Assembly: GCA_905181595.1 (NCBI GenBank)
Contig: CAJIYI010000002.1
Location: 124,001 to 188,000 of the forward strand
Length of the DNA stretch: 64,000 nt
Reading direction: 5' to 3'
From: an uncultured SAR86 cluster bacterium
GTDB lineage: Bacteria > Pseudomonadota > Gammaproteobacteria > Magnimaribacterales > D2472
A program made the position numbers and the translations under genes. Positions 1 through 64,000 of the stretch are shown piece after piece. Under the pieces are notes generated by a model that ran no database searches, was not told the origin of the DNA, and was given only the letters and a program-made list of their open reading frames with translations. The stretch's first letter is position 1, and the number at the start of each line of letters is the position of its first letter.

Positions 1-729
1 CATAAAAAATGGTGGGACCCAATAGCTCCTTTGATAAATGAAGACTTTACCGTGATAGCTCCAGATCTTCCTGGCATGGGAGAGTCTGATCATAGAAATG
101 CATATAATTTTGAAGAATTTAGTGAGGCATTGATTGCAATCATTAATCAAGAAAAAATTGTTAGCAATTTTCAAAAAATTTACCTTGTAGGTCATTCGCT
201 TGGCGGACATGTTGCAGGATTTATGGCAAGCGAATTTCCAGATCTATTTCATGGGGTGATAATGATTGATTCTCCTATTCGCCCACCAACATATGACTAT
301 GACAAACATCAAAGCACTGGTCCGCTGAGAAGAATCAAATACTACCCTGACAAAGTTTCAATCATCGAGAGATTTAGGCTAATGCCGCCTCAGGACTGCG
401 AAAATGGCTGGTATCTTAGATACATCGCAGAGCACTCAGTTTTCGATGTTGAAGAAGGCTGGAGATGGCGATTTGATGATAAGCTCTTTGCCACTCTTAG
501 GCGCCTAAATAATTATGAATTTAAATTTCAATGCCCAGCACTTTTTGTTGCTGGCGGTAAAAGTCTATTATTAGAATCAAAGATAATGAAATATATTAGA
601 GAGGCTTTTAAAGACTCTATGGCAGTCGAAGTAATTGAGGATGCGGCTCATCATGTCCCGCTCGATTCTCCGCTAGAACTTATCTCTTTAATCAATGATT
701 ATTTACGACAGTGGGAAGAAAAAAAATGA
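1..729 (+). CDS. alpha/beta-fold hydrolase (5' truncated by window edge)
   Basis: An alpha/beta hydrolase whose reading frame is open to the first base of the window, so the start codon lies upstream. The segment DLPGMGESD is the usual strand/loop before the oxyanion region. GHSLGGH (about 190-210 nt in) is the nucleophile elbow with the catalytic Ser, and AAHHVP near the C-terminus carries the likely catalytic His. The substrate cannot be told from sequence; esterase, epoxide hydrolase-like and haloalkane dehalogenase-like members share this layout. Its stop codon overlaps the next gene's ATG (ATGA), which suggests co-transcription with the SMP-30-like gene. Confidence 0.8.
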   Translation, partial: HKKWWDPIAPLINEDFTVIAPDLPGMGESDHRNAYNFEEFSEALIAIINQEKIVSNFQKIYLVGHSLGGHVAGFMASEFPDLFHGVIMIDSPIRPPTYDYDKHQSTGPLRRIKYYPDKVSIIERFRLMPPQDCENGWYLRYIAEHSVFDVEEGWRWRFDDKLFATLRRLNNYEFKFQCPALFVAGGKSLLLESKIMKYIREAFKDSMAVEVIEDAAHHVPLDSPLELISLINDYLRQWEEKK

Positions 730-1808
730 GAAAAATAATAATAACTATTTTAGGAGCGCTGACATTGAGTCTTGTTGCATTTTTATGGCTTGGAAATGAA
801 AATAGCATTGAGTCCTTGGATGGATGTAAAGACAATGAAGAGCTGAAAGTCTACTGTAATTTTATGAATCCTGAAGATTTAGCGCTAACCCCAGATGGAA
901 ATTTTTTAATTGTGGCCGAGTTTGGCGGAATGGCACCATTGGTTGAAATGACATCTGGGAAATTAAGTTTTTTTAACATAAAAGATAAAACCAGATCTCA
1001 AGCGAAGATTACTTTTGGGGAAAATGAATGGGGCTCTGTTGACTGTTCTAGAGATCCGAGCATTCCCTTTGGTCCTCATGGCATTGATTTAGTTCAAAGA
1101 GAGGATGGAAAGCAGCAACTTGCAGTGGTCAGTCACCATCCAAATGAAAGCATAGAGATGTTTGAACTGTTAGAAAAAGATGGTTGGGTGCTTGAGTGGA
1201 AGGGCTGTGTTGATGTTGACGGCAAATATTATTTCAATGATGTTTCATTGGATATGTCTGGAAACTTCTATGCCTCTCATATGTTTGAATCTGACTTCTC
1301 AATGATCAGTGCCTTGTGGAATGTATTTGCCAAGTCAGATACAGGCATGGTTGTTAAATGGACTCAGGATAATAAATTTGAGGAACTAAATTTCACAGCT
1401 GGCTCTTTCCCAAATGGCATTGCATTAGATCAAAAAAATAATAATCTCATTGTGAATTACAACTTAGGGGATAAAAGCATTCTATTTGATCTGAATTCCA
1501 AACAATCTCTGGGAATCTACGAGCACAATTCACCTGATAACGTGGTCATCAAAGGTGGCTTTGCATGGGTTACTAATCATGATCATTCTGTTGCAGAATC
1601 TTTGGGGTGTGCCGAAACAGTTAATTGCACACTTCCTTTCTCAGTAAATAAATTATCTCTTTCAGATCTTTCATTGGTTGAGTCCTATAAATTTAAGAGC
1701 AAAAATATGGGAATTGGAACTGTTGGTTTGCCGCATGATGGATCCTTATGGATTGGTTCATACCACTCAGACAGATTAGCAGAGGCTAGCCTATCTTTTA
1801 GTGAATAG
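726..1808 (+). CDS. SMP-30/gluconolactonase/paraoxonase-like beta-propeller protein
   Basis: A protein of about 360 residues. I chose the ATG at 726, which overlaps the upstream stop, over a GTG at 711. The first 25 residues form a single hydrophobic segment after MRKII, so the protein is probably exported or anchored in the inner membrane facing the periplasm. GPHGID and FPNGIALD, about 100 residues apart, are the recurring strand motifs of SMP-30/strictosidine-synthase/PON-type six-bladed propellers, whose members are often calcium-dependent lactonases or esterases. The actual substrate is unknown. Being coupled to an alpha/beta hydrolase gene, it may belong to a small ester or lactone degradation unit; that is inference. 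Confidence 0.6.
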   Translation: MRKIIITILGALTLSLVAFLWLGNENSIESLDGCKDNEELKVYCNFMNPEDLALTPDGNFLIVAEFGGMAPLVEMTSGKLSFFNIKDKTRSQAKITFGENEWGSVDCSRDPSIPFGPHGIDLVQREDGKQQLAVVSHHPNESIEMFELLEKDGWVLEWKGCVDVDGKYYFNDVSLDMSGNFYASHMFESDFSMISALWNVFAKSDTGMVVKWTQDNKFEELNFTAGSFPNGIALDQKNNNLIVNYNLGDKSILFDLNSKQSLGIYEHNSPDNVVIKGGFAWVTNHDHSVAESLGCAETVNCTLPFSVNKLSLSDLSLVESYKFKSKNMGIGTVGLPHDGSLWIGSYHSDRLAEASLSFSE

Positions 1809-3270
1809 TATTTATACTGCGGAGCAGGTCAGAGCTTTTGAGAAAAATTTATTTATTAAAAAGGGCGATGACCTGCGAGCAATGATGGAGGCTGCTAAGC
1901 AGTCTGTTGAGATATTAAACAAAGATTTTTCAACGTCAGAGTTCTTAATTCTATGTGGGCCAGGCAATAATGGTGGAGACGGATATTTCATAGGCATTGG
2001 TCTAAGTGAGTTAAAGAAATGTGTCAAATTTATAGATGTACTAGGCCATGTAAAGAAATCTCCCCTATGCGAGCATGCGTTTAAAGCGGCACAACATTTA
2101 GACTTTATTAATGCAAAAACACTTAAAGATATTTCCAGCAAAACCGTTATAGTGGATGCAATATTTGGAATAGGTGGGAGAATAGATTTAGGGAGGGAGT
2201 TAGAAGAAATTTTATCTGACTGTAATAGATTTGAATCTAAAATAGCCATAGATGTCCCAACTGGACTTGATAGCAATACTGGAGAAATATCTCAAGCATG
2301 TTTTAATGCAGATAAAACAATCACTTTTATTGGTTATAAACTCGGGCAGCGAATCAATGAAGGTAAGAATTATTGCGGCAAGCTAATATTAAAAGACCTC
2401 GGATTTAGTATGGATAAAAATGTAAGCCCAACAGTGAAAGAACTCTCTTTTGAAGACATAAAGAGTAATATCCCCAAAAGAAAAGAAAATTCTCACAAAG
2501 GTGATCATGGAAAATTACTAATTATTGCTGGAGACGAGGGTTATGGAGGCGCAGGAACTTTGGTTTCTGAAACAGCTATAAAAACTGGAGCAGGACTGGT
2601 TAAGTTACTTACGAGAGAATGTTATGTAGCAAGTGCTCTTGCTCGAAATCCAGAAGTCATGGTGGTTGGAGGAGATAATGCTCAAGACTTAGAATCTCAT
2701 TTTTCATGGGCAGAGGTTTTCGTATGTGGGCCAGGCATGTTTCATAACTACTGGTCTGAACAAATGCTTTATAAATTAATTGAATATGCCCAGCAAAATG
2801 CTGTGCCAACACTCCTTGATGCTGGTGCCTTAAGATTGCTTGAGATAGAAGCATTTGCTCAATTAACATTGCCTGAAAACCTTATTATGACTCCTCATCC
2901 AGGAGAAGCTGCAGGTCTTTTAAATATCTCTGTAAAGGAAGTGCAAGCAGATCGCCTAAAAGCTGCAAAAGATTTACATTTAAAGTTTGGTGGCACAGTA
3001 GTATTAAAGGGGCATGGAACAATTATTTATGATGGCAACACTCCATATCTCTGTTCAGTTGGTGGTCCAGAATTAGGAATAGCCGGCTCTGGTGATGTCC
3101 TCTCCGGACTGATTGGATCCTTGGTATCGCAAGGACTCGAACCTATGGATGCGGCGATTGCTGGAGTTGCTTTGCACAGTGGTGCTGGGAATCAATTTAC
3201 AAAAAATACCGGTGTTATTGGGCTTGCGGCAAGTGAGCTTATTCCTTTAATCAGAGATCTTTTAAATTAG
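1801..3270 (+). CDS. nnr: bifunctional NAD(P)H-hydrate epimerase / ADP-dependent NAD(P)H-hydrate dehydratase
   Basis: Repairs hydrated NAD(P)H. The N-terminal YjeF_N half (about residues 1-210) epimerises R- and S-NAD(P)HX, and the C-terminal half (about 225-489) dehydrates the S form using ADP. GPGNNGGDG near residue 55 is the epimerase nucleotide loop, and AGSGDVLSG near residue 430 is the ribokinase-like catalytic/anion-hole motif of the dehydratase. Length (489 aa) matches the E. coli YjeF fusion. It starts with GTG at 1801, overlapping the previous gene by 8 bp. The order nnr-tsaE-amidase is the same as the yjeF-yjeE-amiB block of other gammaproteobacteria. Confidence 0.93.
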   Translation: MNSIYTAEQVRAFEKNLFIKKGDDLRAMMEAAKQSVEILNKDFSTSEFLILCGPGNNGGDGYFIGIGLSELKKCVKFIDVLGHVKKSPLCEHAFKAAQHLDFINAKTLKDISSKTVIVDAIFGIGGRIDLGRELEEILSDCNRFESKIAIDVPTGLDSNTGEISQACFNADKTITFIGYKLGQRINEGKNYCGKLILKDLGFSMDKNVSPTVKELSFEDIKSNIPKRKENSHKGDHGKLLIIAGDEGYGGAGTLVSETAIKTGAGLVKLLTRECYVASALARNPEVMVVGGDNAQDLESHFSWAEVFVCGPGMFHNYWSEQMLYKLIEYAQQNAVPTLLDAGALRLLEIEAFAQLTLPENLIMTPHPGEAAGLLNISVKEVQADRLKAAKDLHLKFGGTVVLKGHGTIIYDGNTPYLCSVGGPELGIAGSGDVLSGLIGSLVSQGLEPMDAAIAGVALHSGAGNQFTKNTGVIGLAASELIPLIRDLLN

Positions 3271-3276
3271 GACTTT

Positions 3277-3747
3277 ATGTTAGAGCTCATTCTTAGCGAT
3301 GAACCTGATACTCTGAAAATGGGTGCAGCCATTATGCATGCAATCAATAAGATTGAATCAGATGAAGTAGAAATTCATCTCAGTGGAAATCTAGGTGCGG
3401 GCAAAACAACCTTGGTTCGGGGAATTCTTCAAAGTACAGGCTGGAAAGGCCCAGTAACAAGCCCCTCTTATACTCTCTGTGAAGAATATGAGTTTGATAG
3501 CCAGCTATTTTTACATGTAGATCTTTATAGAATTAGTGAGTCAGAGGACGTAGAAATTTTAGATCTAGATAGAAAAATAACTAAACAAAAAATTATCTTC
3601 ATTGAATGGCCTGAAAATCTTCTAGCCTCAAGGACTTCTCATCTTATAATTGAATTAATTCACTTGGATCATAAAAGACAGGTAAGAGTGAAAAGCGGTA
3701 TAACTGAAATTGAATCTCTCATTAAGGCTCATTATGAACAAACTTAG
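3277..3747 (+). CDS. tsaE: tRNA threonylcarbamoyladenosine biosynthesis ATPase TsaE
   Basis: A P-loop ATPase that works with TsaB and TsaD in making t6A at tRNA position 37. The Walker A motif GNLGAGKTT lies at about residues 38-46. The segment SPSYTL and later FIEWPE are conserved family blocks. At 156 aa it has the normal length. It sits 6 bp after nnr and its 3' end overlaps the amidase start, as in the E. coli yjeF-yjeE-amiB arrangement. Confidence 0.93.
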   Translation: MLELILSDEPDTLKMGAAIMHAINKIESDEVEIHLSGNLGAGKTTLVRGILQSTGWKGPVTSPSYTLCEEYEFDSQLFLHVDLYRISESEDVEILDLDRKITKQKIIFIEWPENLLASRTSHLIIELIHLDHKRQVRVKSGITEIESLIKAHYEQT

Positions 3748-5012
3748 TCGCAGCATTTTAATAGTTTTAAGTTGCTTCTTTGCATATGCAGAGGCTGCCT
3801 CAAACAAAGTGTCTTTTGGAAGTATCTCTGAGCTAACAACTGGAAATCTGAGAATAGTTTTTCAATTGGAGCAAGTAGCTTTAATTAATTCCTATGCGCT
3901 TGATGATCCATCAAGAATAGTTATTGATATCAAAAATACCGAATTAGCCAAGCGCTATAAATGCTTCAGCATTTTCTCCCATCAAATCAATTAGAGCCTC
4001 AGAGGTGAATGAGACTGTTCGAGTGGTGATCGATCTTAAAGGGTCTGTATTTTGGAAAAAGCCATGGCAAGTTAAGCATAATGACCGAGTAGATCTCATA
4101 TTAGAAATTAAGCGAGACAAATCAATCTCAAAGAATTTAAGAGATATTATTGTCGCAATTGATGCTGGTCATGGGGGCAAAGACCCAGGAGCTGTGGGTA
4201 AAAATTTGCTAGAAAAGGATGTGACTCTTCTTATTGCTAAAGAATTAGAGAGAACACTAAAAAATACGACGGGTTATCGACCCATTATGATTCGGCCCGA
4301 TGATAGGTTTGTTGACTTAAATGATCGATATCAAAATGCCAGAAAATCAGGAGCAGATTTATTTGTTTCGATTCATGCCGATGCATTCAGCCTTTCATCC
4401 GTGAAGGGAGCCTCGGTATATGTTTGGGCAGAAGAGGCCTCCTCAATCACAGCAGACAATCTATCTAAAGCTGAGTTAACAAGAAACCCTGCTGTTAAAT
4501 CAAAGATTGGTAAGTTGGATGTGAGAGATTTTGATGAGGATGCTGCAAGGACGATATTTCAGATTGCCTATGAAGCAAAAATTGCTAATAGTGTGATCTT
4601 GGGTGAAAAGATTCTTGAGCAGTTAAAGCGAGATCCCTTTACTAAAATGCATAAACCAAATGTAGAGTTTGCAGACTTTCGGGTGCTCAAATCTATTGAT
4701 ATTCCTTCAGTTTTAATAGAATCAGGCTTCATATCTAATCCGGATGATGCAAAAAGACTTGAAGGCAAAGCAGGCAGAAGGATGATTGCGCGTAGTATTT
4801 TTCTGGGAGTTCATAATTATTTTAAAGAAAAACCTAAGCCCAATACCTTTATGACCTCAGCCCCAAAAAGTGTTGAGTATGAGATACAAAAGGGGGATGT
4901 CATTTCTGAAATAGCAATTCGTTTTGGTGTTACTATTAATGAGATCATTCAATGGAATGATTTAAACAATAAAAGTATTTATCCAGGGCAAAAAATAAAA
5001 ATCGTAATCTAA
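3734..5012 (+). CDS. amiC: N-acetylmuramoyl-L-alanine amidase (AmiB/AmiC type), with one frameshift
   Basis: A periplasmic cell-wall amidase needed for daughter-cell separation. ATG 3734 gives a clean signal peptide (MNKLSRS, hydrophobic core, AEA). An AMIN targeting domain follows, then Amidase_3 with AIDAGHGGKDPGA (zinc ligand His) and FVSIHADA, and a C-terminal LysM domain of about 45 residues (GDVISEIAIRFGV). The reading frame breaks at the AAA at 3959-3961. Removing one A joins ...LAKRYN to ASAFSPIKSIRASE and restores a continuous AMIN domain of the expected kind, so I treat this as one gene of about 425 aa with a probable sequencing error. LysM at the C-terminus matches AmiB more than AmiC, so the symbol is approximate. 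Confidence 0.85.
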
Positions 5013-5875
5013 TGTGGAATTTAAAAGATAAGACTGTTGTAATTACTGGTGCCACCAATGGTATTGGTAAAGCTGCAGCGTTAGAGCTAGCAAAGCAGGG
5101 TCCTAAGCTATTACTCACCTTCAGAAATCAAGAGCTAGCCGATAACCTTCTTGCTGAAATTAAAACAGCAGCTCCAGATGTATCTGTTGAGCTAATCTAT
5201 TGTGATTTTTCGATGCAATCATCCATCAGGGAATGCTCAAAAGAAATTATTGCATCGCAAGATAAAATCGATGTATTGATAAACAATGCTGGGGTTGTAA
5301 ATACCTCATATCATGAGACATCCGAGGGCATTGAAAATACTTTTGCAGTGAATCATTTAGGTTATTTCCTCTTCACGAATTTGCTTCTCAATAAGATGAA
5401 GGGACCAGAAGAAAGCAGGATTATTAATGTTTCTTCTGCTGCTCATTCATTCGTTAAAGACATGAATTGGGAGAACATAAATTTTAAGGATGATTTTGGG
5501 CAAGGTATGCAGGTTTATGGGCAATCAAAACTTGCAAACTTACTTTTTACAAGACATCTGGCGATTAAATTATCTACCGATAATGTCTCAGTAAATGCCA
5601 TACATCCAGGCGGAGTCAACACTGCGCTTGGTAGTCAAAATAAAGCACTTTTTGGAAAAATTTTAAAAGTCATGTTAAAGCCATTCTTCCGATCTCCCTT
5701 GAAAGGTGCCTCTAGCATTGTTTATCTCGCAACTAAAAATGACGATGGCGTTACAGGAGAATATTTTGTTGATTGCAAGCAAGCAAAATCTTCATCCTAT
5801 TCTAAGAACCTTGAAGAAGCTCAAAAACTTTGGGACCTCTCTGAGCGTTTGGTAAATGAAGAGTTCTCTATTTAG
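5012..5875 (+). CDS. short-chain dehydrogenase/reductase, retinol dehydrogenase-like
   Basis: A classical SDR of 287 aa. TGATNGIGKA at residues 11-20 is the NAD(P)-binding glycine motif, INNAGV follows, INVSSAAHS supplies the catalytic Ser region, and YGQSK is the YxxxK active site. The pattern resembles the retinol dehydrogenase/WW-oxidoreductase subgroup of SDRs, whose bacterial members have largely unknown substrates. The start overlaps the amidase stop (TAATG), so it is probably in the same transcript. No substrate can be assigned. Confidence 0.8.
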   Translation: MWNLKDKTVVITGATNGIGKAAALELAKQGPKLLLTFRNQELADNLLAEIKTAAPDVSVELIYCDFSMQSSIRECSKEIIASQDKIDVLINNAGVVNTSYHETSEGIENTFAVNHLGYFLFTNLLLNKMKGPEESRIINVSSAAHSFVKDMNWENINFKDDFGQGMQVYGQSKLANLLFTRHLAIKLSTDNVSVNAIHPGGVNTALGSQNKALFGKILKVMLKPFFRSPLKGASSIVYLATKNDDGVTGEYFVDCKQAKSSSYSKNLEEAQKLWDLSERLVNEEFSI

Positions 5876-5882
5876 CTATTAG

Positions 5883-7847
5883 TTAAAATTCTACTGGATC
5901 CACATCAACGGACCAGCGCACTTTGTTTGAACTTTTATTCTTTGACAATTGATTGATCAAATCTTGCAGCAGGCTATTTAAATCTGTCCGTGTTGGAGCC
6001 TGCAAGACCAAATGATGTTGATAGGAGCCGCGAACTTTGGCCTGCATGGCAGGTATTGGGCCAACTGCAATGCAGCGCTTTGTATCTATTGTTTTTTTTA
6101 GCTGATCAAGGAAATCAATATTTGTCTGCGTTTTTGGTGAGGCTGCTTTGATGATGGCTTCAAAAGAATAAGGTGGTTGATTTAAAGCTTTTCTTTCAGC
6201 CAAAATAGATTTTGCAAAATTAAGGTAATTACCTTTCTTGAGTTGGAGCAAGTTTTTATCTTGAGCATATCTTGATTGAACTAAAACCAAAGCATTGCCA
6301 TCAGAGCGACCTGCCCTGCCTGCGACCTGAATTAGCTGTTGGCCCATTTCTTCAATTGCGGCAGGATGCAGGCTGGTTACACCTTGGTCAACATCAATTG
6401 CAACAACTAACTCTAAATTTGGGAAGTCATGTCCTTTGATAAGCATTTGAGTGCCTATCAAAATACTGCTTTTAGATTCATGAATGGCTTTTAGCAGCAA
6501 TTCCATGGAGTTAGCTTTCTTGGTGGAATCTTTGTCCATTCTAAAGATTGAGATTTGAGGAAAAAGTTCTTGCAGGGTAATTTCCAGCTGCTCAGTTCCA
6601 GTGCCGACAATAGCTAATTGTTCTGCGCCACAACTTGGGCAATCAGATGGAACGCCGAATGCTGAATCACATCTATGACAGATAAGTCTCTCCAAGTGAT
6701 GATGCAAGACCAAGCTTGAATCGCAACTGTTACATGTGGCTCGCCAAGCGCAGCTTGAGCATATAAATTGTGGAGCAAAACCTCGCCGATTAATAAAAAT
6801 CATGGCTTGTTTTTGTTGTTTTAGAGTCGCAGCAATTGCCTCTATGGCCTGAGGCGCTAACCCACTGGTTAATGGCGTTTCATTTATATCTAAAATAGAG
6901 AACTTAGGAGGATTTTGTTTAGTTATTCTCTTGGTCAATTTGATTAAGCCAAATTTTTTTTCATCAACCAAACGTAAGGTTCTCAAAGAAGGGGTTGCTG
7001 AACCCAGGATGATGGGAATTTTAAGCATCTGGGCTCTTTTAATGGCTAAATCTCTTGCAGAAAATTTAAAGCCCTCGTGTTGTTTATAAGAAGCATCATG
7101 CTCTTCATCGATAATAATTAACCCTAACTTTGGTGCTGACATCATTGCTGCAGACCTTGTACCAATTAGAATATTAATTTCACCGGCTCTAAATTGCTTC
7201 CAGGCCTTGTATCTTTTTGCAGGAGTCATTTTAGAGTGATACATCCCAACAGCTGGACCAAATTGATCTTTTACTCTTTGCTCTAGCTGCGGAGTTAAAG
7301 CAATTTCTGGCGCAAGGAGCAAAACTGATTTTTGCTGCAAAAGCTGCTCTTGGATGCATCGAATATAGACCTCTGTTTTACCAGAGCCAGTAACCCCATA
7401 AAGCAATGTTGGCGCAAACCCTCTAAGTTCAGATAAAGTTTTGACTGCTTCGGTTTGTTGTGGAGTTAAATTCTTTTGAAAGGGGTTATTTTCTATCTCA
7501 ACCTTTGCAACAGAATCCATATCATCCAAAACAGTTTTAATATTTCTAAGATTCGTTGGCAAAAATGATCCAAGCACCTCTCCGATAGGGTGATGATAAT
7601 AATCTGACGCCCATGCTAATATTTTTAGCTCTACCTCTGAAAAAATTGGCTCGTTATCAAGGACTTGATGAATTGTCTTTGTTTGAATGGTTGTAACTTT
7701 AATCTCTTCTGTAACAATTCCAAGCTTGGATCTTGAGCCGAACTTTACTGCAACCCTTGTGCCTGGGATGATTTTTTGTTTTGAGTGATAGGTAAAAGTT
7801 TGCCTCAAAGGAATTGCAACAGATACATTGTAAAAAAAATTATTCAT
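5883..7847 (-). CDS. priA: primosomal replication restart helicase PriA
   Basis: A superfamily 2 DNA helicase that reloads the replisome at collapsed forks. The N-terminal segment (residues 1-100) matches the 3'-DNA-end binding domain. GVTGSGKTEVY is Walker A, IIDEEHDASYKQ is the DEAH box, and ILGSATPS is motif III. A cysteine cluster (CSSCAWRATCNSCD ... CHRCDS ... CPSCGA) forms the zinc-binding primosome interaction module. At 654 aa it is shorter than E. coli PriA (about 730) but all motifs are present. It diverges from rpmE, the same priA/rpmE pairing seen in enterobacteria. Confidence 0.95.
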   Translation of the reverse strand: MNNFFYNVSVAIPLRQTFTYHSKQKIIPGTRVAVKFGSRSKLGIVTEEIKVTTIQTKTIHQVLDNEPIFSEVELKILAWASDYYHHPIGEVLGSFLPTNLRNIKTVLDDMDSVAKVEIENNPFQKNLTPQQTEAVKTLSELRGFAPTLLYGVTGSGKTEVYIRCIQEQLLQQKSVLLLAPEIALTPQLEQRVKDQFGPAVGMYHSKMTPAKRYKAWKQFRAGEINILIGTRSAAMMSAPKLGLIIIDEEHDASYKQHEGFKFSARDLAIKRAQMLKIPIILGSATPSLRTLRLVDEKKFGLIKLTKRITKQNPPKFSILDINETPLTSGLAPQAIEAIAATLKQQKQAMIFINRRGFAPQFICSSCAWRATCNSCDSSLVLHHHLERLICHRCDSAFGVPSDCPSCGAEQLAIVGTGTEQLEITLQELFPQISIFRMDKDSTKKANSMELLLKAIHESKSSILIGTQMLIKGHDFPNLELVVAIDVDQGVTSLHPAAIEEMGQQLIQVAGRAGRSDGNALVLVQSRYAQDKNLLQLKKGNYLNFAKSILAERKALNQPPYSFEAIIKAASPKTQTNIDFLDQLKKTIDTKRCIAVGPIPAMQAKVRGSYQHHLVLQAPTRTDLNSLLQDLINQLSKNKSSNKVRWSVDVDPVEF

Positions 7848-7853
7848 ATGTAT

Positions 7854-7881
7854 TTGTAAACCGAACTGTATTTGTTATAGT
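7854..7881 (+). promoter_or_regulatory. sigma70-like promoter for rpmE
   Basis: A TTGTAA -35 box (7854-7859) and TATAGT -10 box (7876-7881) are separated by 16 bp, and the rpmE start codon is 23 bp further on. They lie in the short divergent gap between priA and rpmE. No L31/zinc-responsive operator was recognised. Confidence 0.5.
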
Positions 7882-7904
7882 GCTCATCCAAATTTGATTT
7901 TATT

Positions 7905-8321
7905 ATGAAAACAGACATACATCCCAATTACCAAGAAATATCTACCACATGCAGTTGTGGAAATGTGCTGCCTGTCATGAGTACTTTAAAAGATAGTTTG
8001 TCATTAGATGTTTGTTCAAAATGTCACCCATTCTATACCGGCAAGCAAAAAATGCTTGATTCTGGTGGAAGAGTTAAGAAGTTCCAAGACCGTTTTGGTG
8101 CATCCGGTGCTTCTAAGCCAGCAGCAAAAAAAGAGGCCCCTAAAGTTGAGGAGGCAGTCGCCGAAGAAACTACTGAAGAAGTACTAGAAGTTGTCACTGA
8201 GGCCGCTGAAGAGACTCCAATTGAAACAGAAGAAGTAATTGAAGAAACAGTAACTGAAGAAGTTTCTGAAGACTCTGAGCCAACTGAAGAAAAGAGTGAT
8301 CCAGAAGAAGTTAAAGACTAA
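7905..8321 (+). CDS. rpmE: 50S ribosomal protein L31 with long acidic C-terminal extension
   Basis: Residues 1-66 are a standard zinc-type L31 (bL31): MKTDIHPNY start, Cys16 and Cys18 (CSC), then Cys37 and Cys40 (CSKC) as zinc ligands, and HPFYTGKQ followed by [12 protein letters not shown]. Normal L31 ends at about 66-75 residues. This protein continues to 138 aa with a Lys/Ala hinge ([10 protein letters not shown]) and then a low-complexity tail with about 24 Glu, 3 Asp, and many Thr and Val in EEV/TEE-type repeats. The tail is in frame with no internal stop and the stop is followed closely by the convergent dut gene. Its function is unknown. Zinc-type L31 can be replaced under zinc limitation in other bacteria. 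Confidence 0.93.
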
Positions 8322-8338
8322 GTTTTTACTTTTTAAGC

Positions 8339-8794
8339 CTACTCAACTCCAGAACTACCAAAACCTTTAGTCCCTCTCGGACTTTCCGAAAAATCTTGAA
8401 CCACCCTTAGCTTTGCTTGCTTTACAGGCACAAGAATCATCTGAGCAATTCTATCTCCTGAGCTAACTAAGAAGTCCTCAGTTGATCTATTCCAAAGAGG
8501 TACTTTAAGTTCTCCTTGGTAATCAGAATCAATTAACCCTACTAAATTTCCCATTACTATCCCATGTTTGGAGCCCAGACCTGATCTGGGAATAACCAAG
8601 GCAGAGAGTTCTGGATCTTCAATATAGATAGAAAATCCCAATGGAATCAATTGGCACTCTTGAGGCTTTAAAGTAAAGCTTTCCTCAACACAGGCTCTTA
8701 AATCTAAGCCTGCAGATCCTTCGGTAGAGTACTCTGGTAAAGGGATTGATGAGCCAATTAGAGGGTTAAGAATTTTTACTTTTAAATCAATCAT
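8339..8794 (-). CDS. dut: dUTP diphosphatase
   Basis: Hydrolyses dUTP to dUMP and pyrophosphate, which keeps uracil out of DNA and feeds dTMP synthesis. The trimeric dUTPase motifs are in order: GSAGLDLRA (motif 1), [10 protein letters not shown] (motif 2), [11 protein letters not shown] (motif 3), GDRIAQMIL (motif 4) and the C-terminal [10 protein letters not shown] (motif 5, the P-loop-like flap). The 151 aa length is normal. The start overlaps the end of sixA by 8 bp on the same strand, so the two are probably co-transcribed. Confidence 0.95.
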
Positions 8795-9280
8795 GAATAA
8801 GATCTCTAGGAGTTACGAAGAATTTAAGGTCTAGTATATTAGCATCGAGGTCTTTCCAGCTATCAAAATTTGATAATTTCACAAAACCACAGGTTGGAAA
8901 CTTCTCAATGAGTGTTTTTGTTAAATGCTCTATCAGGAGATGTAATCCTGGATTGTGCCCTATGACTAAAATATTCTTTTTTAAGTTATTTTGATCTTTG
9001 ATGAGCTCTAGAGGGTAGACATCTCTGCATGATAAATTGCTTCTTGAAATTTTATTTTTGATAGAAAGTCCTTTTCTGTAAATATTAAGTCTAATGTTGC
9101 TTGGGTTCTTTCGCTGGGGCTTGAGAGGATCAAATCAAAAATTATCTGATGTTCAGAAATATATTTTGATAATGAAAGTGCGTTTGAAATACCTCTTTTA
9201 GATAGAGGGCGATGAAAATCAGCTGTGCTGGGATCACTCCAGCTCGACTTAGCATGTCGAAGTAAAAATAAATTCTTCAT
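8787..9280 (-). CDS. sixA: phosphohistidine phosphatase SixA-like, with one frameshift
   Basis: A histidine phosphatase superfamily protein. [11 protein letters not shown] at residues 4-14 holds the RHG-type catalytic His, HRPLSKRG follows, and the second catalytic His is in VIGHNPGL. The first 90 codons (9280 down to about 9011) run into a stop. A shift near 9008-9014, consistent with one lost base, continues the frame as ELIKDQNN... through HNPGL to a TGA at 8787-8789, giving about 164 aa, the normal SixA size. The second part matches the family too well to be chance, so I read this as one gene with a probable sequencing error. E. coli SixA dephosphorylates the phosphotransferase protein NPr; the partner here is unknown. 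Confidence 0.75.
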
Positions 9281-9334
9281 TCTTGGTAATTCTATCTTGC
9301 TAAGAGACTATATGTCCTATAAAATCGCGTTTCT

Positions 9335-9571
9335 ATGAGTAAAGTATGCCAAGTAACAGGGAAGATGCCACAAAGTGGTAACAACGTTTCCCATGCGAAT
9401 AACAGAGTTAAAAGGAAGTTCTTTCCTAACCTGCATACTCACAGATTCTGGGTAGAAACTGAAAATAGATTTGTTTCCCTTAAATTATCAACCAAAGGCA
9501 TGCGCATTATTGATAAGAAAGGAATCGACGAGGTTCTTAAAGAAATAAGATCTCGCGGCGAAAAAGTCTAA
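9335..9571 (+). CDS. rpmB: 50S ribosomal protein L28
   Basis: The 78 aa bL28 is clear from [23 protein letters not shown] and the basic core [11 protein letters not shown]. In most gammaproteobacteria rpmB is followed directly by rpmG (L33). Here a gene on the opposite strand begins 1 bp after rpmB, so rpmG must be elsewhere or absent. A TATAAA at 9318-9323 is a possible -10 box, which would leave a very short leader. Confidence 0.95.
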
Positions 9572-10453
9572 CTAATAAATTACTGTATCTGAATACTTTC
9601 TTGGGCCTCCAAGACTCTCCCTATCGCTTTGAGGGCTATTAGAATCTATGTCTTTGATGCCATACTTATCACCAATTTCTGCGGCTATGAGAGTGCTGCC
9701 CGAAAAATTCATAATTTCTGAGTCCTGATAAATTTCATTAATGACCATGCCTGCATATTCTTGGCTGGCAGCTCCTTTTAAAAATTCTGCGTATTGCTCG
9801 CCATGTTGCTCGCTAACTTTCTGAGTTTTCTCATCTTTTACAATGCCTGACCACAATGAGAGAGAGCAAATATTGAATGGTTTGAGGTCGTGTGCCATAT
9901 CAAAGGCCATTTTATCAATCGCAGCCTTTTGAGCCCCATAAATTGGTCCGTGCATATAGCACATTGCGCCATGTGAAGAAATTTGTAAGATTAATTTACC
10001 CTTACTTTCTATCATAAGTGGGGTTAGTGCGTGAGAAAGAAAATAATTAGATTTCAGGCCAACATCCATCACAGACCATAAATCAAGAGACTTTTCCCAG
10101 TAAGGTTTAGGTGTAATGAGATCGTCATGAATTTGACAGGCAGCATGAACCAATAAATCTAAGCATCCAAACTCCTCTTTCACAAAAGTAGCTAAATTTA
10201 ATATTTCATCAGGTTTATTTAAATCTATTTCATAGGGAATCCCTTGAGCACCTTTTTGATTTATGTTCTTGACGGTATCTTCGAGGCTGCTATTAATCTC
10301 AAAACCAAATTGCTGAACCGTAGTGCCCTCCGCCATGCTTCTTGCGGCACAGATAATAATATCACTAGGTTGAGCTATGCCTTCTGCTATGCCCTTGCCC
10401 ACTCCTCTGCTTGCACCGGTAACTAAAATTACTCTTTTATTTTGTTTGGTCAT
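9572..10453 (-). CDS. SDR family oxidoreductase, DHRS1-like
   Basis: An NAD(P)-dependent SDR of 293 aa. VTGASRGVGKG at residues 11-21 is the cofactor motif, LQISSHGA the catalytic Ser region, and IYGAQKAAIDK the YxxxK active site. The order of blocks (WEKSLDLWSVMDVGLKSNYF, later SLSLWSGIVKDE, then a C-terminal GDKYGIKDIDS) resembles the DHRS1-type branch (dehydrogenase/reductase SDR member 1), not FabG. The substrate is unknown; human DHRS1 has been reported to reduce steroids and xenobiotics. It is convergent with rpmB and divergent from maf, so it is probably monocistronic. Confidence 0.8.
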   Translation of the reverse strand: MTKQNKRVILVTGASRGVGKGIAEGIAQPSDIIICAARSMAEGTTVQQFGFEINSSLEDTVKNINQKGAQGIPYEIDLNKPDEILNLATFVKEEFGCLDLLVHAACQIHDDLITPKPYWEKSLDLWSVMDVGLKSNYFLSHALTPLMIESKGKLILQISSHGAMCYMHGPIYGAQKAAIDKMAFDMAHDLKPFNICSLSLWSGIVKDEKTQKVSEQHGEQYAEFLKGAASQEYAGMVINEIYQDSEIMNFSGSTLIAAEIGDKYGIKDIDSNSPQSDRESLGGPRKYSDTVIY

Positions 10454-10480
10454 AATGTTCTCCTGTTAAAATTGTAATTG

Positions 10481-11077
10481 ATGATCTACCTTGCCTCCAA
10501 ATCTCCTCGACGTACAGAGCTGCTCTCTCAAATTGGGGCCAATCATCTTGTCATCGATGTTTCAGTTGATGAAATCATTAACCCCATGGTGAATGCTAAA
10601 GAAAATGCAGAATTGTTATCTATTCAAAAATGTCAGGAAGGGATAAAACATATCATGGTCAATCAAATGGATGAGCTACCAGTATTAGCTGCAGATACGA
10701 TGGTTGTCATGGGGGAAAAAATTTTTGGCAAGCCTGAATCAGAAGAGCATGCTATTGAAATGTTGCTGGAACTTTCTGATAAAGTGCATACGGTGATAAC
10801 CGGAGTGACTGTTGGAATCATTTCTGGAGATAAAGCAGAATTTCACTCTATTACAGTAGATTCGCAAGTTGAATTTTCAAACTTAAGTCGACTTGAATGC
10901 GAAAAATACTGCGCTTCAAAAGAACCTTTTGATAAGGCTGGCGCTTATGGGATTCAAGGCTATGGATCCGCCTTTGTTAAGGAAATCAAAGGAAGCTATT
11001 CAAATATAGTGGGACTGCCTATTCATGAAGTAGCTGAATTGTTTAAAAAATTAAACATCCCTTTTTGGCTGAATTAA
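10481..11077 (+). CDS. maf: Maf-family nucleotide pyrophosphatase (YhdE type)
   Basis: Hydrolyses non-canonical or surplus nucleoside triphosphates; the YhdE subgroup acts on dTTP and UTP. The N-terminal ASKSPRRTELL is the signature phosphate-binding block, LAADTMVV carries the catalytic Asp, and FDKAGAYGIQG is the subgroup motif. Start chosen at ATG 10481 rather than a TTG one codon upstream, giving 198 aa, which is typical. Only 27 bp separate it from the divergent DHRS1-like gene. The usual partner rng (RNase G) does not follow. Its end overlaps the convergent ubiH-like gene by 4 bp. Confidence 0.9.
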   Translation: MIYLASKSPRRTELLSQIGANHLVIDVSVDEIINPMVNAKENAELLSIQKCQEGIKHIMVNQMDELPVLAADTMVVMGEKIFGKPESEEHAIEMLLELSDKVHTVITGVTVGIISGDKAEFHSITVDSQVEFSNLSRLECEKYCASKEPFDKAGAYGIQGYGSAFVKEIKGSYSNIVGLPIHEVAELFKKLNIPFWLN

Positions 11078-12223
11078 ATTTTATAGACCCCTGAGGCATG
11101 GAAGATGAATTGCTTTTTAAGATAACTAAAATTATCTACGGTTTTTAATCCCAGATTCCTGAAAACTCTAAAATATGGATTGTCTTGTTGAAAGATTTTA
11201 AATAACAGATCTACTCCATTTAGCATGGCACCGTTAATTGCTTTTCTTCGAAGCTCGTATTTTTTTAAAAAAGAAATATGTCCAATGTTTTGTCCAGCAT
11301 TAAATCCTCTTGCGATCTCCTCTGCAAGGATACTGGCATCAGCCAATCCAAGGTTAATTCCTTGGCCTGCTAAGGGATGAATGGAATGAGCTGAATCTGC
11401 TATGGCGCAAATGCCATCGTCACAATATTCTTTAAGATGATGGGCAAATAAAGGGAAAGATAAAATTTCAGTTATAGGTTCTATGCTGCATGCTAATTTT
11501 CTTTCGAACTTTAACAGTTCTGGTAAGAGTTCATCTTGGGACTTGGTAGCCAAACCATTTTTAGGCATAGACCATACAACTGAAAAAGTATTAGATACTC
11601 CTTCTTTTTTATAGGGCATAAGAGCAAAGATCTCTGTCTCATGAAAAATTTGAATGGCTCTGTCATTGTCTAATTCTGGAATATGTACAAGAAACGTTTT
11701 AGCAATCTGCTGGTAATCCGTTTCAGTTTTATCGGGTGATATTAATTCAGCAAGTTTAGAATTGCGCCCCTCAGCAACAACCAGTAATGCAGCCTCAAGC
11801 TCTGAACCATCACTTAAAGATGCTGTAATACCTGATTGAGTAGAATGAAAGGAAGTAATTTCTTTGTTAGAAATGACAGAGTTGGATACCTTAGCCAATA
11901 ACGAATCTCGTAACTCTGAAAAGTTTAAAACAGCTGCCAAGTAATCTAAATTTGCTTCTTGTGCAGAGAACCCAAGGCGGCCTGTGCCCAAGCCATCTAG
12001 GACAGTCATGGACTGAATGATTGATGGAAGAAGTTTCAACGCCCAGTTCATTGAGCCTTTCATGTGCAGTTGAATTTAGAGTTAAAGATCTAATCTCATC
12101 AAACTCAGAAGGAGTGGGTAAATTTTTTTCAATAATGGTGAAAGGGATATTACGTGAAGCTAGCTCCATGCCAAGAAAAGCTCCAACTATGCCACCCCCA
12201 GATATCAAAACAGATTGATTCAT
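11074..12223 (-). CDS. UbiH/UbiF/Coq6-family FAD monooxygenase, with one frameshift
   Basis: A flavoprotein hydroxylase of the ubiquinone ring-modifying family. The N-terminus has the Rossmann motif GGGIVGAFLGMELA and IIEK; the middle has LVVAEGRNSKL; the C-terminal part has ICAIADSAHSIHPLAGQGINLGLAD, the GD-type second FAD motif of the family. The frame breaks at the GG at 12010-12011 (CC on the coding strand). Dropping one base joins SINHSV to MTVLDGLG and restores about 382 aa, the normal size. Which ring position it hydroxylates (C1, C5 or C6) cannot be read from sequence, so no symbol is given. It follows pepP, as ubiH does in E. coli. Confidence 0.85.
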
Positions 12224-12229
12224 GAGCTT

Positions 12230-13525
12230 TTAAGCCATTAAAGCTTCGATTTCTTTTGGATCTGATGGAACAAATTCTGTCAGATTTTCATTTCCATCAG
12301 GAGTAACCAAAATATCGTCCTCAATCCTAATGCCAATGCCTTTCCATTTATCATCAACATTCGCAGACGAGGGAATGTATATGCCTGGTTCAATTGTTGT
12401 GACCATGCCAGGTTTGAACTGCATGAATTGATCGTCTTCCATGTAATCGCCTGCATCATGAACATCAATGCCTAACCAATGACCAATTTTATGCATGTAG
12501 AACTCTTTAAAAGCTCCTTTGGCATGAAGATCATCTAAAGAACCCTTTAATATTCCTAAATCTATTAGGCCTTGCGTGACTACTTTTTCTGAAATTATTT
12601 GAGCGTCCATCACATTGTTGTTGACTGAAACTGCTGCAATAGCTTTTGATTCAGCCTCCAGCACAACTTCATAGATTGCTAATTGAGCATCAGTAAATTT
12701 TCCACTAACTGGGAATGTGCGAGTGATATCAGAGGCATAAAAATCATATTCACAGCCTGCATCAACTAACAGTAAATCACCATCAAGAAGTGGTTTAGAG
12801 TTCTCTACATAGTGCAGAACACATGCATTCTCTCCACCAGCAACAATTGGCGTGTATGCAGAAAATCTGCCACCTCTTTTTGCAAACTCATACAAATAAA
12901 ATGCTTCCATTTCTTGCTCAGTCATTCCTGGTTTAACGAATTTCATGGCTTCTACATGAGATTCTGCAGAAATCCGACAAGCTTTTTTCATTAGATCAAT
13001 CTCATGAGGATCTTTAATAAGTCTTTGATTGCCAACTTTTGAGGTTGCATCTGCAATATCAATGGCAGAACTATGCCTGTCTTTGGACTTAGCAGTTTTT
13101 ATCCATTCAATAATATTTTGGTCTAAGCCGGCATTTTTGCCCACAGGATAGAAAACACGATCGCAACCCTTAAGCAGTTCAGGTAACTGGTCGTTAATTT
13201 CAGAATTATTGTAGGCTTCATCAAAACCATGGTCTTTGACCGCCCCTTCTGGCCCAGCTCTATAACCATCCCAAATTTCTTTTAACTTATCTTTCTCTGG
13301 AACAAAAGCTATTGATTTGGCGGTCTTGGAATTGTCCGTCAAAACAACTAACGTTGCTTCAGCTTCATTAAAGCCGGTGAGGTACCAAAAATTGCTGTCT
13401 TGTCTAAACGCATAAGATGAATCTGCATTTCTGTACTGAGTAGATGCGCCTGCGATTACGATTGCAGCATTTGGCGGGAGATTAGCTCCAAGTCTTTGTC
13501 TTCGTTCTGTAAATATACTTTTCAT
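12230..13525 (-). CDS. pepP: Xaa-Pro aminopeptidase
   Basis: A dimetal M24B peptidase that removes N-terminal residues preceding proline. The N-terminal creatinase-like domain covers about residues 1-170. The metal ligands are visible in order: DAGCEYDFYASDITRTF (two Asp), HKIGHWLGIDVHD (His), TIEPGIYI (Glu) and IRIEDDILV (Glu). The 431 aa length is close to E. coli PepP (441). It lies directly upstream of the UbiH-family gene, as in E. coli ygfB-pepP-ubiH, but no ygfB is present. The start is ATG 13525, 71 bp from the divergent zapA-side operon. Confidence 0.95.
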   Translation of the reverse strand: MKSIFTERRQRLGANLPPNAAIVIAGASTQYRNADSSYAFRQDSNFWYLTGFNEAEATLVVLTDNSKTAKSIAFVPEKDKLKEIWDGYRAGPEGAVKDHGFDEAYNNSEINDQLPELLKGCDRVFYPVGKNAGLDQNIIEWIKTAKSKDRHSSAIDIADATSKVGNQRLIKDPHEIDLMKKACRISAESHVEAMKFVKPGMTEQEMEAFYLYEFAKRGGRFSAYTPIVAGGENACVLHYVENSKPLLDGDLLLVDAGCEYDFYASDITRTFPVSGKFTDAQLAIYEVVLEAESKAIAAVSVNNNVMDAQIISEKVVTQGLIDLGILKGSLDDLHAKGAFKEFYMHKIGHWLGIDVHDAGDYMEDDQFMQFKPGMVTTIEPGIYIPSSANVDDKWKGIGIRIEDDILVTPDGNENLTEFVPSDPKEIEALMA

Positions 13526-13596
13526 GGTCTCATTCTACTCTTTTCTTTTTCAAACTTCCCTATTTGCATATGAAGACTTAAACTTAATGTATTCTT

Positions 13597-13809
13597 ATGA
13601 GCGATGATTCAAACAATTCAATCGACAAACTAATTAATGTGGCTAATCAGTTACTGAAGCGCTTTGAAGAGCAAAAAGGCATCATTCATGCATACATACA
13701 AAAAGAGAGGTCATGGAAGGAACATAAGTTAATGCAGGCGAATCGAATTAAAAATCTTGAAAAAGAAATCAAGAAAATAAATAAATTAAAAAAAGCCAAT
13801 GAGCAATAA
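13597..13809 (+). CDS. small coiled-coil protein upstream of zapA (TIGR02449-like)
   Basis: A 70 aa, strongly charged, probably all-helical protein. From about residue 8 it has heptad-like hydrophobic spacing (LINVANQLLKRF), and the C-terminal third is Lys/Glu-rich (KNLEKEIKKINKLKK), which suggests a short coiled coil. A protein of this kind is commonly found immediately before zapA in pseudomonads and relatives. It overlaps the zapA start, so translation is likely coupled. A role alongside ZapA in Z-ring assembly is plausible from context but is inference. Confidence 0.75.
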   Translation: MSDDSNNSIDKLINVANQLLKRFEEQKGIIHAYIQKERSWKEHKLMQANRIKNLEKEIKKINKLKKANEQ

Positions 13810-14077
13810 AGAAATTCTTGATCTAAATATAATGGGTAAAAATATATCCATTGCTTGTCCACCAAAAGATAAAGAAGGTTTAATTCAAGCGGCTGAAATA
13901 TTAAATAATCAAATAGAGTCCATTCCAGATAAGTCCAATGCTTTAATTCTTGCTAGTTTAGATCTAGCCTTTAAAAGTCAGATGCCTCAAGAGTCCGAGG
14001 ATACTAATGCTCTCTCAAAAAAAGAAGAGGAGAGTTTAAAAGTTTTAATATCTCAAATCGAGCAATCAATAAAGTAA
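13799..14077 (+). CDS. zapA: cell division protein ZapA
   Basis: A 92 aa ZapA-like protein that would bundle FtsZ filaments at midcell. The N-terminal block (LDLNIMGKNISIACP) matches the family beta-hairpin domain, followed by LIQAAEILNNQIES and a C-terminal helix for dimerisation. Similarity is modest but the location, between a TIGR02449-like gene and 6S RNA plus fau, is the diagnostic zapA-ssrS-fau order of gammaproteobacteria. The start codon overlaps the end of the preceding coiled-coil gene. Confidence 0.85.
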   Translation: MSNKEILDLNIMGKNISIACPPKDKEGLIQAAEILNNQIESIPDKSNALILASLDLAFKSQMPQESEDTNALSKKEEESLKVLISQIEQSIK

Positions 14078-14130
14078 CTCCTCAATAGTTCCTTTTCTAA
14101 AAGCAATCGTTTTTTTACAACAAAGTATTC

Positions 14131-14136
14131 TATAAT
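14131..14136 (+). promoter_or_regulatory. -10 box of the 6S RNA promoter
   Basis: A perfect TATAAT at 14131-14136 lies 5-6 bp before the predicted first base of 6S RNA (about 14142). No convincing -35 hexamer is found at 16-18 bp; a T-rich run starts near 14110. Confidence 0.55.
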
Positions 14137-14141
14137 TAGTA

Positions 14142-14311
14142 GGACTGGTTCATTCGCCAACTTATCGAGATTCTTTGAACCGATAATATATTAAAAGGTG
14201 AATTTCCACTGCTGCTGTTGTGCATTACCTTTTGGGAAGCCTGATGCAGTATGAGCTTCGCCACCTGACCTCTCGGTTCAGGTAACGATGGGTAGCGGTG
14301 AATTGGTTCTT
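14142..14311 (+). ncRNA. ssrS: 6S RNA
   Basis: Regulator of sigma70 RNA polymerase. The location between zapA and fau is the conserved ssrS site. The fold matches: a closing stem pairs 14142-14154 with 14297-14309 (13 continuous pairs with several G-U). An inner stem pairs TTGAACCGA (14175-14183) with TCGGTTCAG (14273-14281). An apical stem pairs AAAAGGT (14193-14199) with ACCTTTT (14227-14233). Unpaired stretches between them form the open, promoter-mimicking bubble. The 3' block GGTTCAGGTAACGATGG resembles the conserved 6S segment. A TATAAT sits just upstream. Length is about 170 nt; the 3' end is estimated. Confidence 0.87.
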
Positions 14312-14324
14312 AATTTTAAAGTTA

Positions 14325-14885
14325 GTGAAAAATAAATATAGGCACGCTGCCCTTCAGCAACGTAAGTCTCTAAGCGATCAAGAGCATCTGGCTCTATCGC
14401 AAACCATCCAAGAAAATTTTCTTCAATCAATCTCACTTAGCGGCATAAAAAACATAGCTTTGTATATGCCTGCGAGCAATGAGGTAAGTCTTGACCTGCT
14501 TAACAAAGAAGCCTCTATCTATAACAAAATATCGATTCCGGTCGTAAAGCCCGATAAACAATTACAGTTTATTAAGCCCAAAACTGACTGTGAGTTTGCC
14601 TTGAATCAATTTAATATTTTAGAGCCAACAGAGGGCATAGAAGTAGAAGTAAATTCTCATGATTTGATCATAGTCCCCTCCGTTGGGGTCGATAAAAATG
14701 GTTTCCGACTAGGTTATGGTGGCGGCTATTACGATAGAGTGTTTGCAAATCATAAAAGCAGTTTAAAGAAACCTTTGCTTATAGGTCTGCTGTTTAGTTT
14801 TCAAAAAATAAACGATGCCTTTGGCGAGAGTCATGACATGAAATTCGATCATGTCTTCACGGAGTTAGGTGAAGAGAAATTTTAA
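14325..14885 (+). CDS. fau: 5-formyltetrahydrofolate cyclo-ligase
   Basis: Converts 5-formyl-THF to 5,10-methenyl-THF with ATP. RLGYGGGYYDRVF near residue 140 is the family signature and LYMPASNEVSLD the folate-binding side. I chose GTG 14325 (MKNKYRHAALQQRK), because the alternative GTG at 14298 lies inside the closing stem of 6S RNA. This gives 186 aa, the normal length. It is the standard downstream partner of ssrS and may be expressed by read-through from it. The 3' end overlaps the convergent epoxide hydrolase gene by 4 bp. Confidence 0.9.
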   Translation: MKNKYRHAALQQRKSLSDQEHLALSQTIQENFLQSISLSGIKNIALYMPASNEVSLDLLNKEASIYNKISIPVVKPDKQLQFIKPKTDCEFALNQFNILEPTEGIEVEVNSHDLIIVPSVGVDKNGFRLGYGGGYYDRVFANHKSSLKKPLLIGLLFSFQKINDAFGESHDMKFDHVFTELGEEKF

Positions 14886-16006
14886 AGAATTTTTAATTTT
14901 TTAGCGAAGCTGAAGATATCGCTTGCAAGGATCTCAGAATTTTCTAGTGCTGCAAAGTGCCCACCTGGATACTGATTCCACTGCTCAATATTATAAATTT
15001 TTTCTGCCCAAGCCCTTGGAGGTCTAGCAATTTCATTTTCAAAAATTGCACCTGCCATCGGTTGATTAATCTTATTAAAACTAAAGCCAATTGGTCCATT
15101 CTCATAGTAAAGCCTTGCAGAAGATGTAATAGACTCGGTAAACCAATACAAAGATACAATAGCCAATACTTCGTCCAAAGGAACAACCAGTTGATTGGAT
15201 TCTTTCGCCGCCCAACCATGAAATTTTTCAATGATCCAGCCAGCCAATCCAACAGGTGAATCATTTAACCCATAGCCTAAAGTTTGTGGCTTAGTGCTTT
15301 GAATTGCAAAATATCCAAACCCAGTTTCTTGATACTTTTGCAGATTCTCCATGCCTTTTGCCTCTTCTGGAGTTACTCCCTCCATTGGGTCATCGCCCTC
15401 ACCGGGAAATGCAAGAACTAGGTTTAAATGGATGGCGATACAGTTTTCAGGAAATAATTCTGCTATCCACTTAGTGATAGTTGCTCCCCAATCTCCACCT
15501 TGGGCAATATATTTGTTATATCCTAAGCTCAACATCAATTCATTTTCTAACTTTGCAACCTCTTCAGAGTTCATGCCCAATTCTGTTGGTTTGTCTGAAA
15601 AACCATAGCCAGGAATAGCTGGGCAGACCACATTAAATTCTATCCCCTCTCTTCCTTCAGTTAGGAGCGGAATAATTTTTAAAAACTCTTGTACGCTTCC
15701 AGGCCAACCATGAGTAAGTAAAAGAGGTATAGCATTTTTAGAGTTTGATGTTTTATGCAGATAATGAAGCTCAAGACCAGACTGTGTTTTATATTTAAAA
15801 CTGCCAACTTCATTTAGTTTTGCTTCATGCTTTCTCCAATCAAAGTCATGTCGCCATGTTCTAACAGCTTCCTGCAAAAATGATTTGTCAGTCCCTAAGG
15901 TCCATCTGCCATCTTCAATTTCATCTGGCCAGCGAGTTAAATCAATTTTCTGATTTAATAATTCAATCTTTTCGTCTGGAACGTAAATTTCAAATTCTTT
16001 GATCAT
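14882..16006 (-). CDS. epoxide hydrolase (EHN-domain family)
   Basis: An alpha/beta hydrolase of 374 aa with an N-terminal EHN domain of about 100 residues (FEIYVPDEKIELLNQKI, TRWPDE, WRKHEAKLN), as in microsomal-type epoxide hydrolases. LTHGWPGSVQEF is the oxyanion HGWP motif, QGGDWGATIT carries the Asp nucleophile, and PGGHFAALE near the C-terminus the catalytic His. It would hydrolyse epoxides to diols; the natural substrate is unknown. Its start overlaps the ilvA stop (TAATG), so the two are transcribed together, with no obvious metabolic reason. Confidence 0.85.
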   Translation of the reverse strand: MIKEFEIYVPDEKIELLNQKIDLTRWPDEIEDGRWTLGTDKSFLQEAVRTWRHDFDWRKHEAKLNEVGSFKYKTQSGLELHYLHKTSNSKNAIPLLLTHGWPGSVQEFLKIIPLLTEGREGIEFNVVCPAIPGYGFSDKPTELGMNSEEVAKLENELMLSLGYNKYIAQGGDWGATITKWIAELFPENCIAIHLNLVLAFPGEGDDPMEGVTPEEAKGMENLQKYQETGFGYFAIQSTKPQTLGYGLNDSPVGLAGWIIEKFHGWAAKESNQLVVPLDEVLAIVSLYWFTESITSSARLYYENGPIGFSFNKINQPMAGAIFENEIARPPRAWAEKIYNIEQWNQYPGGHFAALENSEILASDIFSFAKKLKIL

Positions 16007-17553
16007 TACTTTAAGAACTCCTTATAAGCAGCATTCTCAGTTTCTTCTATGAAACTATAATCAAGAGATTTCAGATGTTTATCAAGGCCACTTGAAGACT
16101 CGCTCTTATCCTCTATTCCTATCAATATGTTCGCAAAAGCAGCGCCAAGATTGCGATAATGAAAAAGTGAGATATTCCATTTTGTGCCGAAGTCCTTTAA
16201 AAAATTTAGCAAGGCGCGCGGACGCTCTGGAAACTGGCACCTAAATAATCTTTCTGAATCATCCTCAACAATGCTGCTGTTGTGTCCGCCTACCATATGT
16301 CGCAAATGATCATTTGAAATTTGATTTTTGGTTAAGTCAGTATATTTAAATTTACTTTTAGCAAGCTTCTTTAAAAGAACCTTAAATGCATCCTCATCTG
16401 CAGTTTTTATTCCTACCAGCACATTTGCAACTGATTGGCCGGCTAACCTGTAATTAAATTCTGTGATTTGAGTGCCCCCAAAAACATTGCAGAGTTTCAA
16501 GAAACTTCCTGGCTTTTCTGGGATTTCAATACTTAAAAGCTTTTCTCTTTTTTCTCCCACTTCTGACCTTTCAACAATGTAGCTAAGCCTTTCAAAATTA
16601 ACATTCGCACCGCTACTAATAGCAAGCAATCTTTTATTGGATATTTTGGCAGCATATTTTTTTAATCCAGCAAGTGCCAATGCTCCGGATGGCTCAGACA
16701 ATACACGGGTATCTTCAAAAATATCTTTTACCGCTGCACAAAGCTCATCAATACTAACAGTGACTACTCCATCGGCGCACTCTTTAATAACATCAAAATT
16801 ATTTTTTCCAACCCTTCCAACAGCTACACCATCTGCAAATTGCCCTACTTCACGTAATCGAACGCGTTTATTGGCCTTCAATGCTTCAGTCAAACAGGCT
16901 GAATCTTCAACTTCGACACCATAGACTTTTGTTTTAGATTGGGTTTGTGCTGCCCAGGCTGAAATTCCAGCAAGCAGTCCGCCGCCGCCGACGGGAACAA
17001 AAATTACATCCAGTGATGGGTCTGCATCTAAAATCTCTTTACCAACCGTTCCTTGACCAGCAATAGTATATGGATCATCAAATGCCTCAATAAACTCTAT
17101 CTTCTTCTCTTTGGCTAGCTGCAAAGCCTTTTTTGACGCTTGATCAAAATTATCTCCAAAGAGCTTTACCTTAGCTCCGAGCCTCTTTACTGCTTTCACT
17201 TTAATTTCTGGTGTTGTAACAGGCATAAAGATAAGACAAGGAATTTTTAGTTTTTTACATGCATTTGCAACACCTTGGGCATGATTGCCAGCTGATGCAG
17301 TTAGTACGCCTCTTTTTTTCTGCTGAGGAGTTAGATTTGCAATCTTGTTGTATGCACCTCTTATCTTGAAAGAAAAAATAGGTTGCATATCTTCCCTTTT
17401 CAAAAATACGTCATTGCCTAATTTAGTTGAAATATTTGCTGCATAGGATATAGGTGTATTTGTTGCAACATCGTATACTTTTGAATTAGCAATCAAATCT
17501 AAGTACTTCTTAGAAGATTTAAAAGAACCGGTTTTTTTTATTTTAAGTCTCAT
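16006..17553 (-). CDS. ilvA: threonine ammonia-lyase, biosynthetic (IlvA)
   Basis: A PLP enzyme that makes 2-oxobutanoate from threonine, the first step to isoleucine. MQPIFSFKIRGAYNK holds the PLP-binding Lys (SFKIRGAYN), SAGNHAQGVA binds the threonine carboxylate, and VGGGGLLAG binds the PLP phosphate. The C-terminal 190 residues contain two ACT-like repeats (SIEIPEKPGSFLKL and RCQFPERPRALLNF), which mark the feedback-regulated form. The 515 aa length equals E. coli IlvA. It is upstream of the epoxide hydrolase and divergent from rpiA. Confidence 0.95.
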   Translation of the reverse strand: MRLKIKKTGSFKSSKKYLDLIANSKVYDVATNTPISYAANISTKLGNDVFLKREDMQPIFSFKIRGAYNKIANLTPQQKKRGVLTASAGNHAQGVANACKKLKIPCLIFMPVTTPEIKVKAVKRLGAKVKLFGDNFDQASKKALQLAKEKKIEFIEAFDDPYTIAGQGTVGKEILDADPSLDVIFVPVGGGGLLAGISAWAAQTQSKTKVYGVEVEDSACLTEALKANKRVRLREVGQFADGVAVGRVGKNNFDVIKECADGVVTVSIDELCAAVKDIFEDTRVLSEPSGALALAGLKKYAAKISNKRLLAISSGANVNFERLSYIVERSEVGEKREKLLSIEIPEKPGSFLKLCNVFGGTQITEFNYRLAGQSVANVLVGIKTADEDAFKVLLKKLAKSKFKYTDLTKNQISNDHLRHMVGGHNSSIVEDDSERLFRCQFPERPRALLNFLKDFGTKWNISLFHYRNLGAAFANILIGIEDKSESSSGLDKHLKSLDYSFIEETENAAYKEFLK

Positions 17554-17588
17554 TTTAGTAACGTGATTATTTAAGCATTATACCCACA

Positions 17589-18230
17589 ATGAGTAACGCA
17601 AAATTAAATGCATCAATCGAAGCTTGCGAATATGTTCGAGCAAATATTGATATTAATTCAATTATTGGAGTTGGGACAGGCTCAACAGTAAATTACTTTA
17701 TTGAGGAACTGGCAAAGATCAAAACTCTTTTTAAAGGTGCTGTATCAAGTTCCGAGGCTTCTTCAAAGATTCTAACGAGTCATGGAATAGAAGTTTTTGA
17801 ATTAAATGATGTGAATGAGGTAAATATCTACATTGATGGAGCGGATGAAGTGGATAGAGATAAAAATCTTATAAAAGGTGGCGGTGGCGCTCATACTAGA
17901 GAAAAAATTGTTGCTTCTGCCTCCAATGAATTCATTTGTATTGTTGATGAATCTAAAATGGTTAAAAGTCTTGGAGCTTTCCCATTGCCGGTTGAAGTAG
18001 TAATTAGGAGTAGAAGTTTTGTAGCAAGGGAGCTTGTGAAGCTAGGAGGAACGCCCGAATTAAGACATGGATTTAAGACTGACCATGGAAATCAAATCTT
18101 AGATATTACTAATCTAACAATTGAAGATCCTGGTGAACTAGAAAAACAAATAAATTTAATACCTGGAGTTCTAGATAATGGGATTTTTGCTCACTGCAAG
18201 CCAAACAAAATTATTATAGGAAAGGGCTAA
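17589..18230 (+). CDS. rpiA: ribose-5-phosphate isomerase A
   Basis: Interconverts ribose-5-phosphate and ribulose-5-phosphate. GVGTGSTVNYFIEEL (residues 22-36), YIDGADEVD and LIKGGGGAHTREKI are the substrate and catalytic blocks, including the base Asp and the Lys of KGGGG. The 213 aa length is normal. It diverges from ilvA across 35 bp, the same ilvA/rpiA neighbourhood as in many gammaproteobacteria. It ends 1 bp before the convergent peroxidase gene. Confidence 0.95.
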   Translation: MSNAKLNASIEACEYVRANIDINSIIGVGTGSTVNYFIEELAKIKTLFKGAVSSSEASSKILTSHGIEVFELNDVNEVNIYIDGADEVDRDKNLIKGGGGAHTREKIVASASNEFICIVDESKMVKSLGAFPLPVEVVIRSRSFVARELVKLGGTPELRHGFKTDHGNQILDITNLTIEDPGELEKQINLIPGVLDNGIFAHCKPNKIIIGKG

Positions 18231-18231
18231 G

Positions 18232-18753
18232 CTAAAGAACAGCTTGTATTGCAGTTACCAGTCTCTCAGACTCAGGCGTCACGCTTGATTTATAGTGTTG
18301 TACCTGTCCATCTCTATCAATCAGATATTTGTTAAAGTTCCAGTTAGGCTCTTTGCCAGAAGCTGCAATTAGTTTCTTATAAAGTGGATGTGCTTTTTTA
18401 CCGCTTACCTTAGCAGTAGCAAACATTGGAAAGTCTACACCGTATTCTGTACTACAAAACTCTGCAACTTTTGATTCTTCAGAATATTCTTGAAAAAAGT
18501 CTCTAGAGGGTATGCCTATGATTACTAATCCATCTTCTTTGTATTTAGAATACAATCTCTGCAAGCCAGCATATTGAGGGGTATAACCACACTTGCTGGC
18601 AACATTTACAACTAAAACCACATTTCCAGAGTACTTACAAAGACTTTGCTCATCATCAGAGTCTAATACTCGCAAGGAGCTATCAAGGATACCTGAACAA
18701 GCGAACGATTCAGTTGCAAAAAATAAAATTACTGTAAGTAGGATGTGTTTCAT
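18232..18753 (-). CDS. exported glutathione peroxidase-family protein
   Basis: A thiol peroxidase of the GPx family with a signal peptide. I chose ATG 18753, giving MKHILLTVILFFATESFA and a cleavage site before Cys, rather than a start 9 codons upstream. The peroxidatic site is VASKCGYTPQY (Cys, not selenocysteine), the Gln is in FFQEYSEES, and the Trp is in PNWNFNKYLID, completing the Cys-Gln-Trp set. Length is 173 aa. An export signal is unusual for BtuE-type enzymes, so it probably detoxifies peroxides in the periplasm. Upstream on the same strand are a tiny ORF and a structured RNA with a promoter. Confidence 0.85.
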   Translation of the reverse strand: MKHILLTVILFFATESFACSGILDSSLRVLDSDDEQSLCKYSGNVVLVVNVASKCGYTPQYAGLQRLYSKYKEDGLVIIGIPSRDFFQEYSEESKVAEFCSTEYGVDFPMFATAKVSGKKAHPLYKKLIAASGKEPNWNFNKYLIDRDGQVQHYKSSVTPESERLVTAIQAVL

Positions 18754-18763
18754 CCTAAAGATA

Positions 18764-18853
18764 TTACACGACAGGGGCAATGGCGTAAACAGATGATACG
18801 AACACAGATGCTAAGACAATGAGTTCAACTTTATCGATTAATTTTCTTTTCAT
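18764..18853 (-). CDS. tiny exported or membrane peptide (29 aa)
   Basis: ATG 18853 to TAA 18764 encodes 29 residues beginning MKRKLIDKVE, followed by a hydrophobic stretch (LIVLASVFVSSVYA) and a short tail IAPVV. It looks like a signal peptide with almost no mature part, or a single transmembrane peptide. It lies 10 bp upstream of the peroxidase start and 29 bp downstream of the terminator of the upstream RNA. No strong ribosome site is visible; two tandem CTTGAAA heptamers precede it. It could be a leader peptide for the peroxidase or a chance ORF. Confidence 0.35.
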   Translation of the reverse strand: MKRKLIDKVELIVLASVFVSSVYAIAPVV

Positions 18854-18881
18854 GTTTTTAAATTTCAAGTTTCAAGTTCGT

Positions 18882-18919
18882 AAAAAAAGGACTGGAGGAC
18901 TTGCGTCCTCCATAATTCC
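18882..18919 (-). terminator. intrinsic terminator of the 18.9 kb RNA
   Basis: A 7-bp GC-rich stem (GGAGGAC/GTCCTCC, GCAA tetraloop) with a 3-bp lower stem and a seven-T run on the minus strand. The plus strand has no T-run after the hairpin, so it works only for minus-strand transcription. Confidence 0.65.
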
Positions 18920-18963
18920 AGAGAATTCATCAACACAACATAGGGGGGAGAAGCGTTGATGAA
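18882..18963 (-). ncRNA. candidate small RNA or attenuator leader, two hairpins plus U-tract
   Basis: On the minus strand a promoter (18996-18969) would start transcription near 18963. The first hairpin is a perfect 9-bp inverted repeat, TTCATCAAC (18963-18955 as GTTGATGAA on plus) with GTTGATGAA at 18934-18926. It encloses a 20-nt loop containing six consecutive C. The second hairpin is GGAGGAC-GCAA-GTCCTCC (18911-18894), extended by GGA/TCC around an internal loop and followed directly by seven U (18888-18882). This is a complete promoter-to-terminator unit of about 82 nt. It could be a free-standing regulatory RNA with a C-rich, Shine-Dalgarno-complementary loop, or a leader that attenuates the peptide and peroxidase genes. 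Confidence 0.6.
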
Positions 18964-18968
18964 ACATT

Positions 18969-18996
18969 ATTATATATACTTATATAACATTATCAA
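18969..18996 (-). promoter_or_regulatory. strong sigma70-like promoter on the minus strand
   Basis: TTGATA (18996-18991) and a perfect TATAAT (18974-18969) are separated by 16 bp, reading leftwards. The predicted start falls at the first base of the 9-bp stem of the RNA described at 18882-18963. Confidence 0.6.
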
Positions 18997-19119
18997 TACT
19001 TTTTATAAATAAATAATTAATATTTTAATAAATATAATTTATTTATATTTATGGTTGAATACCCTGCTGTGCCAGCGTTATTAGACCTTTTTCTATGGTA
19101 AATGAAGCAAAAAAAGCTA

Positions 19120-19125
19120 TATAAT
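19120..19125 (+). promoter_or_regulatory. -10 box candidate for the beta-oxidation fusion gene
   Basis: A perfect TATAAT at 19120-19125 lies 33 bp before the ATG at 19159. No clear -35 hexamer is seen. The stretch 18997-19110 is otherwise very AT-rich with no recognisable gene. Confidence 0.35.
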
Positions 19126-19158
19126 CTCCAAGCAAACATTTATTTATAGGCACAAAAA

Positions 19159-21321
19159 ATGACTGAACAGCTAAAAGGTAAAGTAAATTATTCTACTCAG
19201 GGAAATATCGCCATACTAGAAGTGGATAACCCCCCTGTAAACCCACTCAGTAGTGGTGTTCGAGCAGGTTTGTCAGAATATATACTCAAAGCAAATTCAG
19301 ATGACTCTATTGAAGGAATAATACTTACTGGAGCCGGAAGATCATTTATTGCAGGTGCTGATATCTCTGAGTTTGGTCAGAAACCTGATGGTCCTGACCT
19401 TCATACAGCGCTTCGTGAAATAGAATTCAGCAAAAAACCTGTTGTGGCTGCGATAAATGGAACGGCACTAGGTGGCGGACTAGAAACTGCTTTGGTATGC
19501 AACTATCGCATTGGAACAAATAAGGCGATTGTTGGGCTTCCTGAGGTGAATTTAGGCTTATTACCAGGTGCTGGCGGCACTCAAAGGCTGCCTAGACTTA
19601 TTGGGCCCTCTCAAGCCCTAAAAATGATGCTTGCAGGAACCCCAATGTCAGCTAAAAAGGCTTTGGATCAAGGTGTTATAGATGCAATATCAGAAAATTC
19701 TTTAATTGAAGATGCAATTCTATTTTTACAAGACAAAATTGGCCTGGATGAGCATCCCAAGGTTAGAGATAAAAACGATAAAGTAATTGAGGCAAGAGGC
19801 GATAATAATATTCTTGCAGAAGCAAGAGCGCTCGCAGCAAAAACACGAAGAGGTCAATTTGCTCCTGGGCAGATTATTGCTTGTGTTGAAGCTGCAATTA
19901 ATGAGGATAATTTTGATGACGGCATGAAAAAGGAAGCTGATTATTTCTTAGAATGCCTAGTGAACCCTCAGCGGGAAGCTATGATTCACATTTTCTTTGG
20001 TGAGCGAGCTGCTTCCAAAATAGCTGACATACCAAAAGAGACCCCTCTTCATCCTATCAACAAGGCTGGCGTTGTTGGATCTGGAACAATGGGCGGTGGT
20101 ATAGCTATGCTTTTCGCAAATGCTGGTATTCCTGTTTTAGTTTTAGATCAAGATGAAGATAACCTTAAAAGAGGGATGGGTGTTATTGAAAAAAATTACA
20201 AGATGATGGTAGATAGAGGTCGAATGTTAGAGGAGCAAAAAGATGCTGTAATGCAATTAATTACTCCGACTTTAACTTACGAAGATCTTTCAGAGGTCGA
20301 TATAGTTGTTGAAGCTGTATATGAAAATCTAGATTTAAAACAAGAAATTTTTCAGAAGCTAGACACCCATACTAATGCAAATGCCATCCTCGCATCCAAT
20401 ACATCTGGCCTTGATATTGATGCAATAGCATCATCAACATCAAGGCCTGGAAAAGTAGTGGGTACTCACTTTTTTAGTCCAGCAAACATTATGAGACTGT
20501 TAGAGGTTGTTAGAGGAGAAGAGTCTTCAGATGAAACAATGGCTACAGTAATGGCACTTGGGAAAAAGATGAATAAAGCATCTGTTGTCTCTCTAAATGC
20601 TCCAGGATTCATAGGCAATAGAATGTTATCTGGTTACACGTATCAAGCTAATATGCTCTTGCTCGAAGGTGCGCTACCTAACCAAGTTGATAATGCATTA
20701 GAGTCATTTGGAATGAGCATGGGTCCATTTAGAATGATGGACTTAGTAGGATTGGATCTTGGTTGGAGAGCAAGAAAACTTGCTGGCATAGAATCACCAC
20801 TTGTAAACAAGATTTCAGACGAACTCTGTGAGCAAGACAGGTTTGGTCAAAAGAATGCTAGAGGTTTTTATAATTATTCTGAGGGATCTAGAGCACCTAA
20901 TCCAGCTCCAGAAAATGAAGATATTTATAAATCAATTTCAGAAAAACATAATTTTGTTAGAAGAGAGATTTCTGACCAGGAAATTATTGATAGATGTATT
21001 CTTGCCCTAGTAAATGAGGGAGCTCAAATCCTCTCTGAGGGAGTAGCTCAAAGATCTGGGGACATGGATATTGTGTATATTAATGGATACGGCTTTCCAA
21101 TATGGAGAGGCGGGCCTATGTGCTATGCAAATATGCTTGGACTTGATGAAGTTACTAAAAGAATGGAGGAATTTGCTAAATCAGATGAGAAATTCTGGAA
21201 AATCTCTCCATTGCTAACAAAATTAGCAACTGAAGGCTCGCGTTTTGGTGAAGCGCCCTCAAAAGAAGAAAGAGAAGCAAAACTAAGCTTTAAAGACTCT
21301 AAAAATATGGGTGGTGTATAG
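19159..21321 (+). CDS. bifunctional enoyl-CoA hydratase / 3-hydroxyacyl-CoA dehydrogenase (FadB/FadJ-like)
   Basis: A beta-oxidation multienzyme of 720 aa. Residues 1-190 are a crotonase domain: GRSFIAGADISEF and GGGLETAL form the oxyanion hole, and LPEVNLGLLPGAGGTQRLPR carries a catalytic Glu. Residues about 295-480 are the NAD-binding dehydrogenase domain (VVGSGTMGGGIAMLFANAG), with the catalytic His in GTHFFSPANIMRLLE. Two C-terminal helical domains follow (NAPGFIGNRM and YINGYGFPIWRGGPM). It would hydrate enoyl-CoA and oxidise the hydroxyacyl product. No thiolase gene is adjacent, unlike fadBA. The layout resembles the peroxisomal-type/FadJ branch, but I do not assign a symbol. Confidence 0.9.
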   Translation: MTEQLKGKVNYSTQGNIAILEVDNPPVNPLSSGVRAGLSEYILKANSDDSIEGIILTGAGRSFIAGADISEFGQKPDGPDLHTALREIEFSKKPVVAAINGTALGGGLETALVCNYRIGTNKAIVGLPEVNLGLLPGAGGTQRLPRLIGPSQALKMMLAGTPMSAKKALDQGVIDAISENSLIEDAILFLQDKIGLDEHPKVRDKNDKVIEARGDNNILAEARALAAKTRRGQFAPGQIIACVEAAINEDNFDDGMKKEADYFLECLVNPQREAMIHIFFGERAASKIADIPKETPLHPINKAGVVGSGTMGGGIAMLFANAGIPVLVLDQDEDNLKRGMGVIEKNYKMMVDRGRMLEEQKDAVMQLITPTLTYEDLSEVDIVVEAVYENLDLKQEIFQKLDTHTNANAILASNTSGLDIDAIASSTSRPGKVVGTHFFSPANIMRLLEVVRGEESSDETMATVMALGKKMNKASVVSLNAPGFIGNRMLSGYTYQANMLLLEGALPNQVDNALESFGMSMGPFRMMDLVGLDLGWRARKLAGIESPLVNKISDELCEQDRFGQKNARGFYNYSEGSRAPNPAPENEDIYKSISEKHNFVRREISDQEIIDRCILALVNEGAQILSEGVAQRSGDMDIVYINGYGFPIWRGGPMCYANMLGLDEVTKRMEEFAKSDEKFWKISPLLTKLATEGSRFGEAPSKEEREAKLSFKDSKNMGGV

Positions 21322-21335
21322 TTTTTTAGGGTTTT

Positions 21336-21866
21336 TCAGAGAATACTCACTAATGTATCCTCTGAAACAAGGTCGTAAAGCTCAATCACATCGTGATTAA
21401 ACATTCTAATGCACCCGTGTGAAGCTTTTTGACCTATGAGCCCCTCTTCATGTGTTCCATGAATATAAATATATCTTTTAAAAGAATCCACTGATCCACC
21501 TTTGTTAAATCCCTCTTCCTGACCCTCGAGCCACATAATTCTAGAAGTTATAAAGTCATCCTTGGAGTCAACAGGCTCATGAATAATGGCTGCTTCTTGA
21601 GGTATATGCTGTCTACTGACAAAAATATGATTTTTATCAACATTCGTCCCGATTTTAGTTTTTATTACATGTTTTCCATATGGAGTTTTTAGTGAATTCT
21701 CTATCTGGCCTTCTCCGAATGCAGAGCTTGATATAGGGTAGCTTCTAATAAGGTCTCCATCTTCCTTTAAAAGCAATCTCTGAGACGAAATATCTATATC
21801 TATAGATACTGAAGCATTAATAATAATTCCAAAAAATAATGTACTTGCTACAAATAAACTCTTCAT
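21336..21866 (-). CDS. L,D-transpeptidase (YkuD family)
   Basis: A periplasmic transpeptidase or peptidoglycan-modifying enzyme. Residues 1-19 are a signal peptide. The YkuD catalytic signature is present: YIHGTHEEGLIG with the His and KASHGCIRMFNHD with the nucleophilic Cys. At 176 aa it is a minimal version with one catalytic domain and no LysM. Members crosslink peptidoglycan 3-3, attach lipoproteins, or cleave such links; which applies cannot be told. Its start overlaps the end of lnt, so it is the last gene of the miaB-ybeZ-ybeY-corC-lnt operon. Confidence 0.88.
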   Translation of the reverse strand: MKSLFVASTLFFGIIINASVSIDIDISSQRLLLKEDGDLIRSYPISSSAFGEGQIENSLKTPYGKHVIKTKIGTNVDKNHIFVSRQHIPQEAAIIHEPVDSKDDFITSRIMWLEGQEEGFNKGGSVDSFKRYIYIHGTHEEGLIGQKASHGCIRMFNHDVIELYDLVSEDTLVSIL

Positions 21867-23341
21867 TTTCTAGATCTTAATACAAAAGCAAGCAAGGACA
21901 AAATTAAAGATAGGATTGGTATAATCAGGAATCCGTATTTAAGAAAATATGACTCTGCATTTGTAGAATAGATCTTTCCTTGCAGCACTCCTTGCTTGCC
22001 TTTATCAATTTTAGAAACAATAGTCCCTTTATTATCAACAATTGTTGATATTCCGTCTGATGTGCCCCGGGCAATCCACTTATTAAACTCAAGAGCTCTA
22101 GCTCTAACAATTTGGAGGTGCTGATATGGGCCATACGAGCTTCCAAACCAAGTATCATTGCTTATATTGACTATGAAATCTGCTTTTTTTGACTGATTTA
22201 TATAAGACAAGGGAAATGCAATATCAAAGCATATTAAACCCAGAACTTGCTTGCCATTAATGGTAAATAGCTCTTGATTTGTATTACCAGCCTTGATTGT
22301 TGACATTGGCATATCAAAAAACTCAATTAATCCCCTCAATATGCCCTCAAACGGAATATATTCACCAAATATTACTAAATGTTGTTTTGCATAAATTTGT
22401 TTTTCGCCTAGGACACTCATTACATTTTGAAGATCACCATTACTGTATTCCCATCCACCAGAAAGGATGACTGGTAAATTATTAGTCCTTGCAAGCAACT
22501 TGTTCATGTCCTGACTAGAATTAAGATATGGTAATGGTGACTCAGGCCATATTAATAAATCAACATCTTTATTTGTATTGCTCAAATTGACTAAGGCGCT
22601 TTCAATAGTATTTTTATAACTATTTTCATATTTTTGAAATGGGTCTAATGAAGGTTGAATAATTGCAATATTCATCCCTTCATCTTCAAGAGGTTGCTTG
22701 TAACCAGGGTGGGGATAGAAAATTATTAAAAGACAAAGTCCTACAAAAACTTGCTTATAACTTTTATTCTGAAAACTGCCCAATAGGAATAATGAAATAA
22801 AATAAACAAAGAACGAACCACCGTATATTCCTATTAATGGAATAAGATCTTGGCCAATTGTGTCGATCAAAACTAAGCCTGGTAGCAGCCAAGGAAAGCC
22901 TCCCAGCAAAATAAATCTTAGTAGCTCAATAACGGTCAGGACGCCGGCACACAACAAGGAATGAACCAAATAATTATTAGTACGTCTAACCGAATATATC
23001 AGGCAAATTGGACCAATAAAAACTACTGAAAGTAGAATGGCCATAAATATTATTATTAGAAGAGCTATGTAAATACTGGTATTCCCGTAAAAGTAAATGC
23101 TCACTATTAACCAGCCTGTGCCTCCCAGCCAGTAGCCAGTCCCCCATGCAATTGATCGCTTAAAAGCCACCAATATAGAGCTAGATGACATCACAGAATA
23201 CAAAAGCAATGCATGTGTTAATACTATAACTAGCTTGAAATTGAATGGACTAAAAGCAAGGAAACTGGTTGCTCCAATAATGCTTAGTAAGAGGTACTTA
23301 AGAAGAGGGTAGCTATCTATTTGTTTTAATAGTGATGCCAA
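21863..23341 (-). CDS. lnt: apolipoprotein N-acyltransferase
   Basis: An inner-membrane enzyme that adds the third acyl chain to lipoproteins. About six transmembrane segments in the first 200 residues are followed by a periplasmic nitrilase domain and a final hydrophobic helix. The catalytic triad is visible: Glu in LLIWPESPLPYL, Lys in YAKQHLVIFGEY, and Cys in LGLICFDIAFP. Length 492 aa is typical. It follows corC with a 29-bp overlap, as in the E. coli ybeZ-ybeY-ybeX-lnt operon. Lipoproteins coded in this window (LptM, a lipoprotein phosphatase) would be its substrates. Confidence 0.95.
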   Translation of the reverse strand: MASLLKQIDSYPLLKYLLLSIIGATSFLAFSPFNFKLVIVLTHALLLYSVMSSSSILVAFKRSIAWGTGYWLGGTGWLIVSIYFYGNTSIYIALLIIIFMAILLSVVFIGPICLIYSVRRTNNYLVHSLLCAGVLTVIELLRFILLGGFPWLLPGLVLIDTIGQDLIPLIGIYGGSFFVYFISLFLLGSFQNKSYKQVFVGLCLLIIFYPHPGYKQPLEDEGMNIAIIQPSLDPFQKYENSYKNTIESALVNLSNTNKDVDLLIWPESPLPYLNSSQDMNKLLARTNNLPVILSGGWEYSNGDLQNVMSVLGEKQIYAKQHLVIFGEYIPFEGILRGLIEFFDMPMSTIKAGNTNQELFTINGKQVLGLICFDIAFPLSYINQSKKADFIVNISNDTWFGSSYGPYQHLQIVRARALEFNKWIARGTSDGISTIVDNKGTIVSKIDKGKQGVLQGKIYSTNAESYFLKYGFLIIPILSLILSLLAFVLRSRK

Positions 23342-24158
23342 TTTTTTTTACTTTTCTTTTGTCAGCTGCTGTTATCGAAAGAATCATATTATCGAGATCA
23401 ATCTTGTCTCCCACCTTAGGCAAGAGCCCAAGTTTATTTATAAATAAACCAGCAAGTGTTTCTGCATCAATGTCTCCAAAGTCTTTTTCAAATTTTTCTT
23501 CAAAAATTGATAGCTCTAAAGTTGCATCTGCAATAAACTCAAACTCGCTTACTTGGATTAAGTCATCCAAATCTTCTGCATCATGCTCATCTTCAATTTC
23601 TCCAACAAGTTCTTCTAAGATATCTTCAATTGTTACTAGGCCGGAAATAGTTCCATATTCGTCTATAACAATAGCCATATGTGATCTGTCTTTTTTAAAT
23701 TCTTCTAGCAAAGAATCTGCCTTTTTGCTTTCTGGAACAATTTTGATATCTCTAATAAAACTATTTAATTGGAAGGTTTCTAAATCCTTATTAAGAATCG
23801 TCAGCAAGTCCTTTGCCAGTAAAATACCTCTTACCTCATTCTTAGTATTGCCTAATACAGGATACCTTGAGTGCCCAGACTCAATAATTCTAGTAATTAA
23901 GGCATTTGGCTCCTCTTCAGAGGTCAATGTAACCATCTCAACCCTTGGAATCATGATCTCTTTAACAGTAGTATCACCTAAACGTATAGCTCTTTCTGCA
24001 ATAAACTGAGCCTCTTTATCTATCAACCTAGAGGATAGGGCGTCTTTAAGAAGCAATGAAACATCATCGAGGCTTGATGGCTTGATGGTAAAGAATCGTT
24101 TTAATTTATTTAAAAGGCTCGAGGGAGGTTGATCTTTTGTATTTTCAGTATTCGTCAT
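23313..24158 (-). CDS. corC: HlyC/CorC-family CBS-domain protein (YbeX)
   Basis: A 281 aa protein with two CBS domains (about residues 65-190; VKEIMIPRVEMVTL starts the first and MAIVIDEYGTISGLVTIEDILEELVGEIEDE is spread through the second). A C-terminal CorC/HlyC domain of about 80 residues follows (FEFIADATLELSIFEEKF). E. coli YbeX has been linked to magnesium/cobalt resistance and to ribosome metabolism, and its location next to ybeY fits the latter. There are no membrane segments, so this is the soluble short form. It lies 3 bp after ybeY. Confidence 0.92.
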   Translation of the reverse strand: MTNTENTKDQPPSSLLNKLKRFFTIKPSSLDDVSLLLKDALSSRLIDKEAQFIAERAIRLGDTTVKEIMIPRVEMVTLTSEEEPNALITRIIESGHSRYPVLGNTKNEVRGILLAKDLLTILNKDLETFQLNSFIRDIKIVPESKKADSLLEEFKKDRSHMAIVIDEYGTISGLVTIEDILEELVGEIEDEHDAEDLDDLIQVSEFEFIADATLELSIFEEKFEKDFGDIDAETLAGLFINKLGLLPKVGDKIDLDNMILSITAADKRKVKKIGITIKTNR

Positions 24159-24160
24159 AG

Positions 24161-24607
24161 TTAGTATGGATTGGCTATATTAAATTTTTTTAAATAACTA
24201 ATCTCATGGGATTCCATTAGGTTAGCATCTTTTTCATCGATGTGATCATGGCCAAATAAATGCAATACGCCGTGGGCAACTAAGTGCATCATATGGTCGT
24301 CTAGGTTTCTATTCAAGGTTTTTGCTTCAGATTTCATAAATGGAAGGCATATTGCAATATCGCCAAGTTCTTTAGACATTTGAATCACTTCCGGGTCTGC
24401 AGGAAAAGATAAAACATTGGTGTCCTTTGTTTTCTTTCTGTAGGTTTGATTTAGAGACATCATCTCATCTGACGACACAAGCTTTAGATTGATTTCTAAA
24501 TCACTTTTTTTGTAATCACGAAGTATGTGACTTACCAGAAGTGACAACTGATCAATCAAAGTCTTGGATAATTGATCGGGATGATCTTGAATAATGTTAA
24601 GGCTCAA
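24161..24607 (-). CDS. ybeY: endoribonuclease YbeY, rRNA maturation factor
   Basis: A zinc-dependent endoribonuclease involved in 16S rRNA 3'-end processing and ribosome quality control. HLVAHGVLHLFGHDH near residues 108-122 is the three-histidine metal motif, preceded by the family block KTKDTNVLSFP. The 148 aa length is normal. It overlaps the ybeZ end by 4 bp and lies 3 bp before corC, so ybeZ-ybeY-corC-lnt is one transcript. Confidence 0.95.
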   Translation of the reverse strand: MSLNIIQDHPDQLSKTLIDQLSLLVSHILRDYKKSDLEINLKLVSSDEMMSLNQTYRKKTKDTNVLSFPADPEVIQMSKELGDIAICLPFMKSEAKTLNRNLDDHMMHLVAHGVLHLFGHDHIDEKDANLMESHEISYLKKFNIANPY

Positions 24608-25581
24608 GTCTTTTCTTTCTCAAAAGCCTCATAAGCATCAACAATCTTTCTAACAAGGGGGTGGCGCACTACATCTTTTGAGCTAAAAAAAGTAAAGCCA
24701 ATTCCGTCTACTCCCTCAAGTACTTTAAGGCCATGCTTTAGACCAGACTCAATATGCTTAGGTAGATCAATTTGTGTCATGTCTCCATTTATAATTGCAT
24801 AAGAACCAAAGCCCATTCTAGTTAAAAACATTTTCATTTGATCTACAGTCGTATTTTGACTCTCATCCATGATGATAAATGAATTATTGAGAGTTCTGCC
24901 TCGCAAATATGCAAGAGGAGCAACTTCTAAAATCTCTTTTTCAAGCAACCTAGCAACCTGCTCAAATCCCAACATTTCATATAAAGCATCATATAAGGGC
25001 CTTAAGTATGGATCTACTTTTTGAGATAAGTCGCCTGGTAAAAAACCAAGCTTTTCACCCGCTTCAACAGCCGGGCGAATAAGAATAATTTTCTTAACCT
25101 TTTCAGAGATAAGCATCTCTACAGCCTTAGCAACGGCAAGATAAGTTTTTCCAGTTCCAGCCGGTCCTACTCCAAAATTTACTTCATACGTGCTCATCTT
25201 AGCCAAATAATCATTCTGATTCTTGCCTCTGGGCCTAATTACTTTTTTGGGAGCCTTGATAACATATTCAACACCATCCGGAGCTATGATTTCAGGCTCT
25301 ATCTCTTCATTTTTATTAATTGCCATTTGTATTATTTCTCTTGATATTTCAACTCCCTTGGCTGTAGATGCATATAAATCATTAATTGCATTAGAAGCTT
25401 TTTGTATATCTTCTTGATTGCCAGAAATGCTAACTTTATTGCCATTTTGAAAAATTTTAACACCAAATTCTTTTTCAAGAATTTTGATATTCCCATTCAA
25501 CTCACCCACAAAGGCTTTCAAATTTTTTGTATTCTCTGGTTCTAGCTGAAACTGAGTTAGGCCTTGGTCAATATCTTGCAT
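24604..25581 (-). CDS. ybeZ: PhoH-like ATPase YbeZ
   Basis: A cytoplasmic PhoH-family P-loop ATPase. FGVGPAGTGKTYLAVAKA is Walker A, FIIMDESQNTT the Walker B region, and INGDMTQIDLP a conserved sensor block. The first 120 residues hold a KH-like domain (GVKIFQNGNKVSISG). The 325 aa length fits the family. In E. coli YbeZ physically and genetically associates with YbeY. It starts 1 bp after the miaB stop. Confidence 0.93.
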   Translation of the reverse strand: MQDIDQGLTQFQLEPENTKNLKAFVGELNGNIKILEKEFGVKIFQNGNKVSISGNQEDIQKASNAINDLYASTAKGVEISREIIQMAINKNEEIEPEIIAPDGVEYVIKAPKKVIRPRGKNQNDYLAKMSTYEVNFGVGPAGTGKTYLAVAKAVEMLISEKVKKIILIRPAVEAGEKLGFLPGDLSQKVDPYLRPLYDALYEMLGFEQVARLLEKEILEVAPLAYLRGRTLNNSFIIMDESQNTTVDQMKMFLTRMGFGSYAIINGDMTQIDLPKHIESGLKHGLKVLEGVDGIGFTFFSSKDVVRHPLVRKIVDAYEAFEKEKT

Positions 25582-26922
25582 TTATGCTGACTGCAGTTCC
25601 TCTGAATTCAAAATTGTTCCGACCAAAGATCGTTGGTATGCTTTTGTAATATTAATATCTACTAATTTACCTAGAATATTAATATTTTGGAAGTCAAAAT
25701 TAACTACTCGGTTACATTCAGTCCTAGCCTGTAATTGCTTTATATTTTTTCTAGATATTCCTGTCACTAAACATCGTTGAATTGTTCCTGCTAGAGCATC
25801 ACTATAAAAAGTTTGCAGCTCGTCCATTCGATTTTGAAGAATATTTAATCTTTCTTTTTTTTCTGCTAACGGGGTTGCGTCATGTAATTTTGATGCCGGA
25901 GTTCCAGGTCTAGCTGAATAAATAAAACTAAATGAAGCATCAAATTGAACTTCCTCGATTAGATTCATTGTTTGTTGGAAATCAGCATCTGTTTCTCCTG
26001 GAAAACCAACAATAAAATCAGACGACACTTTAATATTAGGCCTAACAAGCTTAAGTTTTTCAATAACATCGATATATAGCTCTCTAGAATAATTCCTCTT
26101 CATTCTTGTTAGGATACTGTTTGAGCCAGATTGCACTGGAAGATGAAGATGACTCACTAGCTGAGGAACATGACCATAAACCTCTATTAGGTCATCTGTC
26201 ATATCTAACGGATGAGAAGTTGTATACCTAATGCGTTCTACACCATCTATTGATCCAGTAACCTCTATAAGATCAGATAACCTCAGCATTCTGCCATTGA
26301 AGCTATATTCATAAGAGTTTACATTCTGTCCAACAAAGACAATCTCAGATACGCCTTGCTCAATTAATCTTGCCACCTCATCAAATATTTGCTCAGGCTT
26401 CCTGCTCACTTCATCACCGCGAGTGTATGGCACAACACAAAAAGAGCAGTATTTTGAGCATCCTTCCATAATAGAAACAAAACTTGAGGTTCCAGTTGCC
26501 TCAGGAGCAGGCAGAGCATCAAATTTTTCTTCAATTGGAAATGAAACGTCTACTGCTTCAATCTTATTTTTTTTTGAGAGTAACGAAGGTACTTTGTGGA
26601 TAGTTTGAGGTCCAAAAATTAGGTCAACATATGGGGCGCGTTTAAAAATATTTTTACCCTCTTGAGATGCTACGCAGCCACCAACTCCAATTTTTAAGTT
26701 TGGATTTTCAATTTTAAGTTTTCTTAGTCTACCGAGCTCTGAGTAGACCTTTTCTTCAGCTTTCTCCCTGATGGAGCAAGTATTCAAAAGGATGATATCT
26801 GCATCTTCAGGGTTTGAAGTTTCTTCTACGGTTGGGTCTTGCTTAAGAATTTCTAGCGTTTTTTGGCTGTCATACTCATTCATTTGACAACCATAGGTTT
26901 TAATATAAAGTTTTGTACCCAT
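25582..26922 (-). CDS. miaB: tRNA-2-methylthio-N6-dimethylallyladenosine synthase MiaB
   Basis: A radical-SAM methylthiotransferase acting on i6A37 of tRNAs. The N-terminal UPF0004 domain has three cysteines (TYGCQMN, NTCSIRE, GGCVAS) for one iron-sulfur cluster, and EGCSKYCSFCVVPYTRG holds the radical-SAM CxxxCxxC. A TRAM domain forms the last 65 residues. I chose ATG 26922 (MGTKLYIKTYGC) over an upstream start that adds 13 hydrophobic residues and would overlap the divergent gene's start. Length is 446 aa. It leads the ybeZ-ybeY-corC-lnt operon. Confidence 0.95.
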   Translation of the reverse strand: MGTKLYIKTYGCQMNEYDSQKTLEILKQDPTVEETSNPEDADIILLNTCSIREKAEEKVYSELGRLRKLKIENPNLKIGVGGCVASQEGKNIFKRAPYVDLIFGPQTIHKVPSLLSKKNKIEAVDVSFPIEEKFDALPAPEATGTSSFVSIMEGCSKYCSFCVVPYTRGDEVSRKPEQIFDEVARLIEQGVSEIVFVGQNVNSYEYSFNGRMLRLSDLIEVTGSIDGVERIRYTTSHPLDMTDDLIEVYGHVPQLVSHLHLPVQSGSNSILTRMKRNYSRELYIDVIEKLKLVRPNIKVSSDFIVGFPGETDADFQQTMNLIEEVQFDASFSFIYSARPGTPASKLHDATPLAEKKERLNILQNRMDELQTFYSDALAGTIQRCLVTGISRKNIKQLQARTECNRVVNFDFQNINILGKLVDINITKAYQRSLVGTILNSEELQSA

Positions 26923-26932
26923 ATATCTAATT

Positions 26933-27259
26933 ATGACTAAAAAGACGACATATAAAATCATTTTTATGCAACTCGGTGAAATATACGAAGTTTTTGCTAA
27001 GCAAATTTATCAAAGTGATATGTATGGTTTCATAGAGGTGGAAGAGTATATATTTAATCAAAATAAACAGCTAGTTGTAGACCCTTCGTCTGAAAAGCTT
27101 GAAAAAGAATTCAAAAATGTTGAAAGATCATATATTCCTATTAATGCTGTGATTCGTGTTGACGAGGTAATTGAATCAGGGGAAGCAAAGATTAAGCAAA
27201 ATAAAAGCCAAGTTAGTCCTTTTCCAATGAATATCCAGCCAGCTAACCAAAAAGATTAG
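26933..27259 (+). CDS. DUF1820 family protein
   Basis: A 108 aa protein of unknown function. The N-terminal half (YKIIFMQLGEIYEVFAKQIYQSDMYGFIEVEEY) matches my memory of DUF1820, a family often found next to miaB in pseudomonads and related bacteria. The C-terminal tail (KIKQNKSQVSPFPMN) is basic and probably flexible. Only 10 bp separate its ATG from the miaB ATG, so both promoters must lie in coding sequence or further away. No enzymatic motif is seen. Confidence 0.72.
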   Translation: MTKKTTYKIIFMQLGEIYEVFAKQIYQSDMYGFIEVEEYIFNQNKQLVVDPSSEKLEKEFKNVERSYIPINAVIRVDEVIESGEAKIKQNKSQVSPFPMNIQPANQKD

Positions 27260-27325
27260 TCTAATAAAAATATTTAGTAAGCAGATTATTGCCTACGCTT
27301 ACAAAAACGCTGTTAATATTTCAGG

Positions 27326-28942
27326 ATGAAGAGACGTCAGGCACTTAAGATTTCATCGATCGCTACCATAGGTTTAACAGCAACCGTTCATGGTGGCTGC
27401 AGTAAAAATAATATTCTTTTTAATCATGGTGTAGCCAGTGGAGACCCTCTAGCCGAGCGTGTAATATTATGGACAAGGGTAACGCCCTCGAAACCAGGTC
27501 CAGTAAAAGTTAATTTAGAAATTTCATCTGATCAAAATTTTACTTCTATAGCTTTTACTAAAGTCTTGAGAACCTCTTCCTTGGTCGACTATACGATTAA
27601 GTATGATTTTTTTATTAGAAATATCTTCAAATCTGGGCAAACTTTTTTTTACAGATTTAATGCATCAGGTTCAGTATCAGAAACTGGCAAGACAAAAACT
27701 TTAGCAGCTGATGTTAATAAAATTAAAATGGGAGTTTTTAGTTGCAGTAATTTCCCCGCTGGTTTTTTTAATGCCTATCAAGCTGCAGCAGAAGCGAATG
27801 ATCTTGATTTATGGCTGCATCTTGGTGACTACTTATACGAATATCCCATGGGAGGTTATGCCACAACAAATGCGGAGAGCATTGGAAGAGTCCCAAGCCC
27901 AAAACATGAAATGATTACATTATCAGACTACCGAATGCGTCATGCTCAATATAAATCTGATGCAGGATCACGGGCATTACATAAAAATGCTCCTTTAGTT
28001 GCGGTGTGGGATGACCATGAATTTGCAAATGATACTTGGAAAAGAGGTGCTGAAAATCATTCAATGGATGGTTCGGAAGGAGATTTTTTTGCTAGAAGAT
28101 CTGCAGCTATTAAGGCATATCATGAATGGATGCCTATCAGGGAACAAGAAAATAAAAGAAAAATATTCCGTGAATTTAAAGTAGGCAAGTTCATACAGCT
28201 ACTAATGCTAGATACGAGGCAGTTTCAAAGGGATCAACAAATACAACCTCAGAACTACTTAACTAAGTCTGGATTTAATCAAGCAAGTTTTTACAGTGAC
28301 TTAAATGCAACGCACAGAAATCTTTTGGGTGCAGAGCAACTAGGCTGGATCAAAGAGAGGGTAAATTCAGAAAGTTTTGATTGGACAATACTGGGACAAC
28401 AAGTCTTAATGACAAAATTGAAATTTCCTGACCTCACCAAAATGCTTAAAGAAGAGGATATTCCTGAATTTCTTAAGCCTTATCTTAAGTTCCTCGGTTT
28501 GGGCATTCCATCTAACTTAGATGCATGGGATGGCTATCCCGCCGATCGTAACAAACTTTATGATGTGATGAAAAAAGCAAATAAAAGCTTTATAAGTTTA
28601 GCTGGAGACACTCATAATGCTTGGGTTTCAGAGCTTACAGATGCCCAGGGCGATAAAATTGGAATTGAATTGGGTACGCCATCAGTTTCTTCTCCTGGCA
28701 TAACTGATGCAATAAAATTAGATAAAACAAAATTTGCCACTGAGATCGTTAAAATGAATTCAGAGCTCAATTGGATGGATCCTGAGCACAGGGGATATTT
28801 AGTCTTGGATTTTAGTGAGGATCAAATGGAAGCTAGGTTCAATTTTATTTCAGAGTTACAAAAGGTAGATTCAACCATTGCCTCCACCAAAATTTTTAAG
28901 GTGCTGAAAAATAAGCTAGAAATTAATACGGAAAAGCTTTAA
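27326..28942 (+). CDS. phoD: PhoD-type alkaline phosphatase with twin-arginine signal
   Basis: A metallophosphatase of 538 aa that releases phosphate from mono- or diesters outside the cytoplasm. The N-terminus MKRRQALKI has a twin-arginine motif, then a hydrophobic stretch ending in HGGC, so it may be a Tat-exported lipoprotein. After a PhoD_N domain (FNHGVASGDPLAERVILWTRV) come the metal-site motifs LHLGDYLYEYP, AVWDDHEFANDTW, MLDTRQFQRD and SLAGDTHNAWVSEL. PhoD enzymes commonly use iron and calcium rather than zinc. No Pho box was recognised in the 66 bp upstream. It is convergent with orn (4-bp overlap). Confidence 0.88.
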   Translation: MKRRQALKISSIATIGLTATVHGGCSKNNILFNHGVASGDPLAERVILWTRVTPSKPGPVKVNLEISSDQNFTSIAFTKVLRTSSLVDYTIKYDFFIRNIFKSGQTFFYRFNASGSVSETGKTKTLAADVNKIKMGVFSCSNFPAGFFNAYQAAAEANDLDLWLHLGDYLYEYPMGGYATTNAESIGRVPSPKHEMITLSDYRMRHAQYKSDAGSRALHKNAPLVAVWDDHEFANDTWKRGAENHSMDGSEGDFFARRSAAIKAYHEWMPIREQENKRKIFREFKVGKFIQLLMLDTRQFQRDQQIQPQNYLTKSGFNQASFYSDLNATHRNLLGAEQLGWIKERVNSESFDWTILGQQVLMTKLKFPDLTKMLKEEDIPEFLKPYLKFLGLGIPSNLDAWDGYPADRNKLYDVMKKANKSFISLAGDTHNAWVSELTDAQGDKIGIELGTPSVSSPGITDAIKLDKTKFATEIVKMNSELNWMDPEHRGYLVLDFSEDQMEARFNFISELQKVDSTIASTKIFKVLKNKLEINTEKL

Positions 28943-29484
28943 TCAAAGAGCATGCGCTTATATAGCTTCAGCTCATTAATAGAATCAATGATGTCATCTT
29001 TAGCTCTATGAGAGCCATTTTTGTCATATGTTTGCGCATCGTTCATCCATCTTGAAACTAACTCTCTAACAGATGACACGTCTATGTGTCTGTAATGAAA
29101 GTAAGACTCTACGCTTGGCATATACTTTGCTAAAAACCTTCGATCGTGGGAAACGGTATTACCGCACATGGGTGATTTTTTATGACCAACGTATTTTGAG
29201 ATAAATTCTAATGTGATGATCTCTGCTTCCTGCTCAGTCACACTGCTATTATGAACAGATTGCGTGAGGCCAGTGCTGCCATGTTGATTAGTATTCCAAT
29301 CGTCCATATTAGCCATCAGTTCTTTTGACTGGTGGATTACTAGGTTAGGTCCTTCAGCAACAATGGTAAGATTGCTGTCTGTGATAATGGTAGCAATCTC
29401 AATAATTCTTTCTTTTTCAGGATCGAGACCAGTCATCTCAAGATCTACCCAGATTAAGTTTTGGTTGGATTTTTGATTAGACAT
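28939..29484 (-). CDS. orn: oligoribonuclease
   Basis: A DEDDh 3'-5' exonuclease that degrades dinucleotides, including pGpG. WVDLEMTGLDPEKERIIEIA is the first Asp-x-Glu block, MCGNTVSHDRRFL the second Asp region, and YDKNGSHRAKDDI the final His and Asp. The 181 aa length equals the E. coli protein. It diverges from rsgA, which is the conserved orn/rsgA arrangement. Confidence 0.96.
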   Translation of the reverse strand: MSNQKSNQNLIWVDLEMTGLDPEKERIIEIATIITDSNLTIVAEGPNLVIHQSKELMANMDDWNTNQHGSTGLTQSVHNSSVTEQEAEIITLEFISKYVGHKKSPMCGNTVSHDRRFLAKYMPSVESYFHYRHIDVSSVRELVSRWMNDAQTYDKNGSHRAKDDIIDSINELKLYKRMLFD

Positions 29485-29526
29485 TTGAGTTGATAAATTT
29501 TAACTATATTATATTTTGAGCCCTAG

Positions 29527-30399
29527 ATGATAAAAGTTCAAACCGGACAAATTATTGAGTTTTACTCAAACACGTGCAGAGTAGCTGGAACCACTGATAC
29601 ATTCAAGTGTCGCATTCAAGGCAGAATTGATTTAGTGGTAGGTGATTTTGTAAAAATAGCTCCTGCTGAAGGACTAACAAACTGCGATGCAATTGTGACA
29701 GAGCGTCTTGATAGAGCTACAGCCCTTTTTAAATCTAAAGATAGGGTGACCAAGGCGGTAGCAGCAAATATTACGCATCTTGGGATTTTGGTGACCTTTC
29801 ACCCAAAGACTAGCCTTGAGTTTATTGATAAATGGATTGTCATTGCTCTTCATTCTGAGATTCAACCATTTATTGTATTTAATAAAATTGATTCATTGGA
29901 GAAGAACGCGTTCAGTTCTCTTAAAAATATTTATCAAAACCTAGAAATTCCTATGTTTGAAATATCCGCAAAATTTAATACAAATTTAGAAAATTTAATT
30001 TCATTTCTAGAGAATGAAACCAGTATATTTGTTGGAAATTCAGGATCAGGCAAATCAACTTTAACATCTGCTTTAACTGGAACACACATTCTTTCTAAAG
30101 AGCTATCAAATAATCAGGGTGTGCATACAACATCTGTTTCAACATTATACGAAGTAGAGAATCAGATGAAAGTGATAGATTCTCCCGGGGTGAGAGATAT
30201 TGGCATAGAGCAATTAAGTCATGCAGAAATTCTTGCTGGGTTCAAAGAAATTGATGAGCTGGCCGCTAAGTGCGAGTTTCCTAAGTGTGGGCACGAGGAT
30301 GATGAGGGATGTGCAGTAATGCAGGCTTTAAATAATGGTGATATCGAGCAAAGTCGTTACAATAATTTTATGATTCTAAACGACGCGGCAAATTTATGA
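29527..30399 (+). CDS. rsgA: ribosome small-subunit-dependent GTPase RsgA
   Basis: A circularly permuted GTPase that checks the late 30S subunit. An N-terminal OB fold is followed by FIVFNKIDSL (G4), FEISAKF (G5), FVGNSGSGKSTL (G1) and VIDSPGVRDIG (G3), in the permuted order. A C-terminal zinc site follows: CEFPKCGHEDDEGC. The 290 aa length is slightly shorter than E. coli RsgA (350), mostly at the N-terminus. It overlaps ubiE by 4 bp. Confidence 0.95.
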   Translation: MIKVQTGQIIEFYSNTCRVAGTTDTFKCRIQGRIDLVVGDFVKIAPAEGLTNCDAIVTERLDRATALFKSKDRVTKAVAANITHLGILVTFHPKTSLEFIDKWIVIALHSEIQPFIVFNKIDSLEKNAFSSLKNIYQNLEIPMFEISAKFNTNLENLISFLENETSIFVGNSGSGKSTLTSALTGTHILSKELSNNQGVHTTSVSTLYEVENQMKVIDSPGVRDIGIEQLSHAEILAGFKEIDELAAKCEFPKCGHEDDEGCAVMQALNNGDIEQSRYNNFMILNDAANL

Positions 30400-31130
30400 G
30401 TGATAAAACACATTTTGGTTTTGAGGAAGTAAATGCTGTCGATAAGTCAAAAAAAGTTGGCAATGTTTTTCATTCTGTTGCTGAAGAATATGACCTGATG
30501 AATGACGTTATGTCATTTGGCATGCATAGACTTTGGAAAAGAATGCTCTTAGAGCTCTCAGGGTTAACAGAAAATTCCACAGTATTAGACATAGCGAGTG
30601 GCACAGCTGATATTCCAAAACTCATTATCGAAAAGTTCCCATCCTCTGAAATTCATGTCACTGATATCAACGAATCGATGCTCATGGTGGGGAAAGAAAG
30701 GGCTATTAATGAAAATTTCTATCAAAACTGTTCCTTTGCTTTGGCTTCTGGTGAGGTCTTACCCTATCAAGATAATACATTTGATTTAGTGACCATTGGG
30801 TTTGGTCTTCGAAATTTTACTGACAAGCAGGCAGGCTTAATGGAAATGAAAAGAGTGCTAAAGTCGAATGGTATTCTTTTGATTTTGGAGTTTTCTAAGC
30901 CAACTAATTCAATTTTTTCAAAAATATATGATTGGTATTCTTTTAATATTATTCCTAAGCTTGGTGGTTTATTTGTAAACGACGAAGACAGCTATAGGTA
31001 TCTTGCTGAATCGATAAGAATGCATCCTGCACAAGAAGAATTAAAAGCAATGGTCTTAGATGCTGGATTTGAGGAGTGTAAATTTTATAATCTTGTTAAT
31101 GGTGTGGTGGCAATCCACCAGGCTAAGTAA
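30396..31130 (+). CDS. ubiE: ubiquinone/menaquinone C-methyltransferase UbiE
   Basis: A SAM-dependent methyltransferase that methylates C2 of the ubiquinone ring precursor. KVGNVFHSVAEEYDLMNDVMSFG is the family N-terminal signature (spanning residues 21-43), TVLDIASGTADIP is SAM motif I, and TIGFGLRNFTDK and ILEFSKP follow. The 244 aa length is typical. It starts the ubiE-ubiJ-ubiB-tatABC run, the same order as in E. coli. Confidence 0.96.
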   Translation: MSDKTHFGFEEVNAVDKSKKVGNVFHSVAEEYDLMNDVMSFGMHRLWKRMLLELSGLTENSTVLDIASGTADIPKLIIEKFPSSEIHVTDINESMLMVGKERAINENFYQNCSFALASGEVLPYQDNTFDLVTIGFGLRNFTDKQAGLMEMKRVLKSNGILLILEFSKPTNSIFSKIYDWYSFNIIPKLGGLFVNDEDSYRYLAESIRMHPAQEELKAMVLDAGFEECKFYNLVNGVVAIHQAK

Positions 31131-31131
31131 G

Positions 31132-31629
31132 ATGGATATATCTTTAAATACAGTTTTGACAGAAGCATATGAAATATCAAGTGGTTTGCAGGAAAGGCTA
31201 GAGAGTATTTACCCCATAGAATGTAATCTTAATTTTTCTGGCCTTCCTGTAATGTCCCTTTGCTTAGATCATCATGAGCAAAGATTAAAAGCTTCAGCTT
31301 CAAAAAATCCTCAATTTACACTCATCATTGACTCAAATACAACTTGGAATCTTTTAAAAGAACAAACTATCCCGTCTGATAAAATTGAAGGTGATAGCGA
31401 GCTAGCTTTAATGTTTTTAATAATATTGGCTGAGTCTAATATTGATCTTGAGTTGCTTATATATAATAACTTTGGAACTGTTCCTGGGCTGATAATCAGA
31501 AAAATTTTAAGCCAAGATTTTCTAAACGATAATCAAGGAGCTGAAAATATTAGAGTTAGGTCCTTGCAAACATCGCTAAGAAATATCAGCATCAGAATGG
31601 ATAGAATGGAACAAAAGCAGGCGCTATGA
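31132..31629 (+). CDS. ubiJ: ubiquinone biosynthesis accessory factor UbiJ (SCP2 domain)
   Basis: A 165 aa lipid-binding scaffold protein of the Ubi complex. The start ATG 31132 (MDISLNT) is 1 bp after ubiE; a longer frame upstream only runs into ubiE. Residues 20-120 look like a divergent SCP2 sterol-carrier fold (LNFSGLPVMSLCLDHH, FTLIIDSNTTW), and the last 30 residues form a charged helix (SLQTSLRNISIRMDRMEQKQ). Sequence similarity is weak by eye; the call leans on its position between ubiE and ubiB. UbiK, its helical partner, is coded at 47899. Confidence 0.85.
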   Translation: MDISLNTVLTEAYEISSGLQERLESIYPIECNLNFSGLPVMSLCLDHHEQRLKASASKNPQFTLIIDSNTTWNLLKEQTIPSDKIEGDSELALMFLIILAESNIDLELLIYNNFGTVPGLIIRKILSQDFLNDNQGAENIRVRSLQTSLRNISIRMDRMEQKQAL

Positions 31630-33194
31630 TTAATTTCTTACTTTCTATTGTAGATATCTGCAATATTTTTATAAAAACTATAAGGTTTTCCGTCATCAAC
31701 ATACCTTTAGAAAATAGTTCTATAAGAATTATTCGAATGCTTGGATTTCTCAATCCTTTTTATATTATCAATCGCAAGATTCCTCCCGGCCAAAGAATTA
31801 CAAGTTTTTTAGAAAGCCTGGGGCCTATGTTTATTAAATTTGGTCAACTGCTTTCTACCAGAAGCGATGTAGTGCCAGCAGAAATTATTGGTTTTTTAAA
31901 CACTCTCACAGATCAATGCAAGCCATTTCCTGCATCAGACGCTAGAAGAATTATTGAGAACTCGCTAAATATTAAGCTCGAAGATGTATTTAAAAATTTT
32001 GAAGAAACTCCTTTGGCAGCAGCATCTTTAGCCCAAGTCCATAGGGCACAGTTAATAGACTCTTCAGATCAAATTGTAATTAAGGTCTTAAGACCCGGCA
32101 TTCATCAGAAAGTGCATAGAAATATAGGTGTTATTAAAATAGCTGGCTCATTGGTCAATATGTTTTACAAAGAAAGTCACCGGCTGAAGTTAAAGGAAGT
32201 CATTGGTGATTATGAGAGAACAATCAAGCAAGAGTTAGATTTAAAGGTTGAGGCGGCGAATACGAGCACTACAAGAAAAAATTTTAGTGACTCTGATCTA
32301 CTCTACATACCAAAAGTTTATTGGGATCATACTGCGGTAGATGTTTTAACCTTAGAAGAGATTGATGGGCTTGCTTGCACAGATACATCATCAATGGATA
32401 AGCTGGGTATTGATCGCAAGGTCCTGGCTGAAAATGGTGTCAAGATTTTTCTAGATCAAGTATTTAGAGATAATTTCTTCCATGCAGATATGCACCCAGG
32501 CAATATCTTTGTTAGCAAAAAAAATATTCAGACTCCTAGTTACATAGCGATTGATTGCGCAATTGTTGGCTCGTTAACTCAAGAAGACCAATACAACCTA
32601 GCAAGAATGTTACAAGCTACTCTCAAGCAAGATTATCATCGATTGGCTAAGCTCTTTATTGGAACTGGGTGGGTTAATGCTGATACGAATCAATCAGATC
32701 TAGAGCAAACCCTTAGGGCAACGTGTGAACCAATTTTTTCAAAACCTCTTTCTGAAATAGAGTTTGGTAAGCTGCTACTGTATCTCTTTGATTCTACTAG
32801 GCAATTTGGGCTATCAGTTCAACCCTCTCTTATTCTGCTTCAAAAAACGCTTATTCATATTGAGGGAATGGGGCGTGAGATATATTCTGATCTTGATTTT
32901 TGGGGCCTAGCTGAACCATACCTTGATGAATGGGTCTCAAATCAATACAGCCCAACTAAACTTAAAGAATTTTTAGAGCAAAATAAATATGATCTGATGG
33001 ATAAAGCAACTTCATTGCCGGGAGATGTATTTGATCTCTTAGATAATATTAAATTTTTGGCCTCAGACGGTAAAAAAAATGCAGATCTAGTGGCAAATAT
33101 GCAGTTAGCTTTGCAAAAACAACGCAAATGGCAAAATCTCACTATAATTACATTATTGGGAATAATTATGATTCTATTAATCAACAAGCTTTAG
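31626..33194 (+). CDS. ubiB: ubiquinone biosynthesis atypical kinase/ATPase UbiB
   Basis: An ABC1/ADCK-family protein of 522 aa, needed for ubiquinone synthesis, probably through ATPase activity that delivers Q intermediates. FIKFGQLLSTRSDVVPAE contains the KxGQ motif, PLAAASLAQVHRAQL the alanine-rich loop in place of the glycine loop, DQIVIKVLRPG the Lys, and FFHADMHPGNIF the catalytic-loop Asp. The last 20 residues (WQNLTIITLLGIIMILLINK) are a membrane anchor; E. coli UbiB has two. It overlaps ubiJ by 4 bp. Confidence 0.95.
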   Translation: MINFLLSIVDICNIFIKTIRFSVINIPLENSSIRIIRMLGFLNPFYIINRKIPPGQRITSFLESLGPMFIKFGQLLSTRSDVVPAEIIGFLNTLTDQCKPFPASDARRIIENSLNIKLEDVFKNFEETPLAAASLAQVHRAQLIDSSDQIVIKVLRPGIHQKVHRNIGVIKIAGSLVNMFYKESHRLKLKEVIGDYERTIKQELDLKVEAANTSTTRKNFSDSDLLYIPKVYWDHTAVDVLTLEEIDGLACTDTSSMDKLGIDRKVLAENGVKIFLDQVFRDNFFHADMHPGNIFVSKKNIQTPSYIAIDCAIVGSLTQEDQYNLARMLQATLKQDYHRLAKLFIGTGWVNADTNQSDLEQTLRATCEPIFSKPLSEIEFGKLLLYLFDSTRQFGLSVQPSLILLQKTLIHIEGMGREIYSDLDFWGLAEPYLDEWVSNQYSPTKLKEFLEQNKYDLMDKATSLPGDVFDLLDNIKFLASDGKKNADLVANMQLALQKQRKWQNLTIITLLGIIMILLINKL

Positions 33195-33228
33195 ATTGGC
33201 GTAAGATTAAAGATATCAGGAGCATAAA

Positions 33229-33414
33229 ATGGGTATAGGCGGAATAAGTATCTGGCAAATTTTAATTATCTTATTGGTAATTTTAGTTTTATTTGGCGGT
33301 AAAAAAATTCGTAATATGGGCTCAGACCTTGGCGAAGGTCTCAAGGGCTTTAAAAAAGCAATCAAAGATGAGGATACGGAATCAAAACCAGAGTCTGATT
33401 CAGAAGAAAAATAA
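33229..33414 (+). CDS. tatA: Sec-independent translocase subunit TatA
   Basis: A 61 aa protein with one N-terminal membrane helix (ISIWQILIILLVILVLFGGKK), the FGGKKIRNMGSDLGEGLKGFKKAI amphipathic helix typical of TatA (read in two halves), and an acidic tail. It forms the pore component for folded Tat substrates such as the PhoD coded at 27326. It is 34 bp after ubiB and 2 bp before tatB. Confidence 0.95.
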   Translation: MGIGGISIWQILIILLVILVLFGGKKIRNMGSDLGEGLKGFKKAIKDEDTESKPESDSEEK

Positions 33415-33416
33415 CC

Positions 33417-33659
33417 TTGTTTCAAATAGGTCTGCTAGAAATTCTAATCATATTGTTGGTTGGAATATTGGTTATTGGTCCAGAACAGCTACCTGATTTT
33501 GTAAAATCATCTGTAAAGTCATTTACAAAGCTACAAAATAAATTTTTTGAATTTAGAGCTTCGGTTGAAAGAGATATCGGTGCTGAGGATTTAAAACAAG
33601 ATATTTTTAATGAACTCAAAATGGAAGAGCTTGAAAGAGATGATGAGCCACCAAAATGA
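33417..33659 (+). CDS. tatB: Sec-independent translocase subunit TatB
   Basis: An 80 aa protein starting with TTG at 33417. A single membrane helix (LLEILIILLVGILVIGP) with the conserved Glu near its start and the EQLPDFVKS amphipathic motif distinguish TatB from TatA. It forms the TatBC receptor. The C-terminal tail is shorter than in E. coli TatB (171 aa). Its end overlaps the tatC start. Confidence 0.93.
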   Translation: MFQIGLLEILIILLVGILVIGPEQLPDFVKSSVKSFTKLQNKFFEFRASVERDIGAEDLKQDIFNELKMEELERDDEPPK

Positions 33660-34359
33660 AATGAGCTACATAGAGCATCTAAAAGAGCTCCGCTCTAGGT
33701 TGATAAGAATCTTTGTAGTAATCGGGGTCTTGCTGATCTGTTGCCTACCCTTTGCTAATGAGATCTATTTTTACATTTCATCACCCTTAACATCCATTCT
33801 TCCAGAAAATAGCACGATGATAGCAACAGAAGTAACCTCGCCATTTATAGCGCCATTAAGACTTGGAATTTATAGTGCATTAATTTTAGCAATGCCTTAT
33901 GCCTTAATTGAGTTATGGGGATTTATAGCGCCAGGGTTATATAAGCGTGAAAAAAGTTTTGTTATGCCTTTGCTGATTTCGTCTGCAATCCTATTTTATG
34001 CGGGGGTAGCTTTTGCATTTTATGTGGTGAGCCCAATTATTTTAAATTTTTTTATAGCTGCAGCTCCAGACTCTATCCTAGTAATGACAGATATAAATAA
34101 ATACTTAGATTTTGTTTTAAAGCTTTTCTTCGCTTTTGGGTTTGCTTTTGAGATTCCTGTGGCTACATTCTTGCTTATTAGAACTGGAGTCACAAACAAA
34201 GCATCTGTAAAAAAGATACGTCCTTATCTAATCATTGTATTTTTTGTGCTGGCAATGCTCTTAACTCCACCTGATATTTTCTCTCAGCTATTCTTGGCAA
34301 TACCTATGTGGATGCTATTTGAAATAGGGCTATTAATTTCTAGAGATAAAAAAGATTAA
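33640..34359 (+). CDS. tatC: Sec-independent translocase subunit TatC
   Basis: A polytopic receptor protein of about 239 aa with six hydrophobic segments. MSYIEHLKELRSRL near the N-terminus is the conserved signal-peptide contact region, and FIAPGLYKREKSF is the first loop motif. Two adjacent ATGs at 33640 and 33643 follow a GAAAGAG; I use the first. An ATG at 33661 is also possible and would lose 7 residues. It is convergent with the LOG-family gene (4-bp overlap). Confidence 0.95.
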   Translation: MMSHQNEMSYIEHLKELRSRLIRIFVVIGVLLICCLPFANEIYFYISSPLTSILPENSTMIATEVTSPFIAPLRLGIYSALILAMPYALIELWGFIAPGLYKREKSFVMPLLISSAILFYAGVAFAFYVVSPIILNFFIAAAPDSILVMTDINKYLDFVLKLFFAFGFAFEIPVATFLLIRTGVTNKASVKKIRPYLIIVFFVLAMLLTPPDIFSQLFLAIPMWMLFEIGLLISRDKKD

Positions 34360-34958
34360 TCTGAGGGAAATTCAACATTGAGTCTATCAATCCAGGTGTC
34401 CTTAGAGGGCATTTGAGTAGTTAAGATCATCTCAAGTAGTTCTTTTGGATCATCTGAAATCAATACCTGTTTTTGATTTTCAGTTGAGACGAATTCCTCA
34501 TCAACTGAATGTTGCAGCCACTGCATAAATGAATCGTAGTAACCATTAATGTTTAATATGCCAACAGGCTTATTGATGCCTCCAAGCTGATTGCTAACCA
34601 TTACCTCTAAAAGCTCATCCATAGAGCCAACTCCACCAGGCATAACGATGAAAGCATCGCTAATTTCTAAAAACTTATCTTTTCTTTCAAAGAGTGAATG
34701 TGTGATTATTGTCTCAGTAATGATTGGGTTAGTGAGCTCAAAATCATCTAATGATTTGAGGGTGATGCCTGTAACCCTTCCACCGTGTTTAATGGCGCTG
34801 TCTGAAACAACTTTCATTAAACCTACGTTTCCGCCACCAAAAATTACCTCCAAGTTCTTGCTTGCGAGTAATTCCCCTAATTCTTCGGCAGCATTTTTAT
34901 AATCAGGTGATTTGCCCATGTGAGCGCCGCAGAAGACTGAAATTTTTTGAATTGTCAT
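34356..34958 (-). CDS. LOG family protein (nucleotide 5'-monophosphate phosphoribohydrolase-like)
   Basis: A 200 aa Rossmann-fold protein. FGGGNVGLM and the signature MPGGVGSMDELLEV (PGGxGTxxE type) place it in the TIGR00730/LOG family, whose members release free bases from nucleoside monophosphates, in plants and some bacteria making cytokinins. The older label 'lysine decarboxylase' for this family is misleading. It overlaps the acyl-CoA dehydrogenase gene by 4 bp. Confidence 0.85.
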   Translation of the reverse strand: MTIQKISVFCGAHMGKSPDYKNAAEELGELLASKNLEVIFGGGNVGLMKVVSDSAIKHGGRVTGITLKSLDDFELTNPIITETIITHSLFERKDKFLEISDAFIVMPGGVGSMDELLEVMVSNQLGGINKPVGILNINGYYDSFMQWLQHSVDEEFVSTENQKQVLISDDPKELLEMILTTQMPSKDTWIDRLNVEFPSD

Positions 34959-36127
34959 GATGTTAAGCCAAGGATATTTTTAGAAATAATATTCAGTTGA
35001 ATCTCTGAGCTTCCTCCTGCAATAGTATAAGCTTTTGAATAAAAAAAGGATTTGGAAACTTCTTTTTTAACGCCATCGCTTCTATCCACAATTTCTAAGC
35101 CGCCCATACCGAGGCTTGCCACATTAAGCTCCCATCTTTTTTGGGTTTCTTCTGTGCTCAAATATTTTAATGTCAGTGCCGAGGGGGCAAAACCATTTTG
35201 AGATTCTATGGCTGTTCGAGTCATGGTCATTTCAATTAGGTTATTTCTCATCTCATGCTTGCAGATTTTTCTATAAAGAGTTTTGCAGCCTGGTCTGTTT
35301 AATGCCTGAGTGCTGCGAAGCACTTCTAAGGGCTCAATATCAACCGCTCCCTCGCTTTCCATATCTGCCATCATGGTTCTTTCAAATTCAAGCAGGCGTT
35401 TGGCAACCTTCCAGCCATCATTCTCAGGAGCGACTCTGTGAGATTCTTTTGCAAGGATATTATCAAAAAATACTTGGCAAAATGGAGACTGACCGCTGAG
35501 TAATTGAATCGGTTTAATATCAACATTGGGTTGTTTTAGATCAATTAAAATAAAGGATATGCCTGCTTGTTTTTTTACAGTTTTGTCGGTTCTGACTAGG
35601 CAATACATCCAATCTGCTTTGTTTGCCTCAGACGTCCAAATTTTAGATCCTTCAATAGTGTAGGTTCCTTTAGATAAGACAGCTGAGGTTGAAATATTTG
35701 CTAAATCAGATCCTGCTCCTGGCTCAGAGAATCCTTGGCACCACCAGATTTCGCCTCTTGAAATTTTTGGTAAGAATTCCTGTTTTTGCTCTTCGGTTCC
35801 AAATTCTAAAAGCACGGGACCTAACATAGAGATTCCAAAATTAATTTGAGCAGGCCTGCAACCAAAGAATCGTAAACGCTGTTTTAAGATTTTAGCTTCA
35901 TCAAAATTTAATCCGCCGCCGCCATACTCACTAGGCCATTCTGGTGTGCACCAACCTTTTTTAACCATGGAGTGAAACCATCTTTTAGCATCATCAGATG
36001 GGAATTGAATATTTGAAGAAGCCCATACTTGCTCAGAAACTGGCATTGGTGTTCTCATAGATTCTGGGCAGTTTTCTTCTATCCAGGCATCCACTTCTTC
36101 AGAAAAAAATTTTAAACTGTCTTCCAT
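34955..36127 (-). CDS. acyl-CoA dehydrogenase family protein
   Basis: A flavoprotein of 390 aa that would form enoyl-CoA from acyl-CoA. WCQGFSEPGAGSDLANIST is the FAD/substrate loop in the middle domain, IEGSKIWTSEANKADW the next conserved block, and AGGSSEIQLNIISK the C-terminal FAD-contact motif. It resembles the FadE-like enzymes paired in operons for steroid or branched-chain side-chain breakdown, but the substrate is not clear. It may supply the FadB/FadJ-type fusion at 19159 with enoyl-CoA; that link is inference. Confidence 0.88.
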   Translation of the reverse strand: MEDSLKFFSEEVDAWIEENCPESMRTPMPVSEQVWASSNIQFPSDDAKRWFHSMVKKGWCTPEWPSEYGGGGLNFDEAKILKQRLRFFGCRPAQINFGISMLGPVLLEFGTEEQKQEFLPKISRGEIWWCQGFSEPGAGSDLANISTSAVLSKGTYTIEGSKIWTSEANKADWMYCLVRTDKTVKKQAGISFILIDLKQPNVDIKPIQLLSGQSPFCQVFFDNILAKESHRVAPENDGWKVAKRLLEFERTMMADMESEGAVDIEPLEVLRSTQALNRPGCKTLYRKICKHEMRNNLIEMTMTRTAIESQNGFAPSALTLKYLSTEETQKRWELNVASLGMGGLEIVDRSDGVKKEVSKSFFYSKAYTIAGGSSEIQLNIISKNILGLTS

Positions 36128-36136
36128 TGCAATTAA

Positions 36137-36574
36137 TTAAAAGTTAAAAGAAAAAGTAACTGGGCCATTATTCACCAAGGAAACATTCATGTCGGCTCCA
36201 AACCTTCCAGATTGGTAGTTAATTGATGAGCCATCTAGCCTCACTATCAATTCATTATATAGCGCTCTTGCATCATTGGTGTTGGCCGCTTTGTGAAAAC
36301 TTGCTTTATTGCCTTTTTTTGTTACCGCAGCAAGGGTAAATTGACTCACAATCATTAATTCTCCTTCTATCTCCTTTAAATTAGATGATAAAATGCTGCT
36401 ATCATCGTCAAAAAAACAAAAACTTGAAATTTTAGATATAAATTTATCTATTGCCGCAACCGAATCTCCTAATTCAAAGCAAATAAAAGCCAAAAGACCA
36501 CAATTAATTTTTGCATGCAATAGATCATCTATTGATATTTCAGCAGAAGAAACGCGTTGAACTAAAGCTTGCAA
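36137..36574 (-). CDS. dtd: D-aminoacyl-tRNA deacylase
   Basis: Hydrolyses D-amino acids mischarged on tRNA. MIVSQFTLAA (SQFTL motif) and NNGPVTFSF (GPVT motif, normally NxGPVT) are the two cross-subunit catalytic motifs. The 145 aa length is normal. The start is TTG at 36574 (read as MQALVQRVSSAEI), with no ATG nearby that would keep the conserved N-terminus. It lies 10 bp after the aldolase gene. Confidence 0.94.
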   Translation of the reverse strand: MQALVQRVSSAEISIDDLLHAKINCGLLAFICFELGDSVAAIDKFISKISSFCFFDDDSSILSSNLKEIEGELMIVSQFTLAAVTKKGNKASFHKAANTNDARALYNELIVRLDGSSINYQSGRFGADMNVSLVNNGPVTFSFNF

Positions 36575-36584
36575 TTAAAACTAC

Positions 36585-37598
36585 TTATCCTTCTAAGTCA
36601 GAGCTCCAAGCTCCTTGCGCAGCAAGTTTATTCATTAAAGCTCGATGTGATAATGCGGCTTGGGCACTGGGCATATTTTCAATTTTACCTAACCATGACT
36701 TCAAAGCTGCTTGTTGAAGCGCTCGACCATATGAAAAACTGAGTTTCCACGGAAAACCACCAATTTTATTCATAGCATCAAGATGAGCCGTTGAGTTTAA
36801 GTCTGATTGACCCCCAGATAAAAATGTAATTCCAGGAAGGTCTGATGGAACATTTTCTTTAAGGCATCGTAACGTCATTTCAGCAACCTCTGCAATTGAG
36901 GCTTGTGACTCACATAAAGAACCTGCAGTAACCATATTGGGCTTTAAAATAGTTCCTTTGATATTTACTCCTCGTGTTTCCATGGCAGCAAACAGAGATT
37001 TTAAAGCAGCGCTTGAAACTTCATAGCATCGGTCAATAGAATGATCTCCGTCCATTAAAACTTCTGGCTCTACCATTGGAACCATATTGTTATCTTGAAC
37101 AATTTTTGCATACTCAGCTAATGCCTGCATATTGCTTTCAATACAATCAGAGGTAGGAAGTTCTCCATCGATTTTAATTACCGCTCTCCACTTTGTAAAT
37201 TTTGCTCCTAGTTGAAAATATTCTGAGCATCGATCGTGGAGACCTTCAAGACCTTGGGTAAGAGTCTCTTCTGGAGAGCCATCCAATGGCTTAAGGCCTT
37301 GATCTACCTTGATGCCTGGAAGTGCTCCTTGATCACTAATAACTTGCACTAGAGACGTGCCATCCTTTGCGTCCTGTCTAATAGTTTCATCAAAAAGAAT
37401 GACTCCACCAATATTATCTTTCATGCCGCTAGATCTAAAAAGCATTTCTCGATAATCCCTTCTATTTGCTTCTGAGGACTCAACCCCGATTGAATCAAAT
37501 CTCTTGCCGCAAGTTGGATTGCTCTCATCCGCTGCAAGAATACCTTTGCCGTTACTCACTATAAACGCAGCAATTTCTTCTAAAGTATTTAATGACAT
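36585..37598 (-). CDS. class I fructose-bisphosphate aldolase
   Basis: A Schiff-base aldolase of 337 aa, of the kind common in animals and plants and patchy in bacteria. GKGILAADESNPTCGKRF is the N-terminal signature, FTKWRAVIKI one active-site Lys block, VPMVEPEVL the next, and GTILKPNMVTAG the Schiff-base Lys. FLSGGQSD is the phosphate-site motif. Most gammaproteobacteria carry a metal-dependent class II enzyme (FbaA) at this locus after pgk, so this looks like non-orthologous replacement. It lies 11 bp after pgk with an AGAGGAAAAAA-type ribosome site. Confidence 0.93.
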   Translation of the reverse strand: MSLNTLEEIAAFIVSNGKGILAADESNPTCGKRFDSIGVESSEANRRDYREMLFRSSGMKDNIGGVILFDETIRQDAKDGTSLVQVISDQGALPGIKVDQGLKPLDGSPEETLTQGLEGLHDRCSEYFQLGAKFTKWRAVIKIDGELPTSDCIESNMQALAEYAKIVQDNNMVPMVEPEVLMDGDHSIDRCYEVSSAALKSLFAAMETRGVNIKGTILKPNMVTAGSLCESQASIAEVAEMTLRCLKENVPSDLPGITFLSGGQSDLNSTAHLDAMNKIGGFPWKLSFSYGRALQQAALKSWLGKIENMPSAQAALSHRALMNKLAAQGAWSSDLEG

Positions 37599-37609
37599 TT
37601 TTTTTCCTC

Positions 37610-38746
37610 TTATTTTATAAAGCCTAAAGCAGTTAGTGATGGTAGCTCTTTTCCTTCCATGAATTCAAGAAAAGCACCACCTCCAGTAGAGCAATATGAT
37701 ATATCACCCTTATTAATAAACAATTTTATAGCGAGCAAGGTTTCTCCTCCACCCGCCAGACTAAAGGCTGAAGATGCAGCAATAGCCTTGGCTAAATCTC
37801 GCGTGCCTTCAGAAAAATTATCTTTTTCAAAGACTCCAATAGGACCATTCCAAATAATTTGCTTGGCATTTGCGATCAACTCCAATGAGTCGCTATCAAT
37901 GCATTGATCTAGGATCATTTCATGATCTTGCACAGACTCGATGCTACAAATTCTATGTTCAAGAGAATCTATGCTAGGTGCAACCACAACCTTGCTGGGC
38001 AAATGAATTGAGGATTTACCTAGGAGTTGTCTAGCCTCATCGAGCATAGATTCCTCGTGCAGTGACTTGCCAATATTAAAACCCTGGGCTTTAAGAAAAG
38101 TATTTGTAATGCCGCCGCCTGTAATTATATGATCTGAGAACTGGCTCAGGTTTTTTAGAACTTCAAGTTTAGTTGACACTTTTGAGCCCCCAACAATTGA
38201 TAGCAGTGGCCTATCATTGGAATGAGTCGCTTTAGTTAATGCTTCAATTTCAGCTTCGAGCAGCAATCCAGCACATGAAACATTGGCTTGATGAATAGCG
38301 CCAAATGTTGAAGCTTGCTCTCGGTGAGATGTTCCAAAAGCATCGAAAACATAAACTTCAGCCATAGACCCAAGGTTCTTTGATAGCTCTTCATTATTTT
38401 CAAGCTCGCCGATTAAGAATCTAGTATTTTCTAAAAGTGAAATTGTGCTTTTAAATTTTACTTCTTCAATGGCAGAAATAAAGTCGACTTCATGGTTAAG
38501 CATTTCTCCAATTCTGATAGCAATCGGCTGGAGAGAAGCCTCGGAATCAAAAGTGCCTGCCTTGGGTCGACCAAAATGAGAAATCAAAATAATTTTACAG
38601 TTCTGTGTAAGCAAATATTTCACTGTTGGGATCACAGCTTCTATCCTTGCATCATCAAGAATTATGCCCTCTTTTACTGGAACATTAAGATCTGCTCTTA
38701 GGGCAACGGTTTTGTTTTTAACTGAAATATCAGAAAGCTTTCTCAT
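37610..38746 (-). CDS. pgk: phosphoglycerate kinase
   Basis: A glycolytic and gluconeogenic kinase of 378 aa. VALRADLNVPV is the N-terminal signature, ILISHFGRPK the substrate loop, LSIVGGSKVSTKL and IIWNGPIGVFE further blocks, and LAGGGETL plus YCSTGGGAFLEF the nucleotide-binding end. It overlaps tkt by 4 bp (ATGA). The usual intervening gap/epd gene is missing between tkt and pgk. Confidence 0.96.
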   Translation of the reverse strand: MRKLSDISVKNKTVALRADLNVPVKEGIILDDARIEAVIPTVKYLLTQNCKIILISHFGRPKAGTFDSEASLQPIAIRIGEMLNHEVDFISAIEEVKFKSTISLLENTRFLIGELENNEELSKNLGSMAEVYVFDAFGTSHREQASTFGAIHQANVSCAGLLLEAEIEALTKATHSNDRPLLSIVGGSKVSTKLEVLKNLSQFSDHIITGGGITNTFLKAQGFNIGKSLHEESMLDEARQLLGKSSIHLPSKVVVAPSIDSLEHRICSIESVQDHEMILDQCIDSDSLELIANAKQIIWNGPIGVFEKDNFSEGTRDLAKAIAASSAFSLAGGGETLLAIKLFINKGDISYCSTGGGAFLEFMEGKELPSLTALGFIK

Positions 38747-40732
38747 TTTTGAATGAGTTTTTTAGCCTCTAATAAAACATTCTCTTCAGTAAAGCCAAAT
38801 TTTTGCATTAACTCTGATGCAGGGGCGCTTTCTCCAAATGTATCGATGCCAATAACAGTATCATTTAAATTGGTTAGTCCATGCCATGAAGAAGAATGCA
38901 AAGCTTCAACTATTAGTTTAGGTGAGCTAGGGGCTATGGTTTCATTTCTGTAACTTTCTGATTGAGAATAAAACTTATCCAGGCATGGCATAGAAACAAT
39001 ATTAGCTTTAATCCCTTCAGCTGCAAGCGCCTCTGCTGCTGATAAAATTAACTGCAATTCACTGCCAGAGGCAATCAATGTGATAGCAGCATCATCATGT
39101 TTTGATAGAAGGTACCCACCTTTATGAATGGACTGAATCTGTTCTTGAGTTCTTTGAACGTAAGGAAGATTTTGTCTAGACAGAATTAAGCTGTGAGGAG
39201 TAGCTTTGGATAAAATAGATTCATTCCAAGCAATTGCAGTTTCTATGACATCAGCAGGTCTCCAATTATTTAAGTTGGGTGTTGCTCGCAATGTAACCAG
39301 ATGCTCAATCGGCTGATGCGTAGGACCATCTTCTCCCAGTCCAATAGAATCATGTGTATAGACAAAGATATTAGGTATTTCCATCAATGCAGCTAATCTG
39401 ACTGCATTTCTTGCATAGTCCATAAACACTAAAAAAGTTCCGCCATATGGTTTTAAGCCCCCATGAAGAAGCATTCCATTCATCATGGCAGTCATACCAA
39501 ACTCACGAACACCCCAAAAAATATGGTTGCCCTCTGGTTTTTGGGGGAGCAAATCAGTGCTTGCTTTTGAAAAGGTATTATTTGAACCCTTCAGATCAGC
39601 AGACCCACCTATCAGCTCGGGCAGTTTTTCACAGAAAAAGTCTAGGCAGATTTCAGAAGCTTTTCTGGTTGCAACATCTTTTTTTTCTCCGGTTTGAAGA
39701 TTTTCTAAAAATGTCTCAAAAGAATGATTGAAATCTTCTGGAAGTTCGTTAGCCATTAATCTTTGCAGCAATGAATGCTCGAGCTGGGTAAACCTTACTG
39801 TACTCAGACATCAAATCATCCCATTGAGTATTTGAAGAATTGCCTTCCTCATAATTATTCCATTCAGCGCTAATTTGCTCAGGAATTTCAAACGGCTCAT
39901 GCTCCCAGCCTAATTGCTTACGAGTAATTTCTATTTCATCTTCTCCAAGCGGTGAGCCATGAACTCCAGAAGTGCCAGCTTTATTGGGAGAGCCGAAACC
40001 TATCGTAGTTTTGCAACATATTAATGTTGGTTTTGCGGACTCTTCTTTAGCTATGGCAATAGCATCAAGCATTGCTTCAATATTATGCCCATCGACTTCT
40101 ATTACTTGCCAATTGTAGCTTTCAAACCTCTGAACAGTATTATCAGTAAACCAATCAGATATTTCTCCATCAATTGAGATTCCATTTTGATCATAAAAAC
40201 ATATCAGCTTTCCAAGGCCATGAGTTCCTGCAAAAGAAGACACTTCATGAGAGATGCCTTCCATGAGACAACCATCACCTAAAAATGCATATGTAAAATG
40301 ATCGATTGGGCTTAAATCAGCTTTATTAAATCTAGCTGCTAACATTTTCTCTGCAAGAGCCATTCCTACTGCATTTCCCAGGCCTTGGCCAAGGGGTCCT
40401 GTAGTAGTTTCAATACCTATATCTAAATCTAATTCTGGATGCCCTGGAGTTTTAGATCCAAGCTGTCTAAAGTTTTTAATATCCTCAATTGATAAGTTAT
40501 AGCCAGTTAAATGTAACAAGCTATATAAAAGCATTGATCCATGGCCATTAGAAAGAACAAATCTATCTCTATTGAACCAAGTGGGATTGCTAGGATTATG
40601 CTTTAAGTTATATTTCCAAAGAGCGACTGCTATGTCTGCCATGCCCATAGGCATTCCAGGATGCCCACTCTTTGCGGCCTGAACTGCATCAATCGAAAGA
40701 AATCTTATGGCGTTGGCAAGGTCTTTATGCAT
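38743..40732 (-). CDS. tkt: transketolase, with one frameshift
   Basis: A thiamine-diphosphate enzyme of the pentose phosphate pathway. ATG 40732 ([13 protein letters not shown]) is preferred to a TTG three codons upstream. [27 protein letters not shown] and [10 protein letters not shown] are the ThDP and metal motifs of the first half. The second half has [31 protein letters not shown] (in two pieces) and the C-terminal domain. The frame breaks at TTT 39762-39764. Deleting one base joins ARAFIAA to [11 protein letters not shown] and gives 662 aa, matching E. coli TktA (663). A sequencing error is much more likely than a broken gene. Confidence 0.93.
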
Positions 40733-40907
40733 GTTGAACAAGAGTTATCCTAGAAAGAATTATCATAATATGGTGTCGATAGATTTAATACACATAATTG
40801 TTATTTTTTATCAAAGAATGTAAAATTTACGTAGTTATTTAAAGTGATTTGTTCCTTCTTGCATACTTAAACTGCTAAGCAGGGCGCCCAAACATAAGGT
40901 GAAAATT
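40733..40907 (+). promoter_or_regulatory. metK leader and tkt/metK divergent promoter region
   Basis: This 175-bp gap must hold promoters for tkt and metK. Visible elements: an 11-bp palindrome GTAAAATTTAC (40820-40830); a small hairpin CTGC-TAA-GCAG followed directly by the palindrome GGGCGCCC, about 20 bp before the start codon; and AAGGTG as ribosome site. It matches none of the SAM or SAH riboswitch consensus patterns I know (SAM-I, SAM-II, SAM-V, SAM/SAH, SAH). GC content of the hairpin part is high for this genome. Confidence 0.4.
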
Positions 40908-42060
40908 ATGAGCTATATCTTTACATCCGAATCTGTATCAGGAGGTCACCCTGATAAAGTTTGTGATCAAATTTCTGATGCTGTCCTTGATGCATACCTA
41001 GCAGAAGACCCAAATAGCAGGGTTGCTTGTGAGACCATGATTAAAAATAATATGGTTTTTATAGCTGGAGAAATCACCTCTTTGGGCAGCCCAGATCTTG
41101 AGCCTGTGGTCCGAAAAACAATTAATGATATTGGCTACAACACAGATGAATACGGTTTTAATGGTGATACATGTGAATTTACTAATCTTGTATTTGAGCA
41201 GTCGCCTGATATCTCTCAAGGCGTGACTGAGGGTGAGGGAGAAAATCTAGAACAGGGTGCTGGTGATCAGGGCCTTATGTTTGGATACGCTTGTACTGAA
41301 ACAGAGTCTTTGATGCCTCTTCCAATTGATCTTTCGCACAGGCTAGTTAAAAAACAAGCAGATGCAATGAAGAGTGGAGAAATTAAATGGTTAAGACCTG
41401 ATGCTAAAAGTCAGGTAAGTGTTATTTACTCTGATGATGGCAAAACAATAGAGGGCTTATCAGCTGTTGTTCTTTCCACTCAGCACGATGAAGACGTCTC
41501 CCAAGAAGAGATCAAAGCTGAGGTAATGGAAAAAATTATTAAGCCAGTTGTTCCTGAGGAATGGATACTCGATTCTACTAATATTTACATTAATCCAACC
41601 GGCAAGTTTGTTATAGGCGGTCCAGTAGGCGATTGCGGTCTAACAGGAAGAAAGATCATTGTAGATACTTATGGTGGAATGGCTCGACATGGTGGCGGTG
41701 CCTTTTCTGGAAAGACCCATCAAAAGTAGACAGATCAGCAGCCTATGCATCAAGGTATGTAGCTAAAAATATTGTTGCTGCAGGTCTTGCAGACTATTGT
41801 GAAATACAAGTTTCATATGCCATTGGTGTTGCAAAACCAACCTCTATACATGTTGAAACTTTTAATAGCGAAAAAATTTCAAAAGATGCGATAGTTAAGA
41901 TCGTAGAGGAAGAGTTTGATTTGAGACCAAAAAGCTTAATTAATATGCTTGACCTCAAAAGACCATATATCTTGCAACTGCTGCATATGGTCACTTTGGA
42001 AGGTCAGATATTGATCTAACGTGGGAAAAAACAGACAAAGCAGCTGATATAAGTCAGTAA
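40908..42060 (+). CDS. metK: S-adenosylmethionine synthetase, with two frameshifts
   Basis: Makes SAM from methionine and ATP. ATG 40908 ([17 protein letters not shown]) follows AAGGTG; a GTG three codons earlier is less likely. [13 protein letters not shown] and [19 protein letters not shown] are the two PROSITE signatures, the second spanning the first break. One A appears lost at 41711-41713 (GGAAAG should be GGAAAAG) and one near 41965 (CCATAT should be CCAATAT). Restoring both gives [17 protein letters not shown] and a total of 384 aa, exactly the E. coli length. Two breaks in an essential gene argue for sequencing error. Confidence 0.93.
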
Positions 42061-42079
42061 GATGCTTTTATTCAGGCTA

Positions 42080-42104
42080 AAGGGTGCATTAGCACCCTTT
42101 TTTT
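42080..42104 (+). terminator. intrinsic terminator after metK
   Basis: AAGGGTGC-ATTA-GCACCCTT is an 8-bp perfect stem with a 4-nt loop followed by six or more T. It separates metK from ahcY. Confidence 0.85.
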
Positions 42105-42139
42105 ATGTAAAATGCATTCAAATTATTAAGGAAGTAACA

Positions 42140-43534
42140 ATGGAAAATGATTACAAAGTAGTAGATATGGATCTAGCGGATTTCGGAAGAAAGGAAATCT
42201 CTCTTGCCGAAAATGAAATGCCAGCACTAATGGCTTTAAGAGATAAATATAAAGATGAACAGCCATTGCAGGGTGCAAAAATTATGGGTTGTATTCATAT
42301 GACAATTCAAACAGCTGTTTTAATGGAAACACTTAAAGACTTAGGGGCTGAATTGAGATGGTCTGGTTGTAATATTTTCTCAACTCAAGATCATGCTGCA
42401 GCAGCAATGGCAGCAGCTGGTATCCCAGTATTTGCTTGGAAAGGCCAAACTGATGAAGAGTTTGATTGGTGTATTGAACAAACTATCTTAGAAGATGGAA
42501 AGCCATGGGATGCTAATATGATTTTAGATGATGGCGGCGATCTAACCCATATGGTTCATACCAAATTTCCTGAAATGCTAGAAACCATTCATGGTATTTC
42601 AGAAGAGACTACTACTGGAGTTCACAGATTAAAAGCTATGCTTGAAGCTCATACTTTGAAAGTTCCAGCTATTAACGTGAATGACTCTGTGACTAAATCA
42701 AAAAATGATAACAAATATGGTTGCAGACATAGCTTAAATGATGGAATTAAAAGAGCTACAGATATGTTCTTAGCATCTAAGAAAGCTTTAGTTATTGGGT
42801 ATGGAGACGTTGGCAAAGGTTCTGCGCAAAGTCTAGCTCAAGAAGGCATGATCGTAAGAGTTGTGGAGTCAGACCCAATATGTGCTATGCAAGCTTGCAT
42901 GGATGGTTTTGAGGTTGTCTCCACTTATAACAATGGCATCGTAACAAGAGATGTTAAAGATATTAATACTCAAATACTAGGCGATACAGATATATTGGTT
43001 ACAACAACTGGAAATGTAAACGTTTGCGACGAAGCAATGCTGAGATCGTTAAAGAATACTGCTGTAGTATGCAACATTGGTCATTTTGATAATGAAATTG
43101 ATACTCAGTTCATGAGAGATAAGTGGTATTGGGAAGAAATTAAACCTCAAGTTCATAGAATTTTTAGAGACACTACTCCATCCGATACACCCGATATAAA
43201 GAGCAAAAATTATATCCTTCTTCTGTCAGAAGGTAGATTGGTTAATCTTGGAAACGCTACCGGTCACCCAAGCAGAATCATGGACGGCTCTTTTGCCAAC
43301 CAGGTATTGGCCCAAATGTTTTTATATGAGCAAGGTTTTGCCAATATAAATGATGCGGACAAACAAAATGAAATGTTAACTGTGAAAGTGCTGCCTAAGA
43401 AATTAGATGAGGAAGTTGCTGAGCTAATGGTTCAAGGCTTTGGCGGAACAATGACTAAACTAACCAAAGATCAGGCTGAATACATCAATGTTCCTGTGGA
43501 TGGTCCTTTCAAAGAGGAAGAGTACAAATACTAA
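42140..43534 (+). CDS. ahcY: S-adenosylhomocysteine hydrolase
   Basis: Splits S-adenosylhomocysteine to homocysteine and adenosine with bound NAD. I chose ATG 42140 ([20 protein letters not shown]) because it follows AAGGAAG and gives the family N-terminus; the open frame upstream runs through the metK terminator. [14 protein letters not shown] and [12 protein letters not shown]-type Rossmann motif ([10 protein letters not shown]) are present, with [12 protein letters not shown] later. Length 464 aa is typical of bacterial AhcY. It completes the SAM cycle with metK. MetH or MetE are not in this window. Confidence 0.96.
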
Positions 43535-43564
43535 TAATTAGTTTTTTTCTCTTTAATTATTCAT

Positions 43565-43595
43565 AATAGGCGAATGAAAATTCGCCTATTTTTTA
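43565..43595 (+). terminator. intrinsic terminator after ahcY, overlapping the lptM start
   Basis: AATAGGCGAAT (43565-43575), loop GAAA, ATTCGCCTATT (43580-43590), then five more T. The stem is 11 bp with no mismatches. The ATG of the lptM gene (43574-43576) spans the top of the left arm and the loop. Confidence 0.85.
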
Positions 43596-43675
43596 TTCTA
43601 CTAACTATAAGTGTTATGTCGGTTAGCTGCGGCATGAAGGCTCCTATTCCTTCCTCTATTTTAATAACTCTTTAG
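43574..43675 (+). CDS. lptM: LptM-like small lipoprotein (YifL family)
   Basis: A 33 aa ORF too short for most gene finders. It begins MKIRLFFILLTI, has a hydrophobic signal, and reaches SCGMKAPIP, which fits the lipoprotein Cys and the conserved CGxKGPL-type motif of LptM. In E. coli LptM helps the LptD-LptE translocon mature by assisting disulfide formation. Location also fits: yifL/lptM precedes dapF or lysA in many gammaproteobacteria, and here it ends 10 bp before lysA. The start codon is inside a terminator hairpin. The -3 lipobox position is Ser, not Leu, so the lipobox is imperfect. Confidence 0.7.
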   Translation: MKIRLFFILLTISVMSVSCGMKAPIPSSILITL

Positions 43676-43685
43676 CACCTACTAG

Positions 43686-44928
43686 ATGGATCATTTTAAT
43701 TACCAACAAGATCTTCTCTTTGCAGAAGAAGTTCCTCTTAGCAAGATTGCCGAGCAATATGGAACACCTTCATATGTATACTCGCGAGCAACCTTAGAAA
43801 GGCATGCAAAAGCATATACAGAATCGTTTAACTCTATGGATGGCCTGGTTTGCTTTTCTGTTAAGGCTCTTTCGAATGTTGCTATCTTAAAAGTGCTAAA
43901 ACAATGCGGCTGTGGATTTGACATTGTCTCTGGAGGTGAGCTTCACAGGGCTCTTTTGGCAGGCGCTGATCCTCAAAAAATTATTTTTTCTGGCGTAGGA
44001 AAATCAAAAGCTGAAATGGCAGCAGGAATTAAAAGTAATATCTTGTCATTCAATGTGGAATCTAAGAGTGAATTAATGGCGCTTGAAGAAGTAGCAAAAG
44101 AGATGAATGCAGTAGCTCCTGTTGCTATTAGATTTAATCCTGGTGTAGATGCTGGTGGACATGAGTTTACAAAAACAGGCAGAAAATCAGATAAGTTTGG
44201 TGTCAGTATTGATGAGACCATGCTGTTAACTGCCAAGTGCATTCAGAGTAAAAGCCTTAATATTGTAGGTTTAACTTGCCATATTGGCTCTCAAATTTCA
44301 GAGCTAGAAAAATTTTCGGAAGCTGCAACTCAGTCTTTAAAGCTATTACTAGAAGTTGAAAAATTAGGAGCTGAGTTAAATTTTATTGATATGGGAGGGG
44401 GACTAGGAGTTACCTATGTGGACGAAAAAACTGTTCAGCCCTATGAACTTATCAAATGCTATGAAGAGATTTTTCGAAACAGGCCTGAAAGGCTGATCGT
44501 TGAGCCAGGAAGATCTATTTCTGCTAATGCAGGAATATTGCTAACTAAAGTTGAGTACAAAAAAAATGATTTTCTTATAACTGATGCAGCTATGAATGAT
44601 TTATTGCGTCCCAGCTTTGTATCAGGCTCAACATGACGTATGGCAGGTAAATAATAAAAATGATGATGTTAAAAATTACAATGTTGTTGGGCCAATATGT
44701 GAAACAGGAGATTTTCTTGCAAAAGATAAGCGGCTAAGTGCCGACGAGGGCGATCTTCTTGCTTTAAGGTCAGTAGGTGCTTATGGTTTTGTAATGAGTT
44801 CGAATTATAACTCTCGAATGAGAAGTGCCGAGATCTTGGTAGACAAGGATAAATTTCATTTAATAAGGCGCAGAGAGGAGTTATTAGATTTAACTAAACT
44901 GGAAGAGGGCTTGCATGATGAAATTTAA
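43686..44928 (+). CDS. lysA: diaminopimelate decarboxylase, with one frameshift
   Basis: The last step of lysine synthesis, PLP-dependent. CFSVKALSNVAIL carries the PLP Lys, GLTCHIGSQI and DMGGGLGVTY bind phosphate, and VEPGRSISANAG binds substrate. In the second part CETGDFLAKD has the catalytic Cys and GAYGFVMSSNYN the C-terminal signature. The frame breaks at CCC 44610-44612. Removing one C gives MNDLLRPALYQAQHD, a conserved family segment, and about 413 aa in all. A sequencing error is likely. It overlaps dapF by 14 bp. Confidence 0.93.
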
Positions 44929-45690
44929 GAAAATGCATGGAAATGGCAATGATTTCATCATAATTGAAAACCTTACTCAAACAATCTCTCTTACAAAATC
45001 TCAGATAATCAAAATGGGTGATAGAAAAAAAGGCCTGGGTTTTGATCAGCTCATAACAATTAATCCGCCAAAAAAGAATCATCATGACTTGCACATAAAA
45101 TTTTTTAATACGGATGGATCAGAGGCAAGCATGTGTCTGAATGGAGTGAGGTCTGTTGGTGCATTTGTTTGGGAATCTAAATTGCTCCCAAAAAAACCAA
45201 TGCTGCTGGGCACTAAATCAAGAGATATCTTAATTAAACCTACTGGATCGAAAAATGTGAAAGCGATCATAGACTTTCCTTTTGAAGAAAAATTCCGGCA
45301 GCAGAGATGAAGCTTTTAAAAAAAGAAAAGGTTTGCTTTGTAAATGTTGGCAATCATCATCTCTTAATTGAATCCACCAAAATTGATGATTATGATCTCT
45401 CTGACCTTTGCGAAAAACTGAGAAAACGAAAGTTCTTTAGGGATGCAAATATTTCTTTATGGAAAAAAACTGGAAGCGCAATCGTATCAAGAACCAATGA
45501 GGCTGGAGCCGGCGAGACCTTGTCATGTGGATCAGCTGCTGCTGCTATTGCTAGCGTTGCTTTGGGTTCTGCAAAAAAAATTATGGTTATTTCTAAAGGT
45601 GGCAAAATATCTCTTACAAACATGGGTGATAAACTAGAAATGACTGGGCCTGCTGAATTAATTTGCGAGGGAGTATGGGCAAAAAATTAA
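44915..45690 (+). CDS. dapF: diaminopimelate epimerase, with one frameshift
   Basis: Converts LL- to meso-diaminopimelate for lysine and peptidoglycan. KKMHGNGNDFI is the N-terminal signature, SEASMCLNGVRS has the first catalytic Cys, FVNVGNHHL the substrate block, and ETLSCGSAAAA the second catalytic Cys. The frame breaks in the A-run at 45288-45292; adding one A gives FEEKIPAAEMKLL and about 258 aa. Usually the second half has GAGET and the first catalytic motif NGxRC; here it is CLNGVRS, so a Cys is present at the correct place before NG. It is in the lptM-lysA-dapF-DUF484-xerC operon. Confidence 0.92.
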
Positions 45691-46304
45691 ATGCAAAAGA
45701 CGTAGAGATTTTTCTTCTAGAAAATATTGATTTCTTTGTTACTAGAGAGTCTCTTGTCAGCGAATTAAGCTTTAAACATGATTCTGGTGGAGCATCATCT
45801 CTGTTAGAAATGCAGGTCAGACGATTGCGTGATGAGCAGTCAAGATTAATGGAGATGCTGACTAGTTTTGTTTCTACAGGACAGGACAATGAAGATCTTT
45901 TTTTAAAATCTAAAACTCTGACACTCTCTCTAATTCAAGCCAAAGATATGGATTCAATTATTAATACTGTCGAATCTTTTTTTCAAGAGATTATTGGTGC
46001 AGATGCATGCAGCCTGGTTCTTGCTACAGATGAAGAGGTCAAAGAGCTTGAATCAACTACTGGTCTAGAAATGAATAAAAACTCTATTCATATGGGTCCT
46101 TTTTCTCAAGAAAAGATGTCTTTGCTCTTTCAGGATAATGAGATGCTTTCAGGTGTAATAAGCATTTTTAAAGTAAAAGATAAATTCGGTTTATTAAAGA
46201 TTGGCTCTAGAGATCAAACAAAGTATTTGGGTGATGGCGATACAACTTTTATCGAATACATTAGAGATGTAATAGCAAGCGTGATTGAATTGAAAGATGT
46301 ATGA
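45675..46304 (+). CDS. DUF484 family protein (GAF-like)
   Basis: A 209 aa protein of the family found between dapF and xerC throughout gammaproteobacteria. I chose ATG 45675 (MGKKLNAKDVEIFLLENIDFF), which overlaps the dapF end by 16 bp. The first 75 residues are a helical region ending in a predicted coiled coil (SLLEMQVRRLRDEQSRLMEML), and residues 85-205 look like a GAF fold. Function is unknown; the constant location hints at a link with XerC or cell-wall synthesis. Confidence 0.85.
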   Translation: MGKKLNAKDVEIFLLENIDFFVTRESLVSELSFKHDSGGASSLLEMQVRRLRDEQSRLMEMLTSFVSTGQDNEDLFLKSKTLTLSLIQAKDMDSIINTVESFFQEIIGADACSLVLATDEEVKELESTTGLEMNKNSIHMGPFSQEKMSLLFQDNEMLSGVISIFKVKDKFGLLKIGSRDQTKYLGDGDTTFIEYIRDVIASVIELKDV

Positions 46305-47209
46305 ATGAAAAAAAATATTTTCTCATTTCAAAAATTACAGACTATTTAGACTTTTTAGAAAATATTAAAGGCCTCAGCGCTAATACAATTAAATCCTACC
46401 AGCGCGATCTCATAAAGTTTTCACACTTCTCTGAAGCAGCCAATGTAGATAACTTTGATATGTTTACTGAGGAAATTTGTTCAAGCTGGATCGCTGATCT
46501 CTTTCAGCAGAATGTTAGTGCTCGAAGTATTCAAAGGCATATTTCATCAGCAAAAGGTTTTTTTGAGTATGCGCAAAAAAATACTCTTATTAATGGGTCT
46601 CCGTTTGAACTCATAAACTCACCCAAGTCACCAAATTATCTGCCAAATGTATTGTCTCCAGAAGATGTCGAGCAGCTCTTAAATTTTAAACCAAAGAATA
46701 TTCAAGAGACTAGAGACATGGCGATTGTGGAGTTGATATATTCGAGCGGACTCAGGGTCTCGGAGGCTGTGAATGTAGATTTAAATGATTTTGAGGAATC
46801 AGGAAATTTCTTGCGAGTCCTGGGCAAGGGCGCAAAAACAAGATTGGTGCCTGTGGGCCGATTTGCACAATCAGCCATAGATAAATGGATTAAAGAGAGA
46901 AAGAAAATTTCTACTATTGATGGAGCATTATTTGTTAATCTAAGGGGTGGTCGGATTTCTACCAGGAGCATTCAAGAGAGAATTAAAACTCTTGCCTTAA
47001 TGCAGGGCCTGCCTCCAGTAAACCCTCACATGTTGAGGCATAGTTTTGCTACTCACCTATTGGAATCAAGTGGGGATTTAAGGAGTATCCAAGAGTTATT
47101 GGGACATAGCTCGCTTTCAACAACTCAAATCTATACCCGATTAGATTATCAGCATTTAATAAAAATTTATGAAAAATCACATCCGAGAGCAACTAAAACA
47201 AATGCCTAA
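46301..47209 (+). CDS. xerC: tyrosine recombinase XerC
   Basis: A site-specific recombinase that, with XerD, resolves chromosome dimers at dif. An N-terminal SAM-like DNA-binding domain (ISANTIKSYQRDL-like block, LSANTIKSYQRDLIKF) covers residues 15-100. The catalytic residues are visible: Arg in YSSGLRVSEAV, Lys in VLGKGAKTRLVP, His-x-x-Arg in HMLRHSFATHLL, His in LLGHSSLSTTQ and Tyr in IYTRLDYQ. The 302 aa length is normal. It lies in its usual place after DUF484. Confidence 0.95.
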   Translation: MNEKKYFLISKITDYLDFLENIKGLSANTIKSYQRDLIKFSHFSEAANVDNFDMFTEEICSSWIADLFQQNVSARSIQRHISSAKGFFEYAQKNTLINGSPFELINSPKSPNYLPNVLSPEDVEQLLNFKPKNIQETRDMAIVELIYSSGLRVSEAVNVDLNDFEESGNFLRVLGKGAKTRLVPVGRFAQSAIDKWIKERKKISTIDGALFVNLRGGRISTRSIQERIKTLALMQGLPPVNPHMLRHSFATHLLESSGDLRSIQELLGHSSLSTTQIYTRLDYQHLIKIYEKSHPRATKTNA

Positions 47210-47909
47210 AATAGAACTAATAACTTTTGATCTAGATGATACGTTCTGGGATATTAAGACCGTGATCATTGCTGCTGAAAAAAACTATAGGCAGTGGTTA
47301 GAATCAAAGGTTGGTCAGCCCATAAAATGGGGAACGTTTGAAGAGTTTATGCGCATCAGACAAACTCTTATTAAAGAGAACTCTGCTTTAGAATATGACC
47401 TTGGATTACTTAGAAAGGAAACAATTCGTCACCATCTAAATCCCCATATAACAAATCAAAATGAGTTAAATTTATTGGTTGATGAGGCATATGAATTTTT
47501 TTTAGGCGAGCGACATAAAGTAGTATTTTATGAGGAAGTGGTAGAGGTTTTAGAGGACTTATCATCTCAGTTCATGCTTGGGGTTCTTACTAACGGAAAT
47601 GCTGATGTGAATAAACTGGGTATTGGAAATCTATTTGATTTTTCGATTGCCTCTACTGATGTTATGAGCAATAAACCCGATCCAGCACATTTTATTAGGG
47701 CTAAAGAAATTTCAGGAATAGACTTTCAAAGCACTTTGCATATTGGTGACGATGCGGTTAATGATATTAAAGGAGCTAGAGACCTTGGAATAAATACTAT
47801 GTGGTTTAATTCCCAAAATTTACCATGGGACATAGATGATAATCCTCCTATAGAATTCAATCACTGGTCTGAATTTAAGAACTTGTTATCATTGCATCAT
47901 GGCCAATAA
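47202..47909 (+). CDS. HAD-superfamily hydrolase (YigB-like)
   Basis: A phosphatase-type HAD protein of 235 aa. TFDLDDTFWD is motif I with the nucleophile Asp, GVLTNGNAD motif II, the Lys is in SNKPDPAHFI, and LHIGDDAVNDIKGARD is motif IV. I chose ATG 47202 (MPKIELITFDLDD), which overlaps xerC by 8 bp; the upstream ATG at 47169 would overlap by 41. In E. coli the gene in this position, yigB, encodes an FMN phosphatase. Substrate here is unproven. Confidence 0.88.
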   Translation: MPKIELITFDLDDTFWDIKTVIIAAEKNYRQWLESKVGQPIKWGTFEEFMRIRQTLIKENSALEYDLGLLRKETIRHHLNPHITNQNELNLLVDEAYEFFLGERHKVVFYEEVVEVLEDLSSQFMLGVLTNGNADVNKLGIGNLFDFSIASTDVMSNKPDPAHFIRAKEISGIDFQSTLHIGDDAVNDIKGARDLGINTMWFNSQNLPWDIDDNPPIEFNHWSEFKNLLSLHHGQ

Positions 47910-48135
47910 AGATACTTTTGAAGCATTTATAAGCATAGTTCAAGACAAAATTATGGATTTTACTGACGGCTCCAGTAAACCCAATTTTGAAGTAGTTAAA
48001 GATGAGGTTAGGGAGAAGTTTGATGAATTAATTCGCTCTCAAGGATATGTTTCTAAAGAAGAGTTTGAAGCGCTCGAGGCTATAGCAAAGAGATTGGAGT
48101 CTAGGCTTGACGAGCTAGAAGCAAAAACTAAGTAA
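47899..48135 (+). CDS. ubiK: ubiquinone biosynthesis accessory factor UbiK
   Basis: A 78 aa BMFP-type protein (formerly YqiC). The N-terminal half is an amphipathic helix, and the C-terminal YVSKEEFEALEAIAKRLESR plus LDELEAKTK is the conserved coiled-coil end. UbiK binds UbiJ and supports the soluble Ubi complex at the membrane; UbiJ is coded at 31132. It overlaps the HAD gene by 11 bp, so it is likely the last gene of the lysA-xerC transcript. Confidence 0.92.
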   Translation: MANKDTFEAFISIVQDKIMDFTDGSSKPNFEVVKDEVREKFDELIRSQGYVSKEEFEALEAIAKRLESRLDELEAKTK

Positions 48136-48137
48136 AA

Positions 48138-48725
48138 TTATAGCTGAGATAAATAGTTATCTAGTCTCTCTGAATTCATCATGAATGCAGACTTCTTATC
48201 TGCTGCTGCCATTTTAATATCTTCTAAATTTACAGCTTCTCCAACCTGAATTACTCCGATCATTGCCATCATGACATGCGGGTCACACTGATAGACATAA
48301 ACTCCCTCGGTGTCTAAAACTACGCTTATGTCTTGACTAAGCTTGCCTGCCCAATCAGCTCCGCCTGAAGGTATCATGCCATCCATTGAAACTGAGTTAT
48401 GAGCTGCATCAGTGGCTTTGAAATGAATTGTATCTCCGAGAGACACCTTCAAAACTGCTGGCTCAAATATCATTTGCCCACCTTCACCAGAGTTAAGCAT
48501 TTTAACAATGTGTTCTGAGCCCTCTGATAGCTGAACTTTTACAATAGGGGCTGAATTAGCTGCACTTGAAACTGCAGCACTAGAAGCGGCCCCACATGAT
48601 TGGCCTTCTAAGCAGACACTGACAGAGTTATTAAGCCTAGAGCCCAGAAGTTCATCATATTTTTTTCCATTAAAAAATAATACTAATGCTAGAGTAACAA
48701 CAAATAATGGTGTGATTTTTTTCAT
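48138..48725 (-). CDS. pseudoazurin-like cupredoxin with N-terminal anchor
   Basis: A type 1 copper protein of 195 aa. Residues 1-20 are a signal or membrane anchor, 40-60 a Ala/Ser linker with two cysteines (CLEGQSCGAASS), and 75-160 the cupredoxin fold. The copper ligands fit the pseudoazurin pattern: His in DAAHNSVSM, Cys in VYQCDPH, His two residues on, and Met in HVMMAMIGV. It would carry electrons in the periplasm. It is downstream of dsbA and cytochrome c4 on the same strand, so it may shuttle electrons with c4. A C-terminal tail of 30 residues has no match I know. Confidence 0.82.
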   Translation of the reverse strand: MKKITPLFVVTLALVLFFNGKKYDELLGSRLNNSVSVCLEGQSCGAASSAAVSSAANSAPIVKVQLSEGSEHIVKMLNSGEGGQMIFEPAVLKVSLGDTIHFKATDAAHNSVSMDGMIPSGGADWAGKLSQDISVVLDTEGVYVYQCDPHVMMAMIGVIQVGEAVNLEDIKMAAADKKSAFMMNSERLDNYLSQL

Positions 48726-48739
48726 ATTTAATAGTCTGT

Positions 48740-49357
48740 TTAAGAGACTGGTTTTTGTAATTCAATTACATGGTCTACTACTTCAAGCATTTCTGAGTGA
48801 GAGCGTTTAGCTTCTACTTTATATTGACCATCAACAAATACCATCGGAACAGCTTGCACTTTTAATTGTCTAGTCATTTCCATTGCTCTTTTAAGTTTTT
48901 GTTTTACAGAAAACGAGTTCATCTGCTTTTTAATCTCAGCTCTATCAAAATCAAATGTTTCAAGGAGCTGTAAAATCGATTCTTCGCTTGAGAGATAATT
49001 TGATTCTTTGTGAATGGATGTAAATACTGCCGCATGGCCTTTGTCTCCAATTCCAAGAGCTTCAATGGTATAAAATAATTTTGCATGCAACTGATGAGCT
49101 GGACCCCATGTTACTGGCATCTTTGTCAGCTTTACGCTGCTATCTTGTTTTTTTGACCAATTAGAGATAACCGGTTCAAGGTTATAGCAATGACCACATC
49201 CATACCAAAAAATTTCAAGTACTTCGACAACACCATCTTGCTTAACTGGCAGGGGCCTTGAAATGGTTCCATAATCTTTTCCAAGTCTAAATTCTGCATT
49301 CGCCTCGAGGGTAGAAAATAATAAGATAAAAGTTAAAAAGAATTTGTAGTTTTTCAT
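48740..49357 (-). CDS. dsbA: thiol:disulfide interchange protein DsbA
   Basis: A periplasmic oxidant of protein thiols. A signal peptide of about 21 residues is followed by FWYGCGHCYNLEP with the CGHC active site (CPHC in E. coli DsbA) and the cis-Pro loop QAVPMVF near residue 165. The 205 aa length is normal. It overlaps the cytochrome c4 gene by 4 bp. DsbB, its reoxidant, is coded at 53956. Confidence 0.93.
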   Translation of the reverse strand: MKNYKFFLTFILLFSTLEANAEFRLGKDYGTISRPLPVKQDGVVEVLEIFWYGCGHCYNLEPVISNWSKKQDSSVKLTKMPVTWGPAHQLHAKLFYTIEALGIGDKGHAAVFTSIHKESNYLSSEESILQLLETFDFDRAEIKKQMNSFSVKQKLKRAMEMTRQLKVQAVPMVFVDGQYKVEAKRSHSEMLEVVDHVIELQKPVS

Positions 49358-50007
49358 TTTTGATAAAGTCCGTGCATGTAGTTAGCCAAAGCTTCTATGT
49401 CTTTGTCTTTTAAGTTTTGAGATGCTGATTGCATCACCAGTGAGTAGTCTCCCGCATCTCTTTCAAGACTGCGATAAGCTTTTAAAGTTGAAATTAGATA
49501 AGCCTTTTGCTGACCTGAGACTCTAGGAAACCCAGCTTGAGCATTACCAGCGCCATTAATAGAATGACATGCTGTACAAGAAGGAATGCCTCGCTTTAAG
49601 TCACCAGCCATGTACAAGCTCTTTCCAAGAGCTAAAAGCTCCTCATCATCTTGTGCCTGGCCTACTGCCAAAGGCTGGGAGCTATAAAATGCTGCTATGT
49701 CTAAAAGCTCGCCATCTGAAAGATTTTTAAGATAAGGAATCACGGACATCATTAAGACGTTTTCACGCTCCCCTTGTTGAAAATATTTGAGTTGCTCAGC
49801 AATGTAACGCTGATTTTGTCCTGCTAGGTTTGGCCAATCAGAAGCGATGCTTTTGCCTTGAGCACCATGACAAGCTGCACATTGAGCCACTAGAGCTGAT
49901 CCAGCTTTTGCATCCCCAACATCAAGCAAATCAGGTATCTCAATTTCAGACGCAAGACTGCCAAAGGACATAAAAGTCAGGACAATCATTAAATAAGTTT
50001 TCAACAT
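49354..50007 (-). CDS. dihaem cytochrome c4
   Basis: A periplasmic electron carrier of 217 aa after a signal peptide (about 19 residues). Two haem c motifs are visible, CAACHGAQG (near residue 41) and CTACHSING (near residue 140), with candidate axial Met residues in ENVLMMSVIP and YSLVMQSASQ. The two halves are similar, as expected for c4. It would pass electrons to the terminal oxidase whose assembly genes lie at 59.6-64 kb. The order c4-dsbA next to engB and polA is conserved in pseudomonads. Confidence 0.93.
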   Translation of the reverse strand: MLKTYLMIVLTFMSFGSLASEIEIPDLLDVGDAKAGSALVAQCAACHGAQGKSIASDWPNLAGQNQRYIAEQLKYFQQGERENVLMMSVIPYLKNLSDGELLDIAAFYSSQPLAVGQAQDDEELLALGKSLYMAGDLKRGIPSCTACHSINGAGNAQAGFPRVSGQQKAYLISTLKAYRSLERDAGDYSLVMQSASQNLKDKDIEALANYMHGLYQK

Positions 50008-50072
50008 ATATTGTGCGTTATGGTAATAGAAAGCATATTATATGTCCTGCGTGGCTTGAGATAAATGATCTA

Positions 50073-50657
50073 ATGAAAAATCCTTTCAAAAATACCGCTT
50101 TTTTATTTGGCATAACAAAGTACCAAAAGCTCCCAGAAGACACTGGAACAGAGATTTTATTGTCTGGTCGCTCAAATGCAGGTAAATCTAGCGCATTAAA
50201 TGCTCTTACCAAAAATAAAAAATTAGCACGAATTAGTAAAACCCCTGGGCGAACAACTGAAATTAATTTTTTTGAAGTAGAGGAAGGTTTTAAGTTTTTA
50301 GATCTGCCAGGATATGGATTTGCAAAATCTGGTCATTCTAGACGCAAGGATTGGGGGCCATTGTTAGGTGAGTATTTTGAAAAAAGACAATCTTTAAAAG
50401 CAGTGGTTGTATTTATGGATATTCGCCATCCACTTAAACCCATAGATCTTGAAATGATTGAGCTATGCGAAAACTTTGATGTTCCTTTTATTCCAGTCCT
50501 CACAAAATCTGACAAGGTATCAAATAATGTATGCGCGAGCACTCAACAGAAGGTTTTAAAAGAAACTAATGCTCCTCATGTAATAGCAATCTCAGCCCTG
50601 AAGGGAACTAATTGTGAAAAACTAGGAAAAATTTTGCTAAAGTATGTCGATGGTTAA
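50073..50657 (+). CDS. engB: ribosome biogenesis GTP-binding protein EngB/YihA
   Basis: An essential GTPase in 50S assembly. I chose ATG 50073 (MKNPFKNTAFLFGITKYQ), which aligns with the family N-terminus; an in-frame start at 50013 adds 20 residues with no family resemblance. LSGRSNAGKSSALNAL is G1, KTPGRTTEINFF G2, DLPGYGFAK G3, LTKSDKVS G4 and ISALKGTN G5. Length 194 aa is normal. It diverges from cytochrome c4, with a 65-bp gap that must hold both promoters. Confidence 0.94.
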   Translation: MKNPFKNTAFLFGITKYQKLPEDTGTEILLSGRSNAGKSSALNALTKNKKLARISKTPGRTTEINFFEVEEGFKFLDLPGYGFAKSGHSRRKDWGPLLGEYFEKRQSLKAVVVFMDIRHPLKPIDLEMIELCENFDVPFIPVLTKSDKVSNNVCASTQQKVLKETNAPHVIAISALKGTNCEKLGKILLKYVDG

Positions 50658-51219
50658 ATTATCTTTTCAAGATCAATCCTGTGACCTAACCCTTGAGGAA
50701 GGGCTGGAAGAGTATCGTGCCTACCTTCAAGCCAACGGCAAAAAACAGTTAATCGATAAACCTAATTCAACAATTATTAGGGATCATGATGCAACTCACG
50801 TTATTTTTGGACTTGATACCTCTATTGAACAAGAGTCTTTGTTAGATTCATGGGTTTTGCGAGGCTGCCATTGGAAATTTAAAGAATTATTTGCATATTC
50901 AAAATTACCTGAGCTAAAAGAGTTAAATAAACATTTAAAAAAAGAGTTGGGTTACCTCAAGCTGTTGCTTGTCGTCTTTAAACTAATCCCTATCAAGCAG
51001 AAGATAGGACGTCGAACAAAGGCAATGAATAAAAAATGGCCTTTTAAATCTCCAGACTCTTTAATGACTCAAAGAGTGTGTGATTTAAGAAAAGAATATG
51101 GCATCAAGATTCTTGAGCCGGAAGAAAGAGTTATTGCAAGATCCATTAATTTGGGCAGGAACAATTTCTTCCTAGTGAGCTTCATTCCAATTGGCCCCTT
51201 GGTTTGCATCAACAATTAA
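50644..51219 (+). CDS. Coq4-like ubiquinone biosynthesis protein (tentative)
   Basis: A 191 aa protein with a clear HDxxH-x11-E motif: His48, Asp49, His52 and Glu64 in the segment RDHDATHVIFGLDTS-IEQE. That is the metal-ligand signature of COQ4, which acts in oxidative decarboxylation at C1 of the ubiquinone ring in eukaryotes. The rest is helical and charged, consistent with a Coq4-type fold (WVLRGCHWKFKELFAYSKLP; KKELGYLKLLLVVFKLIP). No cytoplasmic enzyme motif of another family is seen. It overlaps engB by 14 bp. The 3' end overlaps the true polA end by 48 bp, so its last 15-20 codons may be altered by a sequencing error. Function inferred. Confidence 0.55.
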   Translation: MSMVKLSFQDQSCDLTLEEGLEEYRAYLQANGKKQLIDKPNSTIIRDHDATHVIFGLDTSIEQESLLDSWVLRGCHWKFKELFAYSKLPELKELNKHLKKELGYLKLLLVVFKLIPIKQKIGRRTKAMNKKWPFKSPDSLMTQRVCDLRKEYGIKILEPEERVIARSINLGRNNFFLVSFIPIGPLVCINN

Positions 51220-53872
51220 AGGAATATCCAATTTAACTGCACTTTCCATCAGGCTAATTACATTGAGTTAGGGCTTCTTCTGCAAAATCTTTTTTGACCT
51301 CAAAAATAAGCTCATCATGAACCTGCATAATCATTTTAATATTTGGATTGTCCTCTCCAATCCATTCATCAACATCAATCATGGCTTTCTTAATAATGTC
51401 TGCAGCAGAGCCTTGCAAGGGAGCATTAATTGCAGCTCTTTCAGCTGCCTGTCGTCTTAACCCATTAGATGCGTTAATTTCAGTTACATGAAGTTTCCTG
51501 CCTAAAATAGTCTCTACATACAGGTTTTTCTTTGCTAGCTCCTTAGTAGAATCCATGTATTCCCTGACGCCAGTGTATCTCTCAAAATAAGTATCAAGAT
51601 AAGCCTGAGCTTCATGGCGAGGAATGCCTAGCTGCCTGGTTAATCCAAAAGCTGACATGCCATAAATTAAGCCAAAGTTAATTGCCTTGGCGCTTCTTCG
51701 ATGATCGGTGGTTACCTCTTCTAAAGGCACATCAAAGATTTCAGAGGCAGTAGCAGAATGCACATCAATATTATTATTGAAGGCATGGGTAAGGTTTTTA
51801 TCTCCAGATAAATGCGCCATGATTCTTAATTCAATCTGTGAGTAGTCAGCTGAGATTAAAACATTCCCTTTTTCAGCCACAAAGGCTTCACGTATTTTTC
51901 TGCCTTCGGCTGTTTTGATGGGTATATTTTGTAAATTAGGCTCCGTTGAAGATAGCCTGCCAGTTGAAGTGACAGCTTGTTGGTATGAAGTATGAATTCT
52001 TTTGGTATCAGGATGTTGAATATTTACTAGGCTGTCAGTATATGTAGATTTTAGTTTTGCTAGTCCTCTGTACTGAATAATAACCTTTGGTAGCTCATAC
52101 TCTTCGGCCAAACGCTGCAAGGTATCTTCGTTTGTAGAAGGTTGGCCCTTTGGGGTTTTCTTTAATACTGGTAATTCTAATTTGTTGTATAAGATCTCTA
52201 CCAATTGCTTTGGCGAATCCATATTAAATTCTTCGCCTGCCATCTTAAATGCTGTTTTAGATAGTTTATCAATTTTTAGACCAAGCTCTTTTGAATACTC
52301 TGCTAGCATATTTGTATTGATCTTCGCCCCATTAGTCTCAACTCTCAGCAAAGATTTAAGCATGGGATATTCAAGCGTTTTAAGCAGATTAATTAGTTTA
52401 GGCTCTTTTTGCAGCTTCTTGTCCAAGAGATTAAATAGTCTAAAAGTAATGTCGGCATCTTCTGCGGCATAAAAAGTCGCAGCAGGTATCTCTACTTGAG
52501 CAAAGTTAATTTGCTTGGATGCAGAACCAGCAACTTCCTCATATTTCATTGGTTGATATTGCAAATAATGCACAGCCATCCTATCTAAGCCATGCCTTGT
52601 ACCAGTGCTGTTTAAGACATATGACATCAACATAGTATCGCCAAGAAATTCAGTAACTTTAATGCCATGTCTATTAAGAATCGGTAAATCAAATTTAAGA
52701 TTTTGGCCCACCAGCTTTGTTTGGTTATTGGAGATTGCCTCCCCTAAAGTTTTAACTATGGTGTTTAATGAAAGCTGTTCAGGCATGCCATCGTAGGAGT
52801 GTTGAATAGGAATGTAACAGCCCTCTCCCTCTTCACAAGACAGAGATATGCCAAGAAGGTCTGCCGTCATCGTATCTAAAGACGATGTCTCTGTGTCAAT
52901 GGCAAAGGCTGAGCATTTATTCAATTTCTCTGCCCAAGTTTTTAAAGCCTTATCAGATAAAACTGTTTCATATTCTTTTGAGGGCACTGATGCTATTGGC
53001 TCATCCGTGGACCGACCATCCGAAGATTTAATCCAATTCTTAAACTCAAGAGATGCAAAAAGCTTATTGAGCTCTTCCTGGTTTTCAGTGGCTGCTAGCA
53101 ATTCGTCTAGAGAAACAGATAAATCTACGTCTTTTTTAAGCGTTACAAGCTCAACATTTCTATCTAGATCTTGAATAGAATCTCTTAAATTTTGACCAAC
53201 AACACCAGGAAAATTTTCTGCATTTTGAGTAATCCCTTCTAGGTCTTTAAACTCATTTAGCCATTTAACTGCAGTTTTGGGGCCAACCTTAGGAACCCCC
53301 GGAATATTGTCTGAAGTGTCACCAACAAGGGCCAGGTAATCTATTATTTGATCTGGGTGAACCCCAAACTTTTCTTGCACGCCGGCTACGTCATAGACCT
53401 TGTTGTTCATGGTGTTTACCATTTTGACCAATGGATCTTCAACAAGCTGCATTAAATCTTTGTCCAGTGAAGAAATAATCATAGGAATTCCTCTTTGAGC
53501 TCCCATCACTGCCAAGGTTGCAATAACGTCATCAGCTTCAACGTCTGGAATTTCAACAACAGGCATCCCCATAGCATTGCAAATAGATTTTAATGGCGCT
53601 AATTGCTCTCGGAGCTCTGGCGGCATTGGAGGTCTGTTTGCTTTGTAATCTTTATAAATAGAATGTCTAAAGTTTTTTCCCTTAGCATCAAAAATTGCTA
53701 AGTAATGAGAGTTAGGATTTTCATTCCTGAGATTGCGGAGCATATTAGTCACGCCCTTCACAGCTCCTGTTGGCAATCCAGTCGAAGTTGTTAAAGGCGG
53801 CATTGCATGAAATGCTCTGTATAAATAAGAAGAGCCATCGATTAGAAAAATTTTTTTATTAGGATTTGTCAT
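51172..53872 (-). CDS. polA: DNA polymerase I, with one frameshift near the C-terminus
   Basis: The repair and Okazaki-fragment polymerase. Residues 1-290 are the 5' nuclease (FLIDGSSYLYRAFHA, DVEADDVIATLA, GDTSDNIPGVPKVGPKTA). Residues 310-500 are the 3'-5' exonuclease with intact acidic residues (AFAIDTETSSLD, KFDLPIL, AAEDADITFRL). The rest is the polymerase (SADYSQIELRIMAHLSG, RRSAKAINFGLIYG, MQVHDELIFEV). The frame stops early at 51254. One extra base near 51262-51265 explains this: the corrected frame reads VISLMESAVKLDIPL and ends NWNEAH at 51172, the normal PolA C-terminus, giving 899 aa. Confidence 0.93.
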
Positions 53873-53955
53873 GAAAATTTATTATGTCATTTGGTTTTTA
53901 TATAAGCCATGGATAATATAAGATCATCTTACTTTTAGTTTTTTAGAATAAAGTT

Positions 53956-54456
53956 ATGGGTATCGTAAAAAAAATATTTTTCTTGCCATCGGCAGTCAAT
54001 CTATTGGTTGGGCTTGGTTTGGTAATTGGGGCCTATCTGTTTCAACTCATAGGATATTACGATCCCTGTCCGCTTTGCATTCTTCAGCGCTGGGCATTTG
54101 GTTTTATTGCAGTGTGTGGGCTGGTTCTATTGATTCCCAATCTTTATCCTTTAATTAATAAGATTATTTTGTTTATCGCTTCTTTACTCTCCTTAGGTGG
54201 AGGAATGATAGCTGGAAGACAGATCTATTTGCAGCATCTGCCAGCTGATCAAATACCTACATGTGCTCCTCCCATGGATTTTTTAATGGACACCCTCCCA
54301 TTTATGGAGTTAATACAAACCATTCTTTTGGGAGACGGCAATTGCGCTGAATATCAATGGAGATTTATTTTTAATTTTGCTGAATGGGCTTTATTATTTT
54401 TTGTAATGCTTTTTGTTTATAACCTATACTTCATATTTACAGGGTTTAAACGATAA
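53956..54456 (+). CDS. dsbB: disulfide bond formation protein DsbB
   Basis: An inner-membrane protein of 166 aa with four hydrophobic segments that reoxidises DsbA using quinone. The first Cys pair is in DPCPLCILQRW (CxxC) and the second pair in TCAPPMD and GNCAEYQW. It is close to polA, and dsbA is 4.6 kb away on the other strand. Confidence 0.93.
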   Translation: MGIVKKIFFLPSAVNLLVGLGLVIGAYLFQLIGYYDPCPLCILQRWAFGFIAVCGLVLLIPNLYPLINKIILFIASLLSLGGGMIAGRQIYLQHLPADQIPTCAPPMDFLMDTLPFMELIQTILLGDGNCAEYQWRFIFNFAEWALLFFVMLFVYNLYFIFTGFKR

Positions 54457-54458
54457 AT

Positions 54459-54473
54459 TGTAGCTAAGCTACA
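54459..54473 (+). terminator. weak hairpin after dsbB
   Basis: TGTAGC-TAA-GCTACA, a perfect 6-bp stem with a 3-nt loop, begins 2 bp after the dsbB stop. There is no T-run, so it may slow or stop polymerase only weakly, or may protect the mRNA 3' end. Confidence 0.3.
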
Positions 54474-54520
54474 CCTTAAATATCTAAAATAATCTATTGC
54501 AATAGGATTTCCTTACTTCA

Positions 54521-54549
54521 TTGACAATCTAGATCAAATAAATTCAAAT
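54521..54549 (+). promoter_or_regulatory. pckA promoter candidate with internal inverted repeat
   Basis: A perfect TTGACA -35 box (54521-54526) and a TCAAAT-type -10 (54544-54549) are 17 bp apart. Between them is the 8-bp palindrome ATCTAGAT, framed by TTGA and TCAA. The ATG of pckA is 76 bp downstream of the -10. The rest of this 169-bp gap shows no gene. Confidence 0.42.
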
Positions 54550-54625
54550 CCACTACACAAATTATGTATGGTTTTGCTTGCCTTCGGAATGTAAAATAAA
54601 CTAATACGAGAGATAAGATAAATAT

Positions 54626-56167
54626 ATGGAAAATAGTACATTGAGTGAAATATTTGAATTAGGCACAGAAGAGCTAATTGATGTTGCTGTTAAGAATAAT
54701 GAGGGTGTTATAGCAAGTAATGGAGCTCTTTCCTTGGAAACGGGCGAAAGAACTGGAAGAAGTCCCAATGATAGGTTTATCGTTCAAGAAGATAGCACTT
54801 CTCAGCTAATAGACTGGGGAGACATCAATAAGCCTTTTGATGCTGATAAATTTTCGCTTCTTTGGAACAAAGTTGATGCTTATTTAGCAGAAAAAGATAG
54901 ATATCTTTCCAAGGTGCACGTTGGTGCCCATGCAGATCATTACATCCCAGTCAATGTGACTGCAGAAAGCGCATCTCATAGCATGTTTTCTCAGCTAATA
55001 TTTATTAGCCCCGCTGAATTCAATCCCCAAGAGAAAAAAGAGTGGCAGATTATGAGCGCTCTTAACTATCAGTGCTCACCGGAAGAAGATGGAACAAACT
55101 CAGAAGGATGCGTAATTATTAATTTTGCAGCAAGAAAAGTTTTATTGGCTGGGATGAAGTATGCGGGAGAAATGAAAAAATCTATGTTCTCAGTCCAGAA
55201 TTTCTTGATGCCTGAGAAAGATGTTCTACCTATGCATTGTTCTTCTAACGTTAACAAAGAAGGAAAGGTCTCCCTTTTCTTTGGTTTGTCTGGAACAGGA
55301 AAAACAACCTTGTCAGCAGATCCTACTTGTTCATTGATCGGTGATGACGAGCATGGATGGGGCGAAGGCACTGTATTTAATTTTGAGGGTGGTTGCTACG
55401 CAAAAACAATAGATCTTTCTGAAAAGAATGAGCCTGTTATCTGGAAAGCTATTAAGCACGGAAGCATTATTGAAAATGTTGCTCTTGATGATTCTAAAAC
55501 CCCAGATTACTCAGATACATCCTTGTCAGAGAATGGAAGGTGTTGCTACCCTAGAACGCATATTGACGATGCAATTGAATCAAATGCTGCTGGAGAGCCA
55601 GAAACTGTAATATTTTTAACGTGTGATTTAACTGGTTTGATTCCACCTGTCTCCATCCTTTCTAAAGAAGCTGCGGCCTACCACTTCCTTAGTGGCTATA
55701 CTGCAAAAGTTGGATCAACGGAAGTTGGATCAACAGAGTCAATTGGCTCTACTTTTTCTACTTGTTTTGGCGCTCCGTTTTTTCCAAGACCAGCTGGCGT
55801 TTATGCCGATCTATTAATCAAAAGAGTTAAAGCATTTGATTCAAAAGTTTTCCTAGTTAATACGGGTTGGACTGGTGGTCCTCACGGCATTGGGTCTAGG
55901 TTCGATATACCAACTACTCGTAGAGTAATTAATGCAATTCAAAATGGTGAGTTAAATAATATTGAAACTCAGCATATTGATGGTTTAAATCTAGATGTGC
56001 CAGTATCAATTGAAGGCATCGACTCCAAAGTATTAACTCCTAAGGCAACATGGGAAGATCAAGATCTTTATGAAACCTATCTCAAAGACTTGGTTCAGCA
56101 GTTTCAGAATAACTTTAAAAAGTTTTCTGTAAGGCAAGAGATTGTGGAAGCAGGTCCCTCAATATAG
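54626..56167 (+). CDS. pckA: phosphoenolpyruvate carboxykinase (ATP)
   Basis: The first committed step of gluconeogenesis, oxaloacetate to [14 protein letters not shown] is the substrate-binding RSP segment, [16 protein letters not shown] the kinase P-loop with [14 protein letters not shown] the metal-binding Asp region, and [20 protein letters not shown] then [15 protein letters not shown] is the catalytic/adenine loop in the form seen in Pseudomonas-type enzymes. The 513 aa length is normal. It lies 10 bp before gshA, with its own likely promoter near 54521-54549. Confidence 0.95.
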
Positions 56168-56177
56168 CCACTTTTTA

Positions 56178-57722
56178 ATGGCCACTCTTACATTTAAGGA
56201 TTCTCTTAATCGCTTTCAAGATAATGGTTTTTTTCAAAACCTAGAGATTAATAGAGGTATTGAGCGAGAATCATTGAGGGTTGACCAAGATGGAAGTATT
56301 TCTCAAGCAGATCATCCAGAAAAATTAGGTTCTCCACTTACTAATGCCGACATAACAACAGATTTTGCTGAGGCATTGGTTGAGCTTGTTACTCCTACCT
56401 TTAATTCTGCAGAGGGTTTGTTCAGCCATCTATCCAGCCTTCATCATTTTTTATACAGCGCAATGGAAGATGAGTTGTTATGGAATTTTTCAATGCCTTG
56501 TGCTTTCAAAGATCCCAATGAAATTAGAATAGCTGAATATGGCAATTCAAATAGTGGGATGCTTAAGCATATATACAGAAAAGGTCTGAGTCTAAGATAT
56601 GGATCAATTATGCAGTGCGTATCAGGCATACATTTTAATTTTTCTATTTCTAGGGATTCTTGGCAAGCACTAGCAAACAAACCTGATCAGAAATTTATAG
56701 ACGAAAAATATTTAGGCTTAATTCGAAATGTTAAAAGAAACTCATGGTTTCTATTGGATCAATTTGGTGCTTCACCAGTCACAAATGAATCGTACCTTCT
56801 TAACAGAGAGCACTCATTAGAGAAATATGGTGAAGAAGACTTATTTCTTCCATCAGCAACATCCTTGCGAATGAGTGAAGTGGGATATCAAAGTTCAATT
56901 CAAGAAGTCCTAGGGATTAATTATAATAATTTAGATGAGTTTATTGATTCAGTCATTCAGGGCATTAATACCATGCATCCTGGATTTGAAGATTTAGGCT
57001 TGCTTGATAAAAAGGGAGAGCCTCAACAAATTTCAGCTGGAATCTTACAAATTGAAAACGAGTTATACGATATTGTGCGCCCCAAAAGAACTGGGGCTAG
57101 TACTTCTCGACCCTCTAATTTACTAAGGCGACACGGTATTGAGTACATTGAACTAAGAGGTGTTGATGTAAATCCTTTTGTTCCGGAAGGAATCTCTTTA
57201 AATAATATAAAGGTGCTTGATCTCTTCCTAATGCATTCTTTAATCTCAGAGAGTCCCCTTATCTCATACGAAGAAAGTGATGAGATCCGATTAAATCAAA
57301 TGAAAATGGTTGAGCGTGGCCGCTCTGATGAAGTTAACTTAACTAGATCTGGATTGTCGCTAAGCCTGGCTAAAGTCAGAAAAGATTTTCACGAGGAGCT
57401 TATATTGCTTGCTGCTAAGATGGATGCATATTCATCTGGATATTCAGAAGCTTTACAACAAGAAATAGGTAGAAAGGAATCTCTGAGTCAAAAAATTATG
57501 AATGAAATGAAAGAAACACATATGACATTTCAAGAGTATGGGCTGTCTCAGAGCAAGAAAATTGCTGCTAATTTTACTCAAAGCTCTAAGGAGGATTTAT
57601 CTCTTTTTGTTGAAGCGGCTAAAGTATCCCGCAAAGAATTGAAAATACTTGAAGAAACCTCGAGCGTGGACATTAATAAATATGTAGAATTATATAATTC
57701 AAAACTTAAAGGAAAAAAATGA
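56178..57722 (+). CDS. gshA: glutamate-cysteine ligase (E. coli type)
   Basis: The first enzyme of glutathione synthesis. I chose ATG 56178 (MATLTFKDSLNRFQDNG), 10 bp after pckA, over an in-frame GTG at 56142. GIERESLRVD near the N-terminus binds ATP, GIHFNFSIS and YIELRGVDVNPF are substrate blocks, and SNLLRRHGIEYIELRG is a further conserved stretch. The 514 aa length matches E. coli GshA (518). The product may serve the exported GPx-family protein only indirectly. It overlaps the next gene by 4 bp. Confidence 0.95.
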   Translation: MATLTFKDSLNRFQDNGFFQNLEINRGIERESLRVDQDGSISQADHPEKLGSPLTNADITTDFAEALVELVTPTFNSAEGLFSHLSSLHHFLYSAMEDELLWNFSMPCAFKDPNEIRIAEYGNSNSGMLKHIYRKGLSLRYGSIMQCVSGIHFNFSISRDSWQALANKPDQKFIDEKYLGLIRNVKRNSWFLLDQFGASPVTNESYLLNREHSLEKYGEEDLFLPSATSLRMSEVGYQSSIQEVLGINYNNLDEFIDSVIQGINTMHPGFEDLGLLDKKGEPQQISAGILQIENELYDIVRPKRTGASTSRPSNLLRRHGIEYIELRGVDVNPFVPEGISLNNIKVLDLFLMHSLISESPLISYEESDEIRLNQMKMVERGRSDEVNLTRSGLSLSLAKVRKDFHEELILLAAKMDAYSSGYSEALQQEIGRKESLSQKIMNEMKETHMTFQEYGLSQSKKIAANFTQSSKEDLSLFVEAAKVSRKELKILEETSSVDINKYVELYNSKLKGKK

Positions 57723-58717
57723 AAGCATTACAATGCGTAGAGTTAGCTGGACCTGAAAAACTAATATTTGGAGATGTAGCGGATCTTAAGCCTGGTGCTG
57801 GCGAGGTGTTGGTTCATGTGAAAGCGGCAAGTGTAAATTTTCCTGACGTTCTGATGATTCAAGGGCTCTATCAGTTCCAACCGCCTATGCCTTTTATTCC
57901 AGGAGCAGAATGCTCGGGGATTGTTGCAGAAATTGGTGAGAGTGTTTCAACGTGCAAGGTTGGAGATCATGTTTTTGTTATGGCCGGACATGGCTGTTTT
58001 GCTGAACAGCTAGTTGTTGAAGAGGCTCGTGTAAACCTTGTGCCCAATGAGATGGATTTTCCTGTGGCTGCTGCTCTTGCTATGACCTATGGAACATCAC
58101 TTTATGCACTGAAACAAAGGGCGCAAATTCAGCCAGGTGAAACATTATTGGTCCTTGGTGCTGCTGGAGGTGTGGGACTTGCTGCAGTAGAACTTGGTAA
58201 AGCAATGGGAGCAAAGGTAATAGCTGCCGTATCATCAGAAGAAAAAATGCAAACATGTTTAGATCATGGTGCTGATGAAGCATTCGTCTATCCATCTGGA
58301 AATTTAGACAGGGATCAGCAAAAAGAACTATCGAGCAAAATTAAAGAATTAACAGGCGGCATGGGCGCAAATGTTGTCTATGATCCAGTGGGAGGCTCTT
58401 TTAGTGAGCCTGCTTTAAGAGCTATAGCATGGGAAGGTCGTTTTTTAGTAATAGGCTTTGCTGCAGGTGAAATACCAAAACCTCCTCTTAATTTAGCTCT
58501 TCTTAAAGGATGCCAAATAGTGGGTGTATTTTGGGGGGCTTGGGCAGGAATGTTTCCAGATGAAAATCAGAAGAATTTTCAAGAGCTCTTTGAATTATAT
58601 GCTGAAGGTAAAATTAACCCAGAAATTGCAGATAGATTTTCACTGGAAAATGGTGCTCAAGCTATCGCGCATCTTAAAGACAGAAAAGCCAGAGGCAAGG
58701 TAATTATTGATGTTTAA
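57719..58717 (+). CDS. NADPH:quinone oxidoreductase-like (zinc-independent MDR family)
   Basis: A medium-chain dehydrogenase/reductase of 332 aa. VKAASVNFPDVLMIQGLYQ and IPGAECSGIVAEIGESV form the catalytic domain, and LVLGAAGGVGLAAVELGKAMGA is the NADPH Rossmann motif. No structural zinc cysteines are visible, which fits the quinone reductase/zeta-crystallin branch. Substrate is uncertain (quinone or enone). It is coupled to gshA and to the following lipoprotein phosphatase. Confidence 0.85.
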   Translation: MKALQCVELAGPEKLIFGDVADLKPGAGEVLVHVKAASVNFPDVLMIQGLYQFQPPMPFIPGAECSGIVAEIGESVSTCKVGDHVFVMAGHGCFAEQLVVEEARVNLVPNEMDFPVAAALAMTYGTSLYALKQRAQIQPGETLLVLGAAGGVGLAAVELGKAMGAKVIAAVSSEEKMQTCLDHGADEAFVYPSGNLDRDQQKELSSKIKELTGGMGANVVYDPVGGSFSEPALRAIAWEGRFLVIGFAAGEIPKPPLNLALLKGCQIVGVFWGAWAGMFPDENQKNFQELFELYAEGKINPEIADRFSLENGAQAIAHLKDRKARGKVIIDV

Positions 58718-59585
58718 GAAAGCGGGAATTTTAATTCTATGCGGCTTTCTTGCTCAATGCTCAAATAATAATAATCTTATGGACAGACCTATTCACACTA
58801 ATGATTCCTCACTTCAAAATGAGGAATATCGTCTTTTGCCTATGGACGGGTCTTACAACACCAGAGAACTTGGTGGCTATAAAACAAAAGATGGTAAATC
58901 TGTTAAATGGGGTGTTTTATATAGATCGGATAAGTTAAGCGACATATCCTCAGCAGACCAAGAGTACATTCAAAACCTAGGAATCAAGCGAATCGTTGAT
59001 TTCAGATCAATCACAGAAAAAACAGAAAATCCTGATCTAATTCCAGAAGGAATTAGTTACGTTGAAATGCCAATTGAAGTTGATGGTGCAATTAGAACAC
59101 AGATCGAAGACATCTTAAGGGGCAATGTAGAAGGCGATGTGAAAAGCTTTCTTATAGACGCTAACAAAGAGTTTATTACAGACTATAAAAGCGTTTACAG
59201 CAAATTTATAAAGGACTTAATTAACAGTGATGGGCCTACCCTATTCCATTGCACGGCTGGGAAAGACAGAGCAGGTTTTGCCGCAGCAATAACTTTGATA
59301 GCTTTGGGCGTCCCAAAGGAAGTGGTAATTAACGACTACATGAAAACCAATACCTTCACTGCAGATAGAATTGATGACATGCTGGATCAAATTAAATTAA
59401 TGAGTCTTTTTCAAGCAGATGTTGAAATTCTTCGTCCGCTGCTTGGGGTAGAGCAAGAGTATATTGAGATGGCATTTAAGACTGCAGAGGAAACCTATGG
59501 CTCTCTAGAAAACTATATTAGAGAAGGGCTAGAAATATCTGATGAAGAAATTATTGAGCTTCGTTCGTTACTCTTAGAGGGCTAA
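58710..59585 (+). CDS. tyrosine/dual-specificity protein phosphatase-like lipoprotein
   Basis: A 291 aa PTP-family protein with the HCTAGKDRAG active site (CX5R, near residue 190), general-acid region upstream, and the bacterial Tyr_phosphatase_3 N-terminal motif YNTRELGGY and VLYRSDKLSD. Its first 18 residues end in FLAQC, a lipobox (LAQC), so it is probably an outer-membrane or inner-membrane lipoprotein acting in the periplasm or on the surface. Relatives include phosphatases acting on phosphotyrosine or phosphoinositides. The substrate is unknown. ATG 58710 overlaps the previous gene by 8 bp. Confidence 0.82.
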   Translation: MFKKAGILILCGFLAQCSNNNNLMDRPIHTNDSSLQNEEYRLLPMDGSYNTRELGGYKTKDGKSVKWGVLYRSDKLSDISSADQEYIQNLGIKRIVDFRSITEKTENPDLIPEGISYVEMPIEVDGAIRTQIEDILRGNVEGDVKSFLIDANKEFITDYKSVYSKFIKDLINSDGPTLFHCTAGKDRAGFAAAITLIALGVPKEVVINDYMKTNTFTADRIDDMLDQIKLMSLFQADVEILRPLLGVEQEYIEMAFKTAEETYGSLENYIREGLEISDEEIIELRSLLLEG

Positions 59586-60232
59586 CGAGGAGTTACTACA
59601 GACTGAAAAGTTAAGAGAAACTTCTCTTCATCAAATGGTGGTCTAAAAAAGCCAAAGAATTTTCCCTGCGGATCAATAAGCAAAATATTATTTGTATGAT
59701 TTTCTAAGTGATCAATCGAGTGATGCGCATGACTGCTTGGCGGCTCAACAACCATGACATTTAATTGGGTGGCTAAACTTAATAGCATTGGTCTATTGGC
59801 TCGAGCGCCAATAAAGTTTTGATTGAATGCCTTCGCATATTTATCAATAATCTCAGGCGAATCATTTTCTGGATCAATCGTAACTAACATTGCTTGTTTA
59901 TCTGAAAAATCAAAGTCCTTTTGCTCTAATGTGGCATATAAGTTTCTGATTAATGACATAGCAATTGGGCACTCATCTGGACAACGAGTAAATCCAAAAT
60001 ACATTAAGGTCCATTTGCCTATAAGGTCATCCTGGTTAATGGTTTTATTGTTTGCTGTCACTAAAGTAAAGTCAGAGAAAGCCTTAGATTCAGGGAATAG
60101 ATAGAAACCATTTACTAACAGCTCGGGCGCCGAGAGATATCTCGGTGTTGTTAGCTTATTAATAAATAGAAATTGAACCGCTGTCATGAATAGAACTATT
60201 AGCAACAAAGAAACTTTAATATTTTTTGACAT
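59582..60232 (-). CDS. SCO1/SenC-family copper chaperone
   Basis: A membrane-anchored periplasmic thioredoxin-fold protein of 216 aa that supplies copper to the CuA site of cytochrome oxidase. The N-terminal helix (VSLLLIVLFMTAVQFLF) is the anchor, YFGFTRCPDECP holds the CxxxC copper ligands, and the third ligand His is in LENHTNNILLIDP. It is downstream of ctaB, the usual place in ctaA-ctaB-sco clusters. Confidence 0.92.
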   Translation of the reverse strand: MSKNIKVSLLLIVLFMTAVQFLFINKLTTPRYLSAPELLVNGFYLFPESKAFSDFTLVTANNKTINQDDLIGKWTLMYFGFTRCPDECPIAMSLIRNLYATLEQKDFDFSDKQAMLVTIDPENDSPEIIDKYAKAFNQNFIGARANRPMLLSLATQLNVMVVEPPSSHAHHSIDHLENHTNNILLIDPQGKFFGFFRPPFDEEKFLLTFQSVVTPR

Positions 60233-60234
60233 AG

Positions 60235-61095
60235 TTAAATCAAGTAATGGTCTATCAACAGAGCAGCAAAAATTAAAAAAATGTAATATATAGAATATAC
60301 AAAAGTTGGAAATGCATTTTCATTATTTTTATCACGATAAAGCCTAATGGAATAAAGCATAAATATTGCTCCAAGCACTAAAGCTGAAATTAGATAAAAA
60401 ACTCCAGACATTAAGACAATGAATGGTAGAAGACTTACTAAAATCAGAATAATTGTATAAAGAATAATTTGTAGCTTGGTAAATTTCACACCATGAGTCA
60501 CCGGTAACATTGGAATATTTTCCTTCGCGTAGTCTTCTCTTCTGTGAATTGCCAAAGCCCAAAAATGAGGTGGAGTCCAAGCAAAAATAATAAGCACTAA
60601 AAGCAATGCATTAGGATCAACTGAATTAGTTACAGCGGTCCAGCCAAGCAATGGTGGTGCCGCTCCAGCCAATCCCCCAATAACAATATTTTGAGGCGTG
60701 GCTCGTTTTAAGTAGACTGTGTATATGAAAGCATAACCAATCAAAGAAGCTAAAGTTAAAATTGCAGTTAGGGTGTTTACATAAACAACTAATATCAGGG
60801 CGCCTAAAATACCCAGCACTAGTGCAAAAATTGATGCATTTACAGGAGACACATCGCCTTGGGGGATTGGTCTATTTTCAGTTCTGTTCATATTGGCATC
60901 AACTTTTCTATCAATAATTTGATTAATAGCTGCAGCAGACGATGCGCACAGTGCTATTCCAAGCATTGCAAAGGCAATCAAAGATAGTGGAGGAAGCGTC
61001 TTGCTTGCAAGCAATGAGCCGACAAGAGCAGTGATGAGCATCATCAAGACCACATTTGGCTTACAAAGCTCGTAATAATTCTTAAGGGTGTTCAT
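60235..61095 (-). CDS. ctaB: protohaem IX farnesyltransferase (haem O synthase)
   Basis: A UbiA-superfamily prenyltransferase making haem O for the oxidase. I chose ATG 61095, which overlaps the corrected ctaA stop (ATGA). NQIIDRKVDANMNRTENRPIP is the first Asp-rich motif, HFWALAIHRREDYAKENIPM the second, and seven or more transmembrane helices are visible. The 286 aa length is normal. It pairs with ctaA (haem A synthase). Confidence 0.95.
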   Translation of the reverse strand: MNTLKNYYELCKPNVVLMMLITALVGSLLASKTLPPLSLIAFAMLGIALCASSAAAINQIIDRKVDANMNRTENRPIPQGDVSPVNASIFALVLGILGALILVVYVNTLTAILTLASLIGYAFIYTVYLKRATPQNIVIGGLAGAAPPLLGWTAVTNSVDPNALLLVLIIFAWTPPHFWALAIHRREDYAKENIPMLPVTHGVKFTKLQIILYTIILILVSLLPFIVLMSGVFYLISALVLGAIFMLYSIRLYRDKNNENAFPTFVYSIYYIFLIFAALLIDHYLI

Positions 61096-62062
61096 TTTTT
61101 CCAAACTATAAAATTAACCATAAGTGTAGTTAAGAGTAACGCAGCAGCGACTAAATTGTGAGCAATTGCTATGTAAAGAGGCAAGAACATAAACAACGTT
61201 CATTATCCCAAGAGAAATTTGGGTTACCAAAACCAAGCCTAGGGTAGAGGCTAATGGTGCGGCGTTTGAAAACCATAGGCGCGTCACTAATATTGCAAAA
61301 ATTAACGTCACAAAAATCGCGCTGATTCTATGAGAATAATGAATTGCAACTCTTGCATCATTATCTAGCAACCCGTAAAGATAATTTGGTCCCACTTCCT
61401 GAAATAGATTGAAGCCATTAGCAAAATCCATCGGCGGGAGATACGAGCCCTGACAAGTTGGAAAATCTGCACAGGCCAAAGATGCATAATTTGTACTGGT
61501 CCATACACCCAGAAAAATTTGTACTATTAAAGCGACTAATGCCAAAGCAGCCAAAGGCTTTAAATGCTCAATTTGATAACTTTTAATGTAATCAGCTGAG
61601 GTTAAATATAAATAAAAAAATAAGCTCAATGTAGTGAAGCCTCCAAAAAGGTGGCCCGTGACAATAATCGGAAGTAGTTTTAAGCTCACCGTAAGGTACC
61701 CAAAAATACCTTGGCAACATATAAAAAATAGCAAAAATGCGGTAATTCGTTTGATTTTCAGCGGGTAATTTATATTTAAATGCGGTTACGGTTAATGCTA
61801 TTGCGATCAAGCCCAAAAAAGCAGCAAAATACCTATGCACAACCTCTGGAATTGCCTTATCAATTTCATAAGGAAACTGAGGATACCTTTGTTCGGCAAG
61901 GAGAACATCTGCCTCTGAGGTTGGAAAAACAACAAAGCCATAGCACCCTGGCCAATCTGGACAACCCAGTCCAGCATCTACTAATCGTGTCCACGCTCCA
62001 AGAGCGATCACGACAAAAGCCATGCATAGTCCAAAAAGAGATAGTCCTCGAATCATACTCAT
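61092..62062 (-). CDS. ctaA: haem A synthase, with two frameshifts
   Basis: Oxidises haem O to haem A in the inner membrane. GAWTRLVDAGLGCPDWPGCYG is the N-terminal signature, EVVHRYFAAFLG and HYSHRISAIFV carry haem-ligand His, and ADFPTCQGSYLPP is the second loop. The frame breaks at TTT 61769-61771; dropping one base gives KYNYPLKIKRITAFLL. It also breaks at AAA 61175-61177; dropping one gives a conserved IAIAHNLVAA and a stop at 61092. The corrected product is about 322 aa with eight hydrophobic segments. Both breaks look like sequencing errors. Confidence 0.9.
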
Positions 62063-62071
62063 ATTAATACC

Positions 62072-62599
62072 TTAAGATCTTTTAAGAATTAGCTTTGGGT
62101 CCATGGAGATTGGAAAAAACATTACTGCTCTGCCGTATGAATCAATGATAAAAATTTTCTGCTCCTTAAAAAAATCTTCACCCTCTAAAGTATCTATTTT
62201 TTTGTACAGTAGCTCTTGTTCATCGATAATAATTTCATTTCTAGGATAGTCCTTTAATGCAGAATCAAGATTTGCAGATGGTTTTGCAAATACAACACGT
62301 TTTAATCGATATATGTCTCGATTCAATGCAACGTTTAATTGCCTCATTAGATATAGAGCTTGCTCTAAATCTTCTGCTTCTAAGCCATAAGTTCCAAAAA
62401 TCCATTTTCCATCTTCAAACGTAAGATTGCCCGAGCTTGTTTGGAGGTTTAAATCAGTTACATCAAAGTACTCTTGAAAAAAGGTTCCATTATTTTTTGT
62501 ATCTTTAGGAGAGTAGCCTGATTGAAATGACAGGGTAGAAAATATTAATACTGCCAATGGGGTAATTAAAAGTGCTGCTAGGAATAATTTATTTTTCAT
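62072..62599 (-). CDS. conserved membrane-anchored protein of the oxidase assembly cluster
   Basis: A 175 aa protein with an N-terminal anchor (FLAALLITPLAVLIFSTLSF). The remainder is soluble, with no enzymatic motif: SGNLTFEDGKWIFGTYG, then a helix LEQALYLMRQLNVALN and FIIDSYGRAVMFFP. A protein of this size is regularly found between SURF1 and ctaA in pseudomonads and marine relatives, where it is called a transmembrane or cytochrome oxidase assembly protein. Its action is unknown. Confidence 0.75.
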   Translation of the reverse strand: MKNKLFLAALLITPLAVLIFSTLSFQSGYSPKDTKNNGTFFQEYFDVTDLNLQTSSGNLTFEDGKWIFGTYGLEAEDLEQALYLMRQLNVALNRDIYRLKRVVFAKPSANLDSALKDYPRNEIIIDEQELLYKKIDTLEGEDFFKEQKIFIIDSYGRAVMFFPISMDPKLILKRS

Positions 62600-63304
62600 T
62601 TATTTCTCTCTTTTTAGTGCGTATAAAAACATGCCCAGAAGGACGATGCTCATCGTAAACCATTGCATGGCATAGCCATAATGTTTTACCGGGGTTATGG
62701 CGAAGGGCTTAATTTGAATAAACTCTGTAATTTGACTGGAGCCTGGGTCTAACACTAGAACAATATCTAAGATTGGCTCTTTAAAAGCCGATGCTATTAC
62801 CTCGACAGCCTTTGTTTGAGATACACGAGGCCATTCATTGGTGAGAAGCTCGCTTCCAGCTAAGACTCCTTGCTCAGGACTAGTAACAGTAGCAATAATT
62901 CTAGATTTCTTTTCTAAAATATTTAGTTGAGGGAGGTCTGATCGAGATTGACCTTGTGCTATCCACCCTCTATCCACGAGAACTATTTTATTATCGTCAA
63001 ACCTAAAGGGTGTAAAAATTTTATATCCTACCTTGCCTTTATGAATTTGATTGTCTATCAGAATCTGTCTTGAAGAATCAAAAATGCCATCAACAAAAAC
63101 GCGACTCCAGTCTGGTGATTGGCTGGTTAGTCTGATTGGAGGAGATTCTTGCTCAGAATTAAAAGCTTGAAGCAGTCCTTCCTTATGCGCAGCTCTTTCT
63201 ATTTGCCATACACCTAAAAACACAAAGACTATTACAAAAAAAATAGAAAAAGATGCGAGTAATTTATTCTCTTGAATTTGGTCTTTTAGTTTAAATTTTG
63301 TCAT
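62600..63304 (-). CDS. SURF1-family cytochrome oxidase assembly protein
   Basis: A 234 aa protein with one transmembrane helix at each end (LLASFSIFFVIVFVFLGVWQ and YAMQWFTMSIVLLGMFLYAL). GVWQIERA and GYKIFTPFRFDD plus VDRGWIAQG are the SURF1 signatures. It helps insert haem a into subunit I. It starts the SURF1-hypothetical-ctaA-ctaB-sco run and diverges from a DUF2909 gene by 24 bp. Confidence 0.93.
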   Translation of the reverse strand: MTKFKLKDQIQENKLLASFSIFFVIVFVFLGVWQIERAAHKEGLLQAFNSEQESPPIRLTSQSPDWSRVFVDGIFDSSRQILIDNQIHKGKVGYKIFTPFRFDDNKIVLVDRGWIAQGQSRSDLPQLNILEKKSRIIATVTSPEQGVLAGSELLTNEWPRVSQTKAVEVIASAFKEPILDIVLVLDPGSSQITEFIQIKPFAITPVKHYGYAMQWFTMSIVLLGMFLYALKREK

Positions 63305-63328
63305 TTTAAAAGTGATACAATTCTTCTT

Positions 63329-63523
63329 ATGTGGCTCAGACCTCTTATTTACGCTGTTATTATCTTAATCCTTTTAAGCTTGGCTAGTAGCTTGTTTTTC
63401 CTTTTTAAAGATCAGGGTCAGGGCAAACGTTCTGTTTATAGCCTGGGAGTGAGGGTCAGTTTAGCTGCATTTCTATTAATGCTTGTAGCCTATGGTTTGT
63501 CTACCGGGCAGCTAGGTAACTAG
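63329..63523 (+). CDS. DUF2909 (twin transmembrane protein)
   Basis: A 64 aa protein with two hydrophobic helices (LIYAVIILILLSLASSLFFL and VSLAAFLLMLVAYGL) joined by a short basic loop (KDQGQGKRS). It matches the DUF2909 twin-helix protein that lies between the COX3 gene and SURF1 in many proteobacteria. Function unknown, probably in oxidase assembly. Confidence 0.85.
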   Translation: MWLRPLIYAVIILILLSLASSLFFLFKDQGQGKRSVYSLGVRVSLAAFLLMLVAYGLSTGQLGN

Positions 63524-63546
63524 CCGTTTTAGCCAAGAACCTAGAG

Positions 63547-64000
63547 TTACAAGATATAAACAAATAGAAATAACATTACCCAGACGACATCAACGAAATG
63601 CCAATACCATGAGGCTGCCTCAAAACCGAAGTGACTTTTGGAATCAAAATGGTTGTGAAACACGGATCTAGAAAGCATCACTGCTAACATAAAGCCGCCC
63701 ATCATCACATGAAAGCCATGAAAGCCAGTCAGCATAAAAAAGGTTGAGCCATAAATACCTGAGTTGAGTGTCAACCCGTAAAGAGCATATGCTTCATAGT
63801 ATTCAAGCACTTGTAATGCAACAAAAACAAGAGCAAGAGTAACGGTTACTGCTAGCCATTTATTAAATACTTTCTTGTTATCCTCTTTAAGGGCCAGATG
63901 TGCAAAATGCACTGTAACGCTAGAACTTAAAAGAACAATGGTATTCCACATAGGGAGCCATTCAAGGGCATGGTTCCATCCAGGCCAACTCATATTTTTA
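63547..64000 (-). CDS. cytochrome c oxidase subunit III (5' truncated by window edge)
   Basis: The C-terminal 148 or more residues of COX3; the frame is open to the last base, so the N-terminal half lies beyond the window. NTIVLLSSSVTVHFAHLAL, QVLEYYEAYALYGLTLNSG, GFHGFHVMMGG and ASWYWHFVDVVW are the family blocks. The terminal oxidase is therefore a haem aa3-type cytochrome c oxidase, consistent with ctaA, ctaB and SCO nearby. The internal ATG at 63993 is not the true start. Confidence 0.93.
   Translation of the reverse strand, partial: KNMSWPGWNHALEWLPMWNTIVLLSSSVTVHFAHLALKEDNKKVFNKWLAVTVTLALVFVALQVLEYYEAYALYGLTLNSGIYGSTFFMLTGFHGFHVMMGGFMLAVMLSRSVFHNHFDSKSHFGFEAASWYWHFVDVVWVMLFLFVYIL

Follow-up and report, generated by a model that had tools for sequence, protein, structure and literature searches.

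A two-hairpin RNA with a C-rich loop in SAR86 bacteria is probably a new small RNA family that doubles as an operon leader

Among small RNAs (sRNAs) whose hairpin loops contact messenger RNAs, the Cuckoo RNAs, or alpha-proteobacterial sRNAs such as NfeR1, reportedly resemble the anti-Shine-Dalgarno sequence in their loops and attach to start regions. A compact, structured gammaproteobacterial sRNA termed sX13, which occurs in the Xanthomonadaceae and always lies downstream of polA, comprises 115 nt and three C-loop hairpins; through its apical C-rich loops (4-5 C), which pair with GGGG near start codons, it represses mRNAs at G-rich motifs without Hfq (PMC3771888). The C-rich loops of mycobacterial B11/6C act on a G6 tract within a 5' UTR, in a host without known Hfq or ProQ (PMC10470900). 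Another gammaproteobacterial sRNA, ErsA, is encoded at the polA-engB locus, and its regulation of amrZ has been reported to be Hfq-independent (PMC8575079, PMC5819304).

Here a predicted RNA of about 80 nt is described that is encoded on the minus strand (about 18962 to 18882) of a 64,000-nucleotide stretch of DNA, termed here the window, and that consists of two hairpins followed by seven U. The window comes from the genome (1.41 Mb, two contigs) of a SAR86 bacterium; SAR86 bacteria are among the most abundant uncultured bacteria of the surface ocean and have small genomes. By analogy, the mode of action of this RNA would be most like that of sX13 or 6C/B11, but it belongs to neither family. 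In place of the three C-loop hairpins of sX13 it has a single C-loop hairpin and a terminator-like hairpin, and it is located either ahead of an operon encoding a peptide and a peroxidase or beside sbcB, rather than downstream of polA. 6C is exclusively actinobacterial, has two C-rich loops instead of one and is not an operon leader, and the Rfam 6C covariance model failed to match the SAR86 RNA at its gathering score or at E values up to 10. The Cuckoo RNAs are alphaproteobacterial and carry a repeated CCUCCUCCC-like loop on several hairpins, whereas the SAR86 RNA has one loop, with the core CUC(U)CCCC; ErsA and Spot 42 differ from the window RNA in locus, and it has no Rfam match to either. 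More generally, Rfam scans at the RNA site yielded no family match, only sub-threshold chance matches, so that an initial annotation of this DNA, which knew of no named family with such a layout, holds with regard to Rfam, although sX13 and 6C/B11 are close functional analogues.

The layout that had been proposed from the window alone is borne out in its details. A sigma70-type promoter on the minus strand (18969-18996) consists of TTGATA (18996-18991), a 16-bp spacer and TATAAT (18974-18969); it is the best match (11/12) among 14 promoter-like sites in a 6-kb scan, and TTGATA recurs upstream of all 65 copies examined, whether in operons or standing alone. Because the totals of promoter-like and terminator-like sites are not above those of shuffled sequences, such single motifs prove nothing. 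The predicted start, near 18962, falls at the edge of hairpin 1 (18926-18963), which would form the 5' end of the RNA and whose 9-bp stem (TTCATCAAC, 18963-18955, with GTTGATGAA, 18934-18926) encloses a 20-nt loop, GCTTCTCCCCCCTATGTTGT, with six consecutive C at 18948-18943. After a 13-nt linker (UUCUCUGGAAUUA, 18913-18925) comes hairpin 2 (18912-18893), which is GC-rich and reads TGGAGGAC-GCAA-GTCCTCCA; together with the U7 tract at 18882-18888 it is likely to be an intrinsic terminator in the window genome. The fold energy of -30.7 kcal/mol compares with -14.0 +/- 2.7 for shuffled sequences (z = -6.1; 0 of 200 shuffles reached it). A 31-aa open reading frame (ORF) crosses the unit but is not conserved. 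A conserved leader peptide was also considered: several relatives of the window's genus have an ORF of 3-5 codons that begins at an AUG behind the loop. This reading was rejected because the length and frame of the ORF and the AUG itself are lost elsewhere and there is no ribosome site ahead of it. The window copy shows what is generally expected of an intrinsically terminated bacterial sRNA, namely its own promoter, a stable fold, a terminator with a U-run and no conserved internal ORF.

Covariation was assessed in an alignment of 63 sequences, comprising both operon and stand-alone copies, fitted to a covariance model. In this alignment 93.3% of cells are standard pairs and 13 of the 17 pairs have changed on both sides (8 of 9 in hairpin 1 and, for hairpin 2, UGGAGGAC-GCAA-GUCCUCCA, 5 of 8); the covariation score is 0.236, versus 0.123 for shuffles and 0.026-0.071 for slid controls. 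An independent MAFFT alignment of 17 sequences points in the same direction (6 pairs; 0.194 versus at most 0.066), and RNAalifold recovers both helices unprompted. The C-rich loop (GCUUCUCCCCCCUAUGUUGU, 18935-18954), which is the proposed pairing site, has a near-invariant core, CUC(U)CCCC, that 49 of 51 operon copies and all 14 stand-alone copies retain. Covariation of the stems, along with conservation of the C-rich loop among related genomes, had been named beforehand as the observation that would support the element, and both stems and the loop behave accordingly. Because of this conservation and covariation, there is almost certainly a conserved structured RNA at this site. One divergent operon copy, L105 (in G013), has the loop UUUCCCC and a hairpin 2 that has become G7/C7; in this single case loop and arm have changed together.

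A DNA search of 60 relatives showed that most genomes of the genus and of the family have the element in the same position. A covariance model built from 17 sequences (R1) was then run over 203 genomes of the order, and at E values of 1e-4 or better it matched 95 of the 107 genomes of the window's own family (f1), with all ten genera represented; in at least one f1 genome without a match, G023, the small ORF lies at a contig end. The same search found no convincing match in families f2 and f4, and among 369 genomes sampled from the class convincing matches were confined to the window's own family. Matches to two genomes of the class sample (G451 and G483) had the wrong layout and were discarded, as were weak matches in other orders and in a viral contig. 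A genome-wide DNA scan with a narrow pattern returned only SAR86 copies having at least six loop pyrimidines, along with unrelated chance matches.

In the window the element sits between a fadJ-like fatty-acid oxidation gene, which starts divergently at 19159, and a two-gene operon on the minus strand. The first gene of this operon (18764-18853) encodes a 29-aa hydrophobic, single-helix peptide, MKRKLIDKVELIVLASVFVSSVYAIAPVV, that is conserved among relatives (30 of 36 same-family genomes versus 0 of 24 other genomes of the order) and that matched no Pfam family; the second (18232-18753) encodes a glutathione peroxidase (PF00255, E = 1.5e-28) with an N-terminal signal-like segment. The peptide start in the window lacks the AAGG ribosome site present in most relatives. 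Operon copies all carry the promoter and both hairpins, with a small ORF downstream in 51 of 51 and the peroxidase downstream in 49 of 51. Their linker motif, UCUG(G)AA, occurs in 48 of 51 operon copies versus none of 14 stand-alone copies; that is, the linker is conserved in the operon setting only. The U-run is less constant: of the 51 operon copies, 26 have a run of at least four U after hairpin 2 and 18 a run of at least five U within 14 nt of it, as against 11 of 14 stand-alone copies with a run of the latter kind; the window copy is among the operon copies with the strongest U tract. Since about half of the operon copies lack a run of at least four U, free RNA may not arise everywhere from the operon locus. 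An additional copy, at 1518-1591 (-) of L080 (G155:C10), is accompanied by a short, damaged peptide ORF but no peroxidase, lies beside an alternative-oxidase-like gene and looks like a decayed operon copy.

Three genera of the family (g2, g3 and g6) possess stand-alone copies, which are orthologues of the operon RNA. These have the same promoter and loop, hairpin 2 and a U-rich tail, with no ORF behind, and so display the same features of an intrinsically terminated sRNA as does the window copy; their linker is short, A-rich and without the UCUGGAA motif, and what the two contexts have in common is hairpin 1 and the C-rich loop that it carries. Wherever neighbours were read, the copies are convergent to sbcB, which encodes exonuclease I. 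In the window's genus no second copy was found, weak model matches there being ordinary terminators. A terminated, promoter-driven copy with no gene in cis is hard to explain unless it acts in trans, and these orthologues therefore argue for a free trans-acting RNA rather than for a leader alone.

A conserved two-hairpin RNA that occurs both at the front of an operon and as a separate gene is probably a new regulatory RNA with a C-rich loop, and more specifically a new sRNA family that doubles as an operon leader; double duty as leader is likely for the operon copy. From these features we infer transcription, a split between termination and read-through, and action in trans upon targets, as follows. 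RNA polymerase would start at the conserved promoter, and the 5' end of the RNA would be closed into hairpin 1, which would display the C-rich loop CUUCUCUCCCCC. Hairpin 2 would terminate part or most of the transcripts and release a stable small RNA, while the exported glutathione peroxidase and the 29-aa membrane peptide would be expressed from transcripts that read through. Once released, the RNA would act in trans, independently of Hfq and ProQ, by pairing of its C-rich loop to G-rich sites close to start codons, and in some genera the stand-alone copy beside sbcB would have taken over the free-RNA role. Hfq was detected in none of 60 genomes of the order and ProQ in none of 40, with positive controls detected in both searches; hence the best precedent is the chaperone-free C-loop pairing of sX13 and B11/6C. 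That this is a new structured SAR86 RNA family of about 80 nt serving both as leader and as a free RNA pairing in trans without these chaperones is a reading to which we give about an even chance. More tentatively, and with somewhat less than even confidence, the RNA may be viewed as a family-wide redox-operon leader and free Hfq/ProQ-independent antisense sRNA, with a dedicated stand-alone copy in several genera, whose evolution from leader to sRNA is readable across genera. A conserved, promoter-driven C-loop RNA would open up post-transcriptional control in streamlined cells without detected Hfq or ProQ; its operon and stand-alone forms would constitute a natural experiment on the change from leader to sRNA, and would link it to an exported peroxidase and a new membrane peptide of 29 aa.

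Candidate targets were sought among 453 start regions from 464 kb of genome, a set that was partly picked around GGGGAG sites and is thus not unbiased. Loop pairing with these regions was no better than that of shuffled loops (in the bin from -20, 35 strong sites versus 51 +/- 6). In three genomes GGGGAG ahead of ATG outnumbers the reversed pattern (60 versus 23, 46 versus 25 and 49 versus 19), which shows only that G-rich ribosome sites exist. Orthologues were compared for two candidate targets, both dehydrogenase genes. One candidate site, AUAGGGGG ahead of a short-chain dehydrogenase gene, was rejected: its motif, AUAGGGG(G), persists in three close genomes only and drifts in the others, the G-rich letters varying among orthologues. 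The initial suggestion of a trans-acting sRNA whose loop pairs with Shine-Dalgarno regions is supported in its first part, by the terminated stand-alone copies without ORFs, but not in its second, the two top candidate sites not being clearly conserved.

The same annotation had offered, as an alternative, an attenuator ahead of the tiny peptide and exported peroxidase genes, and a purely cis-acting leader of this kind is the most substantial rival, possible but rather doubtful. Hairpin 2 would then serve for attenuation or block translation, and hairpin 1 would stabilise the 5' end or act as a sensor, jointly setting peptide and peroxidase expression, with the C-rich loop binding a protein, a ligand or the GGAGG arm of hairpin 2. 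The near-constant position ahead of the same two genes, the short distance between the end of hairpin 2 and the small ORF, and the restriction of the linker motif to operon copies all fit such a leader, as does the capacity of the loop, in all copies tested, for pairing with the hairpin 2 arm (-7 to -10.7 kcal/mol). However, there is no co-evolution between loop and arm (-8.75 kcal/mol for own pairing versus -8.74 for cross pairing), for which reason an antiterminator formed by this pairing was rejected, and hairpin 2 is very stable by itself. The stand-alone copies, behind which no gene lies, retain the promoter, the loop and the structure, and they speak for an sRNA.

Those copies likewise lack the linker motif, which tells against a different proposal, that the C-rich loop or the linker is a binding site by which the RNA serves not as an antisense RNA but as a platform or decoy for the ribosome or an RNA-binding protein. 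This is improbable: conservation of loop and linker beyond the stems, and the empty-handed search for pairing targets, would both be accounted for, but no specific protein candidate presents itself, and those RNAs with C-rich loops whose function is known pair with G-rich sites in mRNAs (PMC3771888, PMC10470900). Least probable is a DNA-level element, in which the palindrome of hairpin 1 would serve as an operator and hairpin 2 would be a terminator-like repeat of the ordinary kind. An inverted repeat at the predicted transcription start is indeed where operators lie; yet both stems tolerate G-U pairs and the loop varies in length (its C-run ranges from 4 to 9), which together argue for RNA and against an operator, and conservation extends from the arms to the central loop.

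In family f3 of the order, R1 weakly matches a hairpin, GTCAGCATTTCTCTCCCCTGAAAACTGCTGAC, located between polA and engB (E about 0.015 to 0.05). Its stem and CUCUCCCC loop, seen at L091 1565-1614 (-), at L092 1534-1583 (+) and in L262, closely match hairpin 1 of f1 in their letters, and on this resemblance the two are possibly homologous. The polA-engB gap is the locus of Spot 42 and ErsA, and sX13 lies next to polA; the SAR86 RNA may share an ancestral C-loop hairpin with the polA-locus sRNAs. Elsewhere in the window, 6S RNA was identified at 14139-14313 (+) (Rfam RF00013, 65 bits), between what we take to be a ZapA-like gene and a 5-formyltetrahydrofolate cyclo-ligase-like gene, the gap between two such genes being the usual place of 6S RNA.
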